Notes under the pieces: generated by a model
The model's database searches: none
Told to the model about the DNA's origin: nothing
What the model saw: the letters and a program-made list of their open reading frames with translations, nothing else
Made by a program: the position numbers and the translations under genes
Shown here: piece by piece, positions 1 to 64,000 of the stretch
Layout: each line of letters starts with the position of its first letter
Position numbering within the stretch: position 1 is the first letter of the stretch
NCBI RefSeq assembly: GCF_037975445.1
Contig: NZ_CP150254.1
Span: 4,400,001-4,464,000 of the forward strand
Length of the DNA stretch: 64,000 bases
DNA from: Peribacillus sp. FSL P2-0133
Lineage (GTDB): Bacteria; Bacillota; Bacilli; Bacillales; DSM-1321
Direction: 5' to 3'

Positions 1-1094
1 ATTCCAAGTGGATCATGGCTGTAAAAGGCACTATAGATTGGATCGGCTAGCACCGACATGCCAACGACCGCCGGTATCGTAATGAACAACAAAATTTGGA
101 AAGCTTGGTTCAGCTGGCGGTTTAACTCTTCCGAATCCTCGCTTACATATGCCTTCGTCACCGAAGGGAGAAGCGCCATTGAAAACCCGGTTGCAAGCGT
201 CATCGGAATCAAGACAAGCTTCTGGGCATATACATTCAACACCCCAAGGGCATCTTCTGCGACATGCTGCAGCCCGATGGACGACATCGCCTTATTGAAA
301 GACAATAAGTCCGCAAATTGAAACAATGGCATCGCGATTCCGACGAATATGAAAGGAATCGACGATAGAAATATTTCTTTATAGATCTCCTTCAGGGAAA
401 TTTCCATCGTCCCCCGGTCTTTCTTCATCAAGCTGTCCAAATGGGGTTTTTGTTTTTTCCAATACCAAAATAACACTACTAAACCACCGACAGCCCCGAC
501 CGTCGCCGCGAAGGTAGCCATTTGGATGGCCCTCACTAACTCTCCATCAAGGACATTCAAAACAACATACACACCGGCCAAAAGGAACACGATGCGGACA
601 ATTTGTTCGATAACCTGAGATATCGCCGTTGGCTCCATCGCTTCATGACCTTGAAAGAAGCCGCGGATGATGCTCATGAACGGTACAAAAATCAAGGCGA
701 AGCTGACTGCCCGTATGATCTCCGTGACCGCTTCGACATCTTCCTGCTTGACCCCAAAGACTCCAGTGAACATCGGTGCCATCGTATAGAGAATCAAAAA
801 AGCAAGAAAACCGGTGACAACCATTAATTTCAGGCTCGATTTAAATAACTTCTCACCGACGGCGTACTCCTCGAGCGCATTATACTTCGAAATGAATTTA
901 GAAACAGCAAGCGGCATGCCTGCCGTTGCAAAGCTAATGAAAATGGTATATGGAACGTACCCATATTGATAAAGGGTAGCCCCTTTATTCCCAACCATAT
1001 GTTCAAATGGGATGACGTAAAATAAACCAAGTACCTTGGAAATAATCGCTCCCAGCGTTAATATAAAAGCCCCTTTTAAAAACTTAGATGACAT
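1..1094 (-). CDS. ytgP: MurJ/YtgP-type polysaccharide flippase (5' part, cut by window edge)
   Basis: Integral membrane protein of the MATE-like MviN/MurJ/SpoVB family, which moves lipid-linked cell wall precursors across the membrane. The N-terminus begins MSSKFLKGAFILTLGAIIS and continues through helices with the conserved GNKGATLYQYGYVPY region, then further hydrophobic segments. About 364 codons are visible; the C-terminus lies outside the window. The ATG at 1094 follows an AGGAAGGG ribosome binding site. It is divergent from the ytfP-like gene; the same two genes are neighbours in Bacillus subtilis, which supports YtgP rather than SpoVB. Family call is strong; the exact substrate (lipid II) is inferred. 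Confidence 0.88.
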   Translation of the reverse strand, partial: MSSKFLKGAFILTLGAIISKVLGLFYVIPFEHMVGNKGATLYQYGYVPYTIFISFATAGMPLAVSKFISKYNALEEYAVGEKLFKSSLKLMVVTGFLAFLILYTMAPMFTGVFGVKQEDVEAVTEIIRAVSFALIFVPFMSIIRGFFQGHEAMEPTAISQVIEQIVRIVFLLAGVYVVLNVLDGELVRAIQMATFAATVGAVGGLVVLFWYWKKQKPHLDSLMKKDRGTMEISLKEIYKEIFLSSIPFIFVGIAMPLFQFADLLSFNKAMSSIGLQHVAEDALGVLNVYAQKLVLIPMTLATGFSMALLPSVTKAYVSEDSEELNRQLNQAFQILLFITIPAVVGMSVLADPIYSAFYSHDPLG

Positions 1095-1299
1095 CTAATC
1101 CCTTCCTGCCTCTGTCAGTTACGTTTCACACGCTCTTTATCTTATCATATTAAAGTATTTTTTCTATAGAAAACTACAATCAAGTTTATCGTTTTCGAAG
1201 ATAATACACAAACAAATAATTCCTTTTTTTCTACATTCGCAATCTGACGGGCTCTTGCTATATAATGAAGGGACTGAAAATGATAAAGTGGTGATCAAT

Positions 1300-2565
1300 T
1301 TGAAATATGATGTAGTGGTAATTGGCGGCGGTCCTTCCGGATTGATGGCAGCAATAGCAGCCGGGGAAAAAGGGGCCAATGTCTTGTTAGTGGATAAGGG
1401 CGAGAAGCTTGGCAGGAAGCTTGCCATCTCGGGCGGCGGACGCTGCAACGTGACGAACAGGCTCTCAATCGATGAAATCATTCAGCATATCCCTGGTAAC
1501 GGGCGATTTCTATACAGTGCTTTCTCAGAGTTCAATAATGAAGACATTATTCAATTCTTTGAAAAATTGGGCGTGGCCCTTAAAGAAGAGGACCATGGCC
1601 GGATGTTCCCTGTCAACGATAAAGCGCAAAGTGTCGTGGATGCCCTTCTGACGCGCCTGTCTAATTTAAAAGTAACGATCTATAAGAACTCTCCAGTTGC
1701 GGAAGTTCTCTATGAACATGGAAAAACAAGCGGTGTCCGGTTAAAAGATGGACAGACCATTGATACAGATGCAGTCGTGATTGCAGTCGGCGGGAAATCA
1801 GTTCCCCACACCGGTTCAACCGGCGACGGCTACGCATGGGCTAAAAAGGCGGGGCATACGATTACTGAACTGTTCCCAACTGAAGTTCCCGTACTTAGCC
1901 ATGAAACATTCATTAAAGATCGCACACTTCAAGGTCTCGCACTTCGCGATGTTTCATTGAGTGTCCTTAATCCAAAGGGCAAGGCCCTGATCACACACCA
2001 AATGGATATGCTCTTCACCCATTTCGGCGTCTCCGGTCCAGCTGTTCTAAGATGCAGCCAATTCGTCGTGAAAGCGATGAAAAAATGGAACCTGTCGGAA
2101 GTGACAATGAAACTCGATGCCCTGCCGGACCGAAATAAGGAAGAGGTCTTTCAAGACATCATGAAGGAAATCAAAGCCGAACCGAAAAAAGCCATTAAAA
2201 ATACCTTAAAAGGTTTAGTTCCTGAACGATACCTTCACTTTCTGCTTGAGCGAAGCGGCATTGACCTTCAAGAACAAGGAGCGACGATATCAAATGAAAA
2301 AATCCGCCACTTTGCAGAGTTATGCAAGGACTTCCAATTCGGAGTACACGGCACCCAGCCGCTAGAAAAAGCCTTCGTAACGGGCGGAGGCGTATCCGTC
2401 AAAGAAATACACCCAAAAGAAATGGCATCCAAACTGATGGACGGACTGTATTTCTGCGGTGAAATTCTGGATATACACGGATACACAGGCGGCTATAATA
2501 TCACATCGGCATTAGTAACAGGAAGACTCGCCGGAATGAATGCAGCCATGTATGCCCGTTCATAA
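1300..2565 (+). CDS. ytfP: FAD-dependent oxidoreductase, HI0933/YtfP family
   Basis: Flavoprotein of the HI0933 family, whose physiological substrate is not established. An FAD-binding Rossmann motif ([14 protein letters not shown]) lies at the extreme N-terminus, followed by the family signature [16 protein letters not shown] and, near the C-terminus, [15 protein letters not shown]. The length (421 aa) matches the family. I chose TTG at 1300, just before [10 protein letters not shown], because AAAGTGGTGA lies in front and a TATAAT -10-like box sits at 1261-1266; GTG at 1291 is the alternative, and anything further upstream would overlap the promoter. It faces away from ytgP and ends at a shared bidirectional terminator. 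Confidence 0.92.
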
Positions 2566-2571
2566 TTCCTA

Positions 2572-2605
2572 AAAAGAGGCTGATCCAAGCGGATCAGCCT
2601 CTTTT
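2572..2605. terminator. Bidirectional terminator between ytfP and atl
   Basis: A perfect 15-bp inverted repeat (AAAAGAGGCTGATCC and its complement) with a 4-nt loop. Its A-rich and T-rich ends make it usable from both strands, and it lies between two convergent genes. Confidence 0.9.
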
Positions 2606-2680
2606 AATGCGATCGTTATTTGGCCGTCCCGCAGTTTTCCAGTCCGCACCCGCGCCGTCTCTTTTATCCGGTTTTCCCGT

Positions 2681-2995
2681 TTAAAATATTTCTGGATGAT
2701 AGCGAAAAGCTTCGAGGTCAATGGTATTCCGTTCCGTGAATGTAATGCCTTCACTCTCGAGCATCGCCTTCTGGTGTTCTGCAGCGCCCTCTGCTTTTAT
2801 GCCGATTTCTCCCTTGGCATTAATTACCCGGTGCCAAGGAAGGTCATGTTTTTTGCTGCTTGAATGAAGGATCCTTACGACCTGCCTTGCACCGCGCGGA
2901 CTACCGGCGAGCTGTCCGATTTGACCATATGTCATCACTTTACCGCAAGGGATGTGTTGAATGATATTAATTACCCGTTCAGTAAAACTTTCCAA
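2681..2995 (-). CDS. atl: Alkyltransferase-like protein (Atl), DNA lesion recognition
   Basis: A 104-aa protein with only the C-terminal DNA-binding domain of O6-methylguanine-DNA methyltransferase. Helix-turn-helix and arginine-finger residues are present (VMTYGQIGQLAGSPRGARQV), but the catalytic PCHR motif reads PWHR at about residues 53-56. Tryptophan in place of the alkyl-acceptor cysteine is the hallmark of Atl proteins, which bind O6-alkylguanine and hand it to nucleotide excision repair instead of removing the alkyl group. The gene is convergent with ytfP and lies 19 bases downstream of the MEDS gene on the same strand, so the two may be co-transcribed. Confidence 0.9.
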   Translation of the reverse strand: MESFTERVINIIQHIPCGKVMTYGQIGQLAGSPRGARQVVRILHSSSKKHDLPWHRVINAKGEIGIKAEGAAEHQKAMLESEGITFTERNTIDLEAFRYHPEIF

Positions 2996-3014
2996 ATAAC
3001 TCGCCCCTTTTATT

Positions 3015-3575
3015 CTATCCGTTTGCTAACATCGTGATTTTTTCATCGGTTATCAGGACCCCATGATGCTTGATCAAGTTTGTTTTAAGCTCGTCAGGCA
3101 TTCTGCAGTCATCGTATGCACAAACAGAAATCAATCCTCGTTCCTTGATCAGTTTGTCGATTCCTTTTTCATATTCGCCTATCGCTAAGCTGACTTGATC
3201 GTTATGGCCCCATTCAACATGGCCCCAAGTCCGCACGTGCTGATTGCGTTTATTGTATATATCGATATTTTCCAAGAAATAATTAACCATCGTCGAAGGA
3301 TGGAAGTCTCCATGAAAACAATAAAAATCAAAATTATTCATAAGATGCACTTGCTCCAATTGCTCCTCATTTAAATGAAGCTGCAATTTCTTATACACGA
3401 AAGGAAAGATACGGTCATTTTCGACGACCAGGATATGGTCTCCCTGTTCAACACCGGCAATGATGAAAGTTGCCTCATTTTCAATGTAGGCTTCCAATTC
3501 ATTAAAACAGTAGAAAATATGGCCACCATCCGTTTGCTGTATATTTTCTAATAGTTGTATCATTTTATTATCCAA
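3015..3575 (-). CDS. MEDS-domain sensory protein
   Basis: A 186-aa soluble protein resembling the MEDS (DcmR sensory) domain, a P-loop-like fold related to KaiC/RecA ATPases but lacking a clear Walker A here. Recognisable features are an N-terminal GHIFYCFNELEAYIENEATF segment, ITAG-like FIIAGVEQGDHILVVEN, the FYCFHGDFHPSTMVNYF region, and a C-terminal ISVCAYDDCRMPDEL block. A TTG start at 3575 sits 9 nt after AAGGAG. The domain often accompanies histidine kinases or anti-sigma modules; none is adjacent. The role is unknown, and a regulatory or signalling function is inferred only from the domain. Confidence 0.75.
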   Translation of the reverse strand: MDNKMIQLLENIQQTDGGHIFYCFNELEAYIENEATFIIAGVEQGDHILVVENDRIFPFVYKKLQLHLNEEQLEQVHLMNNFDFYCFHGDFHPSTMVNYFLENIDIYNKRNQHVRTWGHVEWGHNDQVSLAIGEYEKGIDKLIKERGLISVCAYDDCRMPDELKTNLIKHHGVLITDEKITMLANG

Positions 3576-3729
3576 AATGGTTCACTCCTTCAAATACACC
3601 AGTCCGCACTATGTATTATGTATAACTCTAACCATTATCTCCGTATTTGTAAAATTCATAGAAGAATATAGTCAGTTTTTCCTAATGTCATCTGTTATGA
3701 TCGGGAATTTCGTTGAGTCGAATTGAGGC

Positions 3730-3924
3730 TGCATTTAGTCCACTCAACCGCTCATCCCGGCAAGTTTCTCGGCAGACGAAGTGACACAAGTCGATAACCC
3801 GATGGAGCGTCAAGGCCAACCATTTGAACTGGCTCCCACCTTTGTCTATCTCGCTTCTGATGATTCCCGTTTTGTGACGGGACAAACATTACATGTCAAC
3901 GGCGGGGAAGCGACATTGTCATAA
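3730..3924 (+). pseudogene. C-terminal remnant of a short-chain dehydrogenase/reductase
   Basis: Translation ending at TAA 3922-3924 gives PLIPASFSADEVTQ, then PMERQGQPFELAPTFVYLAS, then a VTGQTLHVNGGE tail. This is the typical C-terminus of YdaD/YhdF-like general-stress SDR enzymes. An in-frame TAG at 3736-3738 falls where the family normally has Trp (GPVWTPLIP), and no Rossmann-fold part exists upstream, so it is a decayed fragment. The upstream limit is approximate. Confidence 0.8.
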
Positions 3925-3962
3925 TTTCCACATCGAATATGCCCCCTCCCCGGGAAGTCATG

Positions 3963-4009
3963 AAAAAAAGACTACCTTGGATTGCCCGCCTTGCAGCAAT
4001 AGGTAGTCT
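3963..4009 (-). terminator. Terminator downstream of cse60
   Basis: Inverted repeat AGACTACCT/AGGTAGTCT with a second inner stem (ATTGC/GCAAT). The minus strand continues into a seven-T run, which places it as the terminator for the minus-strand gene ending at 4042. Confidence 0.8.
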
Positions 4010-4041
4010 GATATGAATGATATGGCCTTGCCGGCCGGCCT

Positions 4042-4227
4042 TTATTTTTTCTTATAGATGATCATCGCACTGAAACAGTAGATCTGTTCCTCTTCCTCTT
4101 CACCTGTAGTGGCGACATTATATTTGATATCGACGATTTGATTATCGCGAATGTCTTCAAGGAAAAAGTTCATTTCGTCCTCTAGATCTTTTTCATGCTC
4201 ATAATCAAATAATTTTACTTGTATCAT
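4042..4227 (-). CDS. cse60: Sporulation protein Cse60
   Basis: A 61-aa acidic protein (MIQVKLFDYEHEKDLEDEMN at the start, QIYCFSAMIIYKKK at the end). The spacing VDIKYNVA, an acidic run and IYCFSAM matches Cse60, a small SigE-dependent protein of the Bacillus mother cell whose molecular function is unknown. The ATG has a GGGGAG ribosome binding site. Monocistronic arrangement is suggested by its own terminator. I could not point to a convincing SigE promoter. Confidence 0.85.
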   Translation of the reverse strand: MIQVKLFDYEHEKDLEDEMNFFLEDIRDNQIVDIKYNVATTGEEEEEQIYCFSAMIIYKKK

Positions 4228-4289
4228 CGGCTCCCCGCCCTTTTACTATAATGATAGTTATTGTGCAGGATGCCCATTTTTCATGATGA

Positions 4290-5372
4290 TTATACTTGAT
4301 TTGTTTGTAACGCGGATAATATTGCAACAACTTCATCCCCGACTTCTTCTGTAGAAGCTGCCCCGCCCATATCAGGAGTCAGCGCCTTTTTATCGACCAT
4401 CACCTGTTCGATCACGTCCAAAATTTTTGCACCCCAAATGTCATGCCCAAAGAAATCGAGAATCTGACTGGCGGACCATATGGCCGCAAGTGGATTGGCG
4501 ATGCCTTGATGTGCAATATCCGGGGCTGAACCATGAATCGGTTCGAACATCGATGGATAAATCCGTTCCGGGTTTAAATTGGCACCAGCCGCCAGTCCCA
4601 TCCCGCCTGCAATGGCAGCACCTAAATCCGTGATGATGTCACCGAATAAATTGGAGGTGACGACGATTTGAAAGCGTTCGGGCTGTTTGACAAAATACAT
4701 GCTTGCCGCATCGACCAGATAGGAATTCGTTTCTACTTCCGGATACTCCTGTCCAATTTCTTCAAAAAGCTGATCCCAAAAAACCATTGAATAATTCAAT
4801 GCGTTCGCCTTGCTTATGCTCGTTAGCGTCCTGCCCGTCTTACGCGCAAGTTCATACGCATAACGGATGATCCTCTCCGTTCCCTTTCTGGAAAAGACCC
4901 CCGTCTGCAGTACCACTTCTTCCGGCTTGCCTTTAAAAAGCCAATCACCGGCACCGGAATATTCCCCTTCACTGTTTTCACGGATGACAACCATATCGAT
5001 TTGGTCACGAGTCACGTCTTTTAATGGACAGGGTGCACCTTGAAGCAATTTAACAGGTCGAACATTCACATATTGGTCAAATCCCTTTCTGATTTTCAGC
5101 AGAAGTTCACGTAAGGAAATATGGTCAGGGACACCAGGGTAACCGACAGCCCCAAGATACACGGCGTCAAACTTCATCAGTTGTTCCAGTCCGTCGTCGG
5201 GCAGCATTTTGCCGTGCTCAATGTAATATTCACAGCCCCATGGAAAATAGGTGAACTCGAAAGAAAAATCCCCGGCAATTGCAGCCACTTCTTTAAGTAC
5301 CTTTACACCCTCATTAATCACCTCAGGGCCAATCCCGTCACCCGCAATGACCGCTATTTTATGAACATTCAT
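4290..5372 (-). CDS. ycsA: Tartrate dehydrogenase / D-malate dehydrogenase (decarboxylating)
   Basis: A 360-aa member of the isocitrate/isopropylmalate dehydrogenase superfamily. These NAD- and metal-dependent enzymes oxidise and decarboxylate 2-hydroxyacids. Visible motifs are IAGDGIGPEV at the N-terminus, the substrate/NAD region AVGYPGVPDHISLRELLLKIRK, the VVIRENSEGEYSG stretch, and FEPIHGSAPDIA near the C-terminus. The tartrate/D-malate branch is favoured over LeuB because of SLRELLLKIRKGFDQYVNVRP and the absence of neighbouring leu genes. The ATG follows an AAGGAGAG ribosome binding site. The true substrate (D-malate, tartrate or related acid) cannot be fixed from sequence alone. Confidence 0.88.
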   Translation of the reverse strand: MNVHKIAVIAGDGIGPEVINEGVKVLKEVAAIAGDFSFEFTYFPWGCEYYIEHGKMLPDDGLEQLMKFDAVYLGAVGYPGVPDHISLRELLLKIRKGFDQYVNVRPVKLLQGAPCPLKDVTRDQIDMVVIRENSEGEYSGAGDWLFKGKPEEVVLQTGVFSRKGTERIIRYAYELARKTGRTLTSISKANALNYSMVFWDQLFEEIGQEYPEVETNSYLVDAASMYFVKQPERFQIVVTSNLFGDIITDLGAAIAGGMGLAAGANLNPERIYPSMFEPIHGSAPDIAHQGIANPLAAIWSASQILDFFGHDIWGAKILDVIEQVMVDKKALTPDMGGAASTEEVGDEVVAILSALQTNQV

Positions 5373-5465
5373 TCTTCAACTCTCCTTTTTCTATATTTTC
5401 TGATTTCAACATCCTAATTTTAACATATAATTTTTGCATTCCCGTCAGGGGGGAGGTTCATACAG

Positions 5466-5502
5466 AAAAAAGAGCCCTTTCATGATGAAAGGGCTCTTTT
5501 TT
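5466..5502. terminator. Strong bidirectional terminator
   Basis: AAAAAAGAGCCCTTTCAT mirrored by its complement with almost no loop, flanked by A and T runs. It lies directly after the mini zinc-ribbon gene on the minus strand. Confidence 0.9.
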
Positions 5503-5646
5503 TCACGCCTTCAAATATGCGCGTCTTTCCGCATATTCACGGCATTGTGAACAAACCATGATCTTTTTTCTTTCTTCATTCAAATAAGCCGTCACATTCT
5601 TGGATTTACGCTTACAAAAGTAACAGGTCTTTTTGAAGAACTTCAC
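5503..5646 (-). CDS. 47-aa zinc-ribbon-like mini-protein coupled to the rhodanese gene
   Basis: Reading from GTG 5646 gives a lysine-rich 47-aa protein with two CxxC pairs (CYFC at about residues 8-11 and CSQC at about 32-35), spaced as in a small zinc ribbon, and ending AERRAYLKA before TGA. The GTG overlaps the stop of the rhodanese gene (AAGTGA), so translation is probably coupled; there is no independent strong ribosome binding site. The tetra-cysteine layout and position argue for a real gene. Function unknown; a metal-binding or nucleic-acid role is conjecture. Confidence 0.7.
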   Translation of the reverse strand: MKFFKKTCYFCKRKSKNVTAYLNEERKKIMVCSQCREYAERRAYLKA

Positions 5647-5954
5647 TTAACGATGACTTCGCCGTCCCATTCAAGCATTCCGCCAACCATGTTTGCCACT
5701 TTATATCCTTGTTCCTGAAGATAGTGGCATACATTTTCACTGCGGCGTCCTGAACGGCAGATAAAAATATATTCTTTTTCTTTATCAAAATAGTCAAGGT
5801 TCGCCGGGATGTCATTCATGCGAATATGTTTCGCGCCTTCGATCATTCCCTCTTGCACTTCTTCGTCTTCACGAACATCTACAAGTTCCATCGCTTCGCC
5901 TGCCTCAAGCTTAGCTTCCACTTCTTCAGTTGTAATGATTTTGATTTCTTCCAT
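5643..5954 (-). CDS. Rhodanese-like domain protein
   Basis: A single-domain rhodanese of 103 aa. It has LVDVREDEEVQEGMIEGAKHI followed by the active-site loop CRSGRRS, whose cysteine would carry the persulfide. Such proteins relay sulfane sulfur or act in redox sensing in the cytoplasm. The start at 5954 (MEEIKII) is chosen because GAGGTG lies 6 nt upstream; the GTG three codons earlier would overlap that site. The downstream zinc-ribbon gene overlaps its stop. Comparable to the single-domain YqhL/YtwF type of Bacillus; the exact orthologue is not resolved. Confidence 0.9.
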   Translation of the reverse strand: MEEIKIITTEEVEAKLEAGEAMELVDVREDEEVQEGMIEGAKHIRMNDIPANLDYFDKEKEYIFICRSGRRSENVCHYLQEQGYKVANMVGGMLEWDGEVIVK

Positions 5955-6068
5955 AATTAGCACCTCGAATTATCGTTTGATTTATCTTTTTCATTATAGC
6001 AAAATTTCCAGTTAAACATCACATAATGGATTCGCTGATGAAAATTCCCTCATGCCATGTATTTATTT

Positions 6069-7403
6069 TCAGAAATTATCATCAACACTCAAATTTTTAT
6101 TGCTTCTAAAAACCATCTTGGATAAAAATGCTCCTAAAACTGCCGCCACTATCAGGATACCGAAAAGGATCGAATAATTGGCGATGATTCCTATCAATGT
6201 AGATGAGATGATACTCCCAAAATATCGAAAGGTCGAAAAGATTCCCGATGCCGAGCCCGATGCGGATTCCTCCACTGCTTCCAGGGAAGCGACCTGCATG
6301 CTTGTAAGCCCTAAACCGATAGCCAACCCATTCACGATAAGTGTGACGGCTAAATACATAAGCGACTGGATGTGGATGACGAATAAGAATAATAGATTCG
6401 TTAACACAGTGATGGCGAATGAAAGGAATATGACCTTTTCCGAAGAGTATTTCCGATTAAGCTGTCCGCCTATCATATTGCTTAAAGCCATTGAAATGGA
6501 GAACAGTGATAACATGACACCGCTCACGGAAACCGAAATATCCATTTTTGTGGTCATGATCAGCGGCATGACCAACAAAATCGCGTACATCGTGAAATTA
6601 TTGATCAACACAGATAAATTGGCATTCACGAATATAGGACTCTTAAATAAGCTAAAGTCTATAATCGGGGATGCGACAGAACGTTCTTTCCGTACGAACA
6701 ATCCCAGAAACAGAAGGCTCCCCATACCGAGTACGATGTACATCGTCGTTGATTCTGCATGAGTCAAAGTAATCAATAAAGTGATCGTAACGGCTAAATA
6801 AATGGAACCGATAACGTCCAATGGCTGTCGGGAATGCTTTTTCTGCATTTTTGGTAAAAGAAAAATGCCTCCAGCAAGTGCACCCAATAAAAAAGGGACG
6901 TTAACCAAGAATATCGCTTTCCAACTGGATACAGCAATCAAAAGCGAGCCTATCAATGGACCTACTGCCGCTCCCAGACCCATTCCCAACCCGAAAAATC
7001 CCAACACCCCCGGCAGCCGCTCACGTGAAACGGTCTGTCGGATAAGGGCAACGACATTCGGGATCAGCAATCCGCCCCCTATGGCCTGCAGTGACCGAAA
7101 AGCGACAAGCATGCCTATATTCGGCGCAAGCCCGCATCCAATTGAGGCAGCAAGGAATAGTAATATGCCAATTATATAAATTTTTCGATTGCCATATAAA
7201 TCCCCAAGTTTACCCGCAATCGGCTGGGTAACGGCCATTACAATGAGATAGATGGTGACGACCAAAGTGACACTGTGAATATCCAAACCGTAAAAGTCTG
7301 AAATCGAGCCCAGTGCTATCGAAATCATCGTTGAATTGATCGGTACGAGAAACGCCGCCATTAAAGTAAAAATGATCATCAGGAATTCTTTCTGTCTGCT
7401 CAT
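6069..7403 (-). CDS. MFS drug efflux transporter (DHA2/EmrB-like)
   Basis: A 444-aa polytopic protein with about 12-14 hydrophobic segments. Major facilitator motif A is visible (PIAGKLGDLYGNRKIYIIG) after TM2, and the antiporter-type motif C region appears as GFFGLGMGLGAAVGPLIG. This places it among proton-driven multidrug exporters. The ATG at 7403 is preceded by GAGGTGA. It lies 42 bases downstream of a rifampin-phosphotransferase-like gene on the same strand, so the two are probably one transcript pairing drug modification with export. That pairing is an inference; the substrate is unknown. Confidence 0.88.
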   Translation of the reverse strand: MSRQKEFLMIIFTLMAAFLVPINSTMISIALGSISDFYGLDIHSVTLVVTIYLIVMAVTQPIAGKLGDLYGNRKIYIIGILLFLAASIGCGLAPNIGMLVAFRSLQAIGGGLLIPNVVALIRQTVSRERLPGVLGFFGLGMGLGAAVGPLIGSLLIAVSSWKAIFLVNVPFLLGALAGGIFLLPKMQKKHSRQPLDVIGSIYLAVTITLLITLTHAESTTMYIVLGMGSLLFLGLFVRKERSVASPIIDFSLFKSPIFVNANLSVLINNFTMYAILLVMPLIMTTKMDISVSVSGVMLSLFSISMALSNMIGGQLNRKYSSEKVIFLSFAITVLTNLLFLFVIHIQSLMYLAVTLIVNGLAIGLGLTSMQVASLEAVEESASGSASGIFSTFRYFGSIISSTLIGIIANYSILFGILIVAAVLGAFLSKMVFRSNKNLSVDDNF

Positions 7404-7445
7404 TCTTTCACCTCAGTCCTTAAAACAACACTGTGTTCTACTTGC

Positions 7446-9959
7446 TCATCCATCGATTATCGTAACGGTTCCCGTATTTCCATCGACAATGACACGATCT
7501 CCATCTTTTAAGCGATCCGTTCCTACTTTTGTCCCTAACACTGCCGGAATCCGATATTCCCTAGCAATGATCGCAGAATGGGACAGCATGCCGCCTGTAT
7601 CGGTAATGATTGCTTTTGCATCCTGGAAAAAGGACGTCCAGACTGGTGTCGTGTTCCTGCAGACCAGAATATCTCCTTTTTTAAAATTAGAGGCTTCATG
7701 CATTCCGGATATCACTTTGACTTTTCCTTCGCATAATCCTCCGGATGCTGAAATTCCTTTAATCGTACTCGCCGTATTTTCCTTGTTTTCTTCCAATGAG
7801 CCAAACACCATTTCCACGAAAGCACGATCTTCATCCGTAGGTTTGCCAAAGAATGATGGCGTTTTCATTTTACCCTGCAAATCAAATTGCCTTTTCCGTT
7901 CCAATACCGTTTCCCTTAAAGAGTGGGGGGCATCCAAAGCGGATATGACCTCATCTTTATATAAAAACCAAATATCTTCTGCGTCATCCAGCACGTTCTG
8001 TTCAACTAAAAGCTCACTTACTTTCAATAAGTATAAGCGTGCCTTTGCATCTAACATGGCATCAATATAAAAATGATGATCATCCGTGATTACAGCAGCA
8101 TCCAAGACCATTTGGTAATATTTTTTAAATAAGTCCCGCTCAGCAGAATCTTCAATTCCATTTAAAAACCTTTGGTATATCCGTTTCCCGTCAGCTACTG
8201 CCGTTTCGAATTCTTTATCGAAATCATATCCATTAATGATGAAATTCTTAATGATTTGCAGTACATGCTCAGGATTTTCAATCCAGGTTTCCCCAACGAA
8301 ATCATGTGCCTTAAGGCATCTGTACCCGTAAACATTGACGAAATTATCAACACGTTCCAGAAAATCCTTCCCTTTTCCAAACGCGCTCAGATCCCGGGAT
8401 AAATTTCCTTCATCAGCATCCATGATCACCTTCAGCAACTGAGGTTCATTCTTCGCTTTCAACGATAATTGCCACAGTATTCGATCGGACTCCAGTGACT
8501 TATTCATCACTCCAGCCATGGATTGGTAGAGTTCACGGAGTGGTTGGGTCCCCAGCAAGCTTTTAAATAGCCGTTCAAGTTTAATACTAATACTCGCATG
8601 CGGAAGGACGATCATGAAATGCCAGTAATAGACCTCTTTGAAAAACCCTTCTAACTCACCCAACCCTCTTATGGCTTTGGCTGCCGTGAATTCCTTCGAA
8701 GTTTCTTCATCCATATATCGATAAATTGGCAATAAATGATCATGGATAATATCATGCATCCTGTTCGTCATATCTGGATACAAGTTCTCCATAAGCTTTT
8801 CGTTTTCCATGAATAATTGCTGTGGGTCTGTTTCTAGGTGGATTTGCTTTCCATAATAATACCCGTTATGGACTTTCATTTGGATGTATCCCGACGGTTC
8901 CCTGAGTTCCTCTGTCGCTTTAGCCATTCCTTGATAAAATGGTTGGGTGACTATGGATGCGAATAATGGGGAAATTTGATCAGGAAATCTTGAATCGATC
9001 AAAAACCAAAATTCATCCTTATCAGTTCGTTCCAAAATAAATTCTTTCCTGGCTTCTGGAATGACTTCAGCGTCTTCGATCACTGTTGTAATCGGGCGAG
9101 CTTGCAAGAGATATACCATTTGATCTTGAATGGCGAATTCCAAATCGACAGGATGTCCATAATGCTTCTCCACATCCAGTGTCAATTCGATCAACTGTGT
9201 AAGCTGCACATCATTGAGGCAATATGCATCCTGTTCCGGTTTTGTGGTTTCCACTTCTAACGTGCCTGTGGAGCCGGAAACGATTTTCAGTTCTTTGCGG
9301 CCCTTGGTTTTCTCGATCTTCGTACCATCACGTTTAGCCAAATAGGTGTCGGGTGTCACGATACCAGATACTACCGCCTCCCCAAGCCCATAACTGGCAT
9401 TTATCACTATATGATCTGGATTGTATGTAATAGGGTCCTGGCTGAAAATCACTCCTGAAACATCTGAATGTATCAGACCTTGAACCACAACGCCCATTGA
9501 TATTTTTTCAACATTTTCATGAATGGTTTCGGTATATTGCCGAACCCGGTTCTCGAAACAGGAAGCCCAGCAGCCTTTTACCCTTGATAGGAATTCTTCA
9601 TCCGTTTTAACATTCAGGTATGTTTCATACTGACCGGCAAAGGATGCCCCTTCCAGGTCTTCTGCACCCGAAGAGGAACGGACTGCCACTGATGTATAAT
9701 CTTCTCGCAGCTCATGAAAAGAGCTCAAAAGGATGTTTGACAATTCATCCGGGATGCTCGCTTCCATAATCCCGGCCTGGATGGCTTCACTTTGTAAATC
9801 CAGTTCATTTCTTTCCACGAAGTGCATAAATGAATCATTGCTAATGACAAACCCATTTGGCACGGGCATGCCCAACTTGGTCATTTTAATTAAATTTAAA
9901 GCTTTTCCCCCTACGATTTCATTGGACTCAGCAGCATTTTCAAATCGCTCTGTATACAT
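7446..9959 (-). CDS. PEP-utilising dikinase, rifampin phosphotransferase / PEP synthase-like
   Basis: An 837-aa three-part protein. An N-terminal ATP-grasp/pyruvate-binding domain (VGGKALNLIKMTKLGMPVPN, then AVRSSSGAEDLEGASFAGQYE) precedes a long central region. The C-terminus is a swivelling phosphohistidine domain with TDTGGMLSHSAIIAREYRIP. In rifampin phosphotransferase (Rph) the same ATP-centre-His order transfers phosphate to the antibiotic; in PEP synthase the order differs and a PEP-binding barrel is present. No PEP barrel is obvious here, and the length matches Rph (about 865 aa). ATG 9959 has a GGGGAG site; the frame stays open upstream but without a ribosome binding site. Rph-like is favoured; the substrate is unproven. 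Confidence 0.75.
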   Translation of the reverse strand: MYTERFENAAESNEIVGGKALNLIKMTKLGMPVPNGFVISNDSFMHFVERNELDLQSEAIQAGIMEASIPDELSNILLSSFHELREDYTSVAVRSSSGAEDLEGASFAGQYETYLNVKTDEEFLSRVKGCWASCFENRVRQYTETIHENVEKISMGVVVQGLIHSDVSGVIFSQDPITYNPDHIVINASYGLGEAVVSGIVTPDTYLAKRDGTKIEKTKGRKELKIVSGSTGTLEVETTKPEQDAYCLNDVQLTQLIELTLDVEKHYGHPVDLEFAIQDQMVYLLQARPITTVIEDAEVIPEARKEFILERTDKDEFWFLIDSRFPDQISPLFASIVTQPFYQGMAKATEELREPSGYIQMKVHNGYYYGKQIHLETDPQQLFMENEKLMENLYPDMTNRMHDIIHDHLLPIYRYMDEETSKEFTAAKAIRGLGELEGFFKEVYYWHFMIVLPHASISIKLERLFKSLLGTQPLRELYQSMAGVMNKSLESDRILWQLSLKAKNEPQLLKVIMDADEGNLSRDLSAFGKGKDFLERVDNFVNVYGYRCLKAHDFVGETWIENPEHVLQIIKNFIINGYDFDKEFETAVADGKRIYQRFLNGIEDSAERDLFKKYYQMVLDAAVITDDHHFYIDAMLDAKARLYLLKVSELLVEQNVLDDAEDIWFLYKDEVISALDAPHSLRETVLERKRQFDLQGKMKTPSFFGKPTDEDRAFVEMVFGSLEENKENTASTIKGISASGGLCEGKVKVISGMHEASNFKKGDILVCRNTTPVWTSFFQDAKAIITDTGGMLSHSAIIAREYRIPAVLGTKVGTDRLKDGDRVIVDGNTGTVTIIDG

Positions 9960-10276
9960 ATTCGCTCCCCTTCCATCACGTTGAATAAATACTTTCTTTC
10001 CCAAGACCGGGACATACCCATTTATAGGTATAATCCCCACTCTTAACCATAATGGAAATCCTGTTACATTGCATATGAAAAGGCTTACACTAAATTCCAT
10101 GACGGGCATTGATTTCGCAATGATTCTTAGGGCTTTATTGCCATTTTCCCGAATGATCGATCGGCAAAAATGCAACAAACTATTCAATTTTATATTTATT
10201 TACATTTATTAAGTAAATACATCAAATCCAATCACAACGAATAATCCCTACAATAGTCACAATGGAGCCTGAATGA

Positions 10277-10314
10277 AAAAAACGCCGACGAATATAATAT
10301 TCGCCGGCGTTTTA
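10277..10314 (-). terminator. Terminator downstream of namA
   Basis: A near-perfect inverted repeat around AACGCCGACGAATAT with an AT loop. The minus strand runs into a T tract immediately after the stem. Confidence 0.85.
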
Positions 10315-10324
10315 AAAATCCTTA

Positions 10325-11353
10325 TCAATGCTTGAAACCCAGTTGATATTGTTTAGGGATCTCCGTTTTTATTTTCAAAGCTTTAGATGCTTCAAGTGCC
10401 CAATAAGGGTTTCGCAGCATCCCTCTGCCGACGGCTACTAAATCGGCTTCTTCATTGCCAATGACTGAATTTGCTAGAATCGGATCATCTAATCGACCTA
10501 CAGCAATCACTGGAATATCCAAAGCTTTTTTTATTTCCCTGGCCAATGGAGTTTGATAGCTAGCATGCGTACCCGGTCTTCCGTCTGCTCCAATCGGGCC
10601 TTCTCCTCCAGAGCTTACATGGAACATATCGACGCCTGCTTCTTTAAAGACTTGTGAAAAGGCAATGCTGTCCTCAATGCCATATCCGCCTTCAACGTAT
10701 TCTTTTGCAGAAATGCGCATGATTAAAGGCATGTCGGCAGGCATTTCGCTTTTCACTGCTTTAATGACTTCCACTCCGAATTTGGTCAGGTCTTTTCCAT
10801 ATTCGTCATCACGTTTATTCGTAAGCGGTGATGTAAATTGGTGGATTAAATATCCGTGTGCACCATGTAATTCGATTACGTCAAATCCTGCTTGAACAGC
10901 CCGTCTGGCCGATGCCCGGAATTTATCGACCATTTCCTTCACTTCTTCCGTTTCTAAAGCTCTTGGTGTTTTGTACGTTTCATCAAACGCAATTGCTGAT
11001 GGTGCCACCGGAGTTTCGGCATCCTCCGCTTTACGGCCTGCATGGGCAATTTGTATCCCGATTTTTGCACCGTATTGATGAACTTCCTTAACGATGTTGG
11101 AGAAAGCTCCAATTTGATCGTCGGACCATAATCCAAGATCACGATTCGAAATGCGCCCATCAGGCTCCACATCGGTCATTTCCACTATAATTAATCCCGT
11201 GCCGCCAACTGCCCTGCTTACATAATGCTGCTGGTGCCAGTTTGTTGGTATACCATCTTCCGCTTCGACGGAGTATTGGCACATCGGCGGCATGACGATC
11301 CTATTTTTAAGTTCAAGTTCTTTTATGCGATAAGGTGAAAATAAATCATTCAT
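10325..11353 (-). CDS. namA: NADPH dehydrogenase NamA (old yellow enzyme, YqjM type)
   Basis: FMN-dependent ene-reductase that reduces activated C=C bonds of enals, enones and nitro compounds using NADPH. The 342-aa chain matches YqjM: MPPMCQYS near residue 22 carries the redox-tuning Cys and Tyr, LHGAHGYLIHQFTSP carries the paired His ligands and catalytic Tyr, and PVIAVGRL plus LVAVGRGMLRNP bind the FMN phosphate. The ATG follows AGGAGAT. It has its own terminator. Upstream lies a near-palindrome of overlapping ATGCAT/ATGCAC steps (about 11381-11396) that could be an operator. Likely a stress or electrophile response enzyme, as for its homologue. Confidence 0.95.
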   Translation of the reverse strand: MNDLFSPYRIKELELKNRIVMPPMCQYSVEAEDGIPTNWHQQHYVSRAVGGTGLIIVEMTDVEPDGRISNRDLGLWSDDQIGAFSNIVKEVHQYGAKIGIQIAHAGRKAEDAETPVAPSAIAFDETYKTPRALETEEVKEMVDKFRASARRAVQAGFDVIELHGAHGYLIHQFTSPLTNKRDDEYGKDLTKFGVEVIKAVKSEMPADMPLIMRISAKEYVEGGYGIEDSIAFSQVFKEAGVDMFHVSSGGEGPIGADGRPGTHASYQTPLAREIKKALDIPVIAVGRLDDPILANSVIGNEEADLVAVGRGMLRNPYWALEASKALKIKTEIPKQYQLGFKH

Positions 11354-11505
11354 AATTTTTTATCTCCTTTTTTATATAATGCATGCACATGCATTTATAT
11401 CATCTGATTAATTCTGTGTCAAATAATCAGATTCCCGAATCTTTCATTGTAAACGACATCGTCTGTTGGTACAGCATTTCCATGCCCGCCAATGCGGAGA
11501 TCTAA

Positions 11506-11542
11506 TAAAAAAAGAGAAAGACGGATATCCCGTCCCTCTCCT
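11506..11542 (-). terminator. Terminator downstream of the aldo/keto reductase gene
   Basis: Imperfect stem AGAGAAAGACGG/CCGTCCCTCTC. On the minus strand it is followed by a run of seven T. Confidence 0.75.
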
Positions 11543-11552
11543 TCATACTTGA

Positions 11553-12395
11553 TTAAAAGTCGAAATTATCAGGATCTGGACCAACACGGTGATTCTGATT
11601 CAATCCATCAATTTGGTTCATTTCCTCTTCCGTCAATTCGAAATCGAATATAGATGAGTTTTCTACAATACGATGTTCTTTAGTGGATTTTGGAATCGTT
11701 ACAATCCCATTTTGGATATCCCAGCGCAAAATGACTTGTGCAACTGATTTGCCATGCTTGGCCGCAATTGCTTGTAAAACGTCATTATCCAGAAGTTCAC
11801 CTTGCATCAATGGTGACCACGCTTCAAGTTGTATCCCTTGTTCCTTACAGAATGCCTGAACTTCTTTTTGAGTTAAACGCGGATGGCATTCCACTTGATT
11901 GACCATCGGCTTCACTTCTGCATCTTCCATTAAATCTTTAAGATGGTGAATCTGGAAATTGCTCACACCGATCGCTTTTACTTTTCCTTCTTTATAAAGA
12001 GTTTCCAACGCTCTCCAGGCTTCTTTATATTTTCCTTCCACTGGCCAATGGATAAGATATAAATCCAAGTACTCCAAGCCAAGTTTCTTTAAGCTTTTTT
12101 CGTAAGCCGCAATTGCTGATTCATATCCTAAATCGGCATTCCAGACTTTTGAAGTTACGAATAAGTCTTCTCTTGAGATTCCGGCTTCTTTTATGCCCTC
12201 ACGGATCCCTTGGCCGACCCCTTCTTCATTTTCATAAATGGCAGCCGTATCGATACTGCGATAACCATGTTTAATGGCCACTTTAACCGCATTTACCAGC
12301 TCCGGTCCTTCTTCCACCTTAAATACGCCCAATCCGAACCAAGGCATTTTAACGCCATTATGCAACGTTGTTGTATCTTGTAAATTTTTCACCAT
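11553..12395 (-). CDS. Aldo/keto reductase (YvgN/YtbE-like)
   Basis: A 280-aa NADPH-dependent reductase of the AKR5 type that reduces aldehydes such as methylglyoxal and glyoxal. Motifs seen are GYRSIDTAAIYENEEGVGQG (catalytic Asp and Tyr), VTSKVWN (catalytic Lys), DLYLIHWP (His), IGVSNFQ and the NADPH-binding IPKSTKEHRI near the C-terminus. Start ATG 12395 has AGGTAGAG in front. It stands alone with its own terminator, in a group of redox and efflux genes. The identity of the physiological carbonyl substrate is not determined by sequence. Confidence 0.92.
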   Translation of the reverse strand: MVKNLQDTTTLHNGVKMPWFGLGVFKVEEGPELVNAVKVAIKHGYRSIDTAAIYENEEGVGQGIREGIKEAGISREDLFVTSKVWNADLGYESAIAAYEKSLKKLGLEYLDLYLIHWPVEGKYKEAWRALETLYKEGKVKAIGVSNFQIHHLKDLMEDAEVKPMVNQVECHPRLTQKEVQAFCKEQGIQLEAWSPLMQGELLDNDVLQAIAAKHGKSVAQVILRWDIQNGIVTIPKSTKEHRIVENSSIFDFELTEEEMNQIDGLNQNHRVGPDPDNFDF

Positions 12396-12440
12396 TATAC
12401 TCTACCTCCAAATTTTTTCTTCATTGTTTTTAAGATTGTA

Positions 12441-12539
12441 ATGCGTTTAAGTATCAGTATCATTACATCCCTTCAAAGAACCTTCTATCATTCGCTGAAG
12501 GGATGCAATGATACTTGGTTATTGATACTCTAAACGCAT
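12441..12539. repeat. About 100-nt imperfect inverted repeat (MITE-like hairpin)
   Basis: The left arm starts ATGCGTTTAAGTATCA and ends CATCCCTTC at 12474. The right arm starts GAAGGGATGC at 12497 and ends TAAACGCAT at 12539. The arms pair almost throughout, except for one 9-nt bulge and single mismatches, around a 22-nt loop. No T tract follows on either strand, so this is not a simple terminator. It sits between the aldo/keto reductase promoter and the end of an MFS gene. Confidence 0.8.
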
Positions 12540-12575
12540 AGCATGCTTTTTCTAACATGCATCACTTTTTCAATC

Positions 12576-13781
12576 CTATGCTATTTTGTCAGTTACCTTG
12601 GAACGGTCCTTACTTTCCAAGGCACGGCTCCAAGCTGTTAAAATCACTGCCGCAAACACCATGACTCCACCTATCCACGCTGTATGGATCAGTCCGATCG
12701 AATCCGTAATCACCCCTCCTAAGTAGGCACCAATGGCGATACCCGCATTGAAGGCGGCAATATTGATGGCTGACGCCACATCCACTGCACTCGGTACGAA
12801 ACGCTCCGCTAACATGACGACATACACTTGAAGCCCCGGAACATTCATGAATGCAAACAAACCCATTAAAATGATCGTAATTAAACCGGCTATCTTAAAC
12901 GGTGCAGTGAAAGTCAAGACCACAAGTACAATGGCTTGAATAAGAAACATATAGAATAGGGCATTAATAGGATTGCGATTAGCGAATTTCCCGCCAAGGG
13001 TATTTCCTATTGCTATTGCTACTCCATATATTAGCAAAATCAAGGCCACAGTTCCTTCTTTAAACCCTGTCACTTCTTGAAGTAATGGCGACAGGTACGT
13101 GAAGACAACGAATGTACCTCCATACCCTAATGCTGTAATGATGAATACTAGCAGCAATCGGCCATTCGTCACCAATTTGATTTGATCACGGAACGTGGTC
13201 CGTGCAGCCTTTCTTAAATCGGATGGGACCAGGATGCCGTTTCCGATGAAAGCAATAATGCCGATTGCCACAATGATGATGAAAGCGAATCTCCAGCCGA
13301 ATTGCTGACCGATGAAGGTTCCAAAAGGAACTCCGGTCACCGTTGCCACCGTCAGACCTGTAAACATGATGGCGATGGCACTCGCCCTGCGGTTTTCAGG
13401 GACCAAATCAGCCGCAATCGTAGCGCCGATTGACATGAAGATACCATGTGCAAGCGCTGAAATGACACGTGCGATCAATAATACACCGACCGTGGCCGCA
13501 GAAGCCGCTAATGCATTTCCGGCAATGAACACGACCATTATCCAAAGCAATAAAGTCTTTCGCGACATATTCGATGTCAGGGATGTCAGGATAGGTGCCC
13601 CGAACATGACCCCCAAGGCGTATAAGGATACCGTCAATCCCGCCGTCGTCACTGTAATGTGTAAATCTTTAGAAATGAGTGGTAATAATCCCACGCTGAT
13701 GAACTCTGTTGTTCCAATCGCAAAGGCACTGATCGCTAAAGCCAGCAATGCCCATGTACTTCTATTTTTATTTGAAATCAT
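12576..13781 (-). CDS. MFS transporter (DHA1 family, YdhP/AraJ-like)
   Basis: A 401-aa, 12-TM major facilitator. Its N-terminal FAIGTTEFISVGLLPLIS is typical of the YdhP/SotB/AraJ branch, followed by TAGLTVSLYALGVMFGAPIL and NMSRKTLLLW (motif A variant) and HGIFMSIGATIAADLVP. Members export drugs or sugars by proton antiport. It is divergent from an HxlR regulator gene 180 bases away; HxlR proteins commonly control such adjacent pumps, so regulation by that protein is likely but inferred. Start ATG 13781 has an AAGGAGAAG site. Confidence 0.88.
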   Translation of the reverse strand: MISNKNRSTWALLALAISAFAIGTTEFISVGLLPLISKDLHITVTTAGLTVSLYALGVMFGAPILTSLTSNMSRKTLLLWIMVVFIAGNALAASAATVGVLLIARVISALAHGIFMSIGATIAADLVPENRRASAIAIMFTGLTVATVTGVPFGTFIGQQFGWRFAFIIIVAIGIIAFIGNGILVPSDLRKAARTTFRDQIKLVTNGRLLLVFIITALGYGGTFVVFTYLSPLLQEVTGFKEGTVALILLIYGVAIAIGNTLGGKFANRNPINALFYMFLIQAIVLVVLTFTAPFKIAGLITIILMGLFAFMNVPGLQVYVVMLAERFVPSAVDVASAINIAAFNAGIAIGAYLGGVITDSIGLIHTAWIGGVMVFAAVILTAWSRALESKDRSKVTDKIA

Positions 13782-13923
13782 ATCCTCTTCTCCTTCTTGT
13801 CATTTTGTACTATCATTGAAATTGCCTTAGCAACTTTTTTTATAAATGGTACAGCGAAATTCGGTGTGCAAATGTTATTATGAGATATAATACAAATAAA
13901 GAACAGTACGCACTTCAAAGTGA

Positions 13924-13947
13924 TATAGGCACCTTTTAGTACCTATA
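13924..13947. promoter_or_regulatory. Candidate HxlR operator palindrome
   Basis: TATAGGCAC and GTACCTATA form a 9-bp dyad with one mismatch and a 6-nt spacer. It lies just before the HxlR ribosome binding site and about 35 bases after a TATAAT box at 13886-13891. Position and symmetry fit autoregulation. Confidence 0.5.
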
Positions 13948-13960
13948 AAATAAGGAGAGT

Positions 13961-14341
13961 ATGCCAATCATGCAAAAAAAGAAATACAATATATCAGTTG
14001 AAGCGACACTGGAAGTAATGGGCGGAAAGTGGAAATGCGTAATCCTCTGCCATCTGACCCACGGAAAAAAGCGGACCAGTGAATTGAAGCGCCTTATGCC
14101 GAATATCACCCAAAAAATGTTGACCCAACAATTGAGGGAGTTGGAAAAGGACGAAGTCATCAACCGTATCGTTTACAACCAAGTCCCCCCTAAAGTGGAA
14201 TATGAACTTAGTGAGTATGGGCAAAGCCTGGAAAGTATCCTATCCGCACTATGTACATGGGGGGAAAATCACATAACAAGAGTGTATGGAGATAAGTTTT
14301 CCGTTCTTGAGGAAAGTGTATTGAATGATCAATTGAAGTAA
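13961..14341 (+). CDS. HxlR-family transcriptional regulator
   Basis: A 126-aa winged-helix protein of the HxlR (DUF24) family. It has the early pattern ATLEVMGGKWKCVILCHL, then the recognition region RTSELKRLMPNITQKMLTQQLRELEKDEVI and the wing around VEYELSEYGQSL. A cysteine at about residue 31 (KWKCVIL) is in the position of the thiol sensor of electrophile-responsive HxlR proteins such as HypR, though that role here is a guess. The start is ambiguous: AAGGAG is 3 nt from ATG 13961 and 12 nt from ATG 13970. Probably regulates itself and the divergent MFS pump. Confidence 0.9.
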   Translation: MPIMQKKKYNISVEATLEVMGGKWKCVILCHLTHGKKRTSELKRLMPNITQKMLTQQLRELEKDEVINRIVYNQVPPKVEYELSEYGQSLESILSALCTWGENHITRVYGDKFSVLEESVLNDQLK

Positions 14342-14345
14342 TTCC

Positions 14346-14383
14346 CCAAAAAAAGATTAGCTCGAAGCGGCTAATCTTTTTTG
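14346..14383 (+). terminator. Terminator downstream of the HxlR gene
   Basis: AAAAGATTAGC/GCTAATCTTTT stem around TCGAAGC, followed by T residues. Confidence 0.85.
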
Positions 14384-14448
14384 TATATAATGAATGATCC
14401 TGATTCAACTTCCATAAATTTCACCAACGTTTTATCCCCTCTTCTTTC

Positions 14449-14457
14449 TGGTATAAT
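14449..14457 (+). promoter_or_regulatory. Extended -10 promoter for the 14.5-16.0 kb operon
   Basis: TGGTATAAT gives an extended -10 (TGnTATAAT). A weak TTTTAT lies about 17 bases upstream as a possible -35. It precedes the small membrane protein gene by about 70 bases. Confidence 0.55.
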
Positions 14458-14527
14458 ATGTAATACGCAACTTGAAATTTTTTATTTAGTAAACGAAGAA
14501 GTATAATAGTGAAACCAAGGAGGACAT

Positions 14528-14833
14528 ATGAGGGTCTTATTAGAATTGATACGCATCATATTAATATTCGGGATAGCCGGAACAATCATTTCGACGATTG
14601 TAAACGGCATATATATAAACATCGGAGTGAATCAGTATGGCTGGCTAGGCTCGATTGCGATACTGCTGTTATTATTCGTCTGGTACAGAAATAAACTTCA
14701 GTTCAGTGGCTGGTATTCGGGAAAAGGGAAGGAAAAGCTTCCCAAAATGGCCTCACACATACTCATTCTGTCTTCGCTATTTTTGTTATGTGCCCCGCCT
14801 GTTTTAAGTGTGCTGCAGATGATCTTTCATTAA
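14528..14833 (+). CDS. Small membrane protein of unknown function
   Basis: A 101-aa protein with three predicted hydrophobic segments: residues about 4-26, 38-53 and 78-97. A short charged loop (YRNKLQFSGWYSGKGKEKLPK) separates the second and third. The ATG follows a strong AAGGAGGA site. It lies 39 bases upstream of a CAP-domain protein gene and shares its promoter, so the two may act together at the membrane or cell surface. I do not recognise the family. Confidence 0.75.
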   Translation: MRVLLELIRIILIFGIAGTIISTIVNGIYINIGVNQYGWLGSIAILLLLFVWYRNKLQFSGWYSGKGKEKLPKMASHILILSSLFLLCAPPVLSVLQMIFH

Positions 14834-14872
14834 TCGGGATTCTATATCCTGGATAGAGCAGGAGTGAACGAT

Positions 14873-16015
14873 TTGCGGAAATTGTTTAATATTGTGGTCC
14901 TCATACTCCTACTCTCTGGATTATGGTATGGATATGGTAAAGATATTCAGGAGTCTGGATTCAAAGCGGGGGTCGGTGCCTTTGCAACAGATGTTCGTTC
15001 CTTTATAAACGGGCCTGAGGTTTCAACTGCCTTGGAAAAACTGAATACTGGAGTCAGCAGTCTCATTGGCACTTTGACGGAAACATTGGATACCGCTTCT
15101 GAAAAAGAATCGCAGGAAACGGAAAAAGTGAAAAAGCCAGCATTGGAAGCACCTGCTGATGCATCCTTCTCGGTCCATAATATCGAAATTGGCGACACGA
15201 AGGATGATGTAGAAAAATTGGCTGGTAAAGCTAAGCGGAATACGCGGAATGAATATGGCGTAGATTGGTTCACCTATCACGAAAATTATCAAAATTTCTT
15301 CATGGTTGCCTACGATAACAACGATAAAGTTGTTGGTTTATATACCAATCAAGATTTGATTTCCTCGAAGGAAGGCATTAAACGCGGCACTCCCAAAGAA
15401 ACCGTGACCGGGAAAATGGGGGAGCCTGTAACAAAACTGCTTAAAGGAAACGTCTATTACCAGATTCGAAGTGACAGCGGCGAATACGATATGTTTGAAA
15501 TGGATAATAGCTATGTGACCATTTTTTATGACAAACATGAGAAAAATACAGTCACGGCAATCCAAATCATCGACGCAAAACTCGAAAAGCAAAAGAGCGG
15601 CTATTTTGCAGAAGCCGGCCCTGAATTAAAGAAGGGCTTTGAATATCAATTATTCGATTTGACCAATGCATCACGGGTCAATCATAATCTCTCAGTGCTT
15701 TCATGGGATAAACGAGTGAAGGTCACGGCACAGGATCATAGTAAAGATATGGCCGTGAATCAATACTTCAACCATACAAACCTTGAAGGAGAATCCCCGT
15801 TCGACCGGATGGAAGATGACAAAATCAATTTTCGAATGGCGGGGGAAAACCTGGCTGCCGGTCAGAATAGCAGTATTTTTGCCCATGAGGGCCTAATGAA
15901 TTCCATTGGCCACAGGGAAAATAAATTACAGAAGGATTTTGAATCGCTCGGTGTCGGAGTTGCCTTCGATGAGGAAAATAAACCATTTTATACGGAGAAC
16001 TATTTGACGAAATGA
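14873..16015 (+). CDS. CAP/SCP-domain protein with N-terminal CAP-associated domain (YlbC-like)
   Basis: A 380-aa exported or membrane-anchored protein. The N-terminal hydrophobic segment (residues about 4-20) is followed by a low-complexity Glu/Lys linker. A CAP-associated region (HNIEIGDTKDDVEKLAGK and repeats of it) comes next, then a C-terminal CAP domain with NASRVNHNLSVLSWD, AQDHSKDMA, YFNHTN and SPFDRM. The His/Glu residues of the CAP cavity are visible (YFNHT, AGENLA). TTG 14873 is chosen over GTG 14864 because AGGAG lies 8 nt before it. The last visible motif GVAFDEENKPFYTENYL is usual for the family. Role unknown; extracellular or spore-related. Confidence 0.85.
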   Translation: MRKLFNIVVLILLLSGLWYGYGKDIQESGFKAGVGAFATDVRSFINGPEVSTALEKLNTGVSSLIGTLTETLDTASEKESQETEKVKKPALEAPADASFSVHNIEIGDTKDDVEKLAGKAKRNTRNEYGVDWFTYHENYQNFFMVAYDNNDKVVGLYTNQDLISSKEGIKRGTPKETVTGKMGEPVTKLLKGNVYYQIRSDSGEYDMFEMDNSYVTIFYDKHEKNTVTAIQIIDAKLEKQKSGYFAEAGPELKKGFEYQLFDLTNASRVNHNLSVLSWDKRVKVTAQDHSKDMAVNQYFNHTNLEGESPFDRMEDDKINFRMAGENLAAGQNSSIFAHEGLMNSIGHRENKLQKDFESLGVGVAFDEENKPFYTENYLTK

Positions 16016-16016
16016 A

Positions 16017-16055
16017 CAAAAAGCTGTGCATGGGAAAATCCAGCACAGCTTTTTT
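16017..16055 (+). terminator. Terminator downstream of the CAP-domain gene
   Basis: AAAAAGCTGTGC/GCACAGCTTTTTT stem with a 13-nt loop and terminal T run. Confidence 0.88.
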
Positions 16056-16067
16056 CACACAAGAGAG

Positions 16068-16093
16068 GGCATCCATTTATAAAAATGGATGCC
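16068..16093. repeat. Small perfect hairpin after nupG
   Basis: GGCATCCATTT and AAATGGATGCC pair perfectly around a 4-nt loop, just downstream of the nupG stop on the minus strand. There is no T tract, so termination would be weak. Confidence 0.6.
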
Positions 16094-16104
16094 TATGTTT
16101 TAGA

Positions 16105-17298
16105 TCACCAAACGAATAACCCAACGACCATGGCACTCAGCAAGGAAACAGCCATCCCGCTAACCAGCAGTTTCCAAACATTCCTTCCGATAATGTTCGA
16201 TTTCTCATCATTGAGGATGGAATTGAATGTTCCATAAATCATGCCCACTGTACTGAAGTTGGCAAATGACGTCAGATAAGTGACAGCCACTGCAACTGTA
16301 TGCGGAGGCAGTGTACTGACTTTATCTTTTAAATCGAGCAAGGCAACGAACTCATTTGTGGCAAGCTTGATTCCCATCAATTGAGCGACGTACATGGCAT
16401 CATGTCCAGATAGTCCAAGCAGGAATGCAAATGGACTAAAAATGACAGAGAAAATCTTTTGAATGGTCAAACCATCCACAAAGAAACCGAAAATGCCGTT
16501 TACGCTGGCCGTTAAGGCCACATAGCCGATAACCATTGCCATGATGACGAAGACCATTTTGGCCCCGACAAGCATACTGTTGGAAATGGTGGAAAAGAAA
16601 TCTTTACGTTCCTCTTTAGAAGGTACATAAACGACGTCTTCCTCTTTACTGACGTCGACGGGATTCAGCATGTTTGCTATCAGCAAGGCATTTAAGCAGT
16701 TCAAAGGTATCGCTACAAAAACATAGGTTGCCGGTACCATGGACAGGTAGGCTCCAATGATTGAACCACTGATGCTGCTCATGCTCATGATTCCAAATGT
16801 CAAAAGACGCTGATCCTTAATCGCACTGAGCTGCATGCGGAGAACGGCAAGTGCCTCGGTATTCCCTAGGAACATCATCTGAATCGAAAAGAAACTCTCA
16901 AGTTTTGGCAAACCGGATACTTTTGAGATGAGCCATCCCACTTTATCAATGATCCAGGTAAGTATACCGAAATACGTTAAAACATCAAAAAACGTGATAA
17001 TGAAGATAATTGGCATCAATGCGCTGAAAAAGAAATCCACTTGTTCATTTGCCATAAGTGAAGGAAAGACAAAAGAAATCCCTTCATTCGCACATTCAAT
17101 CAACCAGGTGAAGAATGAAGCGATCAGATTGATGACCCATGCCCCAATTTTAGTGGATAACATGAACCATGTGATAAGTAATTCGAGAACCAACAAGGTA
17201 AGAATGGCTTTCCACTTAACGTTCCTTTTATTAGGTGAACAAAGGTAAACGATGCCCATTACAACCAAAACACCTAGTATATTCAATAAGAAATACAT
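16105..17298 (-). CDS. nupG: Purine nucleoside transporter NupG (CNT family)
   Basis: A 397-aa concentrative nucleoside transporter that imports nucleosides with H+ or Na+. Family features seen: Nucleos_tra2 N-region (ILGVLVVMGIVYLCSPNKRNVKWKAI), MMFLGNTEALAVLR, the gate-like SMSSISGSIIGAY and VPATYVFVAIPLNCLNALLIANML, and a C-terminal LTSFANFSTVGMIYGTFNS. Start 17298 (MYFLLNI) has AAGGGGATG in front; the upstream in-frame ATG does not. B. subtilis NupG (YxjA) also has 397 aa and is controlled by a guanine riboswitch, exactly as here. Guanosine/inosine uptake is therefore the likely job. Confidence 0.93.
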   Translation of the reverse strand: MYFLLNILGVLVVMGIVYLCSPNKRNVKWKAILTLLVLELLITWFMLSTKIGAWVINLIASFFTWLIECANEGISFVFPSLMANEQVDFFFSALMPIIFIITFFDVLTYFGILTWIIDKVGWLISKVSGLPKLESFFSIQMMFLGNTEALAVLRMQLSAIKDQRLLTFGIMSMSSISGSIIGAYLSMVPATYVFVAIPLNCLNALLIANMLNPVDVSKEEDVVYVPSKEERKDFFSTISNSMLVGAKMVFVIMAMVIGYVALTASVNGIFGFFVDGLTIQKIFSVIFSPFAFLLGLSGHDAMYVAQLMGIKLATNEFVALLDLKDKVSTLPPHTVAVAVTYLTSFANFSTVGMIYGTFNSILNDEKSNIIGRNVWKLLVSGMAVSLLSAMVVGLFVW

Positions 17299-17346
17299 GC
17301 TTTCATCCCCTTTGGTTTTATTATTTCCCATTCATTTTTTTTATAT

Positions 17347-17406
17347 AAAAAGCCCTCACCTTTTTACACTTTCAGCCGCAGGAAGAAAGTGTGAAAAAGT
17401 AAGAGC
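17347..17406 (-). terminator. Leader terminator of the nupG riboswitch
   Basis: A 22-bp stem with one mismatch (GCTCTTAC.. paired with ..GTGAGGGC on the minus strand), followed by five T. It lies between the purine aptamer and nupG and is the off-state hairpin. Confidence 0.9.
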
Positions 17407-17485
17407 CTTTATTGAAACGTTTTGTGGATCAAGCCTCTTCAAGCGAACCAACATAAACCTATTCATCTCTTCTATTTTCATACTT

Positions 17486-17553
17486 CCTTGTAGTCCGGCA
17501 TTACGGCTGCCAGGTAGAAACTATCAGACCATCATCACTGATATTATACAAGG
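17486..17553 (-). promoter_or_regulatory. Purine (guanine-class) riboswitch
   Basis: On the minus strand the aptamer shows P1 CCTTGTA/TACAAGG, the core TATAAT segment, the L2/P2 region TCAG...CTGATA, the J2/3 signature GTTTCTACC, and P3 ending GACTAC. The specificity nucleotide before TAC is C, as in guanine/hypoxanthine sensors (U in adenine sensors). It precedes a terminator and nupG, giving purine-dependent repression of nucleoside uptake. Confidence 0.93.
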
Positions 17554-17791
17554 ATATTTTTTAAATAAATTTCTCAGGAAAGATATCATTTTAAATCAGT
17601 TTATTTTTAATTACAATACGTTTCAAAGTTGTTATATTAATATAAATTTTTCGAAAACAGTCAAGAAAGTCTCCAAGGGGCCAATGTTGGGTAATACTAA
17701 TGAAGGGGCTGGCTTAAACCCTCCCAGTTGTTTCAATTCACCATATTAACCACTACATCTCCTTTACAGGAAATAAGGACGTGAATTTTTT

Positions 17792-18496
17792 GTGGATTTT
17801 TTTAATAGCCAGGAAAGTCTTACTGCAATTCAGTGGACTTTAAGAGCCATTATATCCTTCTTCTTCTTAATTTTTTTGGTTAAATTGATGGGGCAACGAT
17901 CCATTTCCCAGTTAAGATTACTTGATTTCATAATGGCATTAATTATTGGGAATATTCTTGCCCACCCTTTGTCTGATGAACAGTTAGGTTTGAAGGGCTC
18001 AATGATCACGGCCTTTGCATTAGTCATCTTATATATAATTAGTGTGTTTACGAGCCTTAAGTGGGGCAAACTCCGAAGTTTTTTTGACTCCGACCCCTTT
18101 CCGCTTATCGAAAATGGACAAATCATTTACAAAAGTCTAGCAAGGGCCCGAATCTCCATCGATGATTTATTATCGGAATTAAGAAAAGAAAAGGTCGAAG
18201 ATATTCAAAAGGTATCCCTTGCACTATGGGAACCGGGTGGTACCATTTCATTGTTTCTATTCCCTCAATATGAAGCAGTAACACCAGCAGATATGCACCT
18301 AGCAACAACTGCCTTCAATTTTCCTAAAACGATCATTAAAGAGGGGAAGATTGATTCTAAAGAATTAAATCGGGGAGGTAAAGACGAAGAATGGCTGAAA
18401 AAAAAAATCAAAACAACATATAATTCCGACGTGAACGATATTTTATTAGCAACTCTTGATAATAACGATAACCTAAAGGTCTTTTTCTACAAATAG
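17792..18496 (+). CDS. DUF421 membrane protein (YetF/YdfR-like)
   Basis: A 234-aa protein with three N-terminal TM helices (residues about 14-34, 44-58 and 68-86) that include the conserved LVKLMGQRSISQL segment. The soluble C-terminal domain has FPLIENGQIIYKSLARARIS and ELRKEKVEDIQKVSLALWEPGG. This matches DUF421 proteins such as YetF, which are involved in spore development or envelope biology. GTG 17792 is used; AAGGACGTG lies about 11 nt upstream, so the site is weak. Transcribed away from nupG and ending at a large hairpin. Molecular function unknown. Confidence 0.88.
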   Translation: MDFFNSQESLTAIQWTLRAIISFFFLIFLVKLMGQRSISQLRLLDFIMALIIGNILAHPLSDEQLGLKGSMITAFALVILYIISVFTSLKWGKLRSFFDSDPFPLIENGQIIYKSLARARISIDDLLSELRKEKVEDIQKVSLALWEPGGTISLFLFPQYEAVTPADMHLATTAFNFPKTIIKEGKIDSKELNRGGKDEEWLKKKIKTTYNSDVNDILLATLDNNDNLKVFFYK

Positions 18497-18517
18497 TTAC
18501 TCGTTTGCAGCCAAAAT

Positions 18518-18590
18518 AAAATCCCCTCAAGCATTGTGTAAAGCCTACTTATGACTGTAGGCTTATAACACGTCAACTTAAAGGGGATTT
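18518..18590. terminator. Large two-tier bidirectional terminator
   Basis: Outer stem AAATCCCCT/AGGGGATTT encloses an inner stem AAGCCTAC/GTAGGCTT extended by GTGT/ACAC. It lies between convergent DUF421 and esterase genes. Confidence 0.75.
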
Positions 18591-18603
18591 ATTAACTCGC
18601 TTA

Positions 18604-19350
18604 TTACTCCGACCAATTCAATGTATTCAAGAACTTATAAACATCTTCATACACTTGATTACGTTCCTTACCCAATGTGATGATATGACCTGATTTTTCA
18701 TACCATATCAAGTGTTTATGCTGCGTATCGACTTCATTGAAAATCGCTGTAGCACTCTCCGTATAGTCGGGATCATCCAAACGCCCTTGTAAAACAAGAG
18801 TTGGTGATGTGATTAAATCTAAATCTTCACCTGTCTCATTTATAATATTCAACACATCTTTTAGTTGAGGCATAGGCTCTTCTGCCAGCAGCTTCACTTC
18901 CGCAGCAATTTGGTCTGCATCTTTGCCCTCAAACTTCTTATAAGCCTGTGCATAATTGAGCAAGCGGTTCTTTTGTCGATCGATACTTTTTCCTTGCGTC
19001 GGAGCGCACATTGAAACCACCCCTGTTACAGGCAATTCAATTCCCACTTTTAATGAGAAAACTCCTCCTAAAGAAATTCCTACAACAGCAATTTCCTCAT
19101 AGCCTTCCTCTTTAAGGAATTGATAACCATCAACTACGTCTTTCCACCATTCCTTTGGACCTGTTTTTGCAAGTTCCTCGGCTGATACTCCGTGCCCACT
19201 ATAAAGAGGTCCATGGCAAGTATAGTCGAGATCATTCAAGTATTTTCCTAATTTCTTCATATCTCCTGTACTTCCGGTAAACCCGTGAAGTAAAAGAACA
19301 GCTCTTTTTCCACCTCTGTATGTGAATGATTCAGGTGCTTTCACTTTCAT
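18604..19350 (-). CDS. Carboxylesterase (Est30/YvaK-like alpha/beta hydrolase)
   Basis: A 248-aa alpha/beta hydrolase that cleaves short-chain carboxyl esters. The oxyanion-hole motif LLLHGFTGS lies at about residues 19-27, the nucleophile elbow GISLGG puts Ser at about residue 94, the acid Asp is in the VLQGRLDDPDY region, and the catalytic His is in EKSGHIITL near residue 224. This is the layout of Geobacillus Est30 and B. subtilis YvaK. ATG 19350 has AAGGTC in front. It sits alone and converges with the DUF421 gene. Confidence 0.93.
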   Translation of the reverse strand: MKVKAPESFTYRGGKRAVLLLHGFTGSTGDMKKLGKYLNDLDYTCHGPLYSGHGVSAEELAKTGPKEWWKDVVDGYQFLKEEGYEEIAVVGISLGGVFSLKVGIELPVTGVVSMCAPTQGKSIDRQKNRLLNYAQAYKKFEGKDADQIAAEVKLLAEEPMPQLKDVLNIINETGEDLDLITSPTLVLQGRLDDPDYTESATAIFNEVDTQHKHLIWYEKSGHIITLGKERNQVYEDVYKFLNTLNWSE

Positions 19351-19609
19351 CTATCTAGGACCTTCTTTCTTTGCTCTTGTTGATAAATAGAATCTATATG
19401 ATTTTCAAAAAAAAATCAATTAATACCCCTTGAGTAGTGATTCTTCTATCCTATTCCGAATTTTCATTAAAACAATTAAATCATGTATATAATATCCTTA
19501 CCACACTCTTCGCAACTCATCCGTTCCGAAGCACATTTTACTATGATTAAAATTATTTAGCAATCGTCATTTAACCATTTTTTTTAAGAAAAGTAAAATG
19601 CACCTTGTG

Positions 19610-19628
19610 ATACGATGTACAAACGTAT
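19610..19628. promoter_or_regulatory. Possible PadR autoregulatory site
   Basis: ATACG and CGTAT flank ATGTACAAA. The dyad lies about 35 bases before the PadR start and contains an ATGTAC step as seen in PadR operators. Weak evidence. Confidence 0.35.
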
Positions 19629-19661
19629 TACACTTTAAAAATGAAAAGGAGGAGAATTTAT

Positions 19662-19982
19662 TTGGATAAAGAATTAATGAAGGGAAGCATTGACCTCCTT
19701 TTGCTTTCACTTCTTTCACAAAAAAAGCTATACGGCTATGAAATCACGAAGATCCTGAAGGAAATGAGCATGGGCAAATATCAAATAAGTGAAGGCACCC
19801 TCTACTCCGCCCTTAAACGATTAGAAAAAAAAGAATTCATAACAGGCCATTGGAAAGAGTCAGAATCAAGCCGCAGGAAATATTATCATGTCACCGAAAA
19901 TGGACAAACCGAACTTGAACGGAAACGAGAATGCTTTTACTTCCTGGAAAAATTAGTCCAGAAAAGCGCAGAGCAATTCTAA
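19662..19982 (+). CDS. PadR-family transcriptional regulator
   Basis: A 106-aa PadR winged-helix regulator. It has the signature MKGSIDLLLLSLLSQKKLYGYEI, then ISEGTLYSALKRLEKKEFI and the wing SSRRKYYHVTENG, followed by a short C-terminal dimerisation helix (PadR-s2 subfamily). TTG 19662 is the likely start because AAAGGAGGAG lies 6 nt before it; ATG 19641 would overlap that site. Such proteins usually repress an adjacent transporter or membrane protein gene, yet none is next to it: the repeat array follows. The target is therefore unknown. Confidence 0.88.
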   Translation: MDKELMKGSIDLLLLSLLSQKKLYGYEITKILKEMSMGKYQISEGTLYSALKRLEKKEFITGHWKESESSRRKYYHVTENGQTELERKRECFYFLEKLVQKSAEQF

Positions 19983-19987
19983 ACAAA

Positions 19988-20035
19988 ATAAAAAGCTCCC
20001 TGCACCCATTATTGGAAATGTGCAGGAAGCTTTTT
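19988..20035 (+). terminator. Terminator downstream of padR
   Basis: AAAAAGCTCCCTGCAC pairs with GTGCAGGAAGCTTTTTTT across a 14-nt loop, then T run. Confidence 0.88.
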
Positions 20036-20039
20036 TTGC

Positions 20040-21545
20040 TGTTTACTCGTGAGTTTGGAGCGAATACTAGTGCAAAGAGTATTACTCATAGAATGTAGTA
20101 GTAAACTCATGAATTATGAGCGTTTACTCGAGAGTATGGGCTATTTACTTGTGAGTTTCGCACTTTTACTCGTGAGTTTCACACTTTTACTCGTGAGTTT
20201 TGCTGTTTTACTCGTAAATTGGTGCCGCACTCAGAATATCGCATCGTTTACTCGTGAGTTTTGCACTTTTACTCGTGAGTTTTGCTGTTTTACTCGTGAG
20301 TTTTGCTGTTTTACTCGTGAGTTTTGCACTTTTACTCGTGAGTTTGCGCTATTTACTCGTAAATTGGTGCCGCACTCATGATTTCGCACCGTTTACTCGT
20401 GAATTTCACACTTTTACTCGTGAGTTTGCGCTATTTACTCGTAAATTGGTGCCGCACTCAGAATATCGCACCGTTTACTTGTGAGTTTCGCACTTTTACT
20501 CGTGAATTTGCGCTATTTACTCGTAAATTGGTGCTGCACTCAGAATATCGCACCGTTTACTCGTGAAATTCACACTTTTACTCGTGAGTTTTGCTGTTTT
20601 ACTCGTGAGTTTTGCACTTTTACTCGTGAGTTTTGCTGTTTTACTCGTAAATTGGTGCCGCACTCAGAATATCGCATCGTTTACTCGTGAGTTTTGCACT
20701 TTTACTCGTGAGTTTTGCACTTTTACTCGTGAGTTTTGCACTTTTACTCGTGAGTTTTGCTGTTTTACTCGTAAATTGGTGCTGTACTCAGAATATCGCA
20801 TCGTTTACTCGTGAATTTCACACTTTTACTCGTGAGTTTTGCACTTTTACTCGTGAGTTTGCGCTATTTACTCGTAAATTGGTGCTGCACTAATGATTTC
20901 GCACCGTTTACTCGTGAGTTTCGCACTTTTACTTGTGAATTTTCTCTATTTACTCGTAAATTGGTGCTGTACTCAGAATATCGCACCGTTTACTCGTGAA
21001 ATTCACACTTTTACTCGTGAGTTTTGCTGTTTTACTCGTGAGTTTTGCACTTTTACTCGTGAGTTTCGCACTTTTACTTGTGAATTTGCGCTATTTACTC
21101 GTGAGTCTCGCACTTTTACTCGTGAGTCTCGCACTTTTACTCGTGAGTCTCGCACTTTTACTCGTGAATTTCGCACTTTTACTTGTGAATTTTCTCTATT
21201 TACTCGTAAATTGGTGCTGTACTCAGAATATCGCACCGTTTACTCGTGAAATTCACACTTTTACTCGTGAGTTTTGCTGTTTTACTCGTGAGTTTTGCAT
21301 TTTTACTCGTGAGTTTGCGCTATTTACTCGTAAATTGGTGCTGCACTAATGATTTCGCACCTTTTACTCGTGAGTTTAGCACTTTTACTCGTGAATTTCG
21401 CACTTTTACTCGTGAATTTCACACTTTTACTCGTGAGTTTTGCTGTTTTACTCGTGAGTTTCGCACTTTTACTTGTGAATTTTCTCTATTTACTCGTAAA
21501 TTGGTGCTGTACTCAGAATATCGCACCTTTTACTCGTGAGTTACT
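20040..21545 (+). repeat. 1.5-kb array of degenerate 21-nt repeats
   Basis: The core ACTCGTGAGTTT recurs every 21 nt with a 9-nt variable part (for example TGCACTTTT or TGCTGTTTT), about 70 units in all. Roughly every 80-250 bases a divergent unit TAAATTGGTGC appears, followed by ACTCAGAATATCGCACCG; there are about 11 of these, and that pair is 40 rather than 42 nt. Because 21 is a multiple of three, all forward frames stay open and read as LLVSFAL- or FTREFCT-type repeats, which I consider spurious: no ribosome binding sites and no preferred frame. The array ends just before the terminator at 21557. Confidence 0.92.
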
Positions 21546-21556
21546 CCATTCACGCA

Positions 21557-21584
21557 AAAAAAGGACCTAATTAGGTCCTTTTTT
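21557..21584. terminator. Palindromic bidirectional terminator
   Basis: AAAAAGGACCTAA mirrored exactly by its complement, with A and T runs. It overlaps the end of the small cysteine-protein gene on the minus strand. Confidence 0.85.
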
Positions 21585-21716
21585 GTCTATTCCTTTATGC
21601 TTGCGATAATTGGCGCAGGAGAGCTTCATACATTCCCCTTGAACATGCGGGCCATATTTTTCACGAAAGGCCTCGAGGCAATAGCATTTATCTTGTTCTT
21701 TTTTGGTTCCATCCAT
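21567..21716 (-). CDS. 49-aa cysteine-containing small protein
   Basis: From ATG 21716 the product starts MDGTKKEQDKCYCLEAFREK, continues with YGPHVQGECMKLSCANYRKH and ends GIDKKGPN before TAG. Four cysteines (CYC, then C and C) could hold a metal or disulfides. AGGAGGG lies 10 nt upstream; an ATG three codons earlier would touch it. The gene is 20 bases downstream of the VUT transporter gene on the same strand, so it may belong to that preQ1-controlled transcript. The family is not recognised. Confidence 0.65.
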   Translation of the reverse strand: MDGTKKEQDKCYCLEAFREKYGPHVQGECMKLSCANYRKHKGIDKKGPN

Positions 21717-21736
21717 CGAGTGCATCCCTCCTAGCT

Positions 21737-22279
21737 TTAACTGGAGACTACACGTTTCTCCAGTTCTACATTGATTCGTCCCAACAGTATGGCACCAATT
21801 GACTGAATGATCGTTTTAACGATGATTTGGCCGATGACCGCAGCTGGTACTGCTTCCCATGGCAATATATTGGCACCCAACGGACTTAGGCCAATCACGA
21901 CAAATATCACCGAATCGAAAAATCCTCCAACGATTCCGCTGTAAAACACCCTCCAACTCATCGGGAGTTTTAAACGGGTATAAATTTCCGTATCCGCTGT
22001 TTCTGCGACCACGAACGATAATGCGGAAGCAAATACGATCAATAACGTATCCCCTAATAAGAATGATACACACGCAGATAAAATAAGTGCAGTGACGATA
22101 CATATATAGGTCTTCGTGCGGCCGAATTTATTCTGGACCAGATCTCGAAAGATGAAGGTTCCCCCAATGAGCAATGTACCCATCGGAATGATGAACATGC
22201 CAAAATGCAATGGCGCAAAAGCTGCTGTAACCACATTCGCCGTGATGATGGATACTAAATACAATAAAATTCTTAACAT
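21737..22279 (-). CDS. VUT-family queuosine precursor transporter (DUF165, YpdP/YhhQ-like)
   Basis: A 180-aa membrane protein with five to six hydrophobic helices. It is of the vitamin uptake transporter (VUT) type that imports preQ0/preQ1 or queuine. Typical pieces are FRDLVQNKFGRTKT after TM2 and the conserved AETADTEIYTRLK followed by FFDSVIFVVIGLSP. ATG 22279 has AAGGAGAATC in front. A preQ1-I riboswitch with terminator lies immediately upstream, which directly supports a queuosine-precursor substrate. Unlinked to queC by about 5 kb of other genes, yet under the same regulator type. Confidence 0.9.
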   Translation of the reverse strand: MLRILLYLVSIITANVVTAAFAPLHFGMFIIPMGTLLIGGTFIFRDLVQNKFGRTKTYICIVTALILSACVSFLLGDTLLIVFASALSFVVAETADTEIYTRLKLPMSWRVFYSGIVGGFFDSVIFVVIGLSPLGANILPWEAVPAAVIGQIIVKTIIQSIGAILLGRINVELEKRVVSS

Positions 22280-22299
22280 TTCTTGATTCTCCTTATACA

Positions 22300-22368
22300 G
22301 AAAAAACAGCACCCTAAGAAAGAGCACTGTTCTCCTTAGTTTTTTTGAGAGGGTAGCTAGAACCTCTT
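22300..22368 (-). promoter_or_regulatory. preQ1-I riboswitch with terminator, upstream of the VUT transporter
   Basis: The minus strand reads AGAGGTTCTAGCTACCCTCT, then an A-rich tail and CTAAGGAG, the compact preQ1-I pseudoknot. It is followed by AACAGTGC/GTGCTGTT and a T run (22300-22331), the terminator. Expected outcome: preQ1 binding turns off the transporter. Confidence 0.93.
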
Positions 22369-22556
22369 CCGCCCGAGCGGATTATCATTTTCCTTATTTA
22401 TCGTAGCTTGAAAGCGATTGGAAATCAAGAAGTTTCCATATGGCCGATTTTTGTCGCAGAAAACTGCTTGACCGGCTGTATATGAAAAGCCGACAATGAT
22501 TGATAGAATAATGTTACGATCTTGATATGAGGTATAAAAACGCGAGGAGGAAAAAG

Positions 22557-23033
22557 ATGATGAAAAAACCATCGTTTGTTCATGTTATTTATATCGCAAC
22601 CCCACCAGAGAAGCTTTGGGAAGCCCTTACTAGCGGTGAAGTCACGAAGAAGTACCATTTTGGATGCCAAGTCCAGTCTGACTGGCAAGAAGGCTCAAGC
22701 GTTAAATATTTGCTGGAAGATGGGCGTATTACTGATCATGGTAAAGTACTCAAGTGTGAGCCGCTGCACCTGCTCTCGTTCACTTGGAACATGACAGGAG
22801 ACGAAACACCTCGCGAGCAGCCTACTCGTGTCACTTTTATACTGCAGACTATGGATGATTCGACTGTGAAGTTAACGCTTAGGCATGAGGAGCTTTTGGA
22901 GACGGATTTCGTATATGATGATAATACCTTTGAAGGCTTGAATAATGGATGGCCAGCGATTCTAAGTAACCTGAAGAGCTTGCTTGAAACTGGACGGACC
23001 CTGCCGCCAATAACAGTAGATCGGAATAATTAA
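22557..23033 (+). CDS. SRPBCC/AHSA1-domain protein
   Basis: A 158-aa protein of the START/Bet v1-like (AHSA1) fold. It opens with a typical FVHVIYIATPPEKLWEALTS and ends in a C-terminal helix (NNGWPAILSNLKSLLE). GDETPREQPTRVTFILQ fits the strand layout. These cavity proteins bind small hydrophobic ligands; many are stand-alone and uncharacterised. ATG 22557 (or the next codon ATG 22560) follows GAGGAGG. It sits directly upstream of a second SRPBCC gene, 47 bases apart, suggesting an operon. Confidence 0.85.
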   Translation: MMKKPSFVHVIYIATPPEKLWEALTSGEVTKKYHFGCQVQSDWQEGSSVKYLLEDGRITDHGKVLKCEPLHLLSFTWNMTGDETPREQPTRVTFILQTMDDSTVKLTLRHEELLETDFVYDDNTFEGLNNGWPAILSNLKSLLETGRTLPPITVDRNN

Positions 23034-23080
23034 GTGGTAGTGGAAAACTATAAAGACACAAAGAAAGAGAGTTGATAGTG

Positions 23081-23521
23081 ATGGATACGCAAATAATCAC
23101 GAAATTTAAAATAGTCAAACCAACCAATGAAGTGTTTGAAGCCATAGTGGACCCAGAAAGAATCGGGAATTTCTGGTTCTCATCGAGTTCTGAAAGATGG
23201 GAACAAGGCAGGACGCTTACATTGAGATATAACGAATACGATGCTGAAGTGGTTATTAATGTATTGGAAGTAGAGGAAAATAGGAAAATCGTGTTCTCAT
23301 GGGGAGGAAATGATCAAGAAACGATTGTTACAATTACACTAAAAGAGTTGGGTAAAATGAGTACAATTATTGAAGTGAACGAATCAGGTTTGAAAGAGGA
23401 CGACCCCGAATTGATAAATAAAATGATAGGACAAAAGGAAGGTTGGGTTTATACATTAACATGTTTAAAGGGTTATTTAGAAAATGGGGTTAATACTTTG
23501 AGAGCATCAATAATTTTTTAA
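23081..23521 (+). CDS. SRPBCC-domain protein
   Basis: A 146-aa second START-like protein. The start KFKIVKPTNEVFEAIVDPER, the central FWFSSSSERWEQG and the terminal helix (GWVYTLTCLKGYLENGVN) match the AHSA1-type fold. ATG 23081 is preferred over the upstream ATG 23072 because GAGAG lies about 9 nt before it. Tandem with the preceding SRPBCC gene but only distantly similar. Ligand and role are unknown. The last residues (NTLRASIIF) look like an ordinary variable tail. Confidence 0.85.
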   Translation: MDTQIITKFKIVKPTNEVFEAIVDPERIGNFWFSSSSERWEQGRTLTLRYNEYDAEVVINVLEVEENRKIVFSWGGNDQETIVTITLKELGKMSTIIEVNESGLKEDDPELINKMIGQKEGWVYTLTCLKGYLENGVNTLRASIIF

Positions 23522-23704
23522 TTCTTAAAAGGTGCTGGTTCAGATTAGAAAGATCACTAAAAATGCAGTTGGCCGTGCCTGACTCCCAGAACAATGGTAC
23601 TTAAGATTTTTAAGCATGTTGTGTCCTATTGATAAGTCTTACCTATTTCCTAATTCTGCATTTGTTAATCAAGGTCAAAGAAAGCATACGGGAGGAGACT
23701 TTAA

Positions 23705-23770
23705 ATGTTTCCGAGAAAAAACTCAAGGATGAATATCACCCTTGAGTTTTTTACTTTAGTTATGGTTTGA
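23705..23770 (+). other. Possible 21-codon leader-like or decayed ORF
   Basis: ATG 23705 stands 7 nt after a perfect GGAGGAG, but the frame closes after 21 codons (TGA 23768) and runs through the terminator hairpin at 23715-23752. The strong ribosome binding site is unexplained; it may mark a deleted gene. Confidence 0.3.
23715..23752. terminator. Terminator between SRPBCC and HD-domain genes
   Basis: AAAACTCAAGG/CCTTGAGTTTT stem with a 10-nt loop and flanking A and T runs; serves the convergent genes. Confidence 0.85.
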
Positions 23771-23778
23771 CACGAAAT

Positions 23779-24750
23779 TCAATCGGAAATCACTTTTAGA
23801 TATATGCCCTTCGAAGCTTTTTTATAAGCTTCAATTCCCATTTTCTTGACTTTTTCTGATAAACTGGATGCTCTTAATAATTGGGTTCCTTGAATAACGG
23901 AAGGATCAATGAGGCGCACTTTGTTTTTCCTATGTATGTCGTATACCAATTGATTTTCTATCACCTTTACGTTACCATGGATCCGTTTTAAAAGATTTTG
24001 CACCTCATGGTCATCAGCGGAGCTTAACAAGGACATGACTTCTTCATCTGTACCGAGTAAGTCATCAAGGCTGATCAGGTTTTTAGCCAAAGCCAATTTT
24101 AAGGTCTTTGCCAATATATCATAACCATATATATTAAGTGGGTTCATGAAAAAATCAATAACTTCGCTGTAATACGTTTTCACAAACCATTCCGCCGATT
24201 CAATATTATCCAGATACATCCTTCCATTTATTATGATTACATGATCTAAAAAGTCTTGAACGGATTCCAGTGTGATATGTCCATATTGATACATATCCCG
24301 GAGAGTATAATCTACCCGATCGGCGCATAACTCAGGTGCTGGCTGTTCAAGCAATTCCCATTTTGATTGAACTATGACTTCACAATCAGATCCATGCTTC
24401 TTCAGTATAAATGGGATTTCGGATTCCATAATGACATGATCATATATCTCTTCATGATAATCTTCATCCTTACAATCCAGAACGAGATCAATAACATGTG
24501 AAAATGCAGTATGGGATACGTCATGCAGCAAGCCCGCGATTTGTTCCTCCAATGAACCTCCAAGCGCTTTAATTAAAAGCATCACACCAAGTGAATGGTC
24601 AAATCGTGTAACGTCCCACTTCTCATTAACTAAATAACTTGCCCCGCCTTGATGTATCCCCTTCAATCTTTGGACGGGTTTGCTTAGAATCAGCTCTTCA
24701 AGAACTCCCTCTACAATGTGTTTCCCATAGATACTATCCAAAACTATCAA
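23779..24750 (-). CDS. HD-domain phosphohydrolase-like protein
   Basis: A 323-aa metal-dependent HD superfamily protein, related to dNTPase/YwfO-type enzymes. The metal ligands are visible: FDHSLGV (His), LLHDVSHTAFSH (His-Asp and additional His) and a late Asp in CADRVDYTLRD. Such proteins hydrolyse nucleotide triphosphates or related phosphoesters, but the specific substrate is unknown. The TTG start at 24750 lies 10 nt behind GGGGGAGG. It is on the minus strand, followed by a small anchored-protein gene upstream, with no obvious operon partner. Confidence 0.85.
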   Translation of the reverse strand: MIVLDSIYGKHIVEGVLEELILSKPVQRLKGIHQGGASYLVNEKWDVTRFDHSLGVMLLIKALGGSLEEQIAGLLHDVSHTAFSHVIDLVLDCKDEDYHEEIYDHVIMESEIPFILKKHGSDCEVIVQSKWELLEQPAPELCADRVDYTLRDMYQYGHITLESVQDFLDHVIIINGRMYLDNIESAEWFVKTYYSEVIDFFMNPLNIYGYDILAKTLKLALAKNLISLDDLLGTDEEVMSLLSSADDHEVQNLLKRIHGNVKVIENQLVYDIHRKNKVRLIDPSVIQGTQLLRASSLSEKVKKMGIEAYKKASKGIYLKVISD

Positions 24751-24796
24751 TAACTTCCGCCTCCCCCAATAGTTTACACATTACAGGTAGGTGATT

Positions 24797-25081
24797 TCAT
24801 TGATTTTTTTCTGTAAAAATTATTTCCCCCTTTTCACTTTGCTCATATTGCTTTTTTACCAATTTTATTATTTCTTCTTCATCATTCAAATCGATATCAC
24901 CTGGATTAACCTCATCAATACCTTCTATCGTTATCATTTCATTTATTATTACCTGATCTGGTTGATTCACTTTAAAAATGTCTTCTACAGGTTTTGTTTT
25001 ATCTTTATACGGTTTAGTGAATAAAAAAAGGCCGGTCAAGACTATGATAATTGAACCCAAAATACCGAATTTCTTTTTCAT
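24797..25081 (-). CDS. Small membrane-anchored acidic protein
   Basis: A 94-aa protein with an N-terminal signal-anchor (KKKFGILGSIIIVLTGLFLF), then a short basic stretch and a long acidic extracytoplasmic tail (Glu/Asp/Ile rich, GDIDLNDEEEIIKLVKK). ATG 25081 has a GGAGGGGAT site. Its stop is 46 bases before the HD-domain gene start on the same strand, so the two may be co-transcribed. I do not recognise the family; no function is proposed. Confidence 0.65.
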   Translation of the reverse strand: MKKKFGILGSIIIVLTGLFLFTKPYKDKTKPVEDIFKVNQPDQVIINEMITIEGIDEVNPGDIDLNDEEEIIKLVKKQYEQSEKGEIIFTEKNQ

Positions 25082-25412
25082 TTATATCCCCTCCAACGCT
25101 CTATTAATACCACAATAGTACCATATTAGGGTATTAATGGTACTGAAATACGTCAAGCGCATATATAGTTGGTTCCTTTTTTCTGTTTCAGGACATAAAT
25201 ATTTCCGTACCTGTTTCATTGAGTTGCTATGGGTTAGAGAACATTGTACCCATTAGCAAGCTAACTGGTATTCCTTAGGCAATGTCCTGCATCCTCTCCT
25301 TTGCAACATAGGTGAAATTCCAGTTCATTAAATGGAAAAGTCCCCCTAAAAAAAACAGTAATTTATAATATGATCTAATAATTGACATTTGTAAATCAGT
25401 GAGATATCATCT
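25082..25412. other. Intergenic stretch with a GTACCAT/ATGGTAC hairpin
   Basis: About 330 bases between divergent genes. A perfect 7-bp inverted repeat lies at 25118-25124 and 25137-25143 around ATTAGGGTATTA, near the promoter side of the anchored-protein gene. Nothing else was recognised. Confidence 0.5.
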
Positions 25413-25433
25413 TTATTAACCAGTGGTCAATAA
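25413..25433. promoter_or_regulatory. TetR operator 1 (auto-regulation)
   Basis: Arms TTATTAACCA and TGGTCAATAA around a central G, one mismatch in ten. It lies just before the TetR ribosome binding site and is repeated at 26032-26052. Confidence 0.8.
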
Positions 25434-25449
25434 ATTAGGAGGTGACAAG

Positions 25450-26019
25450 ATGTCGCCAAGGAAATCGGCAGGTAAAGAATTGTCCAGGGACATGGTCTTG
25501 AATGAAGCCAGAAACCTTTTTGCAACGTTAGGGTATTCGAATGTCTCAATGAGGCAATTGGCTAAATCATTGGATTGCAGCCATGGAGCCATTTATTATC
25601 ATTTTAAAAATAAGGCAGAAATATTTTATAGTTTGGTGAAAACGGATTTTTCCGTTTTAAATACTTTAATCGATGATATCACCATTTCAGAAAATGACCC
25701 TTCTGTAAAAATGGAAAAGATTTTATTGTGCTTCTTGGAGTTCGGTTTAACCCAACAGAATCATTATTCCATCATGTTTTTATCGAAGGAAAAAGAAATT
25801 CAGCAGTTACTTCAATTCGATTCTAATAAAACATACGAAAAGCTAATCCAGTCCCTGACGGACCTAACGGACAACAAATTGAATCCTGCATCCATATGGT
25901 CGATTTTTCTTTCTCTTCACGGATTTATCACTTTTTATATTAATTCTGAACTATCTTATGAAGATGTAAAAGGCTTAGCTTATTTTCATGTAAAAAATAT
26001 CATCGGAAACATCATATAA
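25450..26019 (+). CDS. TetR-family transcriptional regulator
   Basis: A 189-aa TetR/AcrR repressor. The N-terminal helix-turn-helix is clear (RDMVLNEARNLFATLGYSN, then SMRQLAKSLDCSHGAIYYHF and KNKAEIFYSLVK). The C-terminal ligand domain is of the TetR_C type with YHF-linked helices (SIWSIFLSLHGFITFYINSE). ATG 25450 has AGGAGGTGAC before it. Two almost identical 21-bp dyads flank it, one upstream of itself and one upstream of the DUF4260 gene, so it most likely represses both. The inducer is unknown. Confidence 0.93.
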   Translation: MSPRKSAGKELSRDMVLNEARNLFATLGYSNVSMRQLAKSLDCSHGAIYYHFKNKAEIFYSLVKTDFSVLNTLIDDITISENDPSVKMEKILLCFLEFGLTQQNHYSIMFLSKEKEIQQLLQFDSNKTYEKLIQSLTDLTDNKLNPASIWSIFLSLHGFITFYINSELSYEDVKGLAYFHVKNIIGNII

Positions 26020-26031
26020 TTTTTTCGAACA

Positions 26032-26052
26032 TTATTGACCATTGGTCAAATA
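26032..26052. promoter_or_regulatory. TetR operator 2 (DUF4260 gene)
   Basis: Arms TTATTGACCA and TGGTCAAATA around a central T. Same centre (ACCAnTGGT) as the site at 25413-25433; it ends 20 bases before the DUF4260 start codon. Confidence 0.78.
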
Positions 26053-26071
26053 TACATTGGAGGGTTTTAAA

Positions 26072-26419
26072 ATGGTAAAGAAATTCCTTCATATTGAAGG
26101 ACTCATGGTTCTTTTAGCAGTGATTTACATCTATTCGTTAAATGAATTCAGCTGGTGGATTTTCCTGTTATTGATTTTGTCTCCTGATGTTTCCATGCTG
26201 GCCTATCTGATCAATGATCGAATTGGAGCAAAGGTTTATAACCTATTTCACACTTATACCCTGTCCATCTTCATGATATTGCTTGCCATTTTTCTAAACT
26301 CTGATACATGGTTGATGATTGGTTTAATTTGGACCGCACATATTGGAATGGATCGCTTATTTGGGTATGGCCTCAAATACACATCTTCCTTCAAAGCTAC
26401 ACACATTCAAAGGCTGTAA
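26072..26419 (+). CDS. DUF4260 membrane protein
   Basis: A 115-aa protein with three to four hydrophobic helices. It carries the family pieces LLILSPDVSMLAYL, GAKVYNLFHTYT and WTAHIGMDRLFGYGLKY. ATG 26072 has TTGGAGGG in front. Located directly behind the TetR gene and preceded by the same operator sequence, it is very probably the regulated target. DUF4260 proteins have no assigned function; a small-molecule export or membrane stress role is a guess from the TetR context. Confidence 0.88.
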   Translation: MVKKFLHIEGLMVLLAVIYIYSLNEFSWWIFLLLILSPDVSMLAYLINDRIGAKVYNLFHTYTLSIFMILLAIFLNSDTWLMIGLIWTAHIGMDRLFGYGLKYTSSFKATHIQRL

Positions 26420-26426
26420 AAAGCAT

Positions 26427-26462
26427 AAAAGGCAGTGTGATTACGCCATCACACTGCCTTTT
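26427..26462. terminator. Bidirectional terminator between DUF4260 gene and queE
   Basis: AAAAGGCAGTGTGA mirrored by TCACACTGCCTTTT, 8-nt loop. Confidence 0.9.
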
Positions 26463-26474
26463 GCTCACTTTTCT

Positions 26475-27203
26475 TTATACGCCCCGCTTGTTTCCCCATA
26501 TATAGGTATGCAGCTGGGGCAGCACTTTCACATCATTCAATTCATCATCTGCTATCACTTTATCTATTAACTCTTCGTATTTCTTCAAAAGACCGCTGAT
26601 CAATTGACGATCATCCGCCGTCCTGCTATCGTCATTGCCGACCTGCAAATAGAAAGGAATATCCGGGTAACGCCCATGTACATGTTTGGCATATTGATAA
26701 TCTTCCTCGTTAAAGACGACAATCTTCAATGAGACATGGTTTTCCGGATTTCGATTGGCAAGGTTCGAGATGATTTTGTCGAGCACCGTAAAGTCCGTGT
26801 TCATTCTAGAGCTCGGCGGCTTAGGTGAAATCGTCAGTTCATCAATATCGAGAAACCAATCCTGCCATCGGCTCCCTTGTGTTTCGACACCTATCTTCAT
26901 TTTATTTTCATGTAAGATCGCTATCAAGCCGTTTAGGTTTTTCAGCAGAGCCGGGTTTCCGCCTGATATCGTCACGAAGGAAAAACCAGAACCCCCAATT
27001 CGCTTCAGCTCATCCCATATTTCTCTAGCAGTCATCTGGACGGTATCTTCCTTACCGGTGCCATCCCAAGTAAATGCGGAATCACACCAGGCACATGAAT
27101 AATCGCAGCCAGCCGTCCGAACGAACATGGTTTTTTGACCAATGACCATTCCCTCACCTTGGATGGTCGGTCCGAAGATTTCCATAACCGGGAGTTTACT
27201 CAC
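26475..27203 (-). CDS. queE: 7-carboxy-7-deazaguanine synthase QueE
   Basis: Radical SAM enzyme converting CPH4 to 7-carboxy-7-deazaguanine in queuosine biosynthesis. The N-terminus (MEIFGPTIQGEGMVIG) is followed by a cluster motif CDYSCAWC with CxxxCxxC spacing and DSAFTWDGT. SGGNPAL and SPKPPSS appear later. The product is 242 aa from GTG 27203. This codon overlaps the queD stop by a few bases, as in a translationally coupled operon, and the length fits Bacillus QueE. The frame is open upstream into queD, but no family residues lie there. Last gene of queC-queD-queE. Confidence 0.95.
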   Translation of the reverse strand: MSKLPVMEIFGPTIQGEGMVIGQKTMFVRTAGCDYSCAWCDSAFTWDGTGKEDTVQMTAREIWDELKRIGGSGFSFVTISGGNPALLKNLNGLIAILHENKMKIGVETQGSRWQDWFLDIDELTISPKPPSSRMNTDFTVLDKIISNLANRNPENHVSLKIVVFNEEDYQYAKHVHGRYPDIPFYLQVGNDDSRTADDRQLISGLLKKYEELIDKVIADDELNDVKVLPQLHTYIWGNKRGV

Positions 27204-27669
27204 TTTCCATCCACTCCCGTCTGGCTTCGGCATAGCTTGTCGGCGTTTCGTATAGTCGAACAAATTCGACTCTAGCACCCTCATATTCTTTCAATGAAAG
27301 GGCTTCGGCCATTTTTTCATAAATCCAGACAACCATATTTTCAGCTGTTGTATTCATGAGCGGCAGGGTTTCATTCAAATAACGATGATCCAGGTGGATT
27401 TCAATTTCATTTTTCCATATATCCTTGATGTCCCCGAAATCTATCATCAAACCGCGTGAATCCGTATACCCGCTCAATCCGAAAATGACCTTATATGTGT
27501 GGCCATGCAGGTTCTTGCATTTTCCTTCATAGTCATGCAGATGGTGCGCCGCGTCAAAGGTGAATTCCTTACTCACGAGAACCCTCTTGTTTGTATACTT
27601 CAATTGGCTGCGCTGAATATCTTCATCTATTTTTTGGAGTTTATCCACTATAGTAAAACCGTACATCAT
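27196..27669 (-). CDS. queD: 6-carboxytetrahydropterin synthase QueD
   Basis: Second enzyme of preQ0 synthesis; it turns dihydroneopterin triphosphate into 6-carboxy-5,6,7,8-tetrahydropterin. Zinc ligands are visible in FDAAHHL and CKNLHGHTY, with the catalytic Cys in the latter, and [14 protein letters not shown] and HLDHRYLNE follow. 157 aa from ATG 27669 (second ATG 27666 also possible); AAGGTG lies upstream. The start overlaps the queC stop (ATGA) and its own stop overlaps the queE start, indicating tight coupling. Confidence 0.95.
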
Positions 27670-28331
27670 GAAAGCACCTTCCGTCTGCTTACATAATCAT
27701 CCAGTCCTTTTTTCCGCAGATTACATGCCGGACAATCTCCACAGCCGTCGGAGATGATCCCGTTATAGCAAGTCAGGGTCTTTTCGCGGACAAAGTCGAA
27801 TGCACCAAGCTGATCCGCAAGCTCCCATGTTTCTTCTTTATTAAGCCACATAAGCGGCGTATCAATCACGAATGACTGGTCCATCGACAAGTTCAAGGTC
27901 ACATTCAACGATTTAATGAATACATCGCGGCAGTCAGGATATCCGCTGAAATCCGTTTCACAAACACCGGTGACAATATGTTTAGCGCCAATCTGACTCG
28001 CCAGCACTCCGGCAAACGAAAGGAACAGCAAATTCCTCCCTGGTACGAACGTCGACGGCAATTCCCCTTCTTCTCCATCCGCCACTGCAATATCACTTCT
28101 CGTCAATGCATTCGGTGCCAGCTGGTTCAGCAGCGACATGTCAAGGATATGATGGTTCACGCCCAATTCCTTGGCAATGTTTTGAGCGCATTCGATTTCC
28201 AAGCTATGCCGCTGATTATAATCGAACGTCACGGCTTCCACTTCCTCAAATCTCTCCAATGCCCAGAACAGGCACGTCGTACTGTCCTGACCTCCGCTAA
28301 ACACAACCACTGCCTTTTCTTTCTTCTTCAT
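27666..28331 (-). CDS. queC: 7-cyano-7-deazaguanine synthase QueC
   Basis: ATP-dependent amidation of 7-carboxy-7-deazaguanine to preQ0. The PP-loop [10 protein letters not shown] lies at about residues 11-20 and the C-terminal zinc site [16 protein letters not shown] near residue 186, with [14 protein letters not shown] between. ATG 28331 has AAGGAG in front. The gene is first of an overlapping queC-queD-queE operon behind a preQ1-I riboswitch with terminator. The preQ0 reductase gene queF, often fourth in this operon in Bacillus, is not in the window. Confidence 0.95.
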
Positions 28332-28353
28332 TTCTATAAAACTCCTTTTTACG

Positions 28354-28425
28354 GAAAAAAACAGCACCCTAAGAATAGAGCACTGTTTCTCCTTAGTTTT
28401 TTTGAGAGGGTAGCTAGAACCTCTT
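28354..28425 (-). promoter_or_regulatory. preQ1-I riboswitch with terminator, upstream of queC
   Basis: Nearly the same sequence as the element at 22300-22368. The aptamer lies at 28389-28425 (AGAGGTTCTAGCTACCCTCT plus CTAAGGAG) and the terminator at 28354-28388 (AACAGTGC/GTGCTGTT with T run). It would switch the queC-queD-queE operon off when preQ1 is abundant. Confidence 0.93.
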
Positions 28426-28549
28426 CCGCCTTAACGCGGAATATTATATTTTTCCAAGTCAATAGTAACTTGAAAACGATAATAAATCAAGATGATTATA
28501 TTTAGTGAATATTAGATCTGATGGAAAATTTGGTTATCTTTTCATTGCT

Positions 28550-28575
28550 TAAATATCCCATTATCCGTCCGATAA
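28550..28575 (+). promoter_or_regulatory. SigD-type promoter for the chemotaxis receptor
   Basis: TAAA at 28550-28553, 14 nt, then TCCGATAA at 28568-28575. This is close to the motility sigma factor consensus TAAA-N15-GCCGATAT. It also places the transcription start near 28582 and so supports the TTG 28615 translational start. Confidence 0.65.
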
Positions 28576-28614
28576 AATAGTATGAATAAAATATCGATAA
28601 AGGGGTCCATTAAT

Positions 28615-30294
28615 TTGAAAAGCATTAAAGGAAAGATATTGGTGGCATTTTCACTCATCATATCTTTATGTGTCATCTTAGGAGCATACAACATTTACAG
28701 CAGCAACAAGTCTCTGGTATATTCCCAGGATATCATCGAAAAGGAACTTCCGCTTCTTATCCAAGATGAAAAACTGCAATATAATCTAGCACAAAGAACC
28801 GCATTCGCCCGAGCCTATATTCTATATGGTGACGAGAGTTATAAAGAAAGGTTCTTACAATATACCGAAGACAGCAAGGTCCTCCAGGAGGATCTCCTCG
28901 CTTTAAGCGATTCTGATAATGCGAAGGAATTGATCGAGAAAAGCGTGGATTGGAGGACCATGATTGTAGACCGGGTATTTCCACAATATGAAAAGGGAAA
29001 TGAAGAACGCGCGAAAGAGATACTCAAAAATGAAGTGGCACCAATCAGCAATGAAGTAATGGAGGGTTTCAAAGAGCTTGCTTCTGAACGCGAGGAATTG
29101 ATTGTCACTTCTGGTGAAACCGTCATCGCAAGCGGGAAATCGGTTAAGACGACAAGTATCATCATATCCATTGCGGCAGTCCTTATCGGCCTTCTGCTGG
29201 CGCTTGTGACTGCCAACCTCATTACCACCCCCCTCCTTAAAATCAGGGACAGGATGAAAATGGTGGCTGAAGGAGAGCTGAATCATGAGCCCCTGGAGCA
29301 AAAGTCATATGATGAAATGGGCGAATTAACGGTATCCGCCAACCAAATGCAGAAAAACCTTCGTGATACGATTGAAAAAATGCTCGTTGTGTCCGAATCC
29401 GTTTCCAACCAAAGTGAGGATCTGACTCAATCAGCAAATGAAGTGCAGCAGGGCAGCAAACAAATAGCGACTACAATGTATGAACTTTCGGAAGGTTCGG
29501 AGTCACAAGCCAACCGGGCATCTGAAATGGTTCGGATGATGGATGATTTCACCGGTAGGATCGAGTTGGCCTTCCTAGAAGGAGTGGATGTAGCTAAAAG
29601 TTCAACCGAAATCCTTTCCTTGACCAAGGAGGGCACCACTTTAATGCGCAGCTCAGTCCAACAGATGCAATGTATTGATGGGATTGTAAAAAATGCCGTA
29701 GATCAAGTGAAAGGGCTGGATTCTCAATCGCAGCAAATTTCACAGCTTGTGCAGGTCATCAAGGATATATCCAATCAAACCAATCTATTGGCGCTGAATG
29801 CTGCCATAGAAGCCGCTCGTGCTGGTGAACATGGCAAGGGCTTTGCCGTCGTCGCCGATGAAGTGCGGAAACTCGCTGAAGAGGTCACACACTCCGTTGG
29901 GGATATCACCAATATTGTCTCCGCCATTCAAACGGATTCAAAAACAGTCGTCCACTCCCTGGAAGATGGTTATACACAAGTGGATGAAGGCACGAAACAG
30001 ATCACGCTCACAGGCCAAACCTTTGAAACAATCAATCACTCTGTCGGGAATATGGAAATGAAAATACAGCATATAACAGACGAATTGAACTATATCTCCA
30101 CAAATAGCAAAAATATCAATCAGGCTATCGAAGATATCGCAGCGGTTTCTGAAGAGTCCGCGGCTGGAATCGAACAAGTCTCCGCCTCTGCTCAGCAATC
30201 CAGCTCTTCAATGGATGAAATCACGCATCATGCCAGTGAACTTGCATCTTCGGCAGAACTGCTGACTGAACAGGTTAAGAAATTCCAATTATGA
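28615..30294 (+). CDS. Methyl-accepting chemotaxis protein
   Basis: A 559-aa transmembrane chemoreceptor. TM1 lies at about residues 6-27 and an extracytoplasmic helical-bundle sensor at about 28-175. TM2 ([22 protein letters not shown]) leads to a HAMP linker, then a long coiled-coil signalling domain with the conserved tip [21 protein letters not shown]. Methylation-type Glu/Gln pairs are scattered along it. TTG 28615 has AAAGGGG upstream and lies behind the SigD-like promoter; ATG 28582 lacks a ribosome binding site. Ligand unknown. Confidence 0.92.
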
Positions 30295-30299
30295 CACTA

Positions 30300-30336
30300 G
30301 CAATTTCCCGTCACATGAATGCGGGAAATTGCTTTT
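30300..30336 (+). terminator. Terminator downstream of the chemoreceptor
   Basis: AGCAATTTCCCG/CGGGAAATTGCT stem, 11-nt loop, T run. Confidence 0.88.
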
Positions 30337-30742
30337 CCTTCCCATTATATAGGTTGTTTCATTTTCGTATATTCGGGGAATAAATAACTATACACAATAA
30401 TAAATCATTAAAAAGCAAATCTATCAAAAGCGGCTGGAAGTGAATGTTTTCCTTTATTTTCAGAATATTTAGTGTATAATTAATTAAAGGAATATTTTAA
30501 CTTAAATATCCATCACTTCCAATAACCGCTACTGCAAATCCCGACATTTCCTTTCAACACCATGCACGGGCACTTCTACTCAGTAATGATCCATTGCATG
30601 CTTTCTCTCGAATCTAACCGTTCACAACTTTATTCACACAAAGACACGATTTCTACTCCAAATCTGTAAAAAAAGGTTAAATTTCACTAATGATATGTTA
30701 CTATTAAACTAAGACCTTTTAACCCCATAAGGAGGAATTCAT
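30337..30742. other. AT-rich intergenic stretch
   Basis: About 400 bases between the receptor terminator and the small gene at 30743. Only an AAGGAGGA site just before the latter was recognised; no promoter or stable hairpin convinced me. Confidence 0.5.
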
Positions 30743-30958
30743 ATGAAACGTTTTTTCAAATTCATAACAGATTTTAACGAAAGAAAAGCACTGGAACGGG
30801 AAACCGAAGAATTCTTTCGCAAAGAATACGAAAATTATATGAAGATGAATCCTGACAATCAAAGAAAAAGAAGGAGATTAGCTCCTAGATTTTATGTGAT
30901 TGATGGCGGTAAAAAGGGCTCCAACCTTGAGATTTCTGACAGAAAGAAATCCAGTTAA
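30743..30958 (+). CDS. Small basic protein of unknown function
   Basis: A 71-aa very basic protein starting MKRFFKFITDFNERKALERE, with a Lys/Arg-rich middle (QRKRRRLAPRF) and no membrane segment. The ATG follows AAGGAGGAATTC. It stands alone between two terminators. Composition suggests nucleic-acid or membrane-surface binding, but no family is recognised. Confidence 0.7.
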   Translation: MKRFFKFITDFNERKALERETEEFFRKEYENYMKMNPDNQRKRRRLAPRFYVIDGGKKGSNLEISDRKKSS

Positions 30959-31072
30959 CCAGATTCCTTCCATAATCAGCTACCAATGATGCAGCTCAAG
31001 ACCCACGAACGTTAAATCTCCATGATAAACGGAGATTCGTGACCATTCCATTCATTAACAATATATAAGCCG

Positions 31073-31102
31073 AAAGCTCAGATATGCTTCTGAGCTTTTT
31101 TT
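31073..31102 (+). terminator. Terminator downstream of the small basic protein gene
   Basis: AAGCTCAGA/TCTGAGCTT stem followed by seven T. Confidence 0.85.
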
Positions 31103-31749
31103 ATTTTGCATTCTTATATAAACACTATATCTATAGAAGAAACTAGGTATTTTTTTAATAAAATGGGTTAACTTTAGTTTATTTCATGTTTCAGGTAAAA
31201 GATCAATTATAGTCCCGTGGGTATTCCATGAGGAAAAAACCGGAAAATATAAAAAAAAAGAGATGTGTTCTTTTACTCATCTTTGTCCAAATTCAAAAGA
31301 GTTCAACTAATTGAGTCGTTAGATGCAATATCTTACATTGAATGACAAATGCATAAATATTGTTACGTTTATGTCGAACAATGGGTATAAACAATTACCG
31401 AACTGTAATAAACGTCACTTTTAAAAACCAAATATTATTCAAATATAGCCATTAGGAATCAGGTTCAAATGCTCATAAAACTACTTTGATTCTGACCAAA
31501 ATGGTTTTTTTATTAAACTTTCCATAATTTAGTGTAAAACAACCGAGTATTCCCTCGATTTCCAGCCATAACTTTGTACTCATAAAACAATTTATCCCAT
31601 TAGATACTATTACACTCCAATATACATTTATTTGAAAAAGCTGATAATAACTATATTACGATAAAATAATTAGCCCTTGCCTATTAAGTTTAAAATCATG
31701 TAGTGTGTATTCAGTAATTCAAATATTTGAAAAAAAGAGAGGTTAAAAA
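31103..31749 (+). other. 650-bp leader and control region of the pgs operon
   Basis: Very AT-rich and without an open frame of note. A weak promoter-like pair TTGAAA (31632-31637) and TATTAC (31654-31659), 16 nt apart, is the best candidate. The pgsB ribosome binding site is GAGAGG. No riboswitch was recognised. Its length suggests transcriptional regulators bind here. Confidence 0.4.
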
Positions 31750-32931
31750 ATGGCACCGATATTTATTTGTGCGATCTTTTTGCTTGGCTATGGTATTTTC
31801 GAACAAAAACGCCATCAGAAGCGTCTCGACTCCATCCCGGTACGTGTGAATGTGAATGGGATTCGGGGGAAATCGACTGTAACGCGTCTAATTACAGGTG
31901 TGATCCAGGAAGCTAAGTACAAAACAGTAGGTAAAACAACCGGAACATCAGCAAGAATGATCTATTGGTTTACCGATAAGGAAAAACCGATTGTACGCCG
32001 CCCGGAAGGACCCAACATAGGAGAACAGCGGCGTGTAGTTAAAGAAGTTGCCGACTTAGGCACGGAAGCACTGGTTTGTGAGTGCATGGCCGTACAGCCT
32101 GACTATCAACTAATCTTCCAAAACAAAATGATCCAAGCAAACATTGGCGTAATCGTGAATGTATTGGAAGACCATATGGATGTCATGGGACCGACTTTGG
32201 ATGAGGTTGCTGAAGCTTTCACTGCTACTATTCCCTATAATGGTCACCTAATAACTATCGAAAGTGAATATTTGGACTTTTTCAAGCAAATTGCCAAAGA
32301 ACGCAACACAAAAGTAATCGTTGCAGACAATTCGAGAATTTCGGAAGATTTTCTACGCGAATTCGACTATATGGTATTTCCTGATAATGCATCACTGGCC
32401 TTGGCCGTTGCGGAAGCTTTGGGCATCGATGAAAAAACGGCTTTTCGCGGAATGTTGAATGCGCATCCCGATCCAGGTGCCATGCGGATCACCAAATTCG
32501 GGGATCCCATCCAGCCAACTTTCTTTGTCAATGGCTTTGCTGCAAATGACGCGTCATCGACGCTGAACATCTGGGAACGTGTCAATACGTTCGGATACAG
32601 CACAGAACCTCCTATCGTCATCATGAATTGCCGTCCCGACCGCGTGGACCGTACCGAGCAGTTTGCTAGAGATGTATTGCCTTACATAAAATCTGAAATC
32701 GTCATTTCCATTGGTGAAACCACATCACCGATCACTCGGGCATTCGAGCAAGGTCAATTGGATACAAAAGAATATTGGGATTTAGAAAACTGGTCAACTG
32801 AAGAAATCGTGGCCCGCCTCCGCCCATTGATGAAAAATCGCATCGTCTACGGTGTCGGGAATATTCACGGTGCAGCGGAACCTTTAATTGAAGCATTCAT
32901 GAAATCTAAAACAAAGCAAAAAGCAAGTTAA
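31750..32931 (+). CDS. pgsB: Poly-gamma-glutamate synthase PgsB/CapB
   Basis: Amide ligase (Mur ligase-like) that polymerises glutamate through its side-chain carboxylate. 393 aa, the family length. An N-terminal membrane segment (IFICAIFLLGYGIFEQ) precedes the P-loop VNVNGIRGKSTVTRL and the ligase motif NVLEDHMDVMGPT. NIWERV and the GVGNIHGAAEPLI C-terminus follow. ATG 31750 has GAGAGG. First of a five-gene operon in the same order as capBCADE of Bacillus anthracis. Confidence 0.95.
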   Translation: MAPIFICAIFLLGYGIFEQKRHQKRLDSIPVRVNVNGIRGKSTVTRLITGVIQEAKYKTVGKTTGTSARMIYWFTDKEKPIVRRPEGPNIGEQRRVVKEVADLGTEALVCECMAVQPDYQLIFQNKMIQANIGVIVNVLEDHMDVMGPTLDEVAEAFTATIPYNGHLITIESEYLDFFKQIAKERNTKVIVADNSRISEDFLREFDYMVFPDNASLALAVAEALGIDEKTAFRGMLNAHPDPGAMRITKFGDPIQPTFFVNGFAANDASSTLNIWERVNTFGYSTEPPIVIMNCRPDRVDRTEQFARDVLPYIKSEIVISIGETTSPITRAFEQGQLDTKEYWDLENWSTEEIVARLRPLMKNRIVYGVGNIHGAAEPLIEAFMKSKTKQKAS

Positions 32932-32946
32932 GTAGGAGGAACCTTA

Positions 32947-33396
32947 ATGTTTGGATCGGATTTATATGTAGCCCTAGTACTGGGAGTAACGCTTAGCCTT
33001 ATATTTTCAGAAAAGACGGGTGTCGTACCCGCAGGACTTATCGTGCCAGGTTATTTGGCATTAGTATTTGACCAATGGGAAATCATGCTGACCATCCTGA
33101 TCATTAGTGTCGTAACTTATTTGATCGTAACTCACGGCCTTTCAAGATGGGTGATTTTATATGGAAGAAGAAAATTCGCAGCCATGATGGTGACCGGGAT
33201 TTGCTTGAAACTCCTATTGGACTTCGTCTACCCCGTCATGCCATTTGAAATATTCGAGTTTCGGGGAATCGGTATAATTGTACCCGGATTGATAGCGAAT
33301 ACCATACAAAGACAAGGAATGCCATTGACACTTGGCAGCACGCTTTTATTATCCGGCTTGACTTTCGGTTTAATGAACGTGTACTACCTATTCTGA
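32947..33396 (+). CDS. pgsC: Poly-gamma-glutamate biosynthesis membrane protein PgsC/CapC
   Basis: A 149-aa integral membrane protein with four or five helices; family members are 149 aa. Conserved pieces are FSEKTGVVPAGLIVPGYLAL and FRGIGIIVPGLIANTIQRQG. It forms the synthase complex with PgsB. AGTAGGAGGA precedes the ATG. It starts 15 bases after pgsB and ends 10 bases before pgsA, so the synthase genes are tightly packed. Confidence 0.95.
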   Translation: MFGSDLYVALVLGVTLSLIFSEKTGVVPAGLIVPGYLALVFDQWEIMLTILIISVVTYLIVTHGLSRWVILYGRRKFAAMMVTGICLKLLLDFVYPVMPFEIFEFRGIGIIVPGLIANTIQRQGMPLTLGSTLLLSGLTFGLMNVYYLF

Positions 33397-33406
33397 GGTG
33401 CAAAAA

Positions 33407-34699
33407 ATGAAACGGACTTTAAATGCAAAAGAAAAAACACTTATCTTTATTAAACGCACGAAGAAAAAGAATCTTAAATACACTGGAATCATACTACCTA
33501 TATTACTAATCGCTTTAGTCATTACCACTTGGATGGGACGGGCTGAGGAAGTGAAAACAACCGCTTCAAAATCTGATCATCCATTGACTATGACAATGGT
33601 CGGTGATGTGATGATGGGACGTAATGTTGAAGAAGTGACGGAAAAGCACGGGTATGAATACCTCTTCCGTTATATGAAGCCCTATTTTGCCCATTCAGAC
33701 TATGTCAGTGGGAATTATGAACATACCGCTTTAAAAGAAGAAGTATCCAACTACAAGGGAGCGGATACGCCCATACGGTTAAACTCCAATGCTAGCGGTG
33801 TGGAAGCTGTTAAAGATGCTGGCTTCTCAGTAATGAATTTGGCCAATAACCATATGATGGACTATGAAGAACAAGGACTTCTTGATACGATTGATGAATT
33901 CAAAAGTACGGATATGCACTATGTCGGTGTTGGATCGAACACTACGGAAGCTAAAAATAGCATCGACTATGCGGATGTTAATGGCGTACGCGTCGCAACA
34001 CTTGGCTTCACAGATGTTTACGGTAAGGATGCCGTGTCAAAAAGTGCTAAAGCCGGACTATTGAACTCCAACCCTGATTTATTATTTGAAATGATCGGCA
34101 AAGCAAGGGATGCCAAGCAAGGCAATGCAGACTTGGTTGTGGTGAATATGCACTGGGGACAAGAGTATTCAACATCTACAACCGCCCGTCAAACGGACTT
34201 GGCTAAAGCTATCATCGATGCTGGGGCTGACATCATCATCGGCCATCACCCACACGTGCTTCAATCGTTTGATGTGTATAAAGATGGAATCATTTTCTAT
34301 AGTTTAGGAAATTTCATTTTCGATCAAGGCTGGACACGCACAAAGGATTCAGCCATGGTTCAATACCATTTAGCGGAAGACGGAAAAGCTACAATCGATG
34401 TCGTTCCACTGCAAATTGAAGAAGCAACACCAAGGCCAGCCACCTCTTCAATCGATAAATCACGTGTATACCGTCAGTTGACGAAGGAAACGAGTGAAAA
34501 CGCCCAATGGTCGAAAAAAGAGGATCGCATCGAGATTACCATGGATCACAAGAAGGTAATCGACCATAAGGCACAACGTGAGCAAGAAGAAAAAGCAGCA
34601 AAAGCAGCAAAGGCAGCGAAAGAAGCAAAGGAAAAGAAAGCTGCACAAGAGAAAAAGGCAACACAAGCTATACAACAGGACATACAGCCCATTCAGTAA
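33407..34699 (+). CDS. pgsA: Poly-gamma-glutamate export/assembly protein PgsA/CapA
   Basis: A 430-aa membrane-anchored protein of the PGA_cap metallophosphatase superfamily. An N-terminal anchor (IILPILLIALVITTW) precedes the domain core MTMVGDVMMGRNVE, NLANNHMMDYEEQGLLDT and DIIIGHHPHVLQ. The C-terminus carries an extra Lys/Ala-rich tail (about residues 390-430, KAAKAAKEAKEK), longer than in B. subtilis PgsA (about 380 aa). ATG 33407 has GAGGTG in front. Role in translocation of the polymer is known for the family; the tail's role is not. Confidence 0.93.
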   Translation: MKRTLNAKEKTLIFIKRTKKKNLKYTGIILPILLIALVITTWMGRAEEVKTTASKSDHPLTMTMVGDVMMGRNVEEVTEKHGYEYLFRYMKPYFAHSDYVSGNYEHTALKEEVSNYKGADTPIRLNSNASGVEAVKDAGFSVMNLANNHMMDYEEQGLLDTIDEFKSTDMHYVGVGSNTTEAKNSIDYADVNGVRVATLGFTDVYGKDAVSKSAKAGLLNSNPDLLFEMIGKARDAKQGNADLVVVNMHWGQEYSTSTTARQTDLAKAIIDAGADIIIGHHPHVLQSFDVYKDGIIFYSLGNFIFDQGWTRTKDSAMVQYHLAEDGKATIDVVPLQIEEATPRPATSSIDKSRVYRQLTKETSENAQWSKKEDRIEITMDHKKVIDHKAQREQEEKAAKAAKAAKEAKEKKAAQEKKATQAIQQDIQPIQ

Positions 34700-34768
34700 G
34701 GATCGATTGGATACTACTATGTGAAAAGAGAAACAACTTGGAAGCTCAACGAGAAGGGGGAGTAATCG

Positions 34769-36352
34769 ATGATTAACCGTATGACGAGAAAAGTGCTCAT
34801 TCCCATAAGCATACTCATATATATTGCTGGATGTTCGAAGACACCCCCTATTTCTGACACGAATGATCCGATAGAGAGTAAAACGGAACAATCATATGGG
34901 GTCAGTTCTTCAAACCCAATCGCAATAGATGTCGGGATGGATATATTAAATAATGGTGGAACGGCGGCGGATGCCGCCATTGCGGTATCTTATGTATTAG
35001 GTGTAGTTGAACCTTTTGGATCTGGCGTGGGCGGCGGCGGCGGTATGCTGATTGCACCGGAATCCGGCGAACCCAATTTTATCGATTATCGTGAATCCTC
35101 TCCGGAAGACCCAAGTTCAAGACACGATACAGGGATTCCTGGCTTAGTGGCCGGCATGCAGGTTATAAGTGATAAGTATGGGAGCGTACCAATGGCTGAT
35201 CTTCTTCAGCCGGCGATCGACTTGGCTGAAGGCGGGTTTAAAGTGGATGAGATTTTATCATCGCGCTTAGAAGCAGCTCAGCCAAGGATATCTTCCGATG
35301 GGACATCATTATTTTATCCTGAGGGCGATGCCATTGAACCAGGCAAAACCCTTGTCCAAGAAAGACTTGCTGAAACATTGAAGCAGATTCAAAAGGAAGG
35401 TCCTGATGGTTTTTATAAAGGGGAAATTGCACGGGATATTAAAAGGGAAACAGATATCGACTTGATGGATTTAAAGCGCTATGAGGTGAAAGAACGTAAG
35501 CCGGTCCAAGGAACATTTGCCGGTTATGATGCTTTTACCGCCCCTCCGCCCTTTTCAGGGATTACCGTTCTTGAAATGTTAAAGCTCGCCGAGGAAATGA
35601 ACCTCGGTGATTCTTCAAGCAAATCAACTTATATGAAGGTCTTGGGGGGCATCACAGATACCGCTTATCAAGATCGGTCCGCCAATATTGGAGATGGAAT
35701 AAGTCACTCTAAGGCGGAAAAATTGCTCTCCCCCATTCACTTGGACAATCTTAAAAATAAGATCAAAAGTGAAAAATGGGAAGATAAAGAATCGAATGGA
35801 TCCGAAGAACATGAAAGTACGACACATTTTGTGATCATGGACAAGTATGGCACTGTCGTTTCCGCAACAAATACGCTCAGTAACTTTTTCGGATCTGGTG
35901 ATTATACGAATGGATTTTTCCTTAACGATCAATTGAAAAATTTCCGGTCCGGCTTGAACGACCAAGAGGCATATAAACGGTCAAGAACGTTCACCGCTCC
36001 TACCATTCTCAAGAAACCAGGGCAGGAATCGATCGGAATCGGCTCACCAGGCGGCGATAGGATTCCTCAAGTATTGATGCAGGTCCTTTATTCTTATACA
36101 GAGAATGAAGGCTCATTTCAGGATATCATCGACCGTAATCGGTTCGTCTTTGATGGAAAGAAGATTTATACGGAATCCAGACTTTCGGATGAAATAATAT
36201 CAGACTTGGAAGATTCAGGATATGAAGTCATCCAGAAGATTTCCCCCATGTATTACGGCGGGGTTCAAGTACTCGTTAAAAACGAGAAAAATGGACAAGT
36301 ATCCGGAGCTGGGGATAAAAGAAGAAATGGAAGCTGGAAAGCCCAGCAATAA
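34769..36352 (+). CDS. capD: CapD-like gamma-glutamyltransferase (capsule anchoring)
   Basis: A 527-aa lipoprotein of the gamma-glutamyltranspeptidase family. N-terminal lipobox YIAGC gives membrane anchoring. The autocatalytic Thr is in HESTTHFVIMD near residue 353, with GNGGTAADAAIAV-type (NNGGTAADAAIAV) and SPGGDRIPQ pockets. Size and order match CapD of Bacillus anthracis, which cuts and covalently attaches the polymer to peptidoglycan; B. subtilis lacks this gene in its pgs operon and releases the polymer. An anchored capsule is therefore predicted. AAGGGGGAG precedes ATG 34769. Confidence 0.88.
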   Translation: MINRMTRKVLIPISILIYIAGCSKTPPISDTNDPIESKTEQSYGVSSSNPIAIDVGMDILNNGGTAADAAIAVSYVLGVVEPFGSGVGGGGGMLIAPESGEPNFIDYRESSPEDPSSRHDTGIPGLVAGMQVISDKYGSVPMADLLQPAIDLAEGGFKVDEILSSRLEAAQPRISSDGTSLFYPEGDAIEPGKTLVQERLAETLKQIQKEGPDGFYKGEIARDIKRETDIDLMDLKRYEVKERKPVQGTFAGYDAFTAPPPFSGITVLEMLKLAEEMNLGDSSSKSTYMKVLGGITDTAYQDRSANIGDGISHSKAEKLLSPIHLDNLKNKIKSEKWEDKESNGSEEHESTTHFVIMDKYGTVVSATNTLSNFFGSGDYTNGFFLNDQLKNFRSGLNDQEAYKRSRTFTAPTILKKPGQESIGIGSPGGDRIPQVLMQVLYSYTENEGSFQDIIDRNRFVFDGKKIYTESRLSDEIISDLEDSGYEVIQKISPMYYGGVQVLVKNEKNGQVSGAGDKRRNGSWKAQQ

Positions 36353-36421
36353 GAGTGCAATCCAGCCCCTCCTTTTCTAAATATCATATGAATTTTAGCG
36401 ATGGATAAGGGGACTTAGAAT

Positions 36422-36571
36422 ATGAATATCGTAAAAAAAATAACAAGCTGGGTTATACCCGTTTTTCTAATAGCAGCCCTGCTTGTGACCATGAATATCT
36501 TTAAACGGACAGAAACTTTAACACCCGAAGAGCAAAAGAAAATAGAACAGTATACGACTGTCGAAGAATAA
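36422..36571 (+). CDS. pgsE: PgsE/CapE small protein
   Basis: A 49-aa single-TM protein: VKKITSWVIPVFLIAALLVT forms the helix, followed by a charged C-terminal stretch (TLTPEEQKKIEQYTTVEE). This is the form of CapE/PgsE, required for efficient polymer production. ATG 36422 lies 69 bases after capD, and the operon's terminator follows its stop immediately. Its small size makes it easy to miss. Confidence 0.9.
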   Translation: MNIVKKITSWVIPVFLIAALLVTMNIFKRTETLTPEEQKKIEQYTTVEE

Positions 36572-36599
36572 AAAAAGCGGGGGTATCCCCGCTTTTTTT
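36571..36599 (+). terminator. Terminator of the pgs/cap operon
   Basis: AAAAGCGGGG/CCCCGCTTTT stem with a GTAT-type loop and seven T. Confidence 0.92.
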
Positions 36600-36656
36600 A
36601 TTTTTGCCGTCATCGGATATGGAAGATTAATTACGCTTCAGATATGGAGGATAACC

Positions 36657-37286
36657 ATGAAAGAAAATAGCTATACTGATTTTATTGAACTGCAGCAAAA
36701 TGAACAAGAAGACATCGATTACCGCATCATCGTTCATCACAGGAATCCTGATATCGCAATTCTAGCCATACACGGCGGGAACATCGAACCGGGAACTAGC
36801 AAGATTGCAGCCGCACTTGGACAGAGACTTCGTGCAAGCACCTATCTATTCGAAGGTCTTAAACCAAGGGGGAACCAGGTCCTCCATATAACATCCTGCT
36901 TGTTCAATGAACCGGGCGGCGTTTCAATGGCAGCGAACGCTCAGACCACCCTTTCTATCCATGGACACTACGACGTACATAATGCGCTGGTTTACATTGG
37001 CGGAAGGAATGAACCCTATAAGAACCTTATTCAGCAATGCCTCAACAAAGCTGGATTTCAAACTGATCATGCACCGCAGCACCTTTCAGGCATGAAAGGA
37101 AACAACATCACCAACACATCCAAGACGGGTGCAGGCGTGCAATTGGAACTTTCCACAAAGCTTAGAAAAAGCTTTTTCAAAGGTGATGACTTTACCAGTA
37201 AGAACAGGGGCAATCCATGTGATCTTTTTAAACGGTTTGTTACTGCCATTGAAAAAGCGACTCTTGAATATAAACAGGTTGAATGA
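36657..37286 (+). CDS. Poly-gamma-glutamate hydrolase (PghP/YjqB family)
   Basis: A 209-aa enzyme of the PghP/DUF867 family, zinc-dependent peptidases first seen in Bacillus phages that cleave poly-gamma-glutamate. The metal motif IAILAIHGGNIEPGTSKIA is followed by SIHGHYDV and a GAGVQLELS end block with the conserved Glu. ATG 36657 follows GGAGGATAACC. It lies 58 bases after the pgs terminator, so it is a separate unit but in the same direction. It probably degrades the polymer made by the preceding operon; acquisition from phage is possible. Confidence 0.9.
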   Translation: MKENSYTDFIELQQNEQEDIDYRIIVHHRNPDIAILAIHGGNIEPGTSKIAAALGQRLRASTYLFEGLKPRGNQVLHITSCLFNEPGGVSMAANAQTTLSIHGHYDVHNALVYIGGRNEPYKNLIQQCLNKAGFQTDHAPQHLSGMKGNNITNTSKTGAGVQLELSTKLRKSFFKGDDFTSKNRGNPCDLFKRFVTAIEKATLEYKQVE

Positions 37287-37291
37287 GCTTC

Positions 37292-38494
37292 TTAGTCAAT
37301 AAGGCTTTCAACTTCACCGAAGCTTTCGAATTTATCGGCAAAATAACCTGACGAAAGGTTGGAGATATGAACGCCTGCGTTTTCCGTTGTATGGAGAAAA
37401 CGGCCATCACCTAGATATATGCCTACATGGGTCACACCTAGCCTTGTTCCTGTGTCGCTAAAAAATACTAAATCCCCTGCCTTTGGATTTTCGATTTTGG
37501 GCAGCAATGAGAAGTAATCCTCTGCGGAACCCCGTTTAACTGAAAGACCCTGCTCCTTCATGACCCAATAAATGAAGCCGCTGCAATCCATTCCGTTCAT
37601 CGGATCTTCTCCCCCGAAAACATAGGGGAATCCGCGTAAAGTGTATGCATACTTGATGACATCGTATGCTTTATCATATGCAGCCTCCTCGTTTACATAA
37701 AACGGATATAACGGGTTGCTGTATAGTTGAAGATATTGCCCTTGCATCAACTCATCAGTACTTAACGCGTTACGATTTTTGATCGTACTCATGGAAATGC
37801 TGTAATTCTCCGATATGCTTTTAAGCGTTTCTCCCGTTTGGACGAGATGCTCCCCTTTTGGCGTGTATGTTTTGTACGCCACTTGGTATTTTGCAAAGTA
37901 ATCTTCTGTAGTGGATCTCACCTGAACCGTTTCTGCGCCATATCCTGAATTGACAAATTGGTTTTTGCCGACATAAATACCTGCGGTCACTACTTTTAAG
38001 CTGTCTTTTTCCAGAAAGAATATAATATCCCCGGTTTTCGGAGTGGCTGTATCCATCCCTTGCTTATAAAAACCATCTACTGTCAAACGGTCAACCGGCA
38101 CATTTTGCTGGGAAAGCACCCAATGAATCAACCCGCTCGAATCAAACCCTTTTTCAGGCGTCTCCTCTCCAGCTGTCTTTATAAACCCTATAAAGGATTT
38201 CGCATACCTCGCAATTTTTTTTCCTCTCTCCGACCATTGATAGATGGAAGGAGTATACGCCGTTTGAATGATTGTCAACTTTTGGCCCGCAAATAACTTA
38301 TCATCCGGTAAACCATTCGTTTCCATTAATTGCTCAGCCGATATATCATATGTCCTGGCAATCGATTCTACCGTTTCGCCAGAGATTACAGTATGCACAG
38401 GATCTGCAGCCTCGGCCTTTAAGCCAGGTAAAAAAGTGAAACAAACCATGAATACCAACGTAAGTATCATACAGTTTATTTTTCGATTCAACAT
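37292..38494 (-). CDS. LysM-NlpC/P60 hydrolase, PgdS-like, with one dead domain
   Basis: A secreted 400-aa protein with signal peptide (residues about 1-29, ending AEA). The order is LysM1 (HTVISGETVESIARTYDIS), degenerate NlpC/P60, LysM2 (HLVQTGETLKSISENYSIS), active NlpC/P60. In the second NlpC domain GMDCSGFIYWV carries the Cys and THVGIYLGDGRFLHT the His. In the first the site reads GFDSSGLIHWV (Cys to Ser) and VVTAGIYVG (His lost). B. subtilis PgdS also combines active and degenerate copies and cuts poly-gamma-glutamate. Next to the pgs locus, PgdS-like action is likely; a peptidoglycan DL-endopeptidase is the alternative. Confidence 0.88.
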   Translation of the reverse strand: MLNRKINCMILTLVFMVCFTFLPGLKAEAADPVHTVISGETVESIARTYDISAEQLMETNGLPDDKLFAGQKLTIIQTAYTPSIYQWSERGKKIARYAKSFIGFIKTAGEETPEKGFDSSGLIHWVLSQQNVPVDRLTVDGFYKQGMDTATPKTGDIIFFLEKDSLKVVTAGIYVGKNQFVNSGYGAETVQVRSTTEDYFAKYQVAYKTYTPKGEHLVQTGETLKSISENYSISMSTIKNRNALSTDELMQGQYLQLYSNPLYPFYVNEEAAYDKAYDVIKYAYTLRGFPYVFGGEDPMNGMDCSGFIYWVMKEQGLSVKRGSAEDYFSLLPKIENPKAGDLVFFSDTGTRLGVTHVGIYLGDGRFLHTTENAGVHISNLSSGYFADKFESFGEVESLID

Positions 38495-38842
38495 TTTAAC
38501 CCTTCCTTTATACGCTGAAATATTTTTAAATTTACGATGTTCAAGTAAATCCCATCATGTGAATCTTCTATCCTATCATCCACCCAAATGAATGTGCCTT
38601 AATGTTCATGACAACAATATTATCGGCGAACCCAATGAAACCTTTAGCCTATTTTTTACATAAACTCATCAGTCTGACAATAAAACACTCCCACCCGAGA
38701 AAAGTTGGAAATCGAAGAATTCCTAGAGGATTTTATTTCTTTATGCAGAATGGGTAAAGTTAGATTAGAGGAATCCCGATCATGACGTGCATATACGGCT
38801 TGACCTATTTATGAAGTGGATAACGATATAGGAGTGAACATT
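38495..38842. other. Intergenic region between divergent genes
   Basis: About 350 bases separate the NlpC/P60 gene (minus) from the HesB-like gene (plus). It holds both promoters presumably, but no convincing box or hairpin was recognised apart from TAGGAGTGA before the latter. Confidence 0.4.
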
Positions 38843-39133
38843 TTGATAAAAATGACAGACAAAGCCCGGCAGGCAATTAAAGATATGCAGCATAGTTTGG
38901 GAGGGGAAACGTATTTGAGGTTTGGCCTATACAGACCTTGCTGTAACCAGATGAACTATACATTAAGCTTGGCAATCTCTAAAAAAGAGCACGAGGAAAT
39001 ACTCGTTTTACATGATATAAAAATGTTGCTCGACCCATCGGACTCCCATTTTACAGATCAAACGGAAATTGATTACGAAGGCGATGGATTTTTGATCAGG
39101 AACCCGAATCCGTTGGTATCACCCATCATCTAG
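38843..39133 (+). CDS. HesB/IscA-like protein lacking the C-terminal cysteines
   Basis: A 96-aa protein with the HesB fold pattern LRFGLYRPCCNQMNYTLSL, LLDPSDSHFTDQTEIDYEGD and FLIRNPNPL. IscA-type carriers need one Cys in the first block and a CxC near the end. Here a CC pair is present in the first block, but the end has no cysteine, so it is unlikely to be a standard A-type carrier. TTG 38843 lies 8 nt after AGGAG and starts MIKMTDKARQAIKDM. Similar degenerate HesB proteins exist in Bacillus. Role unknown. Confidence 0.8.
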   Translation: MIKMTDKARQAIKDMQHSLGGETYLRFGLYRPCCNQMNYTLSLAISKKEHEEILVLHDIKMLLDPSDSHFTDQTEIDYEGDGFLIRNPNPLVSPII

Positions 39134-39183
39134 CAAAGAAAATAAGGGGAAAGCTTAAATGCTCTCCCCGCGTTTCTATGAAA

Positions 39184-39849
39184 CTATGGCATGTACACCG
39201 TTTTAATATGTGCAAGCTTCAAAAACACATTATCCCCGCTGGCTGTCGTTAACTCAACCAAGTTGTTGTCAGCCTTTTTTATCACCCCGATTTTCATAGG
39301 GTCCTCTCCCCCATCAAATACTACAAGCTTTCCTGCATTTTTCTTTAATTGGTCTTCCAAAGAACGAAGCATTGGCACACCTGAAGGATTGCCGGGAAAA
39401 TTCTCTTTACCGAGGGTATAGGGTGTGGCATTTTGATTATACGGAGTAAGCCATTTAAGGTGATACAGTGATACATACATCATTTTATATACAGGCGAGT
39501 AGAACGCAAAGTAATCATTGAAAACATTGGTGATATAACCGTGTAAAGGAATGTGCCCCTCAACATAGATTTCTGAAAAAACCCCTTTTGCGTTCATTAG
39601 CGTTTTACGATAGGAAATGGAAGCCATGTCTTCCATCATGGAGGACTCTATAGGATATTTAATCTCGTTATCTATCTCTGTACTCAGATTGAATCGATGG
39701 ACGTGCAGCATTGGAAAATACAAATACTGCTGTCCATTAAACAACACTAGAATATCTGTGCTCAGATCAGTTAGAATTCCTTTGAAAGTTTTTTTACCTG
39801 AGAGTTGAACATCAATCTGTTTACCCAGTAATGCAAACGCATCACTCAT
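39184..39849 (-). CDS. DUF2642-like / spore-coat-type protein
   Basis: A 221-aa soluble protein built around an N-terminal segment LLGKQIDVQLSGKKTFKGIL (Sm-like strand pattern), the core FNGQQYLYFP, and a repeat of the same strand order near the C-terminus (GKLVVFDGGEDPMKIGVIKK). This resembles DUF2642/Sm-like small beta-barrel proteins found in Bacillus sporulation contexts. ATG 39849 has AGGAGGAGAT. It precedes an ArsB-like gene on the same strand 24 bases away. Function unknown. Confidence 0.65.
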   Translation of the reverse strand: MSDAFALLGKQIDVQLSGKKTFKGILTDLSTDILVLFNGQQYLYFPMLHVHRFNLSTEIDNEIKYPIESSMMEDMASISYRKTLMNAKGVFSEIYVEGHIPLHGYITNVFNDYFAFYSPVYKMMYVSLYHLKWLTPYNQNATPYTLGKENFPGNPSGVPMLRSLEDQLKKNAGKLVVFDGGEDPMKIGVIKKADNNLVELTTASGDNVFLKLAHIKTVYMP

Positions 39850-39873
39850 TACTATCTCCTCCTAGGGGGTTAT

Positions 39874-41229
39874 TCAGCTAAAAATCATTTGCACCCAATA
39901 ATATAATAAGAGCAGTGTCACCACTGTCGCTATTGGTATGACTATCAGGGATACGCTTAAATAATCTTTCCATTTTATTTCCAATTTGTTTTGTTTCAAG
40001 ATATGCATCCAGATAAGTGAGGCAAGAGTACCGATGGGCAATAACAAGGATCCCATGTCACTACCGATTATATTAGCTAGATAGATAGTTTTTAATGTGA
40101 TCGGATCAAGTCCCATTTCCGTTAAGGTAATGGTACCTATCATTAATGCTGGATGATTGTTGAAAATGTTTGATAGAATCGAAACCAATCCTCCCATGAC
40201 AAAGCTCGCACTCAGTAGCCCTTGGTTTACAATCGGTTCGCATATCTGTACGAGCATGGCTGTAAGCCCTACATTATGGAGTCCATAAATGATGACATAC
40301 ATGGAGAATGCGAATATCAGGATGTGCCATGGGGTCTTTTTTAAGATATCGACAGGATTTGTCCGTAAATGATACCATCTCCAGATCAGTAAAGATAAAG
40401 AACCAAGTACAGCTACCCACTCGATTGGAATGGATAAATAAGAAGCTACAAAGAGTAAACAGCGCACCACGAACACATAGAGCAAAACTTTCAACATGAA
40501 TTTTGTGCGTTGCCTTTTTGTTTCAACCGTCATTTTTCCCTTTAAGGGGTGGAAATTCTTAGTAAAGAAACGTTCCTCAATGTCATAATAATTATTCGGT
40601 AATTTCTTGGGCAATTTTTTCTTGACCACTACGAACATTAACCATGACATAAAGATCAACCCCAGAGTAGCAGGTACAAACATCATGGCAGTATGCATAT
40701 AAAGCGTCATGTGCACAATTTTCAAAGCGATTAAATTAACAATATTACTCACGCCAATAGGCGCACTCGAAGCTGTCGCAATCAATGCTCCACTCAAAAG
40801 ATACGGGATGGCTTCATGCGGTTTTAATCTGAGATTTTTCAGAAGCAAGATTAAGATGGGGGTCGTAATCATGATGCTGCCGTCGTTATTGAATAACAAG
40901 GTCATTAAAAAGCACAATAATTGAATGTACCAATACAGGCGGTACCCCGATCCTCTAGCCAGGATGGCAAGCCTTGCAGCCGCCCAATGAAAAAAGCCGA
41001 AACTTTCCAAGATTACAGCCATGACAATCGTTGCCATGATGGTGATCGATGCGCCCCCGATTTTATTGATGATATCCAAAATATCACCATGGGATACTGT
41101 GCCAGTCAGTAAAATTATCATTGCACCGATTGAAGCTGGCCATGCTTCATTGATACCTCCTGGCCTCCATAATATAACTATCATTGTCGTGACGAACACA
41201 AAAATAGTCATTCCAATTTCGAAATGCAT
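39874..41229 (-). CDS. ArsB/NhaD-type ion transporter
   Basis: A 451-aa membrane protein with about 11 helices, of the ion-transporter superfamily that includes ArsB arsenite pumps and related anion or sodium carriers. Family features are the reentrant hairpin-like FNNDGSIMITTPILILLLKN and the second inverted copy NNHPALMIGTITLTEMG. MHFEIGM at 41229 follows AAAAAGGGGAGA and no other start has a ribosome binding site. No arsR/arsC lies near, so arsenite specificity is not supported; an organic acid or other anion is possible. Confidence 0.82.
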   Translation of the reverse strand: MHFEIGMTIFVFVTTMIVILWRPGGINEAWPASIGAMIILLTGTVSHGDILDIINKIGGASITIMATIVMAVILESFGFFHWAAARLAILARGSGYRLYWYIQLLCFLMTLLFNNDGSIMITTPILILLLKNLRLKPHEAIPYLLSGALIATASSAPIGVSNIVNLIALKIVHMTLYMHTAMMFVPATLGLIFMSWLMFVVVKKKLPKKLPNNYYDIEERFFTKNFHPLKGKMTVETKRQRTKFMLKVLLYVFVVRCLLFVASYLSIPIEWVAVLGSLSLLIWRWYHLRTNPVDILKKTPWHILIFAFSMYVIIYGLHNVGLTAMLVQICEPIVNQGLLSASFVMGGLVSILSNIFNNHPALMIGTITLTEMGLDPITLKTIYLANIIGSDMGSLLLPIGTLASLIWMHILKQNKLEIKWKDYLSVSLIVIPIATVVTLLLLYYWVQMIFS

Positions 41230-41424
41230 GTTGTTCTCCCCTTTTTGGGCCTTGAGCCATTGGACCCTACTTGTCCGATTCCTATATATTATTCCCCTTA
41301 GTAAAATAAGCATGGATTCTTGCCTAGTCCCTCTAAATTGTACTTTTGTACTTCTAGTGATTTTATCCACTAAAGAGAGATGCCCCGTTCAAGGAATCAT
41401 GGTTAAGTCCCTACACAATCTAAC

Positions 41425-41462
41425 AAAAAAAGGGAAAACCACTTTGTGGCCTCCCCTTTGCA
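41425..41462 (-). terminator. Terminator downstream of the broken chemoreceptor
   Basis: Imperfect stem AAAGGG..ACCAC/GTGG..CCCTTT; the minus strand then has seven T. Confidence 0.6.
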
Positions 41463-41483
41463 ACGCTTATGTTTTCAGTTCCT

Positions 41484-41932
41484 CTAATTCTTTATCTGGA
41501 ATTCCCCCAGCGTATCCTCCAAATCATTTATTAACTGTGTAAGCTGCTGTGTATATTCAGCAAGTTCATTGGATGAAGCGGCTTGTTCCTCCATCGATGA
41601 TGCAATTTCTTCTGATGAAGCTGTCGTTTGCAGTGATACGGCGGTGATTTCTTCTATCACTTTAATTACCGTTTCTTTTTGTTGATTGATGCTTTCAATG
41701 GATCTTGTTTCTTCCTGAATTGAATTGGATATCCTCCTGCGGAATCCTCCAGCTCTTTCATGGCTTCACTTACCGTGATCAGGGCATTTTTCTGATCCTT
41801 GCTGATTTGATTCGTTTCATTGGTCGTTTTCAGCAATTCCTCTGTATCCGACAGAATGCTTTGGATGATGGCTTGAATGTTTTTTGTAGCCTCTGGAACC
41901 AACTGGTATATCAACAAAAAAACTTCCTTCAT
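41484..41932 (-). pseudogene. Truncated, frameshifted methyl-accepting chemotaxis protein
   Basis: The 3' part encodes a typical receptor tail in one frame (VIEEITAVSLQTTASSEEIA, then SSMEEQAASSNELAEYTQQL, and ending GEFQIKN). The 5' part is in another frame (IQSILSDTEELLKTTNETNQ, then ISKDQKNALITVSEAMKELE). The switch lies around 41705-41750. No sensor, transmembrane or HAMP region exists upstream. It is a broken gene. Confidence 0.88.
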
Positions 41933-41985
41933 AGCAGAAGCATCACTTCGGTTTTAGGCCGTCTTCTGTATCCAACGCATTCCAT

Positions 41986-42471
41986 TCATCCATCAAGTCG
42001 TTCGACGGCGGCCGTATATTCCTTATGCCATTTTTCCCATTCATCCATCGGGAAGTCCTGATGATGACCAGCAAGTAAATCACTCAACATTTCGAGGCAA
42101 ACATGCCAGCCTGCCAAATCCTTTGAAGTATGATCATTAATCGGCGTGATGGATTCTTTCAATACTAATGAGCATCCATCCTTTTCAGGGGATACCTCGA
42201 AACGAACCCAGCCGTCACCCCAATCAAAATCCAATACGGCGGATTCCCGGAAATCCCTTATTTTCATATCAAAAGATTCCCCTGACCCATCATTGAAATT
42301 GAATTTGATGGTCCCGTCTTTTCGAAGGTCCTTCATTTCCAGGTTGGACATCCACTTTTCCACCTTATCATTCTCCGTTAAAGCACTCCATACCTTTTCC
42401 ACCGAATGATTGAACAGGCGATCGAATCTTGCAATAATCCCGTTACCCTGTTTTTCGATTACAGCTTGCAT
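41986..42471 (-). CDS. SRPBCC/AHSA1-domain protein
   Basis: A 161-aa START-like protein, with FDRLFNHSVEKVWSALTEND at the beginning, the core VLDFDWGDGWVRFEVSP, and a terminal helix (GWHVCLEMLSDLLAGHHQ). ATG 42471 (MQAVIEKQG) is chosen because GGGGGA lies 6 nt before it; upstream ATGs overlap that site. The start lies 14 bases before the GNAT stop on the same strand, so the two are co-transcribed. Ligand unknown. Confidence 0.85.
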   Translation of the reverse strand: MQAVIEKQGNGIIARFDRLFNHSVEKVWSALTENDKVEKWMSNLEMKDLRKDGTIKFNFNDGSGESFDMKIRDFRESAVLDFDWGDGWVRFEVSPEKDGCSLVLKESITPINDHTSKDLAGWHVCLEMLSDLLAGHHQDFPMDEWEKWHKEYTAAVERLDG

Positions 42472-42485
42472 ATACATTCCCCCAT

Positions 42486-42995
42486 TCAATTCGTTTTTTT
42501 ATAATAAAAAATGGTTGGATGGAATTCACCATTTGCAGATTTCGCATAATCAGGAATCCTGCCTGCCTGAATATATCCCAATGAAGTATACAGGGAGTTA
42601 GAAGGATCTCCTTCCCTTGTATCCAGGACCAATAATGTCCGTCCCTCTTGCTTGGCCCTCTTCTCAGCCTCTAGCATGAGTGAACGTCCTATTCCATTTC
42701 GCCTATAACCAGTATGCGTCATTAATTTTGCTATTTCCGCACGATGGCCGCCGTTTTGCTTTGAACATGAATGTAACTGTACGCTCCCGACAATCTCACC
42801 CTTTAATTTAGCGACAAACAGAATCACATCAGGATTTAGGGCACCACTCCAGTAATCAATGGCCTTAGACCGTTTCATGGGAGGTAAAAAACCAATGGAC
42901 GCGCCATCTTTCACCACCTGCATCAAAAGATCCGAAAGTTCATTAATGTGGTCGCGGACTGATGTTAATTGTTCGATTTTCAACTCAGCATTCAC
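42486..42995 (-). CDS. GNAT acetyltransferase
   Basis: A 169-aa acetyl-CoA-dependent transferase. The acetyl-CoA pyrophosphate loop is present as YRRNGIGRSLM (R-x-x-G-x-G), with motif B region LYTSLGYIQAGRIPDYA near the C-terminus. The central substrate region GEIVGSVQLHSCSKQN contains no family-defining residues that I can match. It lies between bstA and the SRPBCC gene on the minus strand. Substrate unknown. Confidence 0.88.
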   Translation of the reverse strand: MNAELKIEQLTSVRDHINELSDLLMQVVKDGASIGFLPPMKRSKAIDYWSGALNPDVILFVAKLKGEIVGSVQLHSCSKQNGGHRAEIAKLMTHTGYRRNGIGRSLMLEAEKRAKQEGRTLLVLDTREGDPSNSLYTSLGYIQAGRIPDYAKSANGEFHPTIFYYKKTN

Positions 42996-43028
42996 TTAAT
43001 CACAACCTTTCAGGTGATACAATCATAT

Positions 43029-43547
43029 TCACCATCCCTGGCGCTTTGATAAAGAAGTAATATGAGCCAGATGATGGCGTCCGTGCCATGCATAAATGCC
43101 TATATTTTCACCGACCGTCACCTCTCCTGAATCAGGATGGATGAATGTTCGGCCCATGTCGTCTGCATGAAGACCCGATAAAAGTTTGCACATCCGGATA
43201 TGTACACTTTCAATTAGTGATAGAGAAACTTCAATCGCCAAATCATAATCAGGCAGCTCTGCCCATTTCGCCTCTTCGTACGGTTTAATGACTGGACTTT
43301 CTTCCGTAAGGGCCAATTTAAAACGAATAAACGCATTCATATGACTATCAGCAACATGATGCACCACTTGACGCACCGTCCATCCTCCAGGCCGATAAGC
43401 CGTATCAAGCTGTTCATCATTCATGTTACCTACCGCTTCCCGCAGCATCCGAGGCAAAGCTTCAATCTCGTTGAGCCACCCCTCGGCTATACCACTTGTA
43501 ATTTCCCCTTCAAACTGAAACTTTCCAACCGGGTATCTTAAATCCAT
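43029..43547 (-). CDS. bstA: Bacillithiol transferase BstA (YfiT, DinB fold)
   Basis: A 172-aa metal-binding DinB-like S-transferase that conjugates bacillithiol to electrophiles. The metal histidines lie in VRQVVHHVADSHMNAFIRFK and in WHGRHHLAHI at the end; RPGGWTVRQ is the family signature. It matches B. subtilis BstA along its length. ATG 43547 (MDLRYP) is preferred over ATG 43553, which overlaps the ribosome binding site (AGGGGGA). The upstream small ORF ends exactly at this site, hinting at coupling. Confidence 0.93.
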   Translation of the reverse strand: MDLRYPVGKFQFEGEITSGIAEGWLNEIEALPRMLREAVGNMNDEQLDTAYRPGGWTVRQVVHHVADSHMNAFIRFKLALTEESPVIKPYEEAKWAELPDYDLAIEVSLSLIESVHIRMCKLLSGLHADDMGRTFIHPDSGEVTVGENIGIYAWHGRHHLAHITSLSKRQGW

Positions 43548-43549
43548 CT

Positions 43550-43792
43550 TCATTCCCCCTGATGTTCAATAAAAATAGCATCCAGTATATATTCTATATT
43601 CTTTATTAATTGAGACAAATCCTTTTTACCGGCAATTCTTTGTTTTGCAAGCCTGCACATGCTTTCATTAATCCTCAGGAATATTAATCCAATCATTATC
43701 ACGTATACTATTTCCACATTTAGCAACCATAACAAAAGAATGGAATTTACATCAATCCAATCTTTTAACAATGGAAATGGGGATAGGATCAT
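43550..43792 (-). CDS. Possible small membrane protein upstream of bstA
   Basis: About 80 aa with one or two close hydrophobic helices (ILLLWLLNVEIVYVIMIGLI) and a charged C-terminal helix ending EHQGE. Its TGA (43550-43552) overlaps the ATG of a start codon for bstA (ATGA type), which is the geometry of translational coupling. However, it has no ribosome binding site and its 5' end abuts the gerB start on the opposite strand. Real but uncertain; it may be a shadow. Confidence 0.35.
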   Translation of the reverse strand: MILSPFPLLKDWIDVNSILLLWLLNVEIVYVIMIGLIFLRINESMCRLAKQRIAGKKDLSQLIKNIEYILDAIFIEHQGE

Positions 43793-43793
43793 C

Positions 43794-44894
43794 TTGAAGA
43801 AAATCAGTTCGATACAAACCCTTAGCATCTTCTTTTTATCAATCGGCCTTCTTAATCACGTTATTTTGATCCCTTTCCTTCTATCCACCGGCGGAAGGGA
43901 TTCTTGGTTTTTTTCTATCCTTATTATTGGATTGATACCGATTTGGGTCTACATATTATCGAGGATAATCAAGAATATGAATAATCAATCCCTGACGGAT
44001 TGGCTTGAATATAGCTTTGGAAAAACTATTAAAAATATCGTTTTATTCTTTATCGTGATTTATCTGATCAGCCTTGTTTTGGCCACCACCAAGGAAACGA
44101 TTGATTGGATCACTACAAGCTTCCTTTTTGAAACCCCAAGTTTAGCGATTATTATTCCGTTTACACTACTATGCATCTTCCTTGCCCATTCAGGTATGCG
44201 TTCCATCGCCATTTGCTCTTCTGTATTATTACCCATTGTCGTCATTCTTGGCATTTTTGTTGCGATCGGAAATATGCCGACAAAAGACTATAGCCACCTC
44301 CTTCCCCTTTTCGAGAATGGCTATTTTCATGGCGTTAAAGCCCTGAAGTATTCTGGTTATGGTCTTGCCGAACTGATTTTAATCGCTTTTTTCCAGGAAA
44401 AGCTTACTGATAAAATCAGTCGAAAAGTATTGGTTTTCATATGCCTCGGTTTAGTGTTTTTACTTCTAGGTCCATTAACAGCAGCACTTGCTGAATTCGG
44501 ACCGACCTTAGCCGAAGCCATGAGGTACCCTGCCTATGAACAGTGGCGTCTGCTGACTATTGGAAAATATATCGAACATACAGATTTCTTTTCCATTTAC
44601 CAATGGCTTGCTGGTGCCTATATCCGTGTTTCACTGGCATTATTCTTAATAACGGAAATCTTTAATAGGAAAACGGAAAAAATGAAGGTAGGAATTCTTT
44701 TCGCTGTCGGCTTTCTCATGGTCGTCATCTCCATCGTACCATTCAGTAATTTCAAGTTTTTGCATGTGACCCAAACTTTTTATTATCCTGGTGCTTTTTA
44801 TTTCCTATTACTTTTGTCCGCCTTTTTGTTTATCGGCACGTTCATTAGTTCGAAGGAGGGTAAACGACATGAGAATGAAACGATCCAAAAATGA
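43794..44894 (+). CDS. Spore germination protein, GerB subunit (GerAB/endospore permease)
   Basis: A 366-aa, ten-helix membrane protein of the amino-acid/polyamine superfamily branch used as the germinant-binding subunit of GerA-type receptors. It begins with ILKKISSIQTLSIFFLSIGL and includes ATTKETIDWITTSFLFETPS. TTG 43794 has a GGGATAGGA site; the frame is open upstream, but that extension is shadowing. It overlaps the next gene, gerA, by 26 bases. First in a gerB-gerA-gerC order. The germinant is unknown. Confidence 0.88.
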   Translation: MKKISSIQTLSIFFLSIGLLNHVILIPFLLSTGGRDSWFFSILIIGLIPIWVYILSRIIKNMNNQSLTDWLEYSFGKTIKNIVLFFIVIYLISLVLATTKETIDWITTSFLFETPSLAIIIPFTLLCIFLAHSGMRSIAICSSVLLPIVVILGIFVAIGNMPTKDYSHLLPLFENGYFHGVKALKYSGYGLAELILIAFFQEKLTDKISRKVLVFICLGLVFLLLGPLTAALAEFGPTLAEAMRYPAYEQWRLLTIGKYIEHTDFFSIYQWLAGAYIRVSLALFLITEIFNRKTEKMKVGILFAVGFLMVVISIVPFSNFKFLHVTQTFYYPGAFYFLLLLSAFLFIGTFISSKEGKRHENETIQK

Positions 44895-46353
44895 ACCAAC
44901 CCTGCCTGAATTAAGGGAGGAGACATTTCGGGAGTTATTCAGTTCAAGCTCGGATATCATGTTTGACACGATTTATATCGGAGAAACCGAAAGACCCATT
45001 CCTGTCATTATCTTTTATTGCTCGGGTATGGCCGATATCAGTTTACTAAACGAGGGGATTTTGGAAAAGTTAAACAAAATGATGGAATTGGATGAGAGAA
45101 TCGATGAAGAGGAGGCAATCAACAAGCTAAAACCATTGGTAGATTTGACTAAAGTGACGATTGATAGCGACTTCAATAGCGTCCAGCAGCTGATTTTCTC
45201 CGGGAATGCCTTATTATTCATTCCATCAACCCAAAAGTTATTTTCAATAAATTTGTCCAATGTTCCGAACAGACAGCCTGAGGAGTCTTCCTTCGAGGTC
45301 TCTGTAAGAGGACCAAGAGATGGATTTGTCGAGGATTTATCCATGAATACCGCTTTAATCAGAAAGCGGCTAAAAACAAAATCGCTTGCCTATGAAGACT
45401 TTATTGTCGGCAGGCGCAGTCAAACGAAAGTCGCACTGATGTACATGGATGACATCATTGATAAAGAACTGGTCAAAAATGTGAGGTCCAAAATTAACTC
45501 CATTGATATTGATATATTGGTGAGCAGCCAGCAATTGGAGGAATTGATCTCAAATAGTAAATATAGTATATTTCCACTCACTCATTATACGAGTCGCCCC
45601 GATTTTGTTGTGGAAGCACTCAATCAAGGAAGATTCATTCTAATCGTGGACGGAATGCCAACCATAATCGTGGCTCCTTCTACATTATTATTGCAAATAA
45701 AAACAGCAGAAGACTCGAATCTTCCTTATCTATTTGTAAGTCTTGAGCGACTTCTTCGCTTTATGGGGCTTGTCATTACCGTTTTATTGCCGGGGTTTTG
45801 GATATCCATTTCCGCTTTCAACATTGAACAGGTGCCGTTCCCGTTATTGGCCACCATCACCCTTTCAAGGCTTGGACTTCCCTTATCCGCCACGATGGAA
45901 TTCATTCTCATGCTCATTTTATTTGAATTATTTCGAGAATCCGGAGTCAGGTTACCTAAAGCGGTTGGACAGACAGTTGCTGTTGTAGGCGGCCTCATTG
46001 TCGGTGATGCCGCGATAAGGGCCGGACTGACCTCACAAACCATGCTTGTGGTTACTGCCGTAACCTCTGTCGCATCTTATACTCTTGTAAACCAGTCTTT
46101 AACAGGGGCCGTAACGATTCTGCGCATGTTTGTGCTGTTACTAAGCTGTATTTATGGAATCTATGGCACGATAATCGGTTTCCTTTCTATTGTCACTTTA
46201 CTATCCAGGCTTGATTCATTCGGGATTTCATATATTGGCGGAATGAACCCGCCAAGATTCACTAAACTACTGGATTCATTCGTAATGAGACCATGGAATT
46301 CCATGAGCAAACGATCCTTGGCTGCTAATGATAAGACCAGAAAGGGGCAGTAA
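44869..46353 (+). CDS. Spore germination protein, GerA subunit
   Basis: A 494-aa GerA-type receptor subunit. The N-terminal cytoplasmic domain (LPELREETFRELFSSSSDIM) is followed by the EVSVRGPRDGFVEDLSMNTA signature, SRPDFVVEALNQGRFILIVDG, then a membrane domain of about five helices with FRESGVRLPKAVGQTVAVVG. Its C-terminal cytoplasmic tail (NPPRFTKLLDSFVMRPWNSM) is typical. ATG 44869 follows AAGGAGGG. Oligomeric GerA subunits form an ion channel in the spore inner membrane. Overlaps gerB and is followed at once by gerC. Confidence 0.93.
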   Translation: MRMKRSKNEPTLPELREETFRELFSSSSDIMFDTIYIGETERPIPVIIFYCSGMADISLLNEGILEKLNKMMELDERIDEEEAINKLKPLVDLTKVTIDSDFNSVQQLIFSGNALLFIPSTQKLFSINLSNVPNRQPEESSFEVSVRGPRDGFVEDLSMNTALIRKRLKTKSLAYEDFIVGRRSQTKVALMYMDDIIDKELVKNVRSKINSIDIDILVSSQQLEELISNSKYSIFPLTHYTSRPDFVVEALNQGRFILIVDGMPTIIVAPSTLLLQIKTAEDSNLPYLFVSLERLLRFMGLVITVLLPGFWISISAFNIEQVPFPLLATITLSRLGLPLSATMEFILMLILFELFRESGVRLPKAVGQTVAVVGGLIVGDAAIRAGLTSQTMLVVTAVTSVASYTLVNQSLTGAVTILRMFVLLLSCIYGIYGTIIGFLSIVTLLSRLDSFGISYIGGMNPPRFTKLLDSFVMRPWNSMSKRSLAANDKTRKGQ

Positions 46354-46357
46354 GACC

Positions 46358-47503
46358 ATGTTCCGCATCTGCAATATTTTATTAACCATCCCTTTATTCC
46401 TTTTACTTTCAGGCTGCTGGGATGAAAAAACGATCCAGGACTTTCATTATATAACGGCCATCGGGATAGATTTCAAAGATGGGGAGTACATTGTATATAC
46501 GCAACTTGTGGACTTCTCTGCGGTAGCTAAAACGGAGGCAAAACCCACTCAAGCCCCGCCCGTATATGTAGGGAAACAAAAAGCGCGTTCCATCTCGATC
46601 GCCATTAATAAACTAATGCGCAATACTCAACAGTCTCTCTATATAGGGCATGTTTCCACATTTGTCATCAGTGAAAATGTGCTGAAGCAGCAAAGTACAG
46701 AAATAGTGGATTATATATACAGAAACCAATTACTTAGGTACTCAGCCAATATTTTTGCGACAAAAAGTTCCATGGATGAGCTTTTCTCCATTAATGGTTA
46801 TTTTAATTTATCGCCTTTATACACGACATTATATTTACCAGAGGATGTCTACCGGAATCGATCATTCATCCAACCCATTACGGTCCAAAGGTATTATTCT
46901 AACCAGCGGGAAAAAGCTTCCACAACCATCCTGCCCTCCATTTCCTGGAACGATAAAGTATGGAAGGAAAAAGATAAAAAAAGAAAAAGTCTCTTTATGG
47001 ATGGTGCATTTGTCATTTATTATAAAGTGTCCCAGCCCTGGTTCTCTGAACAAGATTTGAGCGGTTTACGCTGGCTCAATAAAAGGACCAACAAAACTCC
47101 CGTAAACATTAACATGAATAAACAAGACATCTATGCATCTTTCTCCCATCCGCATTATCAAGTAAAGCCTGTTCTCATGGATGGAAAGTACAAATTCAAT
47201 ATTGACGTTGATGTATCAGGTAAGATACTGGGGCTTGATACACAAATGGATATCGATAAAATAAAACGAAAATTCGAAAATGAAATTAAAAATGAAATCC
47301 AAACAACCTTCAACTGTGGGATTCAAAAGAATGCAGACCCTTTAAGCTTAGGAAAAATCCTTTATATCAAAGAGACAAAATACTGGCAAAAGAATCATTT
47401 AAATGAGCCGAAGGATTACTTAGATAAGGATTCACTACATGATATAAACGTAAAGGTCCACATCCTTAACACAGGCGGTTTAGAAGCTAAACCACTCGAG
47501 TAA
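46358..47503 (+). CDS. Spore germination lipoprotein, GerC subunit
   Basis: A 381-aa lipoprotein: signal FRICNILLTIPLFLLLSGC, with the lipobox Cys followed by WDEKTIQDFHYITAIGIDF, the GerC signature. The C-terminal domain ends in KVHILNTGGLEAKPLE. ATG 46358 has AAAGGGGCAG in front; four bases separate it from the gerA stop. Anchored outside the inner membrane, it completes the receptor. The stop is followed, 48 bases on, by an inverted copy of the 21-nt repeat family. Confidence 0.92.
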   Translation: MFRICNILLTIPLFLLLSGCWDEKTIQDFHYITAIGIDFKDGEYIVYTQLVDFSAVAKTEAKPTQAPPVYVGKQKARSISIAINKLMRNTQQSLYIGHVSTFVISENVLKQQSTEIVDYIYRNQLLRYSANIFATKSSMDELFSINGYFNLSPLYTTLYLPEDVYRNRSFIQPITVQRYYSNQREKASTTILPSISWNDKVWKEKDKKRKSLFMDGAFVIYYKVSQPWFSEQDLSGLRWLNKRTNKTPVNINMNKQDIYASFSHPHYQVKPVLMDGKYKFNIDVDVSGKILGLDTQMDIDKIKRKFENEIKNEIQTTFNCGIQKNADPLSLGKILYIKETKYWQKNHLNEPKDYLDKDSLHDINVKVHILNTGGLEAKPLE

Positions 47504-47550
47504 TGAAGTATTTGGTTTGTAATTTTAGGGCCCAATTTAATGATGCTCCT

Positions 47551-47707
47551 TTCACGAGTAAATCGGCAAACTCACGAGTATTTGCTCTAAACTCACGAGT
47601 AAATTGCACAAACTCACGAGTATTTGCTCTAAACTCACGAGTAAATCGCCAAAACTCACGAGTATTTGTTCCAATTTCACTAGTAAACGCTTATAATCCA
47701 TGAGTTT
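47551..47707 (-). repeat. Second 21-nt repeat array, inverted
   Basis: About seven units of the core ACTCGTGAGTTT (read on the minus strand), each 20-21 nt. The end at 47682-47707 matches 24 of 26 bases of the leader of the large array (20103-20128). Located between the gerC stop and the GNAT gene. Confidence 0.9.
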
Positions 47708-47742
47708 GCTGCCCAACTTGGGTTTAATTGCCCTGTTCATGT

Positions 47743-47777
47743 AGGATGGCGCCTTTTTGAGCTCCATCCTGATTTTT
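47743..47777 (+). terminator. Weak terminator-like hairpin
   Basis: AGGATGG/CCATCCT with 14-nt loop, followed by GATTTTT. Could end the ger transcript. Confidence 0.4.
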
Positions 47778-47864
47778 GGCGCTGGAAAATGTGGTCCTAA
47801 ATTTGTCGGATAGCATAAATAAATGGTAAATTAGGGGTATTATAACTATTAGGGGGAGCCATTT

Positions 47865-48302
47865 ATGAGTATACAGAAGGCTACATTACATGAGCTGGAA
47901 TCACTGACGGAACTTTTTGATTTATACAGAGTGTTTTATGAGCAAGCATCCGATCCTGGTCGAGCAAGGGAGTTTTTAAGGGAAAGGCTGACAAATGGGG
48001 AGTCTGTGGTTTTTATGGCCTATGGCGAAGGAAATCCTATTGGTTTTGTACAATTATATCCTTCTTTTTCATCTGTGAGTATGATGCGGTCATGGGTATT
48101 GAATGATTTATTCGTGAAGGAGTCCGCCCGTAAAAAGGGATTTGGCGAGGAGTTATTGAACGCGGCCATCACGTTTGCACGCGAAACAGGTGCCAAAGGG
48201 GTTTCACTGGAGACAGGCAAGGATAATGTAAATGCACAGAAACTTTATGAAAAAATTGGTTTCGTCCGTGAATCAAACCATTTTTATTTTTTCTCCATTT
48301 AA
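47865..48302 (+). CDS. GNAT acetyltransferase
   Basis: A 145-aa acetyltransferase with KKGFGEELLNAAITFARETG as the acetyl-CoA loop and helix and the KLYEKIGFVRESNHFYF C-terminal signature. ATG 47865 follows a GGGGGAG site. Monocistronic between the repeat array and the abrB terminator. It belongs to the general small GNAT group with no predictable substrate. Confidence 0.9.
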   Translation: MSIQKATLHELESLTELFDLYRVFYEQASDPGRAREFLRERLTNGESVVFMAYGEGNPIGFVQLYPSFSSVSMMRSWVLNDLFVKESARKKGFGEELLNAAITFARETGAKGVSLETGKDNVNAQKLYEKIGFVRESNHFYFFSI

Positions 48303-48304
48303 TA

Positions 48305-48340
48305 TAAAAAAGAGTGTAGGGAAAACCTTCCCTACACTTG
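48305..48340. terminator. Terminator between GNAT gene and abrB
   Basis: AGTGTAGGGAA/TTCCCTACACT, 4-nt loop. The minus strand has a T tract, so it mainly serves abrB. Confidence 0.85.
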
Positions 48341-48364
48341 GATGCTATGTATCTAGTATATTAA

Positions 48365-48649
48365 TTATTTAGCAGTTTCCATGCTGGCTTGAATTTCTTT
48401 AATTAGAAGTTCGGCACCTTCAGGGCTAAGTATTAATTTACCGTCAGCAAGTTTCATATTGTCATCGGAAACTTCACCTGTAACCTGGCAAGTCATGTTT
48501 GCTTTATATTTTTGAAGGATGATGCGCTCTTGTTCTACATAAATCTCCAGAGCGTCTTTCTCATTAATTCCTAATGTTCGGCGCAGTTCAATTGGAATGA
48601 CTACCCGCCCTAATTCGTCAACTTTACGTACAATACCTGTAGATTTCAT
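48365..48649 (-). CDS. abrB: Transition-state regulator AbrB
   Basis: A 94-aa swapped-hairpin DNA-binding protein. The N-terminus MKSTGIVRKVDELGRVVIPI followed by ELRRTLGI is nearly identical to B. subtilis AbrB, and CQVTGEVSDDNMKLADGKL is the conserved C-terminal half. It represses stationary-phase and sporulation genes during growth. The 500-base upstream region is not shared with another minus-strand gene, so abrB is monocistronic. The C-terminal tail (SMETAK) is the variable part. Confidence 0.95.
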   Translation of the reverse strand: MKSTGIVRKVDELGRVVIPIELRRTLGINEKDALEIYVEQERIILQKYKANMTCQVTGEVSDDNMKLADGKLILSPEGAELLIKEIQASMETAK

Positions 48650-49150
48650 TTAATTTACCCCACTAACTTTCTTGCGAATGTTGCATTTAATATTTCGTCA
48701 CCATTCGACATTATTTGCACTTTTATAAAGATACCACTCCCTACCATATTCGTCAATTCTCGTATCTTCGTATATTATCTGCCTCTATATGATTTTTATA
48801 AAAAATATAAGTAATCCCTTCATAATCCGTGTCATAACAGCGTTTCTCGCTTTTTTTGTTGGTACATTTTGTTAAATGAAATGGTAAAATGGAAACGTCT
48901 TCATTTAACTCCAAAAGCCATTCTTTTCATTCCATGTCGAATCACGGAGAATGAATTTCACTAGCTTAAAAGAATCCTGTTGATTTTCTATTGCTTTTGA
49001 AGGACAATTTAAATTGATCGCTTATAATATTCCGAAAATTCATTCCGCTTTTGACACAGTGGATATTTCTGAAAAATTTTTCAGAAAGCCGAAACGATCG
49101 CCATGCTTCCAGAGTCTTATTGACTCATAAAACAGATTGAGGTGAGTCAA
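48650..49150. other. Long divergent promoter region with a 22-bp palindrome
   Basis: About 500 AT-rich bases between abrB and the DMT transporter. A perfect 22-bp palindrome (arms TTTCTGAAAAA and TTTTTCAGAAA, 49066-49087) lies about 65 bases before the latter, just after a TTGACA at 49051-49056. No other structure was recognised. Confidence 0.6.
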
Positions 49151-50122
49151 TTGCGTCCGATTATATTAGGTATTTGTTCCGCTTTCTTTTTTGCATTTAC
49201 GTTTGTTTTAAATCAGGCCATGGAGTTGTCTGGCGGAAGTTGGATATGGAGTGCTTCGCTGCGTTATATCTTTATGGTGCCTTTTCTGTTGTGTATCGTA
49301 TTGAGCAGAAAAAATCTGCGCCCCCTTTTACGAGTGATGAGAGAAAAGCCGGGTCCTTGGCTGCTTTGGAGTTTTGTCGGTTTTGGGTTATTTTATGCTC
49401 CTTTATGCTTTGCATCCGCCTACTCACCTGGCTGGCTAATTGCCGGCACTTGGCAAATCACGATCATTTCGGGTGCATTACTTGCGCCGCTGTTTTTTGA
49501 GAATGTCCAAACGAAAGATGGGCTCGAAAGGCAAAGAGGAAAGGTTTCCGTGAAAGGCCTCCTTATGTCCATGATCATCCTGCTTGGAATCATCCTGATG
49601 CAGCTGGAACACACCAAGCACATTTCAATGGCCAATCTTTGGCTGGGAGTGATTCCAATCGTCATCGCCTCGTTTGCATACCCTTTGGGAAATCGCAAAA
49701 TGATGGAAGTATCCGAAGGACGTTTGGATGCATATCAGCGGGTATTGGGAATGACTTTGGCGAGTCTGCCATTCTGGTTTCTGCTTTCATTGTACGGTTT
49801 CTTTACAGTGGGGGCGCCGACGAAGATGCAAAGTTTCCAATCCCTTTTGGTAGCACTATTTTCTGGAGTCATCGCCACGGTCCTTTTTTTCAAGGCGACC
49901 GATTTGGTAAGCGGAAATATGCAGAAATTAGCTTCCGTTGAAGCTACACAATCGATGGAGGTCCTTTTTGCACTGGCTGGCGAATTACTGTTCCTATCTT
50001 TACCGATTCCTTCTCCGTTATCGTGGTTCGGCATCTTTATCGTCATCATAGGAATGATCCTGCATAGCTATGTATCACATAAAAAAGAAGGTTCATCCCG
50101 GAAACGGATAGTGAGTGCCTAA
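49151..50122 (+). CDS. DMT-family exporter (multidrug resistance efflux type)
   Basis: A 323-aa ten-helix drug/metabolite transporter. It begins with a helix pattern RPIILGICSAFFFAFTFVLN and carries the paired EamA-like halves with GWLIAGTWQITIISGALLAP. KLASVEATQSMEVLFALAGE in the second half matches the multidrug resistance efflux branch. TTG 49151 is preferred over GTG 49142 because GAGGTG lies 6 nt upstream of it. Monocistronic with its own terminator. Substrate unknown. Confidence 0.85.
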   Translation: MRPIILGICSAFFFAFTFVLNQAMELSGGSWIWSASLRYIFMVPFLLCIVLSRKNLRPLLRVMREKPGPWLLWSFVGFGLFYAPLCFASAYSPGWLIAGTWQITIISGALLAPLFFENVQTKDGLERQRGKVSVKGLLMSMIILLGIILMQLEHTKHISMANLWLGVIPIVIASFAYPLGNRKMMEVSEGRLDAYQRVLGMTLASLPFWFLLSLYGFFTVGAPTKMQSFQSLLVALFSGVIATVLFFKATDLVSGNMQKLASVEATQSMEVLFALAGELLFLSLPIPSPLSWFGIFIVIIGMILHSYVSHKKEGSSRKRIVSA

Positions 50123-50132
50123 ATAGCAAGTC

Positions 50133-50166
50133 AAAAAAAGCCCCGAAATCTTATCGGGGCTTTTTC
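50133..50166 (+). terminator. Terminator downstream of the DMT gene
   Basis: AAAAGCCCCG/CGGGGCTTTT, 9-nt loop, T run. Confidence 0.9.
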
Positions 50167-50282
50167 GACCTGAAAACAGGGCCTGACTATGTTCTTTTTT
50201 TCCATTGACCGGTCATGAAAAATTGATGATTTTTTAGTGCGGCAAAAAGCTCACCACCCATTTTTTTCATTAAACTTTTACC

Positions 50283-50310
50283 TTGAGTAAGTTCAAAAAG
50301 TATGTATAAT
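50283..50310 (+). promoter_or_regulatory. Promoter of the guanidine operon
   Basis: TTGAGT at 50283-50288, 16-nt spacer, TATAAT at 50305-50310. It lies 28 bases before the riboswitch aptamer. Confidence 0.75.
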
Positions 50311-50338
50311 GAAAGGTAATTGCATATGTCAAAGGTTT

Positions 50339-50465
50339 TCTAGGGTTCCGCAGTGCGTCTATTGCTGGTCTGGTCCGAGAGAAAACTCACAGCATGCTGT
50401 GCCACGGAAGGATAAAAGCCTGGGAGAAACTGTTTAACGGTTATCTCTTGGGCTTTTTTTGTTTT
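50339..50465 (+). promoter_or_regulatory. Guanidine-I (ykkC) riboswitch with terminator
   Basis: The aptamer shows CTAGGGTTCCG, then GGTCCGAGAGAAAAC, CACGGAAGGATAAAAGCC and GGGAGA, the ykkC consensus. A terminator (GCCTGGGAGA/TCTCTTGGGC, T run) lies at about 50419-50465. Guanidine binding should prevent termination and turn on gdnC-gdnD. Confidence 0.95.
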
Positions 50466-50499
50466 TTTGGTAAAGAATAAAATTGGAGGTGCGGTATTC

Positions 50500-50841
50500 A
50501 TGAGCACAAACTGGATTAAAGTATTCATTGCAGCTTTTTTTGAAGTATTTTGGGTGATTGGCTTAAAACATGCAGATGACTTTTGGACTTGGTCTGGAAC
50601 GGTCATTTCGATCATCATCAGTTTTTATTTGATGATAATGGCTGGCAGGAAGCTTCCTGTCGGAACGGTATATGCCGTTTTTGTCGGTATGGGGACGGCC
50701 GGGACCGTTTTTTCCGAAATCATTTTCTTTGGGGAATCCTTCAAGCTGAGCAAGACGCTATTGATTCTCCTCTTATTATCAGGAGTGATCGGCTTGAAAC
50801 TAGTGACTGATGATAAAGCTGAGAAAGGGGATGAATCTTAA
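50500..50841 (+). CDS. gdnC: Guanidinium exporter subunit GdnC (SMR)
   Basis: A 113-aa, four-TM small multidrug resistance protein. The proton/guanidinium Glu lies in [14 protein letters not shown] (TM1), and [20 protein letters not shown] is the TM3 signature. ATG 50500 follows TTGGAGGTG. Behind a guanidine-I riboswitch it is a guanidinium/H+ antiporter; with GdnD it forms a heterodimer of opposite topology, as for YkkC/YkkD in B. subtilis. The stop codon overlaps the gdnD start (TAATG). Confidence 0.95.
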
Positions 50842-51155
50842 TGGCTTGGGTCTCTTTAATCTTAGCGGGGCTATTTGAAATGTTTGGGGTTGCGATGATA
50901 AATAAATTGCACAAAGACCGTAATTGGCAATCCTTGCTGCTGTTATTCATAGGATTCGGAGCAAGTTTCCTATTTCTTGCTTATGCCATGCAAACCTTGC
51001 CGATGGGGACGGCTTATGCTATCTGGACAGGGATCGGCGCATCAGGCGGAGCGATAATCGGGATGCTCCTATACGGGGAATCCAAAGATTGGCGAAGGGT
51101 CATTTTTATAGCCATGGTCCTTGGCGCAGCAGTGGGATTAAAACTTGTTTCATAG
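50841..51155 (+). CDS. gdnD: Guanidinium exporter subunit GdnD (SMR)
   Basis: A 104-aa SMR partner. GLFEMFGVAMINKLH is TM1 with the essential Glu; MQTLPMGTAYAIWTGIGASG is the TM3 signature. The ATG overlaps the gdnC stop by one base, so the two chains are made together for heterodimer assembly. It ends shortly before a hairpin terminator at 51239-51278. Confidence 0.95.
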   Translation: MAWVSLILAGLFEMFGVAMINKLHKDRNWQSLLLLFIGFGASFLFLAYAMQTLPMGTAYAIWTGIGASGGAIIGMLLYGESKDWRRVIFIAMVLGAAVGLKLVS

Positions 51156-51238
51156 GAATGAGTGATGGTCATTTTTTGTGGAAATTCAGAAAAAAAAAGG
51201 AATAGGACACCACAATTCTTTATAAAAGATTTAGAAAA

Positions 51239-51278
51239 TCAAAGACGGCGCATATATGTTCATTATGTGCCGTCTTTT
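51239..51278. terminator. Terminator between gdnD and the DUF817 gene
   Basis: AAAGACGGCGCATA/TATGTGCCGTCTTT with a 9-nt loop. Bidirectional geometry. Confidence 0.82.
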
Positions 51279-51316
51279 CACCTAATTTGTTTTTCACGAG
51301 AAGGCCGAATTTCTTT

Positions 51317-52144
51317 TTATAAAAATTGACTCGCATCCATCTTAGTGGAATCTTTCCCCTTAACCTGTTTTAGCGTCGCTACTATAAGAAAGCTAACAAT
51401 CACTAATAAGAGCCATGAACTTACCTTTCCTAGATGAACGAGACTCCATGCATCGGTTTGGTTTGGATATTCCCAAGCTCCAAAGAATGTTGCAATATTT
51501 TCGGCTATCCATATAAAAAATCCGATGAGAACGAATGAAAGTGCGATTGGCATACGATAACGGGTTCCGCCAACCTCGTATGTGACCCATGATCGCCAAA
51601 AGACGATGATGACAAGTCCAGATAACCACCAACGAACATCGATCCAATAATGGTGGGTGAAAAAATTCAAATAAATCGCAGCGGCAAGAGCTACCACGGC
51701 CAAAAACGGTGGCCACTTGACCAGTTCAACCTTTAATCTCCTCCACGCCTGGCAAAGATAACTCGCTACACTTGCGTACATGAATCCGCTATACAGAGGC
51801 ACTCCAAAAATTTTGAAATATCCTTCCTCTGGATAAGTCCAGGAGCCCATATGTACCTTGAAAAGTTCAAGAGCAAGTCCAATAAGGTGGAACAATGTGA
51901 TAACCTTTAGTTCATCCTTTGTTTCAAGCCCGGAACGCACCATCCACCACTGCATCAGAAGGCAGATGATGAGCAGCCAGTCATACCGCGGCAGGAAGGG
52001 AAGCGGTATGAATTTTGTAATAGCCAAAGAGGCAAAAATAACGGCAGGAAACAAGCATGATAAAGCCTGCTCCCAACCAAAACGAACGAGTTGTTTCAGT
52101 GCTCTCATGATTGGTGCCTCCATTTTTTTAATGGTTAAATTCAT
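51317..52144 (-). CDS. DUF817 membrane protein
   Basis: A 276-aa protein with about eight hydrophobic helices. The central part has LALELFKVHMGSWTYPEEGY and FKIFGVPLYSGFMYASVASY, and the end has IWAENIATFFGAWEYPNQ; all are DUF817 features. MNLTIKK (52144) is taken as start because AAAGGGGAG lies in front; the frame is open further upstream. No function is known for the family; polar aromatic motifs resemble those of enzymes embedded in the membrane. Neighbours give no hint. Confidence 0.88.
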   Translation of the reverse strand: MNLTIKKMEAPIMRALKQLVRFGWEQALSCLFPAVIFASLAITKFIPLPFLPRYDWLLIICLLMQWWMVRSGLETKDELKVITLFHLIGLALELFKVHMGSWTYPEEGYFKIFGVPLYSGFMYASVASYLCQAWRRLKVELVKWPPFLAVVALAAAIYLNFFTHHYWIDVRWWLSGLVIIVFWRSWVTYEVGGTRYRMPIALSFVLIGFFIWIAENIATFFGAWEYPNQTDAWSLVHLGKVSSWLLLVIVSFLIVATLKQVKGKDSTKMDASQFL

Positions 52145-52187
52145 GAGTAACTCCCCTTTGATGAAATCTTTCTTTTCTTCCACTTTT

Positions 52188-52409
52188 TTAATCTTGGGTG
52201 TCTTCATCATTTCGGTATTCCAAAATATCTCCGGGTTGACATTCTAAAGCTTTACAAATCGCCTCTAAAGTTGTTAATCGAATCGCTTTTGCCTTACCAT
52301 TTTTCAATATGGAAAGATTGGCCATCGTTATTCCAACCCTCTCCGAAAGTTCTGTAACACTCATTTTCCTTTTAGCCAGCATCACATCAATATTGATTAT
52401 AATCGCCAA
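52188..52409 (-). CDS. XRE-type small regulator, YozG-like
   Basis: A 73-aa Cro/CI helix-turn-helix protein. KMSVTELSERVGITMANLSI and LTTLEAICKALECQPGDILEY are typical of YozG, which is encoded with a YoaS-like membrane protein. TTG 52409 follows GAGGTG 6 nt away. Located 10 bases after the DUF2975 gene on the same strand, an arrangement seen in many Firmicutes. Its target may be its own operon; unproven. Confidence 0.9.
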   Translation of the reverse strand: MAIIINIDVMLAKRKMSVTELSERVGITMANLSILKNGKAKAIRLTTLEAICKALECQPGDILEYRNDEDTQD

Positions 52410-52419
52410 GTTATTCACC

Positions 52420-52902
52420 TCAGACTATTAAGTCATTTTCTGATTTTATATCGATGGCTTCTTGTAAAAGCCTTTGAAGAACAGCAGCAAAGACTGCAAT
52501 CACCATTGAAGCAAAAATAACGACCATTCCGATCAATATGATACCAGGGGCGTCATCCATATCCGCTATGAGATAAAAGAGCGGCATGCCTAACACATAC
52601 AAGCCACTGATTGTGATTGCACAATTTTTTATAGTCTTTAACGCTCTTACAGATAATTCCGAGAAAGCTTTGTTCTTGTCAATAAAGCTTAAAAGTTTAA
52701 AGGCTTGATATAGAGCAAAGTAAAAAGGTATCGCCGATGCATACAAATCGATAAAAACAAGATATTTCAAATAAGTCATATCCGGATATAATTCTGCTGC
52801 AAAGTTCGCTATCTCAGGCACAAAAAAGATGCACAAGGCAAGAACCGGAATTCCAATAAAAATAACAGCTATCTTTAAAAAGAGTGTTGTTCCTAGTTTC
52901 AT
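52420..52902 (-). CDS. DUF2975 membrane protein, YoaS-like
   Basis: A 160-aa membrane protein with four helices. The segments FVPEIANFAAELYP, AIPFYFALYQAFKLLSFIDK and FSELSVRALKTIKNCAITIS are characteristic of DUF2975. ATG 52902 has GAGGTG in front; earlier in-frame ATG lacks it. First gene of the pair with the YozG-like regulator. Co-occurrence suggests the regulator responds to a signal from the membrane protein, but no function is known. Confidence 0.9.
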   Translation of the reverse strand: MKLGTTLFLKIAVIFIGIPVLALCIFFVPEIANFAAELYPDMTYLKYLVFIDLYASAIPFYFALYQAFKLLSFIDKNKAFSELSVRALKTIKNCAITISGLYVLGMPLFYLIADMDDAPGIILIGMVVIFASMVIAVFAAVLQRLLQEAIDIKSENDLIV

Positions 52903-53061
52903 AAAAAGCACCTCACTTATTTTTAGTCAATTTAATTTAACATATGATTTATCGTTTTACAATAAAACATTGTTGTTTTTTATTATATTATTATTGTTAC
53001 CTAAATATCCTTTTCTTTTAAAAAAGCTTTGTTAAAGATTAATGTTGAGTGTTGAACAAAT

Positions 53062-53092
53062 AAAAGAGACCACCAAATAAGTGGTCTTCTTT
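53062..53092. repeat. Hairpin in gene-poor region
   Basis: GACCAC/GTGGTC with A- and T-rich ends on both sides. Terminator-like, but no gene ends here on the plus strand. Confidence 0.5.
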
Positions 53093-53192
53093 AGTGCATC
53101 ATATGGAACTAACGCACCCGTTCGTAAAGGTGTACCTTTACAAACTTTTTTTGATTGTTACTTCTTCTAAGATCTCTTATGTAAACTAATTG

Positions 53193-53235
53193 ATAGGTTC
53201 TTCAACGAACTGGCCAGTTTAGTTGAAGAACCTAT
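53193..53235. repeat. 43-bp near-perfect inverted repeat
   Basis: Left arm ATAGGTTCTTCAACGAACTGG, written here in two parts (ATAGGTTCTTCAAC + GAACTGG), pairs with CCAGTTTAGTTGAAG + AACCTAT. The stem is uninterrupted except for one base; no loop. Resembles ends of transposon-derived sequences. Confidence 0.7.
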
Positions 53236-53251
53236 TCTAAAAATAATGTAG

Positions 53252-53383
53252 CAGACACAGAGGTGCCTGCTAACTGAAATAAATATAGATGACGTGAAAC
53301 GTCATGTGCAAGAGGTATTAGATAACTATCCAAGAACAGGATTAAGCTGTGAAATAGGTGTTCATCCAGAGCTACCGAGATAA
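53252..53383 (+). pseudogene. Short coding remnant ending at a terminator
   Basis: Open reading frame without a start codon, reading TEINIDDVKRHVQEVLDNYP then RTGLSCEIGVHPELPR and stopping at TAA 53381. A hairpin (CTACCGAGATA/TATCTGGTAG) with T run follows at 53372-53405. It looks like the tail of a deleted gene. Confidence 0.5.
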
Positions 53384-53405
53384 TTATATCTGGTAGTTTT
53401 TTTGA
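53372..53405 (+). terminator. Terminator behind the remnant
   Basis: CTACCGAGATA/TATCTGGTAG stem, ATTA loop, then a run of T. It overlaps the remnant's stop codon. Confidence 0.8.
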
Positions 53406-53465
53406 AAGATTATAGATCAGTCATTAAGCTCAACCAGAGCTTGTAATTTGAGTTATAGGGTTAAA

Positions 53466-53594
53466 TCACCAAAAACATCTTCTTCTACGATCAAATCGAT
53501 CGAATCTGTCACAACGATCAAATCGATCGAATCTGTCACAACGATCAAATCGATCAAATCGATCACAACGGCGTCTTCTATCACAAAAAAACAT
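53466..53594 (-). CDS. 42-aa Cys/Asp/Arg/Phe repeat protein
   Basis: From ATG 53594 the product is MFFCDRRRRCDRFDRFDR, then further CDRFDRFDR units, and ends RRRRCFW before TGA 53466-53468. AAAGGAGGGG lies 8 nt upstream. Cysteine occurs at residues 4, 10, 19, 28 and 40, so the unit is nine residues and the DNA shows a 27-bp tandem repeat. A CATATTTTA on the minus strand (53625-53633) matches the SigK -10 form CATAnnnTA. Small Cys/Arg-rich proteins like this are common in Bacillus spore coats; that assignment is inferred, not shown. Other frames here are shadows. Confidence 0.65.
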   Translation of the reverse strand: MFFCDRRRRCDRFDRFDRCDRFDRFDRCDRFDRFDRRRRCFW

Positions 53595-53812
53595 TCAAAT
53601 CCCCTCCTTTTAACACTCTTACTATAAAATATGTTGGTATGAAAACAATGGATAGACAAGAGGCCATAAATCAAGAATATATAATCAAACAAAATAATTC
53701 TGGTGCCAATCGATTTTATTTCCCTATGCAAAAACCGCTTGTGCGGCAAAGGGATTTTGTTTTTCGTACTTCCGTTAAGATACATTATGTGAACACCATA
53801 AATTTTATTGTG

Positions 53813-53853
53813 TTTCTTGTTGAACTAACCTGCCCCGTTAGTTCATCAAGAAA
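53813..53853. repeat. 17-bp inverted repeat, one mismatch
   Basis: TTTCTTGTTGAACTAAC and GTTAGTTCATCAAGAAA around CTGCCCC. Shape and sequence suggest a mobile-element relic; no transposase nearby. Confidence 0.65.
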
Positions 53854-53884
53854 ATCAACAACATCCTTTAACAGAACCTTTAAA

Positions 53885-53921
53885 AAAAGAAAAAAAGCAT
53901 TCCTCATTACAAAGAAATGCT
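53885..53921 (-). terminator. Terminator downstream of the SNF2 helicase gene
   Basis: AGCATT/AATGCT with a 14-nt loop; the minus strand continues into TTTTTTCTTTTTTT. Short stem, so weak. Confidence 0.55.
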
Positions 53922-53988
53922 CTATGACTAAACTATTCAATTCATAAATTGTTCCTGTCTACTGATTAGCGTAACCGTATTTCCCTCC

Positions 53989-56900
53989 TTATATCATCAG
54001 GATTTCCCTGATATCCTCTTCTGTAAGGGCAGTCGGCGACTTGCCCCCAGGGTCGATGATTTCTTCAATAAGGTGTTTCTTTTTCTCTTGAAGTTCATTC
54101 ATTTTTTCTTCGATTGTGCCGCGGGCAATAAGTTTGATGACTTGAACCTCATTCTTCTGCCCCATTCGATGGGCACGGTCCGCTGCTTGTTCTTCAACTG
54201 CCGGATTCCACCAAAGGTCATATAGAATGACTGTATCGGCACCCGTCAGATTGAGACCCGTACCGCCCGCTTTCAATGAAATGAGGAATATATCCCGTTC
54301 TCCTGTATTAAACCGATTGCAGATTTCAACACGTTCCTTTGATGGAGTTTGTCCATCCAGGTAGAAAAAGGGTTGTCCTTTCATGGCCAAATCCCTGCCG
54401 ATAATTTGAAGCATTTTTGTAAATTGTGAGAAAATCAGCACCCGTCTTCCAGAATGCTTCGATTCCTCGACAATTTGCATCAGTTGCTCATATTTTGCTG
54501 AACTGCCTTTGTATCCGTCCACAAACAAGGCGGGGTGACAGCATATTTGCCGAAGCCGGGTCAAGCCTGCGAGGATTCTGATCCGATTTTTCCGGAGGGT
54601 GTCCTTGTCCAGGTGCTTCAGCGTATCATGCCGTAGCTTCGCCAGATAGGCGCCGTACAGTTTCTTCTGATCAGGAAGCAGTTCCATCGATTCCAGCGAC
54701 TCGATTTTTTCCGGTAGTTCCGCCAGTACGTCCTCTTTCATTCTCCGCAGCAAAAATGGACGGATCCTGCGGGAAATCTGCTTCCTTGAGAGGTTGCTGT
54801 ACTCCTTTAACCCCATGAATAGTTCAGGGAATACGATGTGGAAAAGGGACCAGAGCTCTTCTAGTGAATTCTCGATGGGCGTACCAGTCAATGCGAAGCG
54901 ATGTGCCGCTTTTATCTTCTTGGCCGCTCGTGCCGTTTGTGTCACTGGGTTCTTAAAGGCCTGAGCTTCATCGAAGAACACCGTATGGAAGTCCTCTTTT
55001 TCAAACGACGTGATGTCTTTCCGGAGCAATGGATAAGAGATGATCACTACATCCACGTCACCCACTTCCTTAAGCAGCTTCGTCCTTTCCGTCTTGTCGC
55101 CATCCACGATGACGGCTTGGATATCCGGAGCGAATTTAGTGAATTCACTCAGCCAATTGTAGGTCAATGATGATGGGCAGACAATAAGCGCCGGAACCCT
55201 CTTCTTACGGATGTCAGGTAGCTCGGATAAAATGAAGGTGATGCTTTGCAATGTTTTCCCCAGACCCATATCATCAGCAAGAATCCCGCCAAAACCGTAT
55301 TGGGCAAGTATTTTCATCCATTTGTAGCCGTTTTTTTGATATTCGCGCAAGATCGGGGCCAGACTATTTGGCACCACGAACTCCAAGGCGCCCGGATTCC
55401 TGATGTTATCCAAAAACTGCCGGAAGGATTCTTCCATTGTGAATGTCTGGCTGTCATTAACGGAATCAAGGAGCTGCAGCCCTTTTACGACTGGCATGTT
55501 CAGCCTGCTTTCCCAGTCTTCATCCTGTACGGGCAGTGCATTTAGAAATCGATTGATTTCCTCGTATTCCCTTGTTTCAAGGGAAAGCAGCGATCCATTC
55601 CTTAAACGATAGTATTTCCTTTTTTCTTCAAGCGCTGCTAAGATTTCACGTATTTGTTTATCTGGGATATCATCCATTTCAAATTTGAATTCGAGCCAAT
55701 TAGTACGTTCCTTTTTAATTTTCACCCTAATGCGCGGTGCAGCATTCCCACGGGAAATTCGGTTTCTTACAGCGGTCGTGGCATAGATTTGTACCAGCTT
55801 CTGGAGTTTCGGAACGATGTGGTACAAAAACTCATACTCCAACTCTTCGTTATGCAAGAAATAGCCGCCGTCCGTCTTGGCAAACTGGCTATCCTCCATC
55901 AGCTTTAGTATCTCCGCCTCCTTCTCTACATCCCTTATAACCTTGGATTCCTGTTTTTCCAAAGGGTTGATCACGATATTTTCATAATGGAACTCCAGCC
56001 CCGCAAGCAGCCTGTTTTTCACACGATCCAAGTATAGCTTCGCAACCAGCGGTGTCTTCAAAAACAATTCAGTGATGGATCTTGCTATATGGACTTCACC
56101 CAGTCTTTTCAAACCTGGTACCACTTTGTCCATGAATAATTCCAGCTGGTCATGATGGATTGGAATTTGATTCATCCCCGAATCCTCCATCATTTGCTTT
56201 AACTCTGAAAGGCGTTGGAAATCCTCATTTTCGAGCTGAACCAATTCCCCTTCAAATAGAACCAATGTGTATGCATTCATGACTATCATCTCGTGCAGCC
56301 TTTTAATATTCAGTTGATAACCTTTGACCTCGCTTTCGGTAAAGTCAAACTGTAAAGGAAGCGGTCCGTTTGATAAACGAAAGCCATTGAATGTAAGGCC
56401 ACCATAGGCAAGCTTCACCGATGGAGCTACTTCAAGGATGGGGACAAGCCTTCGAAAAGAAGATGGAGGCAACAGTAATAAGTGATTGTCCAATGCATAT
56501 TCAGATTTATCCGTCAGGGCGTCAACATAGACTTTTTCATCAGATATCACTGTAATGAGCTCCTGAAGCACGGAATCATTTTCATTCTGAAAACAATGCA
56601 GCACCGGGTCATATATAAATGAACGGGACACTTGGGCAGGATTTCCTTCTTTAACTCGCTTAAGGAAATCACGGACATTCGCCACATTGAAAGAACCGAT
56701 TTTCATTTCCAGTCCTAACATATATCGATCCGTTCCCATCCATACTGGTTTACACGTAAATTCCGCTTCAAGCATCTTTCTTATTTCAAAGTGGCGCTGA
56801 TGACCGCTTTTGCGTACAGGCTGATTATTGAAAAGGGTCAGCAAGCCTTCTGACAACTTCTTATTGGCTGAAGCATCAGTACTGTCTGCATATAGGCCCT

Positions 56901-57198
56901 CAGGGATCGTTCCATCTCGCTGATGGTCGTAAACCGACAGCAAGACAGCTGCAATATGCTGGCAATCCCTTTGGAAGGAAGCAAGCGTAGGACAGCTGCA
57001 TTTCGTCTGAAATCCGCCGACAGCATCCACTTCAATCGTGACATGGAAGTCTTCCTTTCCTTTAACCGTTGCTTCACAACCATCAGGACGGTAACTTTCA
57101 AATGTCACTTTATTGGCACGATGAAAAGCTTCCCCTCTTTTGAAGGAGACGGCCCCGCACATGTCTTTTATGATTTTTTGATTTAATTTGATATCCAA
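53989..57198 (-). CDS. SWIM-domain SNF2-family helicase
   Basis: A 1069-aa protein with an N-terminal SWIM zinc finger (CSCPTLASFQRDCQHIAAVL, near residues 67-87), a long middle region, and a C-terminal SNF2 ATPase core. Walker A is DDMGLGKTLQ, motif II reads FFDEAQAFKN (DEAQ), and motif VI is QAADRAHRMGQKNEVQVI. Such enzymes remodel protein-DNA or nucleic acid structures by ATP-driven translocation. B. subtilis YwqA is a known relative. ATG 57198 follows GAAGGAGG. Monocistronic; role in the cell unproven. Confidence 0.93.
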   Translation of the reverse strand: MDIKLNQKIIKDMCGAVSFKRGEAFHRANKVTFESYRPDGCEATVKGKEDFHVTIEVDAVGGFQTKCSCPTLASFQRDCQHIAAVLLSVYDHQRDGTIPEGLYADSTDASANKKLSEGLLTLFNNQPVRKSGHQRHFEIRKMLEAEFTCKPVWMGTDRYMLGLEMKIGSFNVANVRDFLKRVKEGNPAQVSRSFIYDPVLHCFQNENDSVLQELITVISDEKVYVDALTDKSEYALDNHLLLLPPSSFRRLVPILEVAPSVKLAYGGLTFNGFRLSNGPLPLQFDFTESEVKGYQLNIKRLHEMIVMNAYTLVLFEGELVQLENEDFQRLSELKQMMEDSGMNQIPIHHDQLELFMDKVVPGLKRLGEVHIARSITELFLKTPLVAKLYLDRVKNRLLAGLEFHYENIVINPLEKQESKVIRDVEKEAEILKLMEDSQFAKTDGGYFLHNEELEYEFLYHIVPKLQKLVQIYATTAVRNRISRGNAAPRIRVKIKKERTNWLEFKFEMDDIPDKQIREILAALEEKRKYYRLRNGSLLSLETREYEEINRFLNALPVQDEDWESRLNMPVVKGLQLLDSVNDSQTFTMEESFRQFLDNIRNPGALEFVVPNSLAPILREYQKNGYKWMKILAQYGFGGILADDMGLGKTLQSITFILSELPDIRKKRVPALIVCPSSLTYNWLSEFTKFAPDIQAVIVDGDKTERTKLLKEVGDVDVVIISYPLLRKDITSFEKEDFHTVFFDEAQAFKNPVTQTARAAKKIKAAHRFALTGTPIENSLEELWSLFHIVFPELFMGLKEYSNLSRKQISRRIRPFLLRRMKEDVLAELPEKIESLESMELLPDQKKLYGAYLAKLRHDTLKHLDKDTLRKNRIRILAGLTRLRQICCHPALFVDGYKGSSAKYEQLMQIVEESKHSGRRVLIFSQFTKMLQIIGRDLAMKGQPFFYLDGQTPSKERVEICNRFNTGERDIFLISLKAGGTGLNLTGADTVILYDLWWNPAVEEQAADRAHRMGQKNEVQVIKLIARGTIEEKMNELQEKKKHLIEEIIDPGGKSPTALTEEDIREILMI

Positions 57199-57302
57199 AT
57201 CGCCGTCCTCCTTCCGAGGTTTTTTTGTTGAGTGATTTTACATTCCGCTGAAAAATAAGCTCATTTTATCATCATACTATGAAATGGGTTTACGGGGTTG
57301 TA

Positions 57303-57338
57303 AAAAAGCAAAAAGACAAACTCCCATATTCGGAGTTC
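57303..57338 (-). terminator. Terminator of the second ger operon
   Basis: AACTCC/GGAGTT stem with a 7-nt loop, then TGTCTTTTTGC on the minus strand. Short stem; modest confidence. Confidence 0.5.
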
Positions 57339-57369
57339 ATCTCTATTTCAGCACCGGGAATTTGCGGCA

Positions 57370-57600
57370 TCATTGTTGTCCTTTGGTGTTGCCTTTCTTT
57401 TTTTTCCGATAAAAGAAGCTGAACAAAAGGAATACAAGAAGAATGAGAAAAAGGATAAATTCAACGGGGTCCTTCACCAAAAATGGGTTAAAGGCGTGCT
57501 TCATTGAATTATCCAAATCAAATCCCAATAATATATCCATACCTAAAGTTATGACCACTAAAGGGGCTAGGATCAAAACTGTAATACCAAAGATTTTCAT
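57370..57600 (-). CDS. Two-TM small subunit of a germinant receptor (GerD-type)
   Basis: A 76-aa protein with two hydrophobic helices (residues about 4-27 and 46-65) and a basic C-terminus (YRKKKKGNTKGQQ). It follows the gerB gene by 27 bases in the second ger operon. Small two-TM proteins in this position have been described as the fourth, D subunit of GerA-type receptors. The sequence of the family is poorly conserved, so topology and context carry this call. The ATG has AAGGTGG 11 nt upstream. Confidence 0.7.
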   Translation of the reverse strand: MKIFGITVLILAPLVVITLGMDILLGFDLDNSMKHAFNPFLVKDPVEFILFLILLVFLLFSFFYRKKKKGNTKGQQ

Positions 57601-57627
57601 TTCTCATCAAATCCACCTTTTAGGAAC

Positions 57628-58737
57628 TTATTTTGGTGCTTGTTTTCCTTTTTTTCGATTCTTAAAAAAGGCAATGATCAAGAGAAGCAATGGGATGATC
57701 ACCTGAAATGGCAGATGGATGTAATGTGGTACGGCACCTAGCCCTTCATAGATATGTTCCGTATAGCTGCTTGATATAATGATCGAAATCAATAAAATGA
57801 TCATGCCAACAGGGTAAGCAAGTCTGGAGGGCTGTTTAACATTGAAAACATTCGCCGTACCCGATACCGCTACATAAGTAAATACACTTATCTTAATGAA
57901 CCCGCCAATCATCAATAAAAACAAGAAGTACACATCGAGACGTTCAAGAAAGCCAGCGACCTCTATGGACTGAATGAGGGTAAGAAGAGGGTATTGCGAT
58001 CGTGTTGTAAGGTCCACACCTAGTACAGCAATATTCACGGCCATTATTACCGCGAGAAAAATACCGCTTGTCGCCAAGCCCCCCATTCCAATTTTTTTCA
58101 ATCGCTGAGGTTCTTTCAAATAAGGAAAAATCATTAAAAACACTATGACCTCGCCAAAAGGAAAGAATACGGTTTTAGTGAAACCCATTTTCAACATCTC
58201 TGTCCCGCTGATTTCAAAAATGGGTTTTAAGTTGTTTAAATGGATCATGCCTGAAGTAATAATTAGAAGCATGAAGGTCATTAAAAGTAAATTCTCCAAG
58301 ACAAAGAATAGTTCACCCGTCCTCGCCAATACTTCTATCCCCTTACGGACCGTAAACACCACGACTAAAATGAATACAGCGTTCGCAAAAAATAACGGAA
58401 TATGAGGATAGGCAAAAGTAAGCAGTGTATCTCCGAAATCCCTCAGCACCCTTGCAGAAAGATAGATGAAATAAAGGATATATAGAAAAGCTACGATATT
58501 GCCTAGAAAATTCCCCAATATCTGTTTTACAAACTCTGTTAACAGCTGATCAGGGTAGTATTGAAAAAGGCCATAATAAATGAAAAATAATAAAAATCCG
58601 CCTATCATCGCAATAAGGATGACTAGCCAAGCAGCCTGCTTGGCTTCACCTGCAAGCGGAACCAAAAGTGCACTGCCCATTTCAAACAGGAAAATAAGGA
58701 CGAACAGCTGGTAACCGCTGATTTTTGCCTTTTCCAT
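57628..58737 (-). CDS. Spore germination protein, GerB subunit
   Basis: A 369-aa, ten-helix endospore permease. It begins MEKAKISGYQLFVLIFLFEM, carries GSALLVPLAGEAKQAAWLV and YLSARVLRDFGDTLLTFAYP typical of the family, and ends in a basic cytoplasmic tail. It is third in a gerA-gerC-gerB-gerD order on the minus strand, 21 bases after gerC. This is a second receptor beside the one at 43.8-47.5 kb, and the two B subunits are clearly diverged, implying different germinants. Confidence 0.93.
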   Translation of the reverse strand: MEKAKISGYQLFVLIFLFEMGSALLVPLAGEAKQAAWLVILIAMIGGFLLFFIYYGLFQYYPDQLLTEFVKQILGNFLGNIVAFLYILYFIYLSARVLRDFGDTLLTFAYPHIPLFFANAVFILVVVFTVRKGIEVLARTGELFFVLENLLLMTFMLLIITSGMIHLNNLKPIFEISGTEMLKMGFTKTVFFPFGEVIVFLMIFPYLKEPQRLKKIGMGGLATSGIFLAVIMAVNIAVLGVDLTTRSQYPLLTLIQSIEVAGFLERLDVYFLFLLMIGGFIKISVFTYVAVSGTANVFNVKQPSRLAYPVGMIILLISIIISSSYTEHIYEGLGAVPHYIHLPFQVIIPLLLLIIAFFKNRKKGKQAPK

Positions 58738-58758
58738 GAGGATGCCACTTCCTTTCCA

Positions 58759-59982
58759 TTATTGATCATTCTTTTTTATATTCGAAAGATACGGCTTATT
58801 ACGTAATCCAGTACGGCGAATGAAAGTCTCTGCCTGCACATCTACTTCCAGTTCAGGAAAAGAAACATCGTCCCAGTTTTTTTCGATTTTCTTCCATTCT
58901 TTAGGATGGTTTTCGTGCATGATTTCACCAAAGCCAAAAATATCGGCTTTATTTTTTTGTGCCCGAACGACCGCATCTTCCATCTCCTTCTTTAATTTCT
59001 TGGTTAACTTCTTTTCAATATCTATCAAAACATGCGTATCGGTTAGATTCAAAGGAACATTCACCTCCCGGATATCTCCTTCTGCACGGACCTTTATAAA
59101 TACCTTAGGTTTTCCATTTTCCATTTTTATCGAAACGTTGGTTTTTTGACGAATCACCTGATAGGTGACTGCGTCTTTTTTACCCTCCCAATCAAGGTTT
59201 AAATGGGTACTTACGATCCTATCCAATACCCACATTGACCCTATTGCCTTATTGCCATCCAGCCAGTCAATCAATTTTCCATCTTTAAAAACACCTATCC
59301 CTGCTGCATTAGGGTTTGCCTTAATATCCGAGGACATGGTATTCTCCATTTTATCTTCTTTACCTGTGTTTCCTTTCACGGTAAAACCACTTATTATCGG
59401 TTCTTTCCCGGTACTAAGCAGATTCTTGATCGTTTCTTGGAGATTAATGCTAATATTTCCCCCCTGAATTTTTTCAGTGGTTTCAATCGTCTTAATGACT
59501 TTCTCAGCAGATACCTTATCGATTGCAGTTAACGCTTCGACAATATCCCTTGCTTTCACACCCCGGGCAATCACGATCCTCGTAGTTGCCCTGAATTCCG
59601 GTGAGCGCTCAAATGCGTCGAAAATATCGTTGAGGCCCTCTTCTTTTGCTAGTTCCTCACCTATGACAATCAGGTTGGCATGGGCAAAATACATATCCCG
59701 CGAGATTTTAGTTGAAGCGATACTATCCAGTTCAAGCACATTATCGCCGGTGGCCCTATAAATGGATATCGGTGGATTTGTTCCGCCGCCGCCCTGAAGA
59801 GCTCCCGCTACATTGCTTGGATTAATGATTTGGAAAGTTCCCACTAGCTTTCCTTCTTTATTTCTATCGAGTCCAATTGCCGAGACGATGGCCATTTCGT
59901 TTAACTCTGTTTTATCCCAACAGCCGGAGGTGAATGTAGTAGAGATCAACATCAAGAACAGAATTAGCTTTTTACGACTCAT
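58759..59982 (-). CDS. Spore germination lipoprotein, GerC subunit
   Basis: A 407-aa lipoprotein: SRKKLILFLMLISTTFTSGC, then WDKTELNEMAIVSAIGLDRN as the GerC signature. The rest folds into the three-domain GerC shape, with NIKKNDQ at its end. ATG 59982 has AAGGTG 8 nt before it; the earlier ATG 59991 lies within gerA without a site. It overlaps the gerA stop by 11 bases. Forms the receptor with GerA and GerB in the spore inner membrane. Confidence 0.93.
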   Translation of the reverse strand: MSRKKLILFLMLISTTFTSGCWDKTELNEMAIVSAIGLDRNKEGKLVGTFQIINPSNVAGALQGGGGTNPPISIYRATGDNVLELDSIASTKISRDMYFAHANLIVIGEELAKEEGLNDIFDAFERSPEFRATTRIVIARGVKARDIVEALTAIDKVSAEKVIKTIETTEKIQGGNISINLQETIKNLLSTGKEPIISGFTVKGNTGKEDKMENTMSSDIKANPNAAGIGVFKDGKLIDWLDGNKAIGSMWVLDRIVSTHLNLDWEGKKDAVTYQVIRQKTNVSIKMENGKPKVFIKVRAEGDIREVNVPLNLTDTHVLIDIEKKLTKKLKKEMEDAVVRAQKNKADIFGFGEIMHENHPKEWKKIEKNWDDVSFPELEVDVQAETFIRRTGLRNKPYLSNIKKNDQ

Positions 59983-61612
59983 TGCCTTCACCTTTTTTCT
60001 CGTCAGAAGTTTTCATTCCACGCGATTCAGGAGGCAGAGGTCTTTGATTATCGCCTTCCCTTATCAGGTTATTTTCGTTGGATAATAATTTTGGCCTTTC
60101 CTTGAACGCCCACATAGGTCTTCTGAAAAATGTGTCGCCTAACCCTTCCGGATTCAGAGGGGCGAGCGGTGTCATATAAGGAACTCCAAGTGAACGCAGG
60201 CTGCATAAATGGACAATAAGGATGAAAAAGGCTAAAATCATCCCATAAAAGCCTAAAGTGCCGGCACAAATGATGAATCCGAACCGCACAATGCGGGCAG
60301 AAATCGCTATGGAATAAGAAGGGGTTGCAAAACTGGCAATCGCCGTGATCGAGACGATGATGACCATTGCCGGCGATACGATACCAGCCTGGACAGCCGC
60401 CTGCCCGATGACCAATGCTCCGACAATGGACATGGTCGAACCAACAGCCTTTGGCATCCGAAGGCTTGCTTCCCGTAATATTTCAAAGGTCATTTCCATG
60501 AGAAGCGCTTCAATGACGGCAGGCAAAGGAACCGTTTCCCTTTGGGCCGCTACGATGACCAGCAACTTCGTTGGGATCATTTCCTGATGAAAAGTCGTGG
60601 CTGCAACATAGACAGCCGGTCCGACTATAGAAATAATGAAAACGATGATCCGTAAAAAACGTGTGGCTGAAGCAATGTCGAAGCGATTATAGTAGTCTTC
60701 GACAGATTGGAAAAACTGTACGAATATTGCCGGGGCCACCAAGACGAAAGGCGTTCCATTAACGAATATCGCCACTCTTCCTTCCAGAAGATTTCCTGCG
60801 ACCATATCCGGTCTTTCTGTATGGTTAAGGGTCGGGAATGGGGTCATGACCTGGTCTTCTATCAATTGTTCAATATATCCTGATTCAAGAATGCTATCGA
60901 TGTTAATTCGATTTAAGCGCTTCTTGACCTCCTCGACGATCCCTTCTTTGACAATTCCATTTATATACATGATGGAAACGTCCGTTTTTGTCACCGTGCC
61001 AATTTTCATCGACTCTATCCATAAATCCGGGGTATTGATGATCCGGCGTAACATGGCGATGTTCGTTCCATTCGATTCCGTAAACCCTTCTCTTGATCCC
61101 CGGACAGTCAAATGCGTGCTTGGCTCCTGAATCGAGCGCTTTTCTCCTCCTCTTGTACTGGCAACCAGGGCGGTGTTTATACCATCAACAAAAATGATGC
61201 TGTCCCCTGATAATAATGACAAAAACAATTTTTCCCAATCCTTGACGGTTTCTACACCACCGAGCGAAATCACGTCTTCAGAGATTATATCCAATGCTTC
61301 TTGTGGAAGCATTTTTTCTGATAGATGAGGATTTTTCATGATTGACTCAATTAAAAAGTCCGTAACGCTTGGATTATCAATCAGGCCTTGCACATACAAG
61401 ATAGTTGTTTTCATCTCCGGATTTTGACCGATTTTCAGCGTTCGGATAATGATGTCCGGACTGTTTCCCGTCTTTTTCTTCACGATTTCCAGATTGGCAG
61501 AAATGGAACTTTCAATATAATCAGGCGTTTTGCTTTTGGATTGATTTTCATCTTCCTTTTTCTTTTCACGTTGTTGCTTAACTTGTCTCTTTTGTTTGAA
61601 AAAAGAAGCCAT
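59972..61612 (-). CDS. Spore germination protein, GerA subunit
   Basis: A 546-aa GerA subunit. The N-terminus is Lys/Glu rich (KQKRQVKQQREKKKEDENQS); the signature HLTVRGSREGFTESNGTNIA lies near residue 167. The membrane domain has FEILREASLRMPKAVGSTMS and ends at about residue 485, with a charged C-terminal tail. ATG 61612 (MASFFKQ) is chosen because ATGAGG lies about 9 nt before it; ATG 61627 sits in the ribosome binding site. First gene of the operon. Confidence 0.93.
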   Translation of the reverse strand: MASFFKQKRQVKQQREKKKEDENQSKSKTPDYIESSISANLEIVKKKTGNSPDIIIRTLKIGQNPEMKTTILYVQGLIDNPSVTDFLIESIMKNPHLSEKMLPQEALDIISEDVISLGGVETVKDWEKLFLSLLSGDSIIFVDGINTALVASTRGGEKRSIQEPSTHLTVRGSREGFTESNGTNIAMLRRIINTPDLWIESMKIGTVTKTDVSIMYINGIVKEGIVEEVKKRLNRINIDSILESGYIEQLIEDQVMTPFPTLNHTERPDMVAGNLLEGRVAIFVNGTPFVLVAPAIFVQFFQSVEDYYNRFDIASATRFLRIIVFIISIVGPAVYVAATTFHQEMIPTKLLVIVAAQRETVPLPAVIEALLMEMTFEILREASLRMPKAVGSTMSIVGALVIGQAAVQAGIVSPAMVIIVSITAIASFATPSYSIAISARIVRFGFIICAGTLGFYGMILAFFILIVHLCSLRSLGVPYMTPLAPLNPEGLGDTFFRRPMWAFKERPKLLSNENNLIREGDNQRPLPPESRGMKTSDEKKGEGNES

Positions 61613-61701
61613 AGCACCGAACCTCATTCCTTTTTCGTTTCACTCATTTTGTCCAAAGCACTCCCCCTTTATTCCGAGTTCAGCCGTCTCCCTTCCATAA
61701 G

Positions 61702-61728
61702 AAAAAGGCTGTCGCAATGACAGCCTTT
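61702..61728. terminator. Hairpin terminator in the gerA leader region
   Basis: AAAGGCTGTC/GACAGCCTTT, 5-nt loop. It separates dedA (downstream on the minus strand) from the ger operon. Confidence 0.7.
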
Positions 61729-61792
61729 GGTGTTCATTTTCGGTTATGTAATGAAAGTGCCGTCTCAAACGGCCCAATCAACTAAACTGAAA

Positions 61793-62404
61793 TTATACTT
61801 TGCCTTTATTCCTTCTAAAAATCAAAACAACGAAAATAATGAATAGCAAGGCCAATATCGCATAAACGATGTTGGAATAAATGTCCATATACCCTACAAT
61901 ATCTTCCCACGAAGATCCAACAGCTGCCCCGATATTCACTAAGATGATGTTCCAAATTAATGTTCCGGATGTTGTGTAAAGCAGAAAGAGCCAAAAGCTC
62001 ATATGGGACATGCCTGCCGGAATCGAGATCAGGCTTCTGATCAGCGGAACCAGTCTGCAGAAAAACACGGTCCATGACCCGTACTTGTCAAACCATGAAT
62101 TCGCCTTGTGGACGTCCGATACCGTTAACCTAAGAATATGGCCCCACCTTTCCACGAACTTTTCAATGACCTTCACATCAAGAAGTAAACCAATTCCATA
62201 AAGGACGACTGCCCCTGCCACTGACCCTATAGTCGATGCGATCACGACGCCCATAATCGTCATATTCGCTGTTGTCGTCATGAAACCGCCAAAAGTAAGA
62301 ATGACCTCAGACGGGATCGGCGGGAAAATATTTTCCAATGCTATTAATAGAAAGATTCCCATATACCCAAAATCATTCATGAATTCCGTAATCCAGTTTT
62401 CCAT
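61793..62404 (-). CDS. DedA-family membrane protein
   Basis: A 203-aa membrane protein. It has the DedA signature in ENIFPPIPSEVILTFGGF and the later FFCRLVPLIRSLISIPAGMS (F-x-R-x-x-P-x-x-R). DedA proteins recycle undecaprenyl phosphate or related lipids by flipping them across the membrane. It precedes a PAP2 phosphatase gene on the same strand (84 bases apart), a pairing compatible with undecaprenyl-phosphate metabolism. The ATG at 62404 has a weak TTAGGAGCG site. Confidence 0.92.
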   Translation of the reverse strand: MENWITEFMNDFGYMGIFLLIALENIFPPIPSEVILTFGGFMTTTANMTIMGVVIASTIGSVAGAVVLYGIGLLLDVKVIEKFVERWGHILRLTVSDVHKANSWFDKYGSWTVFFCRLVPLIRSLISIPAGMSHMSFWLFLLYTTSGTLIWNIILVNIGAAVGSSWEDIVGYMDIYSNIVYAILALLFIIFVVLIFRRNKGKV

Positions 62405-62487
62405 TTAATACGCTCCTAACTTTCTTGAATCAACAGCTGGCTTGTTACCTGCCGGCTGCTTATCTTGCAATAATCTTGTTCTCTTTA

Positions 62488-63138
62488 TTAACGATCTTTG
62501 TTCTTCCGCCGGTCTTGATACCTTTGGAAAAACCAAATGGAAATCGCAATCCAACAACCACCCGCCAAATATCCGGCAATGATATCACTAGGATAATGGA
62601 CCCCTAAATATATTCGGCTTATACCGATCGAGAGGATCATCATCATGCTGAACAGAATCAATAGAATCCTTGCCCACCTAGCCGTAATGTGACGCCATAG
62701 CAGAAACGTGAGAATTCCGTATAATGAGAATGCATTCATGGCATGTCCACTAGGGAAACTGTACCCCCCTATTTCAATGAGCCGATGTAAATCGGGACGG
62801 GCGCGTTGAAAGAATAGCTTAACCATCAAATTGAGAAGAGGTGAACCAACCATGACTGCAGTGAATAGGACTAGTTCCAGACGATGCTTCAAAACTCTAT
62901 ATAAGAAAAACAAAATGACCAAGGAAAGGATGAATATGGAACCGGTTGAACCTATATAGGTAAAGAACTTCATGATGTCCGTCAGAAGGGGAGATTCAAA
63001 TCCTTGCACCAAGGAAATCACATCTTCATCAAATTTCAGGTATTCATTTGCACTTATGGTAAATGCCATGAAACTGAACCCGATTAAAGAAAATACACTT
63101 ATTATAAAGGCAATGGTTAATTGCTGCTTTAATTTCAT
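62488..63138 (-). CDS. PAP2-family lipid phosphatase
   Basis: A 216-aa membrane phosphatase of the PAP2 superfamily with about six helices. The three motifs are visible: KLFFQRARP (K-x6-R-P), the PSGHA box and SRIYLGVHYPSD with the catalytic His. Members dephosphorylate undecaprenyl pyrophosphate or phosphatidate. The ATG 63138 has AGAGGATG in front. Upstream of DedA on the same strand, so the two may share a transcript. Confidence 0.93.
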   Translation of the reverse strand: MKLKQQLTIAFIISVFSLIGFSFMAFTISANEYLKFDEDVISLVQGFESPLLTDIMKFFTYIGSTGSIFILSLVILFFLYRVLKHRLELVLFTAVMVGSPLLNLMVKLFFQRARPDLHRLIEIGGYSFPSGHAMNAFSLYGILTFLLWRHITARWARILLILFSMMMILSIGISRIYLGVHYPSDIIAGYLAGGCWIAISIWFFQRYQDRRKNKDR

Positions 63139-63395
63139 AATAACATCCTCTCACTTTTTAAAACCGTTTCATATGGAACTTTCTATTTTATCTATCTTCT
63201 TCATTGCATGGTGCATGTAAATGCTTGATCGCCAGCCAACCTAATTCGGGGAACATGCCTGGGCACAAAATTTGCTACTTTATCATATTACTCTATTCGT
63301 CATTGTCACCTCAACTTCAGGTAACTATAAGATTTCCTGTCGAACGTTTCAGGAAGTGGCAGGGACATGTATGCAATGCCTCCCTACTAAAAAGA

Positions 63396-63432
63396 AAAAA
63401 ACCTTATGCAGGTTAGTGCACAAGGTTTTTTC
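63396..63432. terminator. Terminator downstream of the P450 gene
   Basis: AAAACCTTATGCA paired with TGCACAAGGTTTT; A and T runs on both sides. Confidence 0.85.
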
Positions 63433-63437
63433 GTTTT

Positions 63438-63999
63438 TTAAACTGTAGGGAACGCCCTAAGCGGTAGTGATGTCAAAGTTTGCCCGGTTGCTGAATCGGT
63501 AAGATTCTCTTCTAACTGGAATGATGGCACCGCTTCAATATGCTTGAATTTCTTCAGGAATGTAGTTAGCGCAATCTTTGCTTCCAGTCTGGCTAGCGGC
63601 GCTCCCAGGCAGAAATGAGGGCCATTTCCGAAGGTAAGGTGTTTCTTATTATTAGGGCGGTGGATATTAAGGGTGAAAGGATCTTCAAACATCTCTTCGT
63701 CCAAGTTAGCTGCGCTCATCCAAACAACCACGTTATCGCCTTCTTTCAATTCCACTCCCAATAGATCGTTATCTTCCTTTACGGTGCGATCCAATTTAAT
63801 AAGATTGAATCGGAAACGGAGCATTTCTTCGACCGCCTGCGGAACCAGATCCAGGTTTTCATGTAACTCTTGATAAACCTCTTTGTCATCATATAGCAAG
63901 GAATAAAAGCTATTGGCCAGTAAATGACTTGTTGTCTCGACCCCCGCTCCTAAAATCAGCATGGTCGTCCGGACAACCTCATCATCCGTAAACATTTCC
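63438..63999 (-). CDS. Cytochrome P450, C-terminal part (CYP107-like), cut by window edge
   Basis: The last about 187 residues of a bacterial P450. The I-helix oxygen-binding motif is AGVETTSHL, the K-helix ExxR is EEMLRFRF, and the heme-binding loop FGNGPHFCLGAPLAR carries the axial Cys. The pattern is that of Bacillus CYP107/CYP109 enzymes. The N-terminal half lies beyond the window. The substrate and the redox partner are unknown. Confidence 0.9.
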   Translation of the reverse strand, partial: EMFTDDEVVRTTMLILGAGVETTSHLLANSFYSLLYDDKEVYQELHENLDLVPQAVEEMLRFRFNLIKLDRTVKEDNDLLGVELKEGDNVVVWMSAANLDEEMFEDPFTLNIHRPNNKKHLTFGNGPHFCLGAPLARLEAKIALTTFLKKFKHIEAVPSFQLEENLTDSATGQTLTSLPLRAFPTV

Positions 64000-64000
64000 C

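Follow-up and report, generated by a model that had tools for sequence, protein, structure and literature searches.

Helically phased 21-nt tandem arrays behind gene ends in Peribacillus: candidate platforms for a DNA-binding protein

In the window (the whole 64,000-nt stretch of Peribacillus sp. FSL P2-0133 DNA that was analysed), the gap between a PadR-family regulator gene and the genes convergent with it is occupied by a tandem array of a short unit. What kind of element is this: a repetitive protein gene, a satellite without function, an RNA-level element, a replication or segregation element, or an array of protein sites? The features that bear on the question, and the other elements located in the window, are the following.

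20042..21543, + strand: main array of 21-nt units, core strand TTTACTCGTGAGTTT-N6; the opposite strand reads AAACTCACGAGTAAA-N6
21555..21585, - strand: terminator-like hairpin of the leftward genes, GGACCTAATTAGGTCC plus a T run (fold -14.7 kcal/mol, z -4.4)
19990..20037, + strand: terminator-like hairpin of the PadR gene, on the far side of the array (fold -22.2 kcal/mol, z -4.9)
19662..19982, + strand: PadR-family regulator gene, convergent with the genes across the array
21567..21725, - strand: Cys-containing ORF of 52 aa, with its stop codon within the terminator hairpin and a similar sequence at the site in relatives
21737..22327, - strand: transporter gene of the Vut_1 family; it precedes the array in the AAACTC... 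reading and anchors the orthologous site
22330-22372, - strand: preQ1 riboswitch (Rfam), preceding the Vut_1 gene that adjoins the array
28387-28429, - strand: preQ1 riboswitch (Rfam)
17471-17571, - strand: purine riboswitch (Rfam)
50329-50428, + strand: guanidine-I riboswitch (Rfam)
47552..47687, - strand: another array of this family (5 units by scan), with a GerAC-like gene before it and a GNAT gene after it

The array and its unit

The length of 1.5 kb and the 21-nt period reported in an earlier note on this DNA were confirmed at 20042-21543, both by TRF (period 21, 65.4 copies, 72% matches, score 948) and by direct scan. The scan found 59 units at ≤4 mismatches to TTTACTCGTGAGTTT and 11 degenerate half-steps; neighbouring units were 21 nt apart except where degenerate units intervened (eleven steps of 40 nt, one of 81 nt). 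The earlier count of about 70 copies was hence sound for the lattice but not for the exact core, the 12-mer ACTCGTGAGTTT occurring in only 28 units within 20042-21543.

The array starts 13 nt past the hairpin at 21555..21585. A generic terminator scan of positions 19600-21900 reported no terminator; neither of the two hairpins flanking the array satisfies its rule, by which the T run must lie beyond the stem and the loop must be of 3-8. The 52-aa ORF had no match in a Pfam search. The PadR-family gene resembles the replication terminator protein family, though below the cut-off (E 0.01), probably through a common winged-helix fold. The four riboswitches found with Rfam lie elsewhere in the window and none lies over the array; the preQ1 riboswitch before the Vut_1 gene suggests that its product is a queuosine-precursor transporter. 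A separate 27-nt tandem repeat was seen at 53487-53570 (3.1 copies, 94% matches).

In the AAACTC reading, the unit of the main array and of most related ones (clade 1) is RAAYTCACGAGTAAA-N6, a 15-nt core followed by a 6-nt spacer. The information per position was ~1.3-1.9 bits in the core, apart from the R and Y positions, and 0.1-0.3 bits in the spacer. The last five spacer positions were nevertheless rich in G+C (70-77%, position matrix of 1602 unit records deduplicated by exact context only, so that some units may be counted twice). Among 1435 single-unit steps, taken from 153 clusters that include 7 small ones from unrelated phyla, 1258 were of 21 nt, 91 of 19 nt, 55 of 20 nt, 17 of 18 nt and 9 of 22 nt, the mean step being 20.8 nt.

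We have then analysed the G+C profile along the unit. For clade 1, 42% of the variance fell on the 10.5-bp harmonic (p=0.010 by shuffling) and only 1% on the 21-bp fundamental; for clade 2, the species with a variant core described below, the share of the 10.5-bp harmonic was 64% (p=0.0003 by shuffling), vs. 10% expected. This dominance of the 10.5-bp component indicates that the unit corresponds to two helical turns. Predicted curvature also exceeded the local background, by 2.6 to 3.4 times in 97/97 arrays, according to two wedge tables (10.2 and 12.1 deg/turn in arrays vs. 3.8 and 3.5 in the background). Random 21-mers placed in tandem were predicted to be curved as well (mean 9.1 and 6.8 deg/turn), and the curvature of the arrays is thus largely a by-product of the period rather than sequence-specific.

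In favour of protein repeats, two of the three frames on each strand are open per unit, and the variable Y position of the core is synonymous in the N-S-R-V frame. The earlier statement that all plus-strand frames stay open did not hold, since one frame in three is stopped in each consensus unit (by TGA on the plus strand and TAA on the minus strand), the frame changes at the 40-nt steps, and among the ORFs listed within the array none is longer than 118 aa. Hardly any position is more invariant than the third bases in CGA and GTA (0.99 and 0.98), which are fourfold synonymous in that frame, and 146 of the 1435 single-unit steps, being of 19 or 20 nt, are frame-shifting. These two observations bore out the earlier assignment of the array as non-coding. 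The arrays are moreover placed behind terminators, and their translations gave no Pfam match above the cut-off (one sub-threshold match, to DUF874). We consider a coding function extremely improbable.

A more serious alternative is a non-functional satellite, in which slippage or unequal exchange amplifies a 21-bp unit in the unconstrained DNA between transcription units. The sites would then be old and inherited, the core would owe its uniformity to common origin and short-tract conversion between loci, and the orientation would result from strand-biased amplification. Block duplications spanning several units, visible in the arrays, are what such a process would leave. The comparison of core and spacer within one array is informative here, because both have the same duplication history and amplification is thereby controlled. 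Diversity within arrays was 0.090 in the core vs. 0.407 in the spacer (~4.5-fold), the spacer being higher in 96/97 arrays; the clade-2 values were 0.109 vs. 0.466, with the spacer higher in 26/26 arrays. Units with conserved cores are more readily detected, although the two T positions at the flanks, which played no part in detection, had diversities of 0.145 and 0.109, likewise 3-4 fold below the spacer. The Y position of the core was as free as the spacer (0.399).

Such a difference between parts of one array is unlike that of neutral units, and so is a spacer that is free in sequence yet GC-rich. The 672 per-array spacer entries comprised 364 distinct 6-mers. Only 15 of the 253 pairs of arrays in the own genome had a spacer in common, though the core was common to all, which also speaks against the satellite. 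Spacing and composition of the spacer are therefore kept and its letters are not.

Fixed sites behind gene ends

The array is not an isolated amplification, a possibility that the earlier note had left standing: the second array lies in the window itself, and the own Peribacillus genome (5.81 Mb) has at least 27 arrays (23 + 3 + 1 from successive scans). A 33-nt pair pattern occurred 61 times in this genome and the 12-mer 151 times, vs. 0 for the reversed control in each case. Every exact 12-mer among the matches listed sits in an array of at least three units (relaxed scan). One anti-oriented array, L198 at 4486 kb of the own genome, has three steps of ~100 nt interspersed among its 21-nt units, and these steps contain a segment that looks unrelated.

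The search among related Bacillaceae proposed earlier did find the core: the pair pattern was present in 16/101 relatives, every one of which belongs to the genus (36 genomes). A pattern of three successive units, built on the half of the core that is shared, CGAGTAAA, matched in 21 of the 36, from 274 times in G013 down to once in G021. Most array-bearing genomes have the core RAAYTCACGAGTAAA with the free GC-rich hexamer, and two have the variant AAATTGGCGAGTAAA genome-wide. Near relatives such as G021 are almost without arrays; the function of the arrays is hence not essential. That nearly all arrays can be lost in near relatives is also compatible with a satellite.

The positions of the arrays were compared next to genes called with a simple ORF and hexamer script. 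At least 143 arrays from 10 genomes sorted into at least 40 positional groups, 28 of them in at least two species; a group was defined by the match of one flank only, and adjacent arrays may fall in one group. An orthologous array exists for 22 of 23 own arrays, so that a mobile repeat or MITE could be discarded, and no terminal inverted repeats were seen by eye at the array ends.

Two sites illustrate this. At the Vut_1/PadR site, 15 of the 28 genomes with the gene hold an array, and anti-oriented units were absent from the 29 loci. The comparison of array lengths proposed earlier revealed strong variation, from 4 to 43 or more units among these 15 genomes, as expected of a satellite. At the pheT site, read in 30 of the 36 genus genomes, at least one unit was present in 20 of the 21 array-bearing genomes, G021 showing only a degenerate stretch. 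The 9 other genomes had no clade-1 unit there, with weak clade-2-like matches in G010 (2) and G029 (1). In G023, inspection by eye showed a pheT array of three units with a terminator-like hairpin on either side. G026 carries, downstream of its Vut_1 orthologue, an unrelated array of ~41-nt units (GATAAATCTCCAATTTCG..., L222), its sole locus in the 36 genomes; the presence of another array at the orthologous site is a point for the satellite.

We have investigated the gaps in which the arrays lie. Of the sites, 20 were in tandem gaps and co-oriented, 16 in convergent gaps, 3 in tandem gaps and anti-oriented, none in divergent gaps and 1 at an edge, whereas the other gaps of at least 50 nt in these loci, taken as background, were 310 tandem, 82 convergent and 144 divergent (p=1e-5 for divergent, p=2e-4 for convergent and p=5e-4 for tandem co- vs. 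anti-orientation). In the AAACTC... reading, the array comes after a gene 3' end. A terminator-like hairpin was found between the gene and the first unit in 13/23 own arrays, at 13-90 nt from the array, for 2.25 expected in shuffles. Such post-terminator gaps would equally give a satellite room for free sequence to accumulate. Since the arrays follow gene ends or lie between them and are absent from divergent promoters, a boundary or topological role is favoured over promoter control. Counted against the boundary reading were the 10/23 own arrays that lack a terminator by the hairpin rule and the three sites anti-oriented to their genes. The upstream genes had no functional theme among the 22 scanned (of 23), bar three genes for aminoacyl-tRNA synthetases (AspRS type, PheT and ThrRS; L194, L195 and L201).

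An RNA-level element has also to be weighed, since the earlier note had considered a non-coding RNA. Read-through or dedicated transcription would give (AAACUCACGAGUAAA)n, which may be bound by a protein or cut by an endonuclease as a 3'-end fail-safe. The array has the orientation of the upstream gene in 20/23 tandem sites, and its strand is the one that read-through RNA would carry. Against this, 13/23 own arrays lie behind a terminator-like hairpin, Rfam had no match over the array, and the 10.5-bp G+C phase would be left unexplained. Folding scores were inconsistent between arrays and clades: the clade-1 z values ranged from -0.4 to -8.6 and from +0.8 to -8.1 on the two strands, several arrays of clade 2 folded weakly, and tandem controls built from shuffled units covered an equally wide range (-5.7 to +6.4). 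We judge the RNA proposal improbable.

The orientation could instead follow replication, the arrays being polar sites for a translocase, a fork factor or a segregation protein, similar to KOPS, SRS or fork-trap sites but arrayed. Replication direction was assigned with the following marker as origin, the terminus being assumed opposite.

22-1341 (own-genome numbering): dnaA, origin marker

The dnaA match of G025 (C1:1009 kb) was in pieces with stop codons, probably through sequencing error. In three genomes, the AAACTC strand was the leading strand in 20/22 arrays of convergent gaps, into which both genes point, and 19/21 tandem co-oriented arrays, counts that are not independent at array level because these genomes have sites in common. 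The own-genome arrays were uneven between the two arms (21 vs. 6, p=0.006), which could also favour a replication function. However, both tandem arrays found on the lagging strand run in the direction of the gene (2/2), and agreement by eye, about 22/24 clusters in G014, was about 14/20 among the matches listed in G030. In addition, the ~27 loci are not concentrated at the terminus and several close relatives are nearly devoid of arrays. The replication rule is weaker than the gene-end rule, and we place this explanation low, last among the non-coding ones.

A variant core and arrays outside the genus

In G014 and G018 the core is AAATTGGCGAGTAAA, with 73 and 66 exact pairs, respectively; G034 had one pair. 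Among the 45 clade-2 arrays, 24 matched clade-1 sites in both flanks and in orientation, at 14 sites, and none matched both flanks with flipped orientation. One-flank flipped matches comprised two clade-2 arrays to one clade-1 site and three sub-arrays of L334 to another, and for 20 of the 45 arrays no clade-1 site matched on the same side. Some clade-2 arrays include clade-1-like units, up to 8, and this mixture makes the core change look gradual rather than clean.

A new core common to many sites is best explained, as far as comparison of the genomes allows, by something that would act in trans, and a variant core spread genome-wide over clade-1 sites in G014 and G018 is not what a satellite would be expected to give. 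Weighing this and the constraint on the core against the variation in copy number and the losses, we regard the satellite as rather unlikely. The near-dyad ACTC-GT-GAGT, from which a dimeric protein site had been proposed, does exist in clade 1, but it is missing from the clade-2 core AAATTGGCGAGTAAA, which is genome-wide in two other species. A dimeric palindrome site was accordingly rejected.

Within the order, GRGTAAA triplets at 21 nt were found in 18/397 genomes, 13 of them outside the genus, vs. 4/397 for the reversed control. The cores of these other Bacillales arrays differ from lineage to lineage, GAACGGGAGTAAA and CTACCGAGAGTAAATC being examples. The upstream gene was co-oriented in 12/23 clusters (8 of the 13 outside genomes; G190 alone 4/4). 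The unit design is thus shown to extend beyond the genus, and the rule of placement and orientation is shown within it only. Matches from other phyla, in 11 of the 120 stretches listed, were other 21- or 22-nt tandem arrays; having been selected by the pattern itself, they are taken as chance or convergence. Among them, ACTCNNGAGT-like cores in 21-nt arrays were seen in Verrucomicrobia, Planctomyces, Armatimonadetes and a cyanobacterium (L074, L106, L116, L130, L150 and L160), one of which (L074) has two variable centre bases between conserved arms. That arrays of 21-nt period but different core exist elsewhere in the Bacillales, and in other phyla too, would also suit a satellite.

Known systems and a possible boundary role

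The arrays were compared with known repeat systems. CRISPR arrays combine cas genes with repeats of 23-50 nt and unique spacers of about the repeat length, and a 15-nt core with a 6-nt spacer at 27 or more loci does not fit. KOPS, SRS and AIMS-type motifs occur as hundreds of single sites along the chromosome, denser near dif and skewed to the leading strand; a distribution of single sites of this kind failed here, the 12-mers listed among the 151 sitting in arrays. Mycobacterial MIRUs are dispersed intergenic tandem loci of variable copy number, with an orientation tied to the neighbour genes and units of 40-100 bp, and we know of no description of helical phasing in them. The Sal-box/TTF-I arrays are repeated protein sites directly downstream of eukaryotic rDNA, oriented with the transcription unit. 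They form one eukaryotic locus family with a known protein, whereas here there are many bacterial loci and a putative protein.

BIME-2/REP elements resemble the arrays in having many intergenic loci, conserved and variable parts in tandem units, and a lineage-specific core, and the arrays are, like REP/BIME, intergenic, multi-locus and placed behind or between transcription units. They differ in lacking the 20-40 bp palindrome and the alternating orientation, in their helically phased 21-bp period and fixed sites across species, and in the lack of RAYT association. Identity with REP/BIME was rejected because the unit is not an imperfect palindrome throughout (the near-dyad is confined to clade 1) and the arrays are not associated with the Y1 (RAYT) transposase. 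PF01797 (Y1/RAYT) was absent from 20/21 array-bearing genomes (G007 had 2) and present in 14/15 array-less ones, a distribution that also rejects spread by RAYT/REP. The arrays work most like BIME-2, yet they are not REP.

In E. coli, BIME-2 elements are gyrase sites; the gyrase motif spans 130 bp, its GC content varies with a period of 10.75 bp, and the enzyme is active downstream of transcription units (PMC6379681). The arrays share with the motif, as described there, a G+C content phased at ~10.5 bp over >100 bp and a position downstream of transcription units; the motif is degenerate in sequence, whereas the arrays have a core of 11-13 bp that is specific to the lineage and hardly varies. 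The 10.5-bp phase is the only feature of the arrays compatible with gyrase binding, and gyrase alone would not need a near-invariant, clade-specific core, which favours a putative sequence-specific protein. Cyanobacterial STRR/heptamer repeats and the TAACTGA repeats of Beggiatoaceae are likewise short, lineage-specific intergenic direct-repeat arrays at many loci, but with 7-nt units and no free spacer in place of 21-nt units; the TAACTGA arrays lie mostly just upstream of start codons, and those studied here behind gene 3' ends (PMC4679880).

Searches of 72,556 plasmid and 50,697 phage records gave no array match with the BLAST low-complexity filter on, and viral contigs gave one 2-unit match that looks unrelated. 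In the open-licence papers searched, a description of the array family was absent and the repeat strings turned up under unrelated titles, in agreement with the earlier view that the element had not been described.

The conserved core, fixed step and free GC-rich spacer together indicate many sites read on one face of the DNA, which makes the earlier suggestion of protein sites or a boundary element plausible. From what the genomes alone can tell, our tentative preference goes to a phased platform for a putative sequence-specific DNA-bending or -wrapping protein, perhaps with a topological effect, that would act as a boundary behind terminators. The arrays would be DNA-level elements behind gene ends, mostly past an intrinsic terminator or between two convergent ones. 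Each 21-bp unit would offer a conserved 15-bp site (RAAYTCACGAGTAAA in clade 1, AAATTGGCGAGTAAA in clade 2) and a sequence-free GC-rich spacer maintaining the AT/GC alternation every 10.5 bp. A putative DNA-binding protein, its specificity co-evolving with the core, would load on many phased sites on one helix face and bend or wrap the DNA. The complex may then form a boundary behind the transcription unit, oriented with transcription and mostly with replication, where supercoils would be absorbed or separated, residual read-through blocked, or both. We infer the protein, the wrapping and the boundary role, and favour the protein platform over the neutral satellite, the satellite over the RNA element, and the latter over the replication or segregation element.

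A broader proposal, possible but doubtful, is that of a chromosome-wide Peribacillus boundary system with ~40 fixed post-terminator phased stations, each offering up to dozens of sites to a dedicated DNA-binding protein. Specificity and core would have been switched genome-wide at least once, and the GRGTAAA arrays of other Bacillales would be branches of the same class.

To our knowledge, few satellite-like bacterial DNA families with signs of selection are known. With a constrained core, helical phase, fixed positions past terminators and a core that changed at many sites between close relatives, the arrays make a testable system, for which the array-poor relatives G021 and G023 are natural controls. 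The arrays are also markers with a strain-variable copy number and a cause of spurious repetitive ORFs in annotation. If they act as boundaries, topological or against read-through, they would provide a handle on how bacteria separate adjacent transcription units past terminators.
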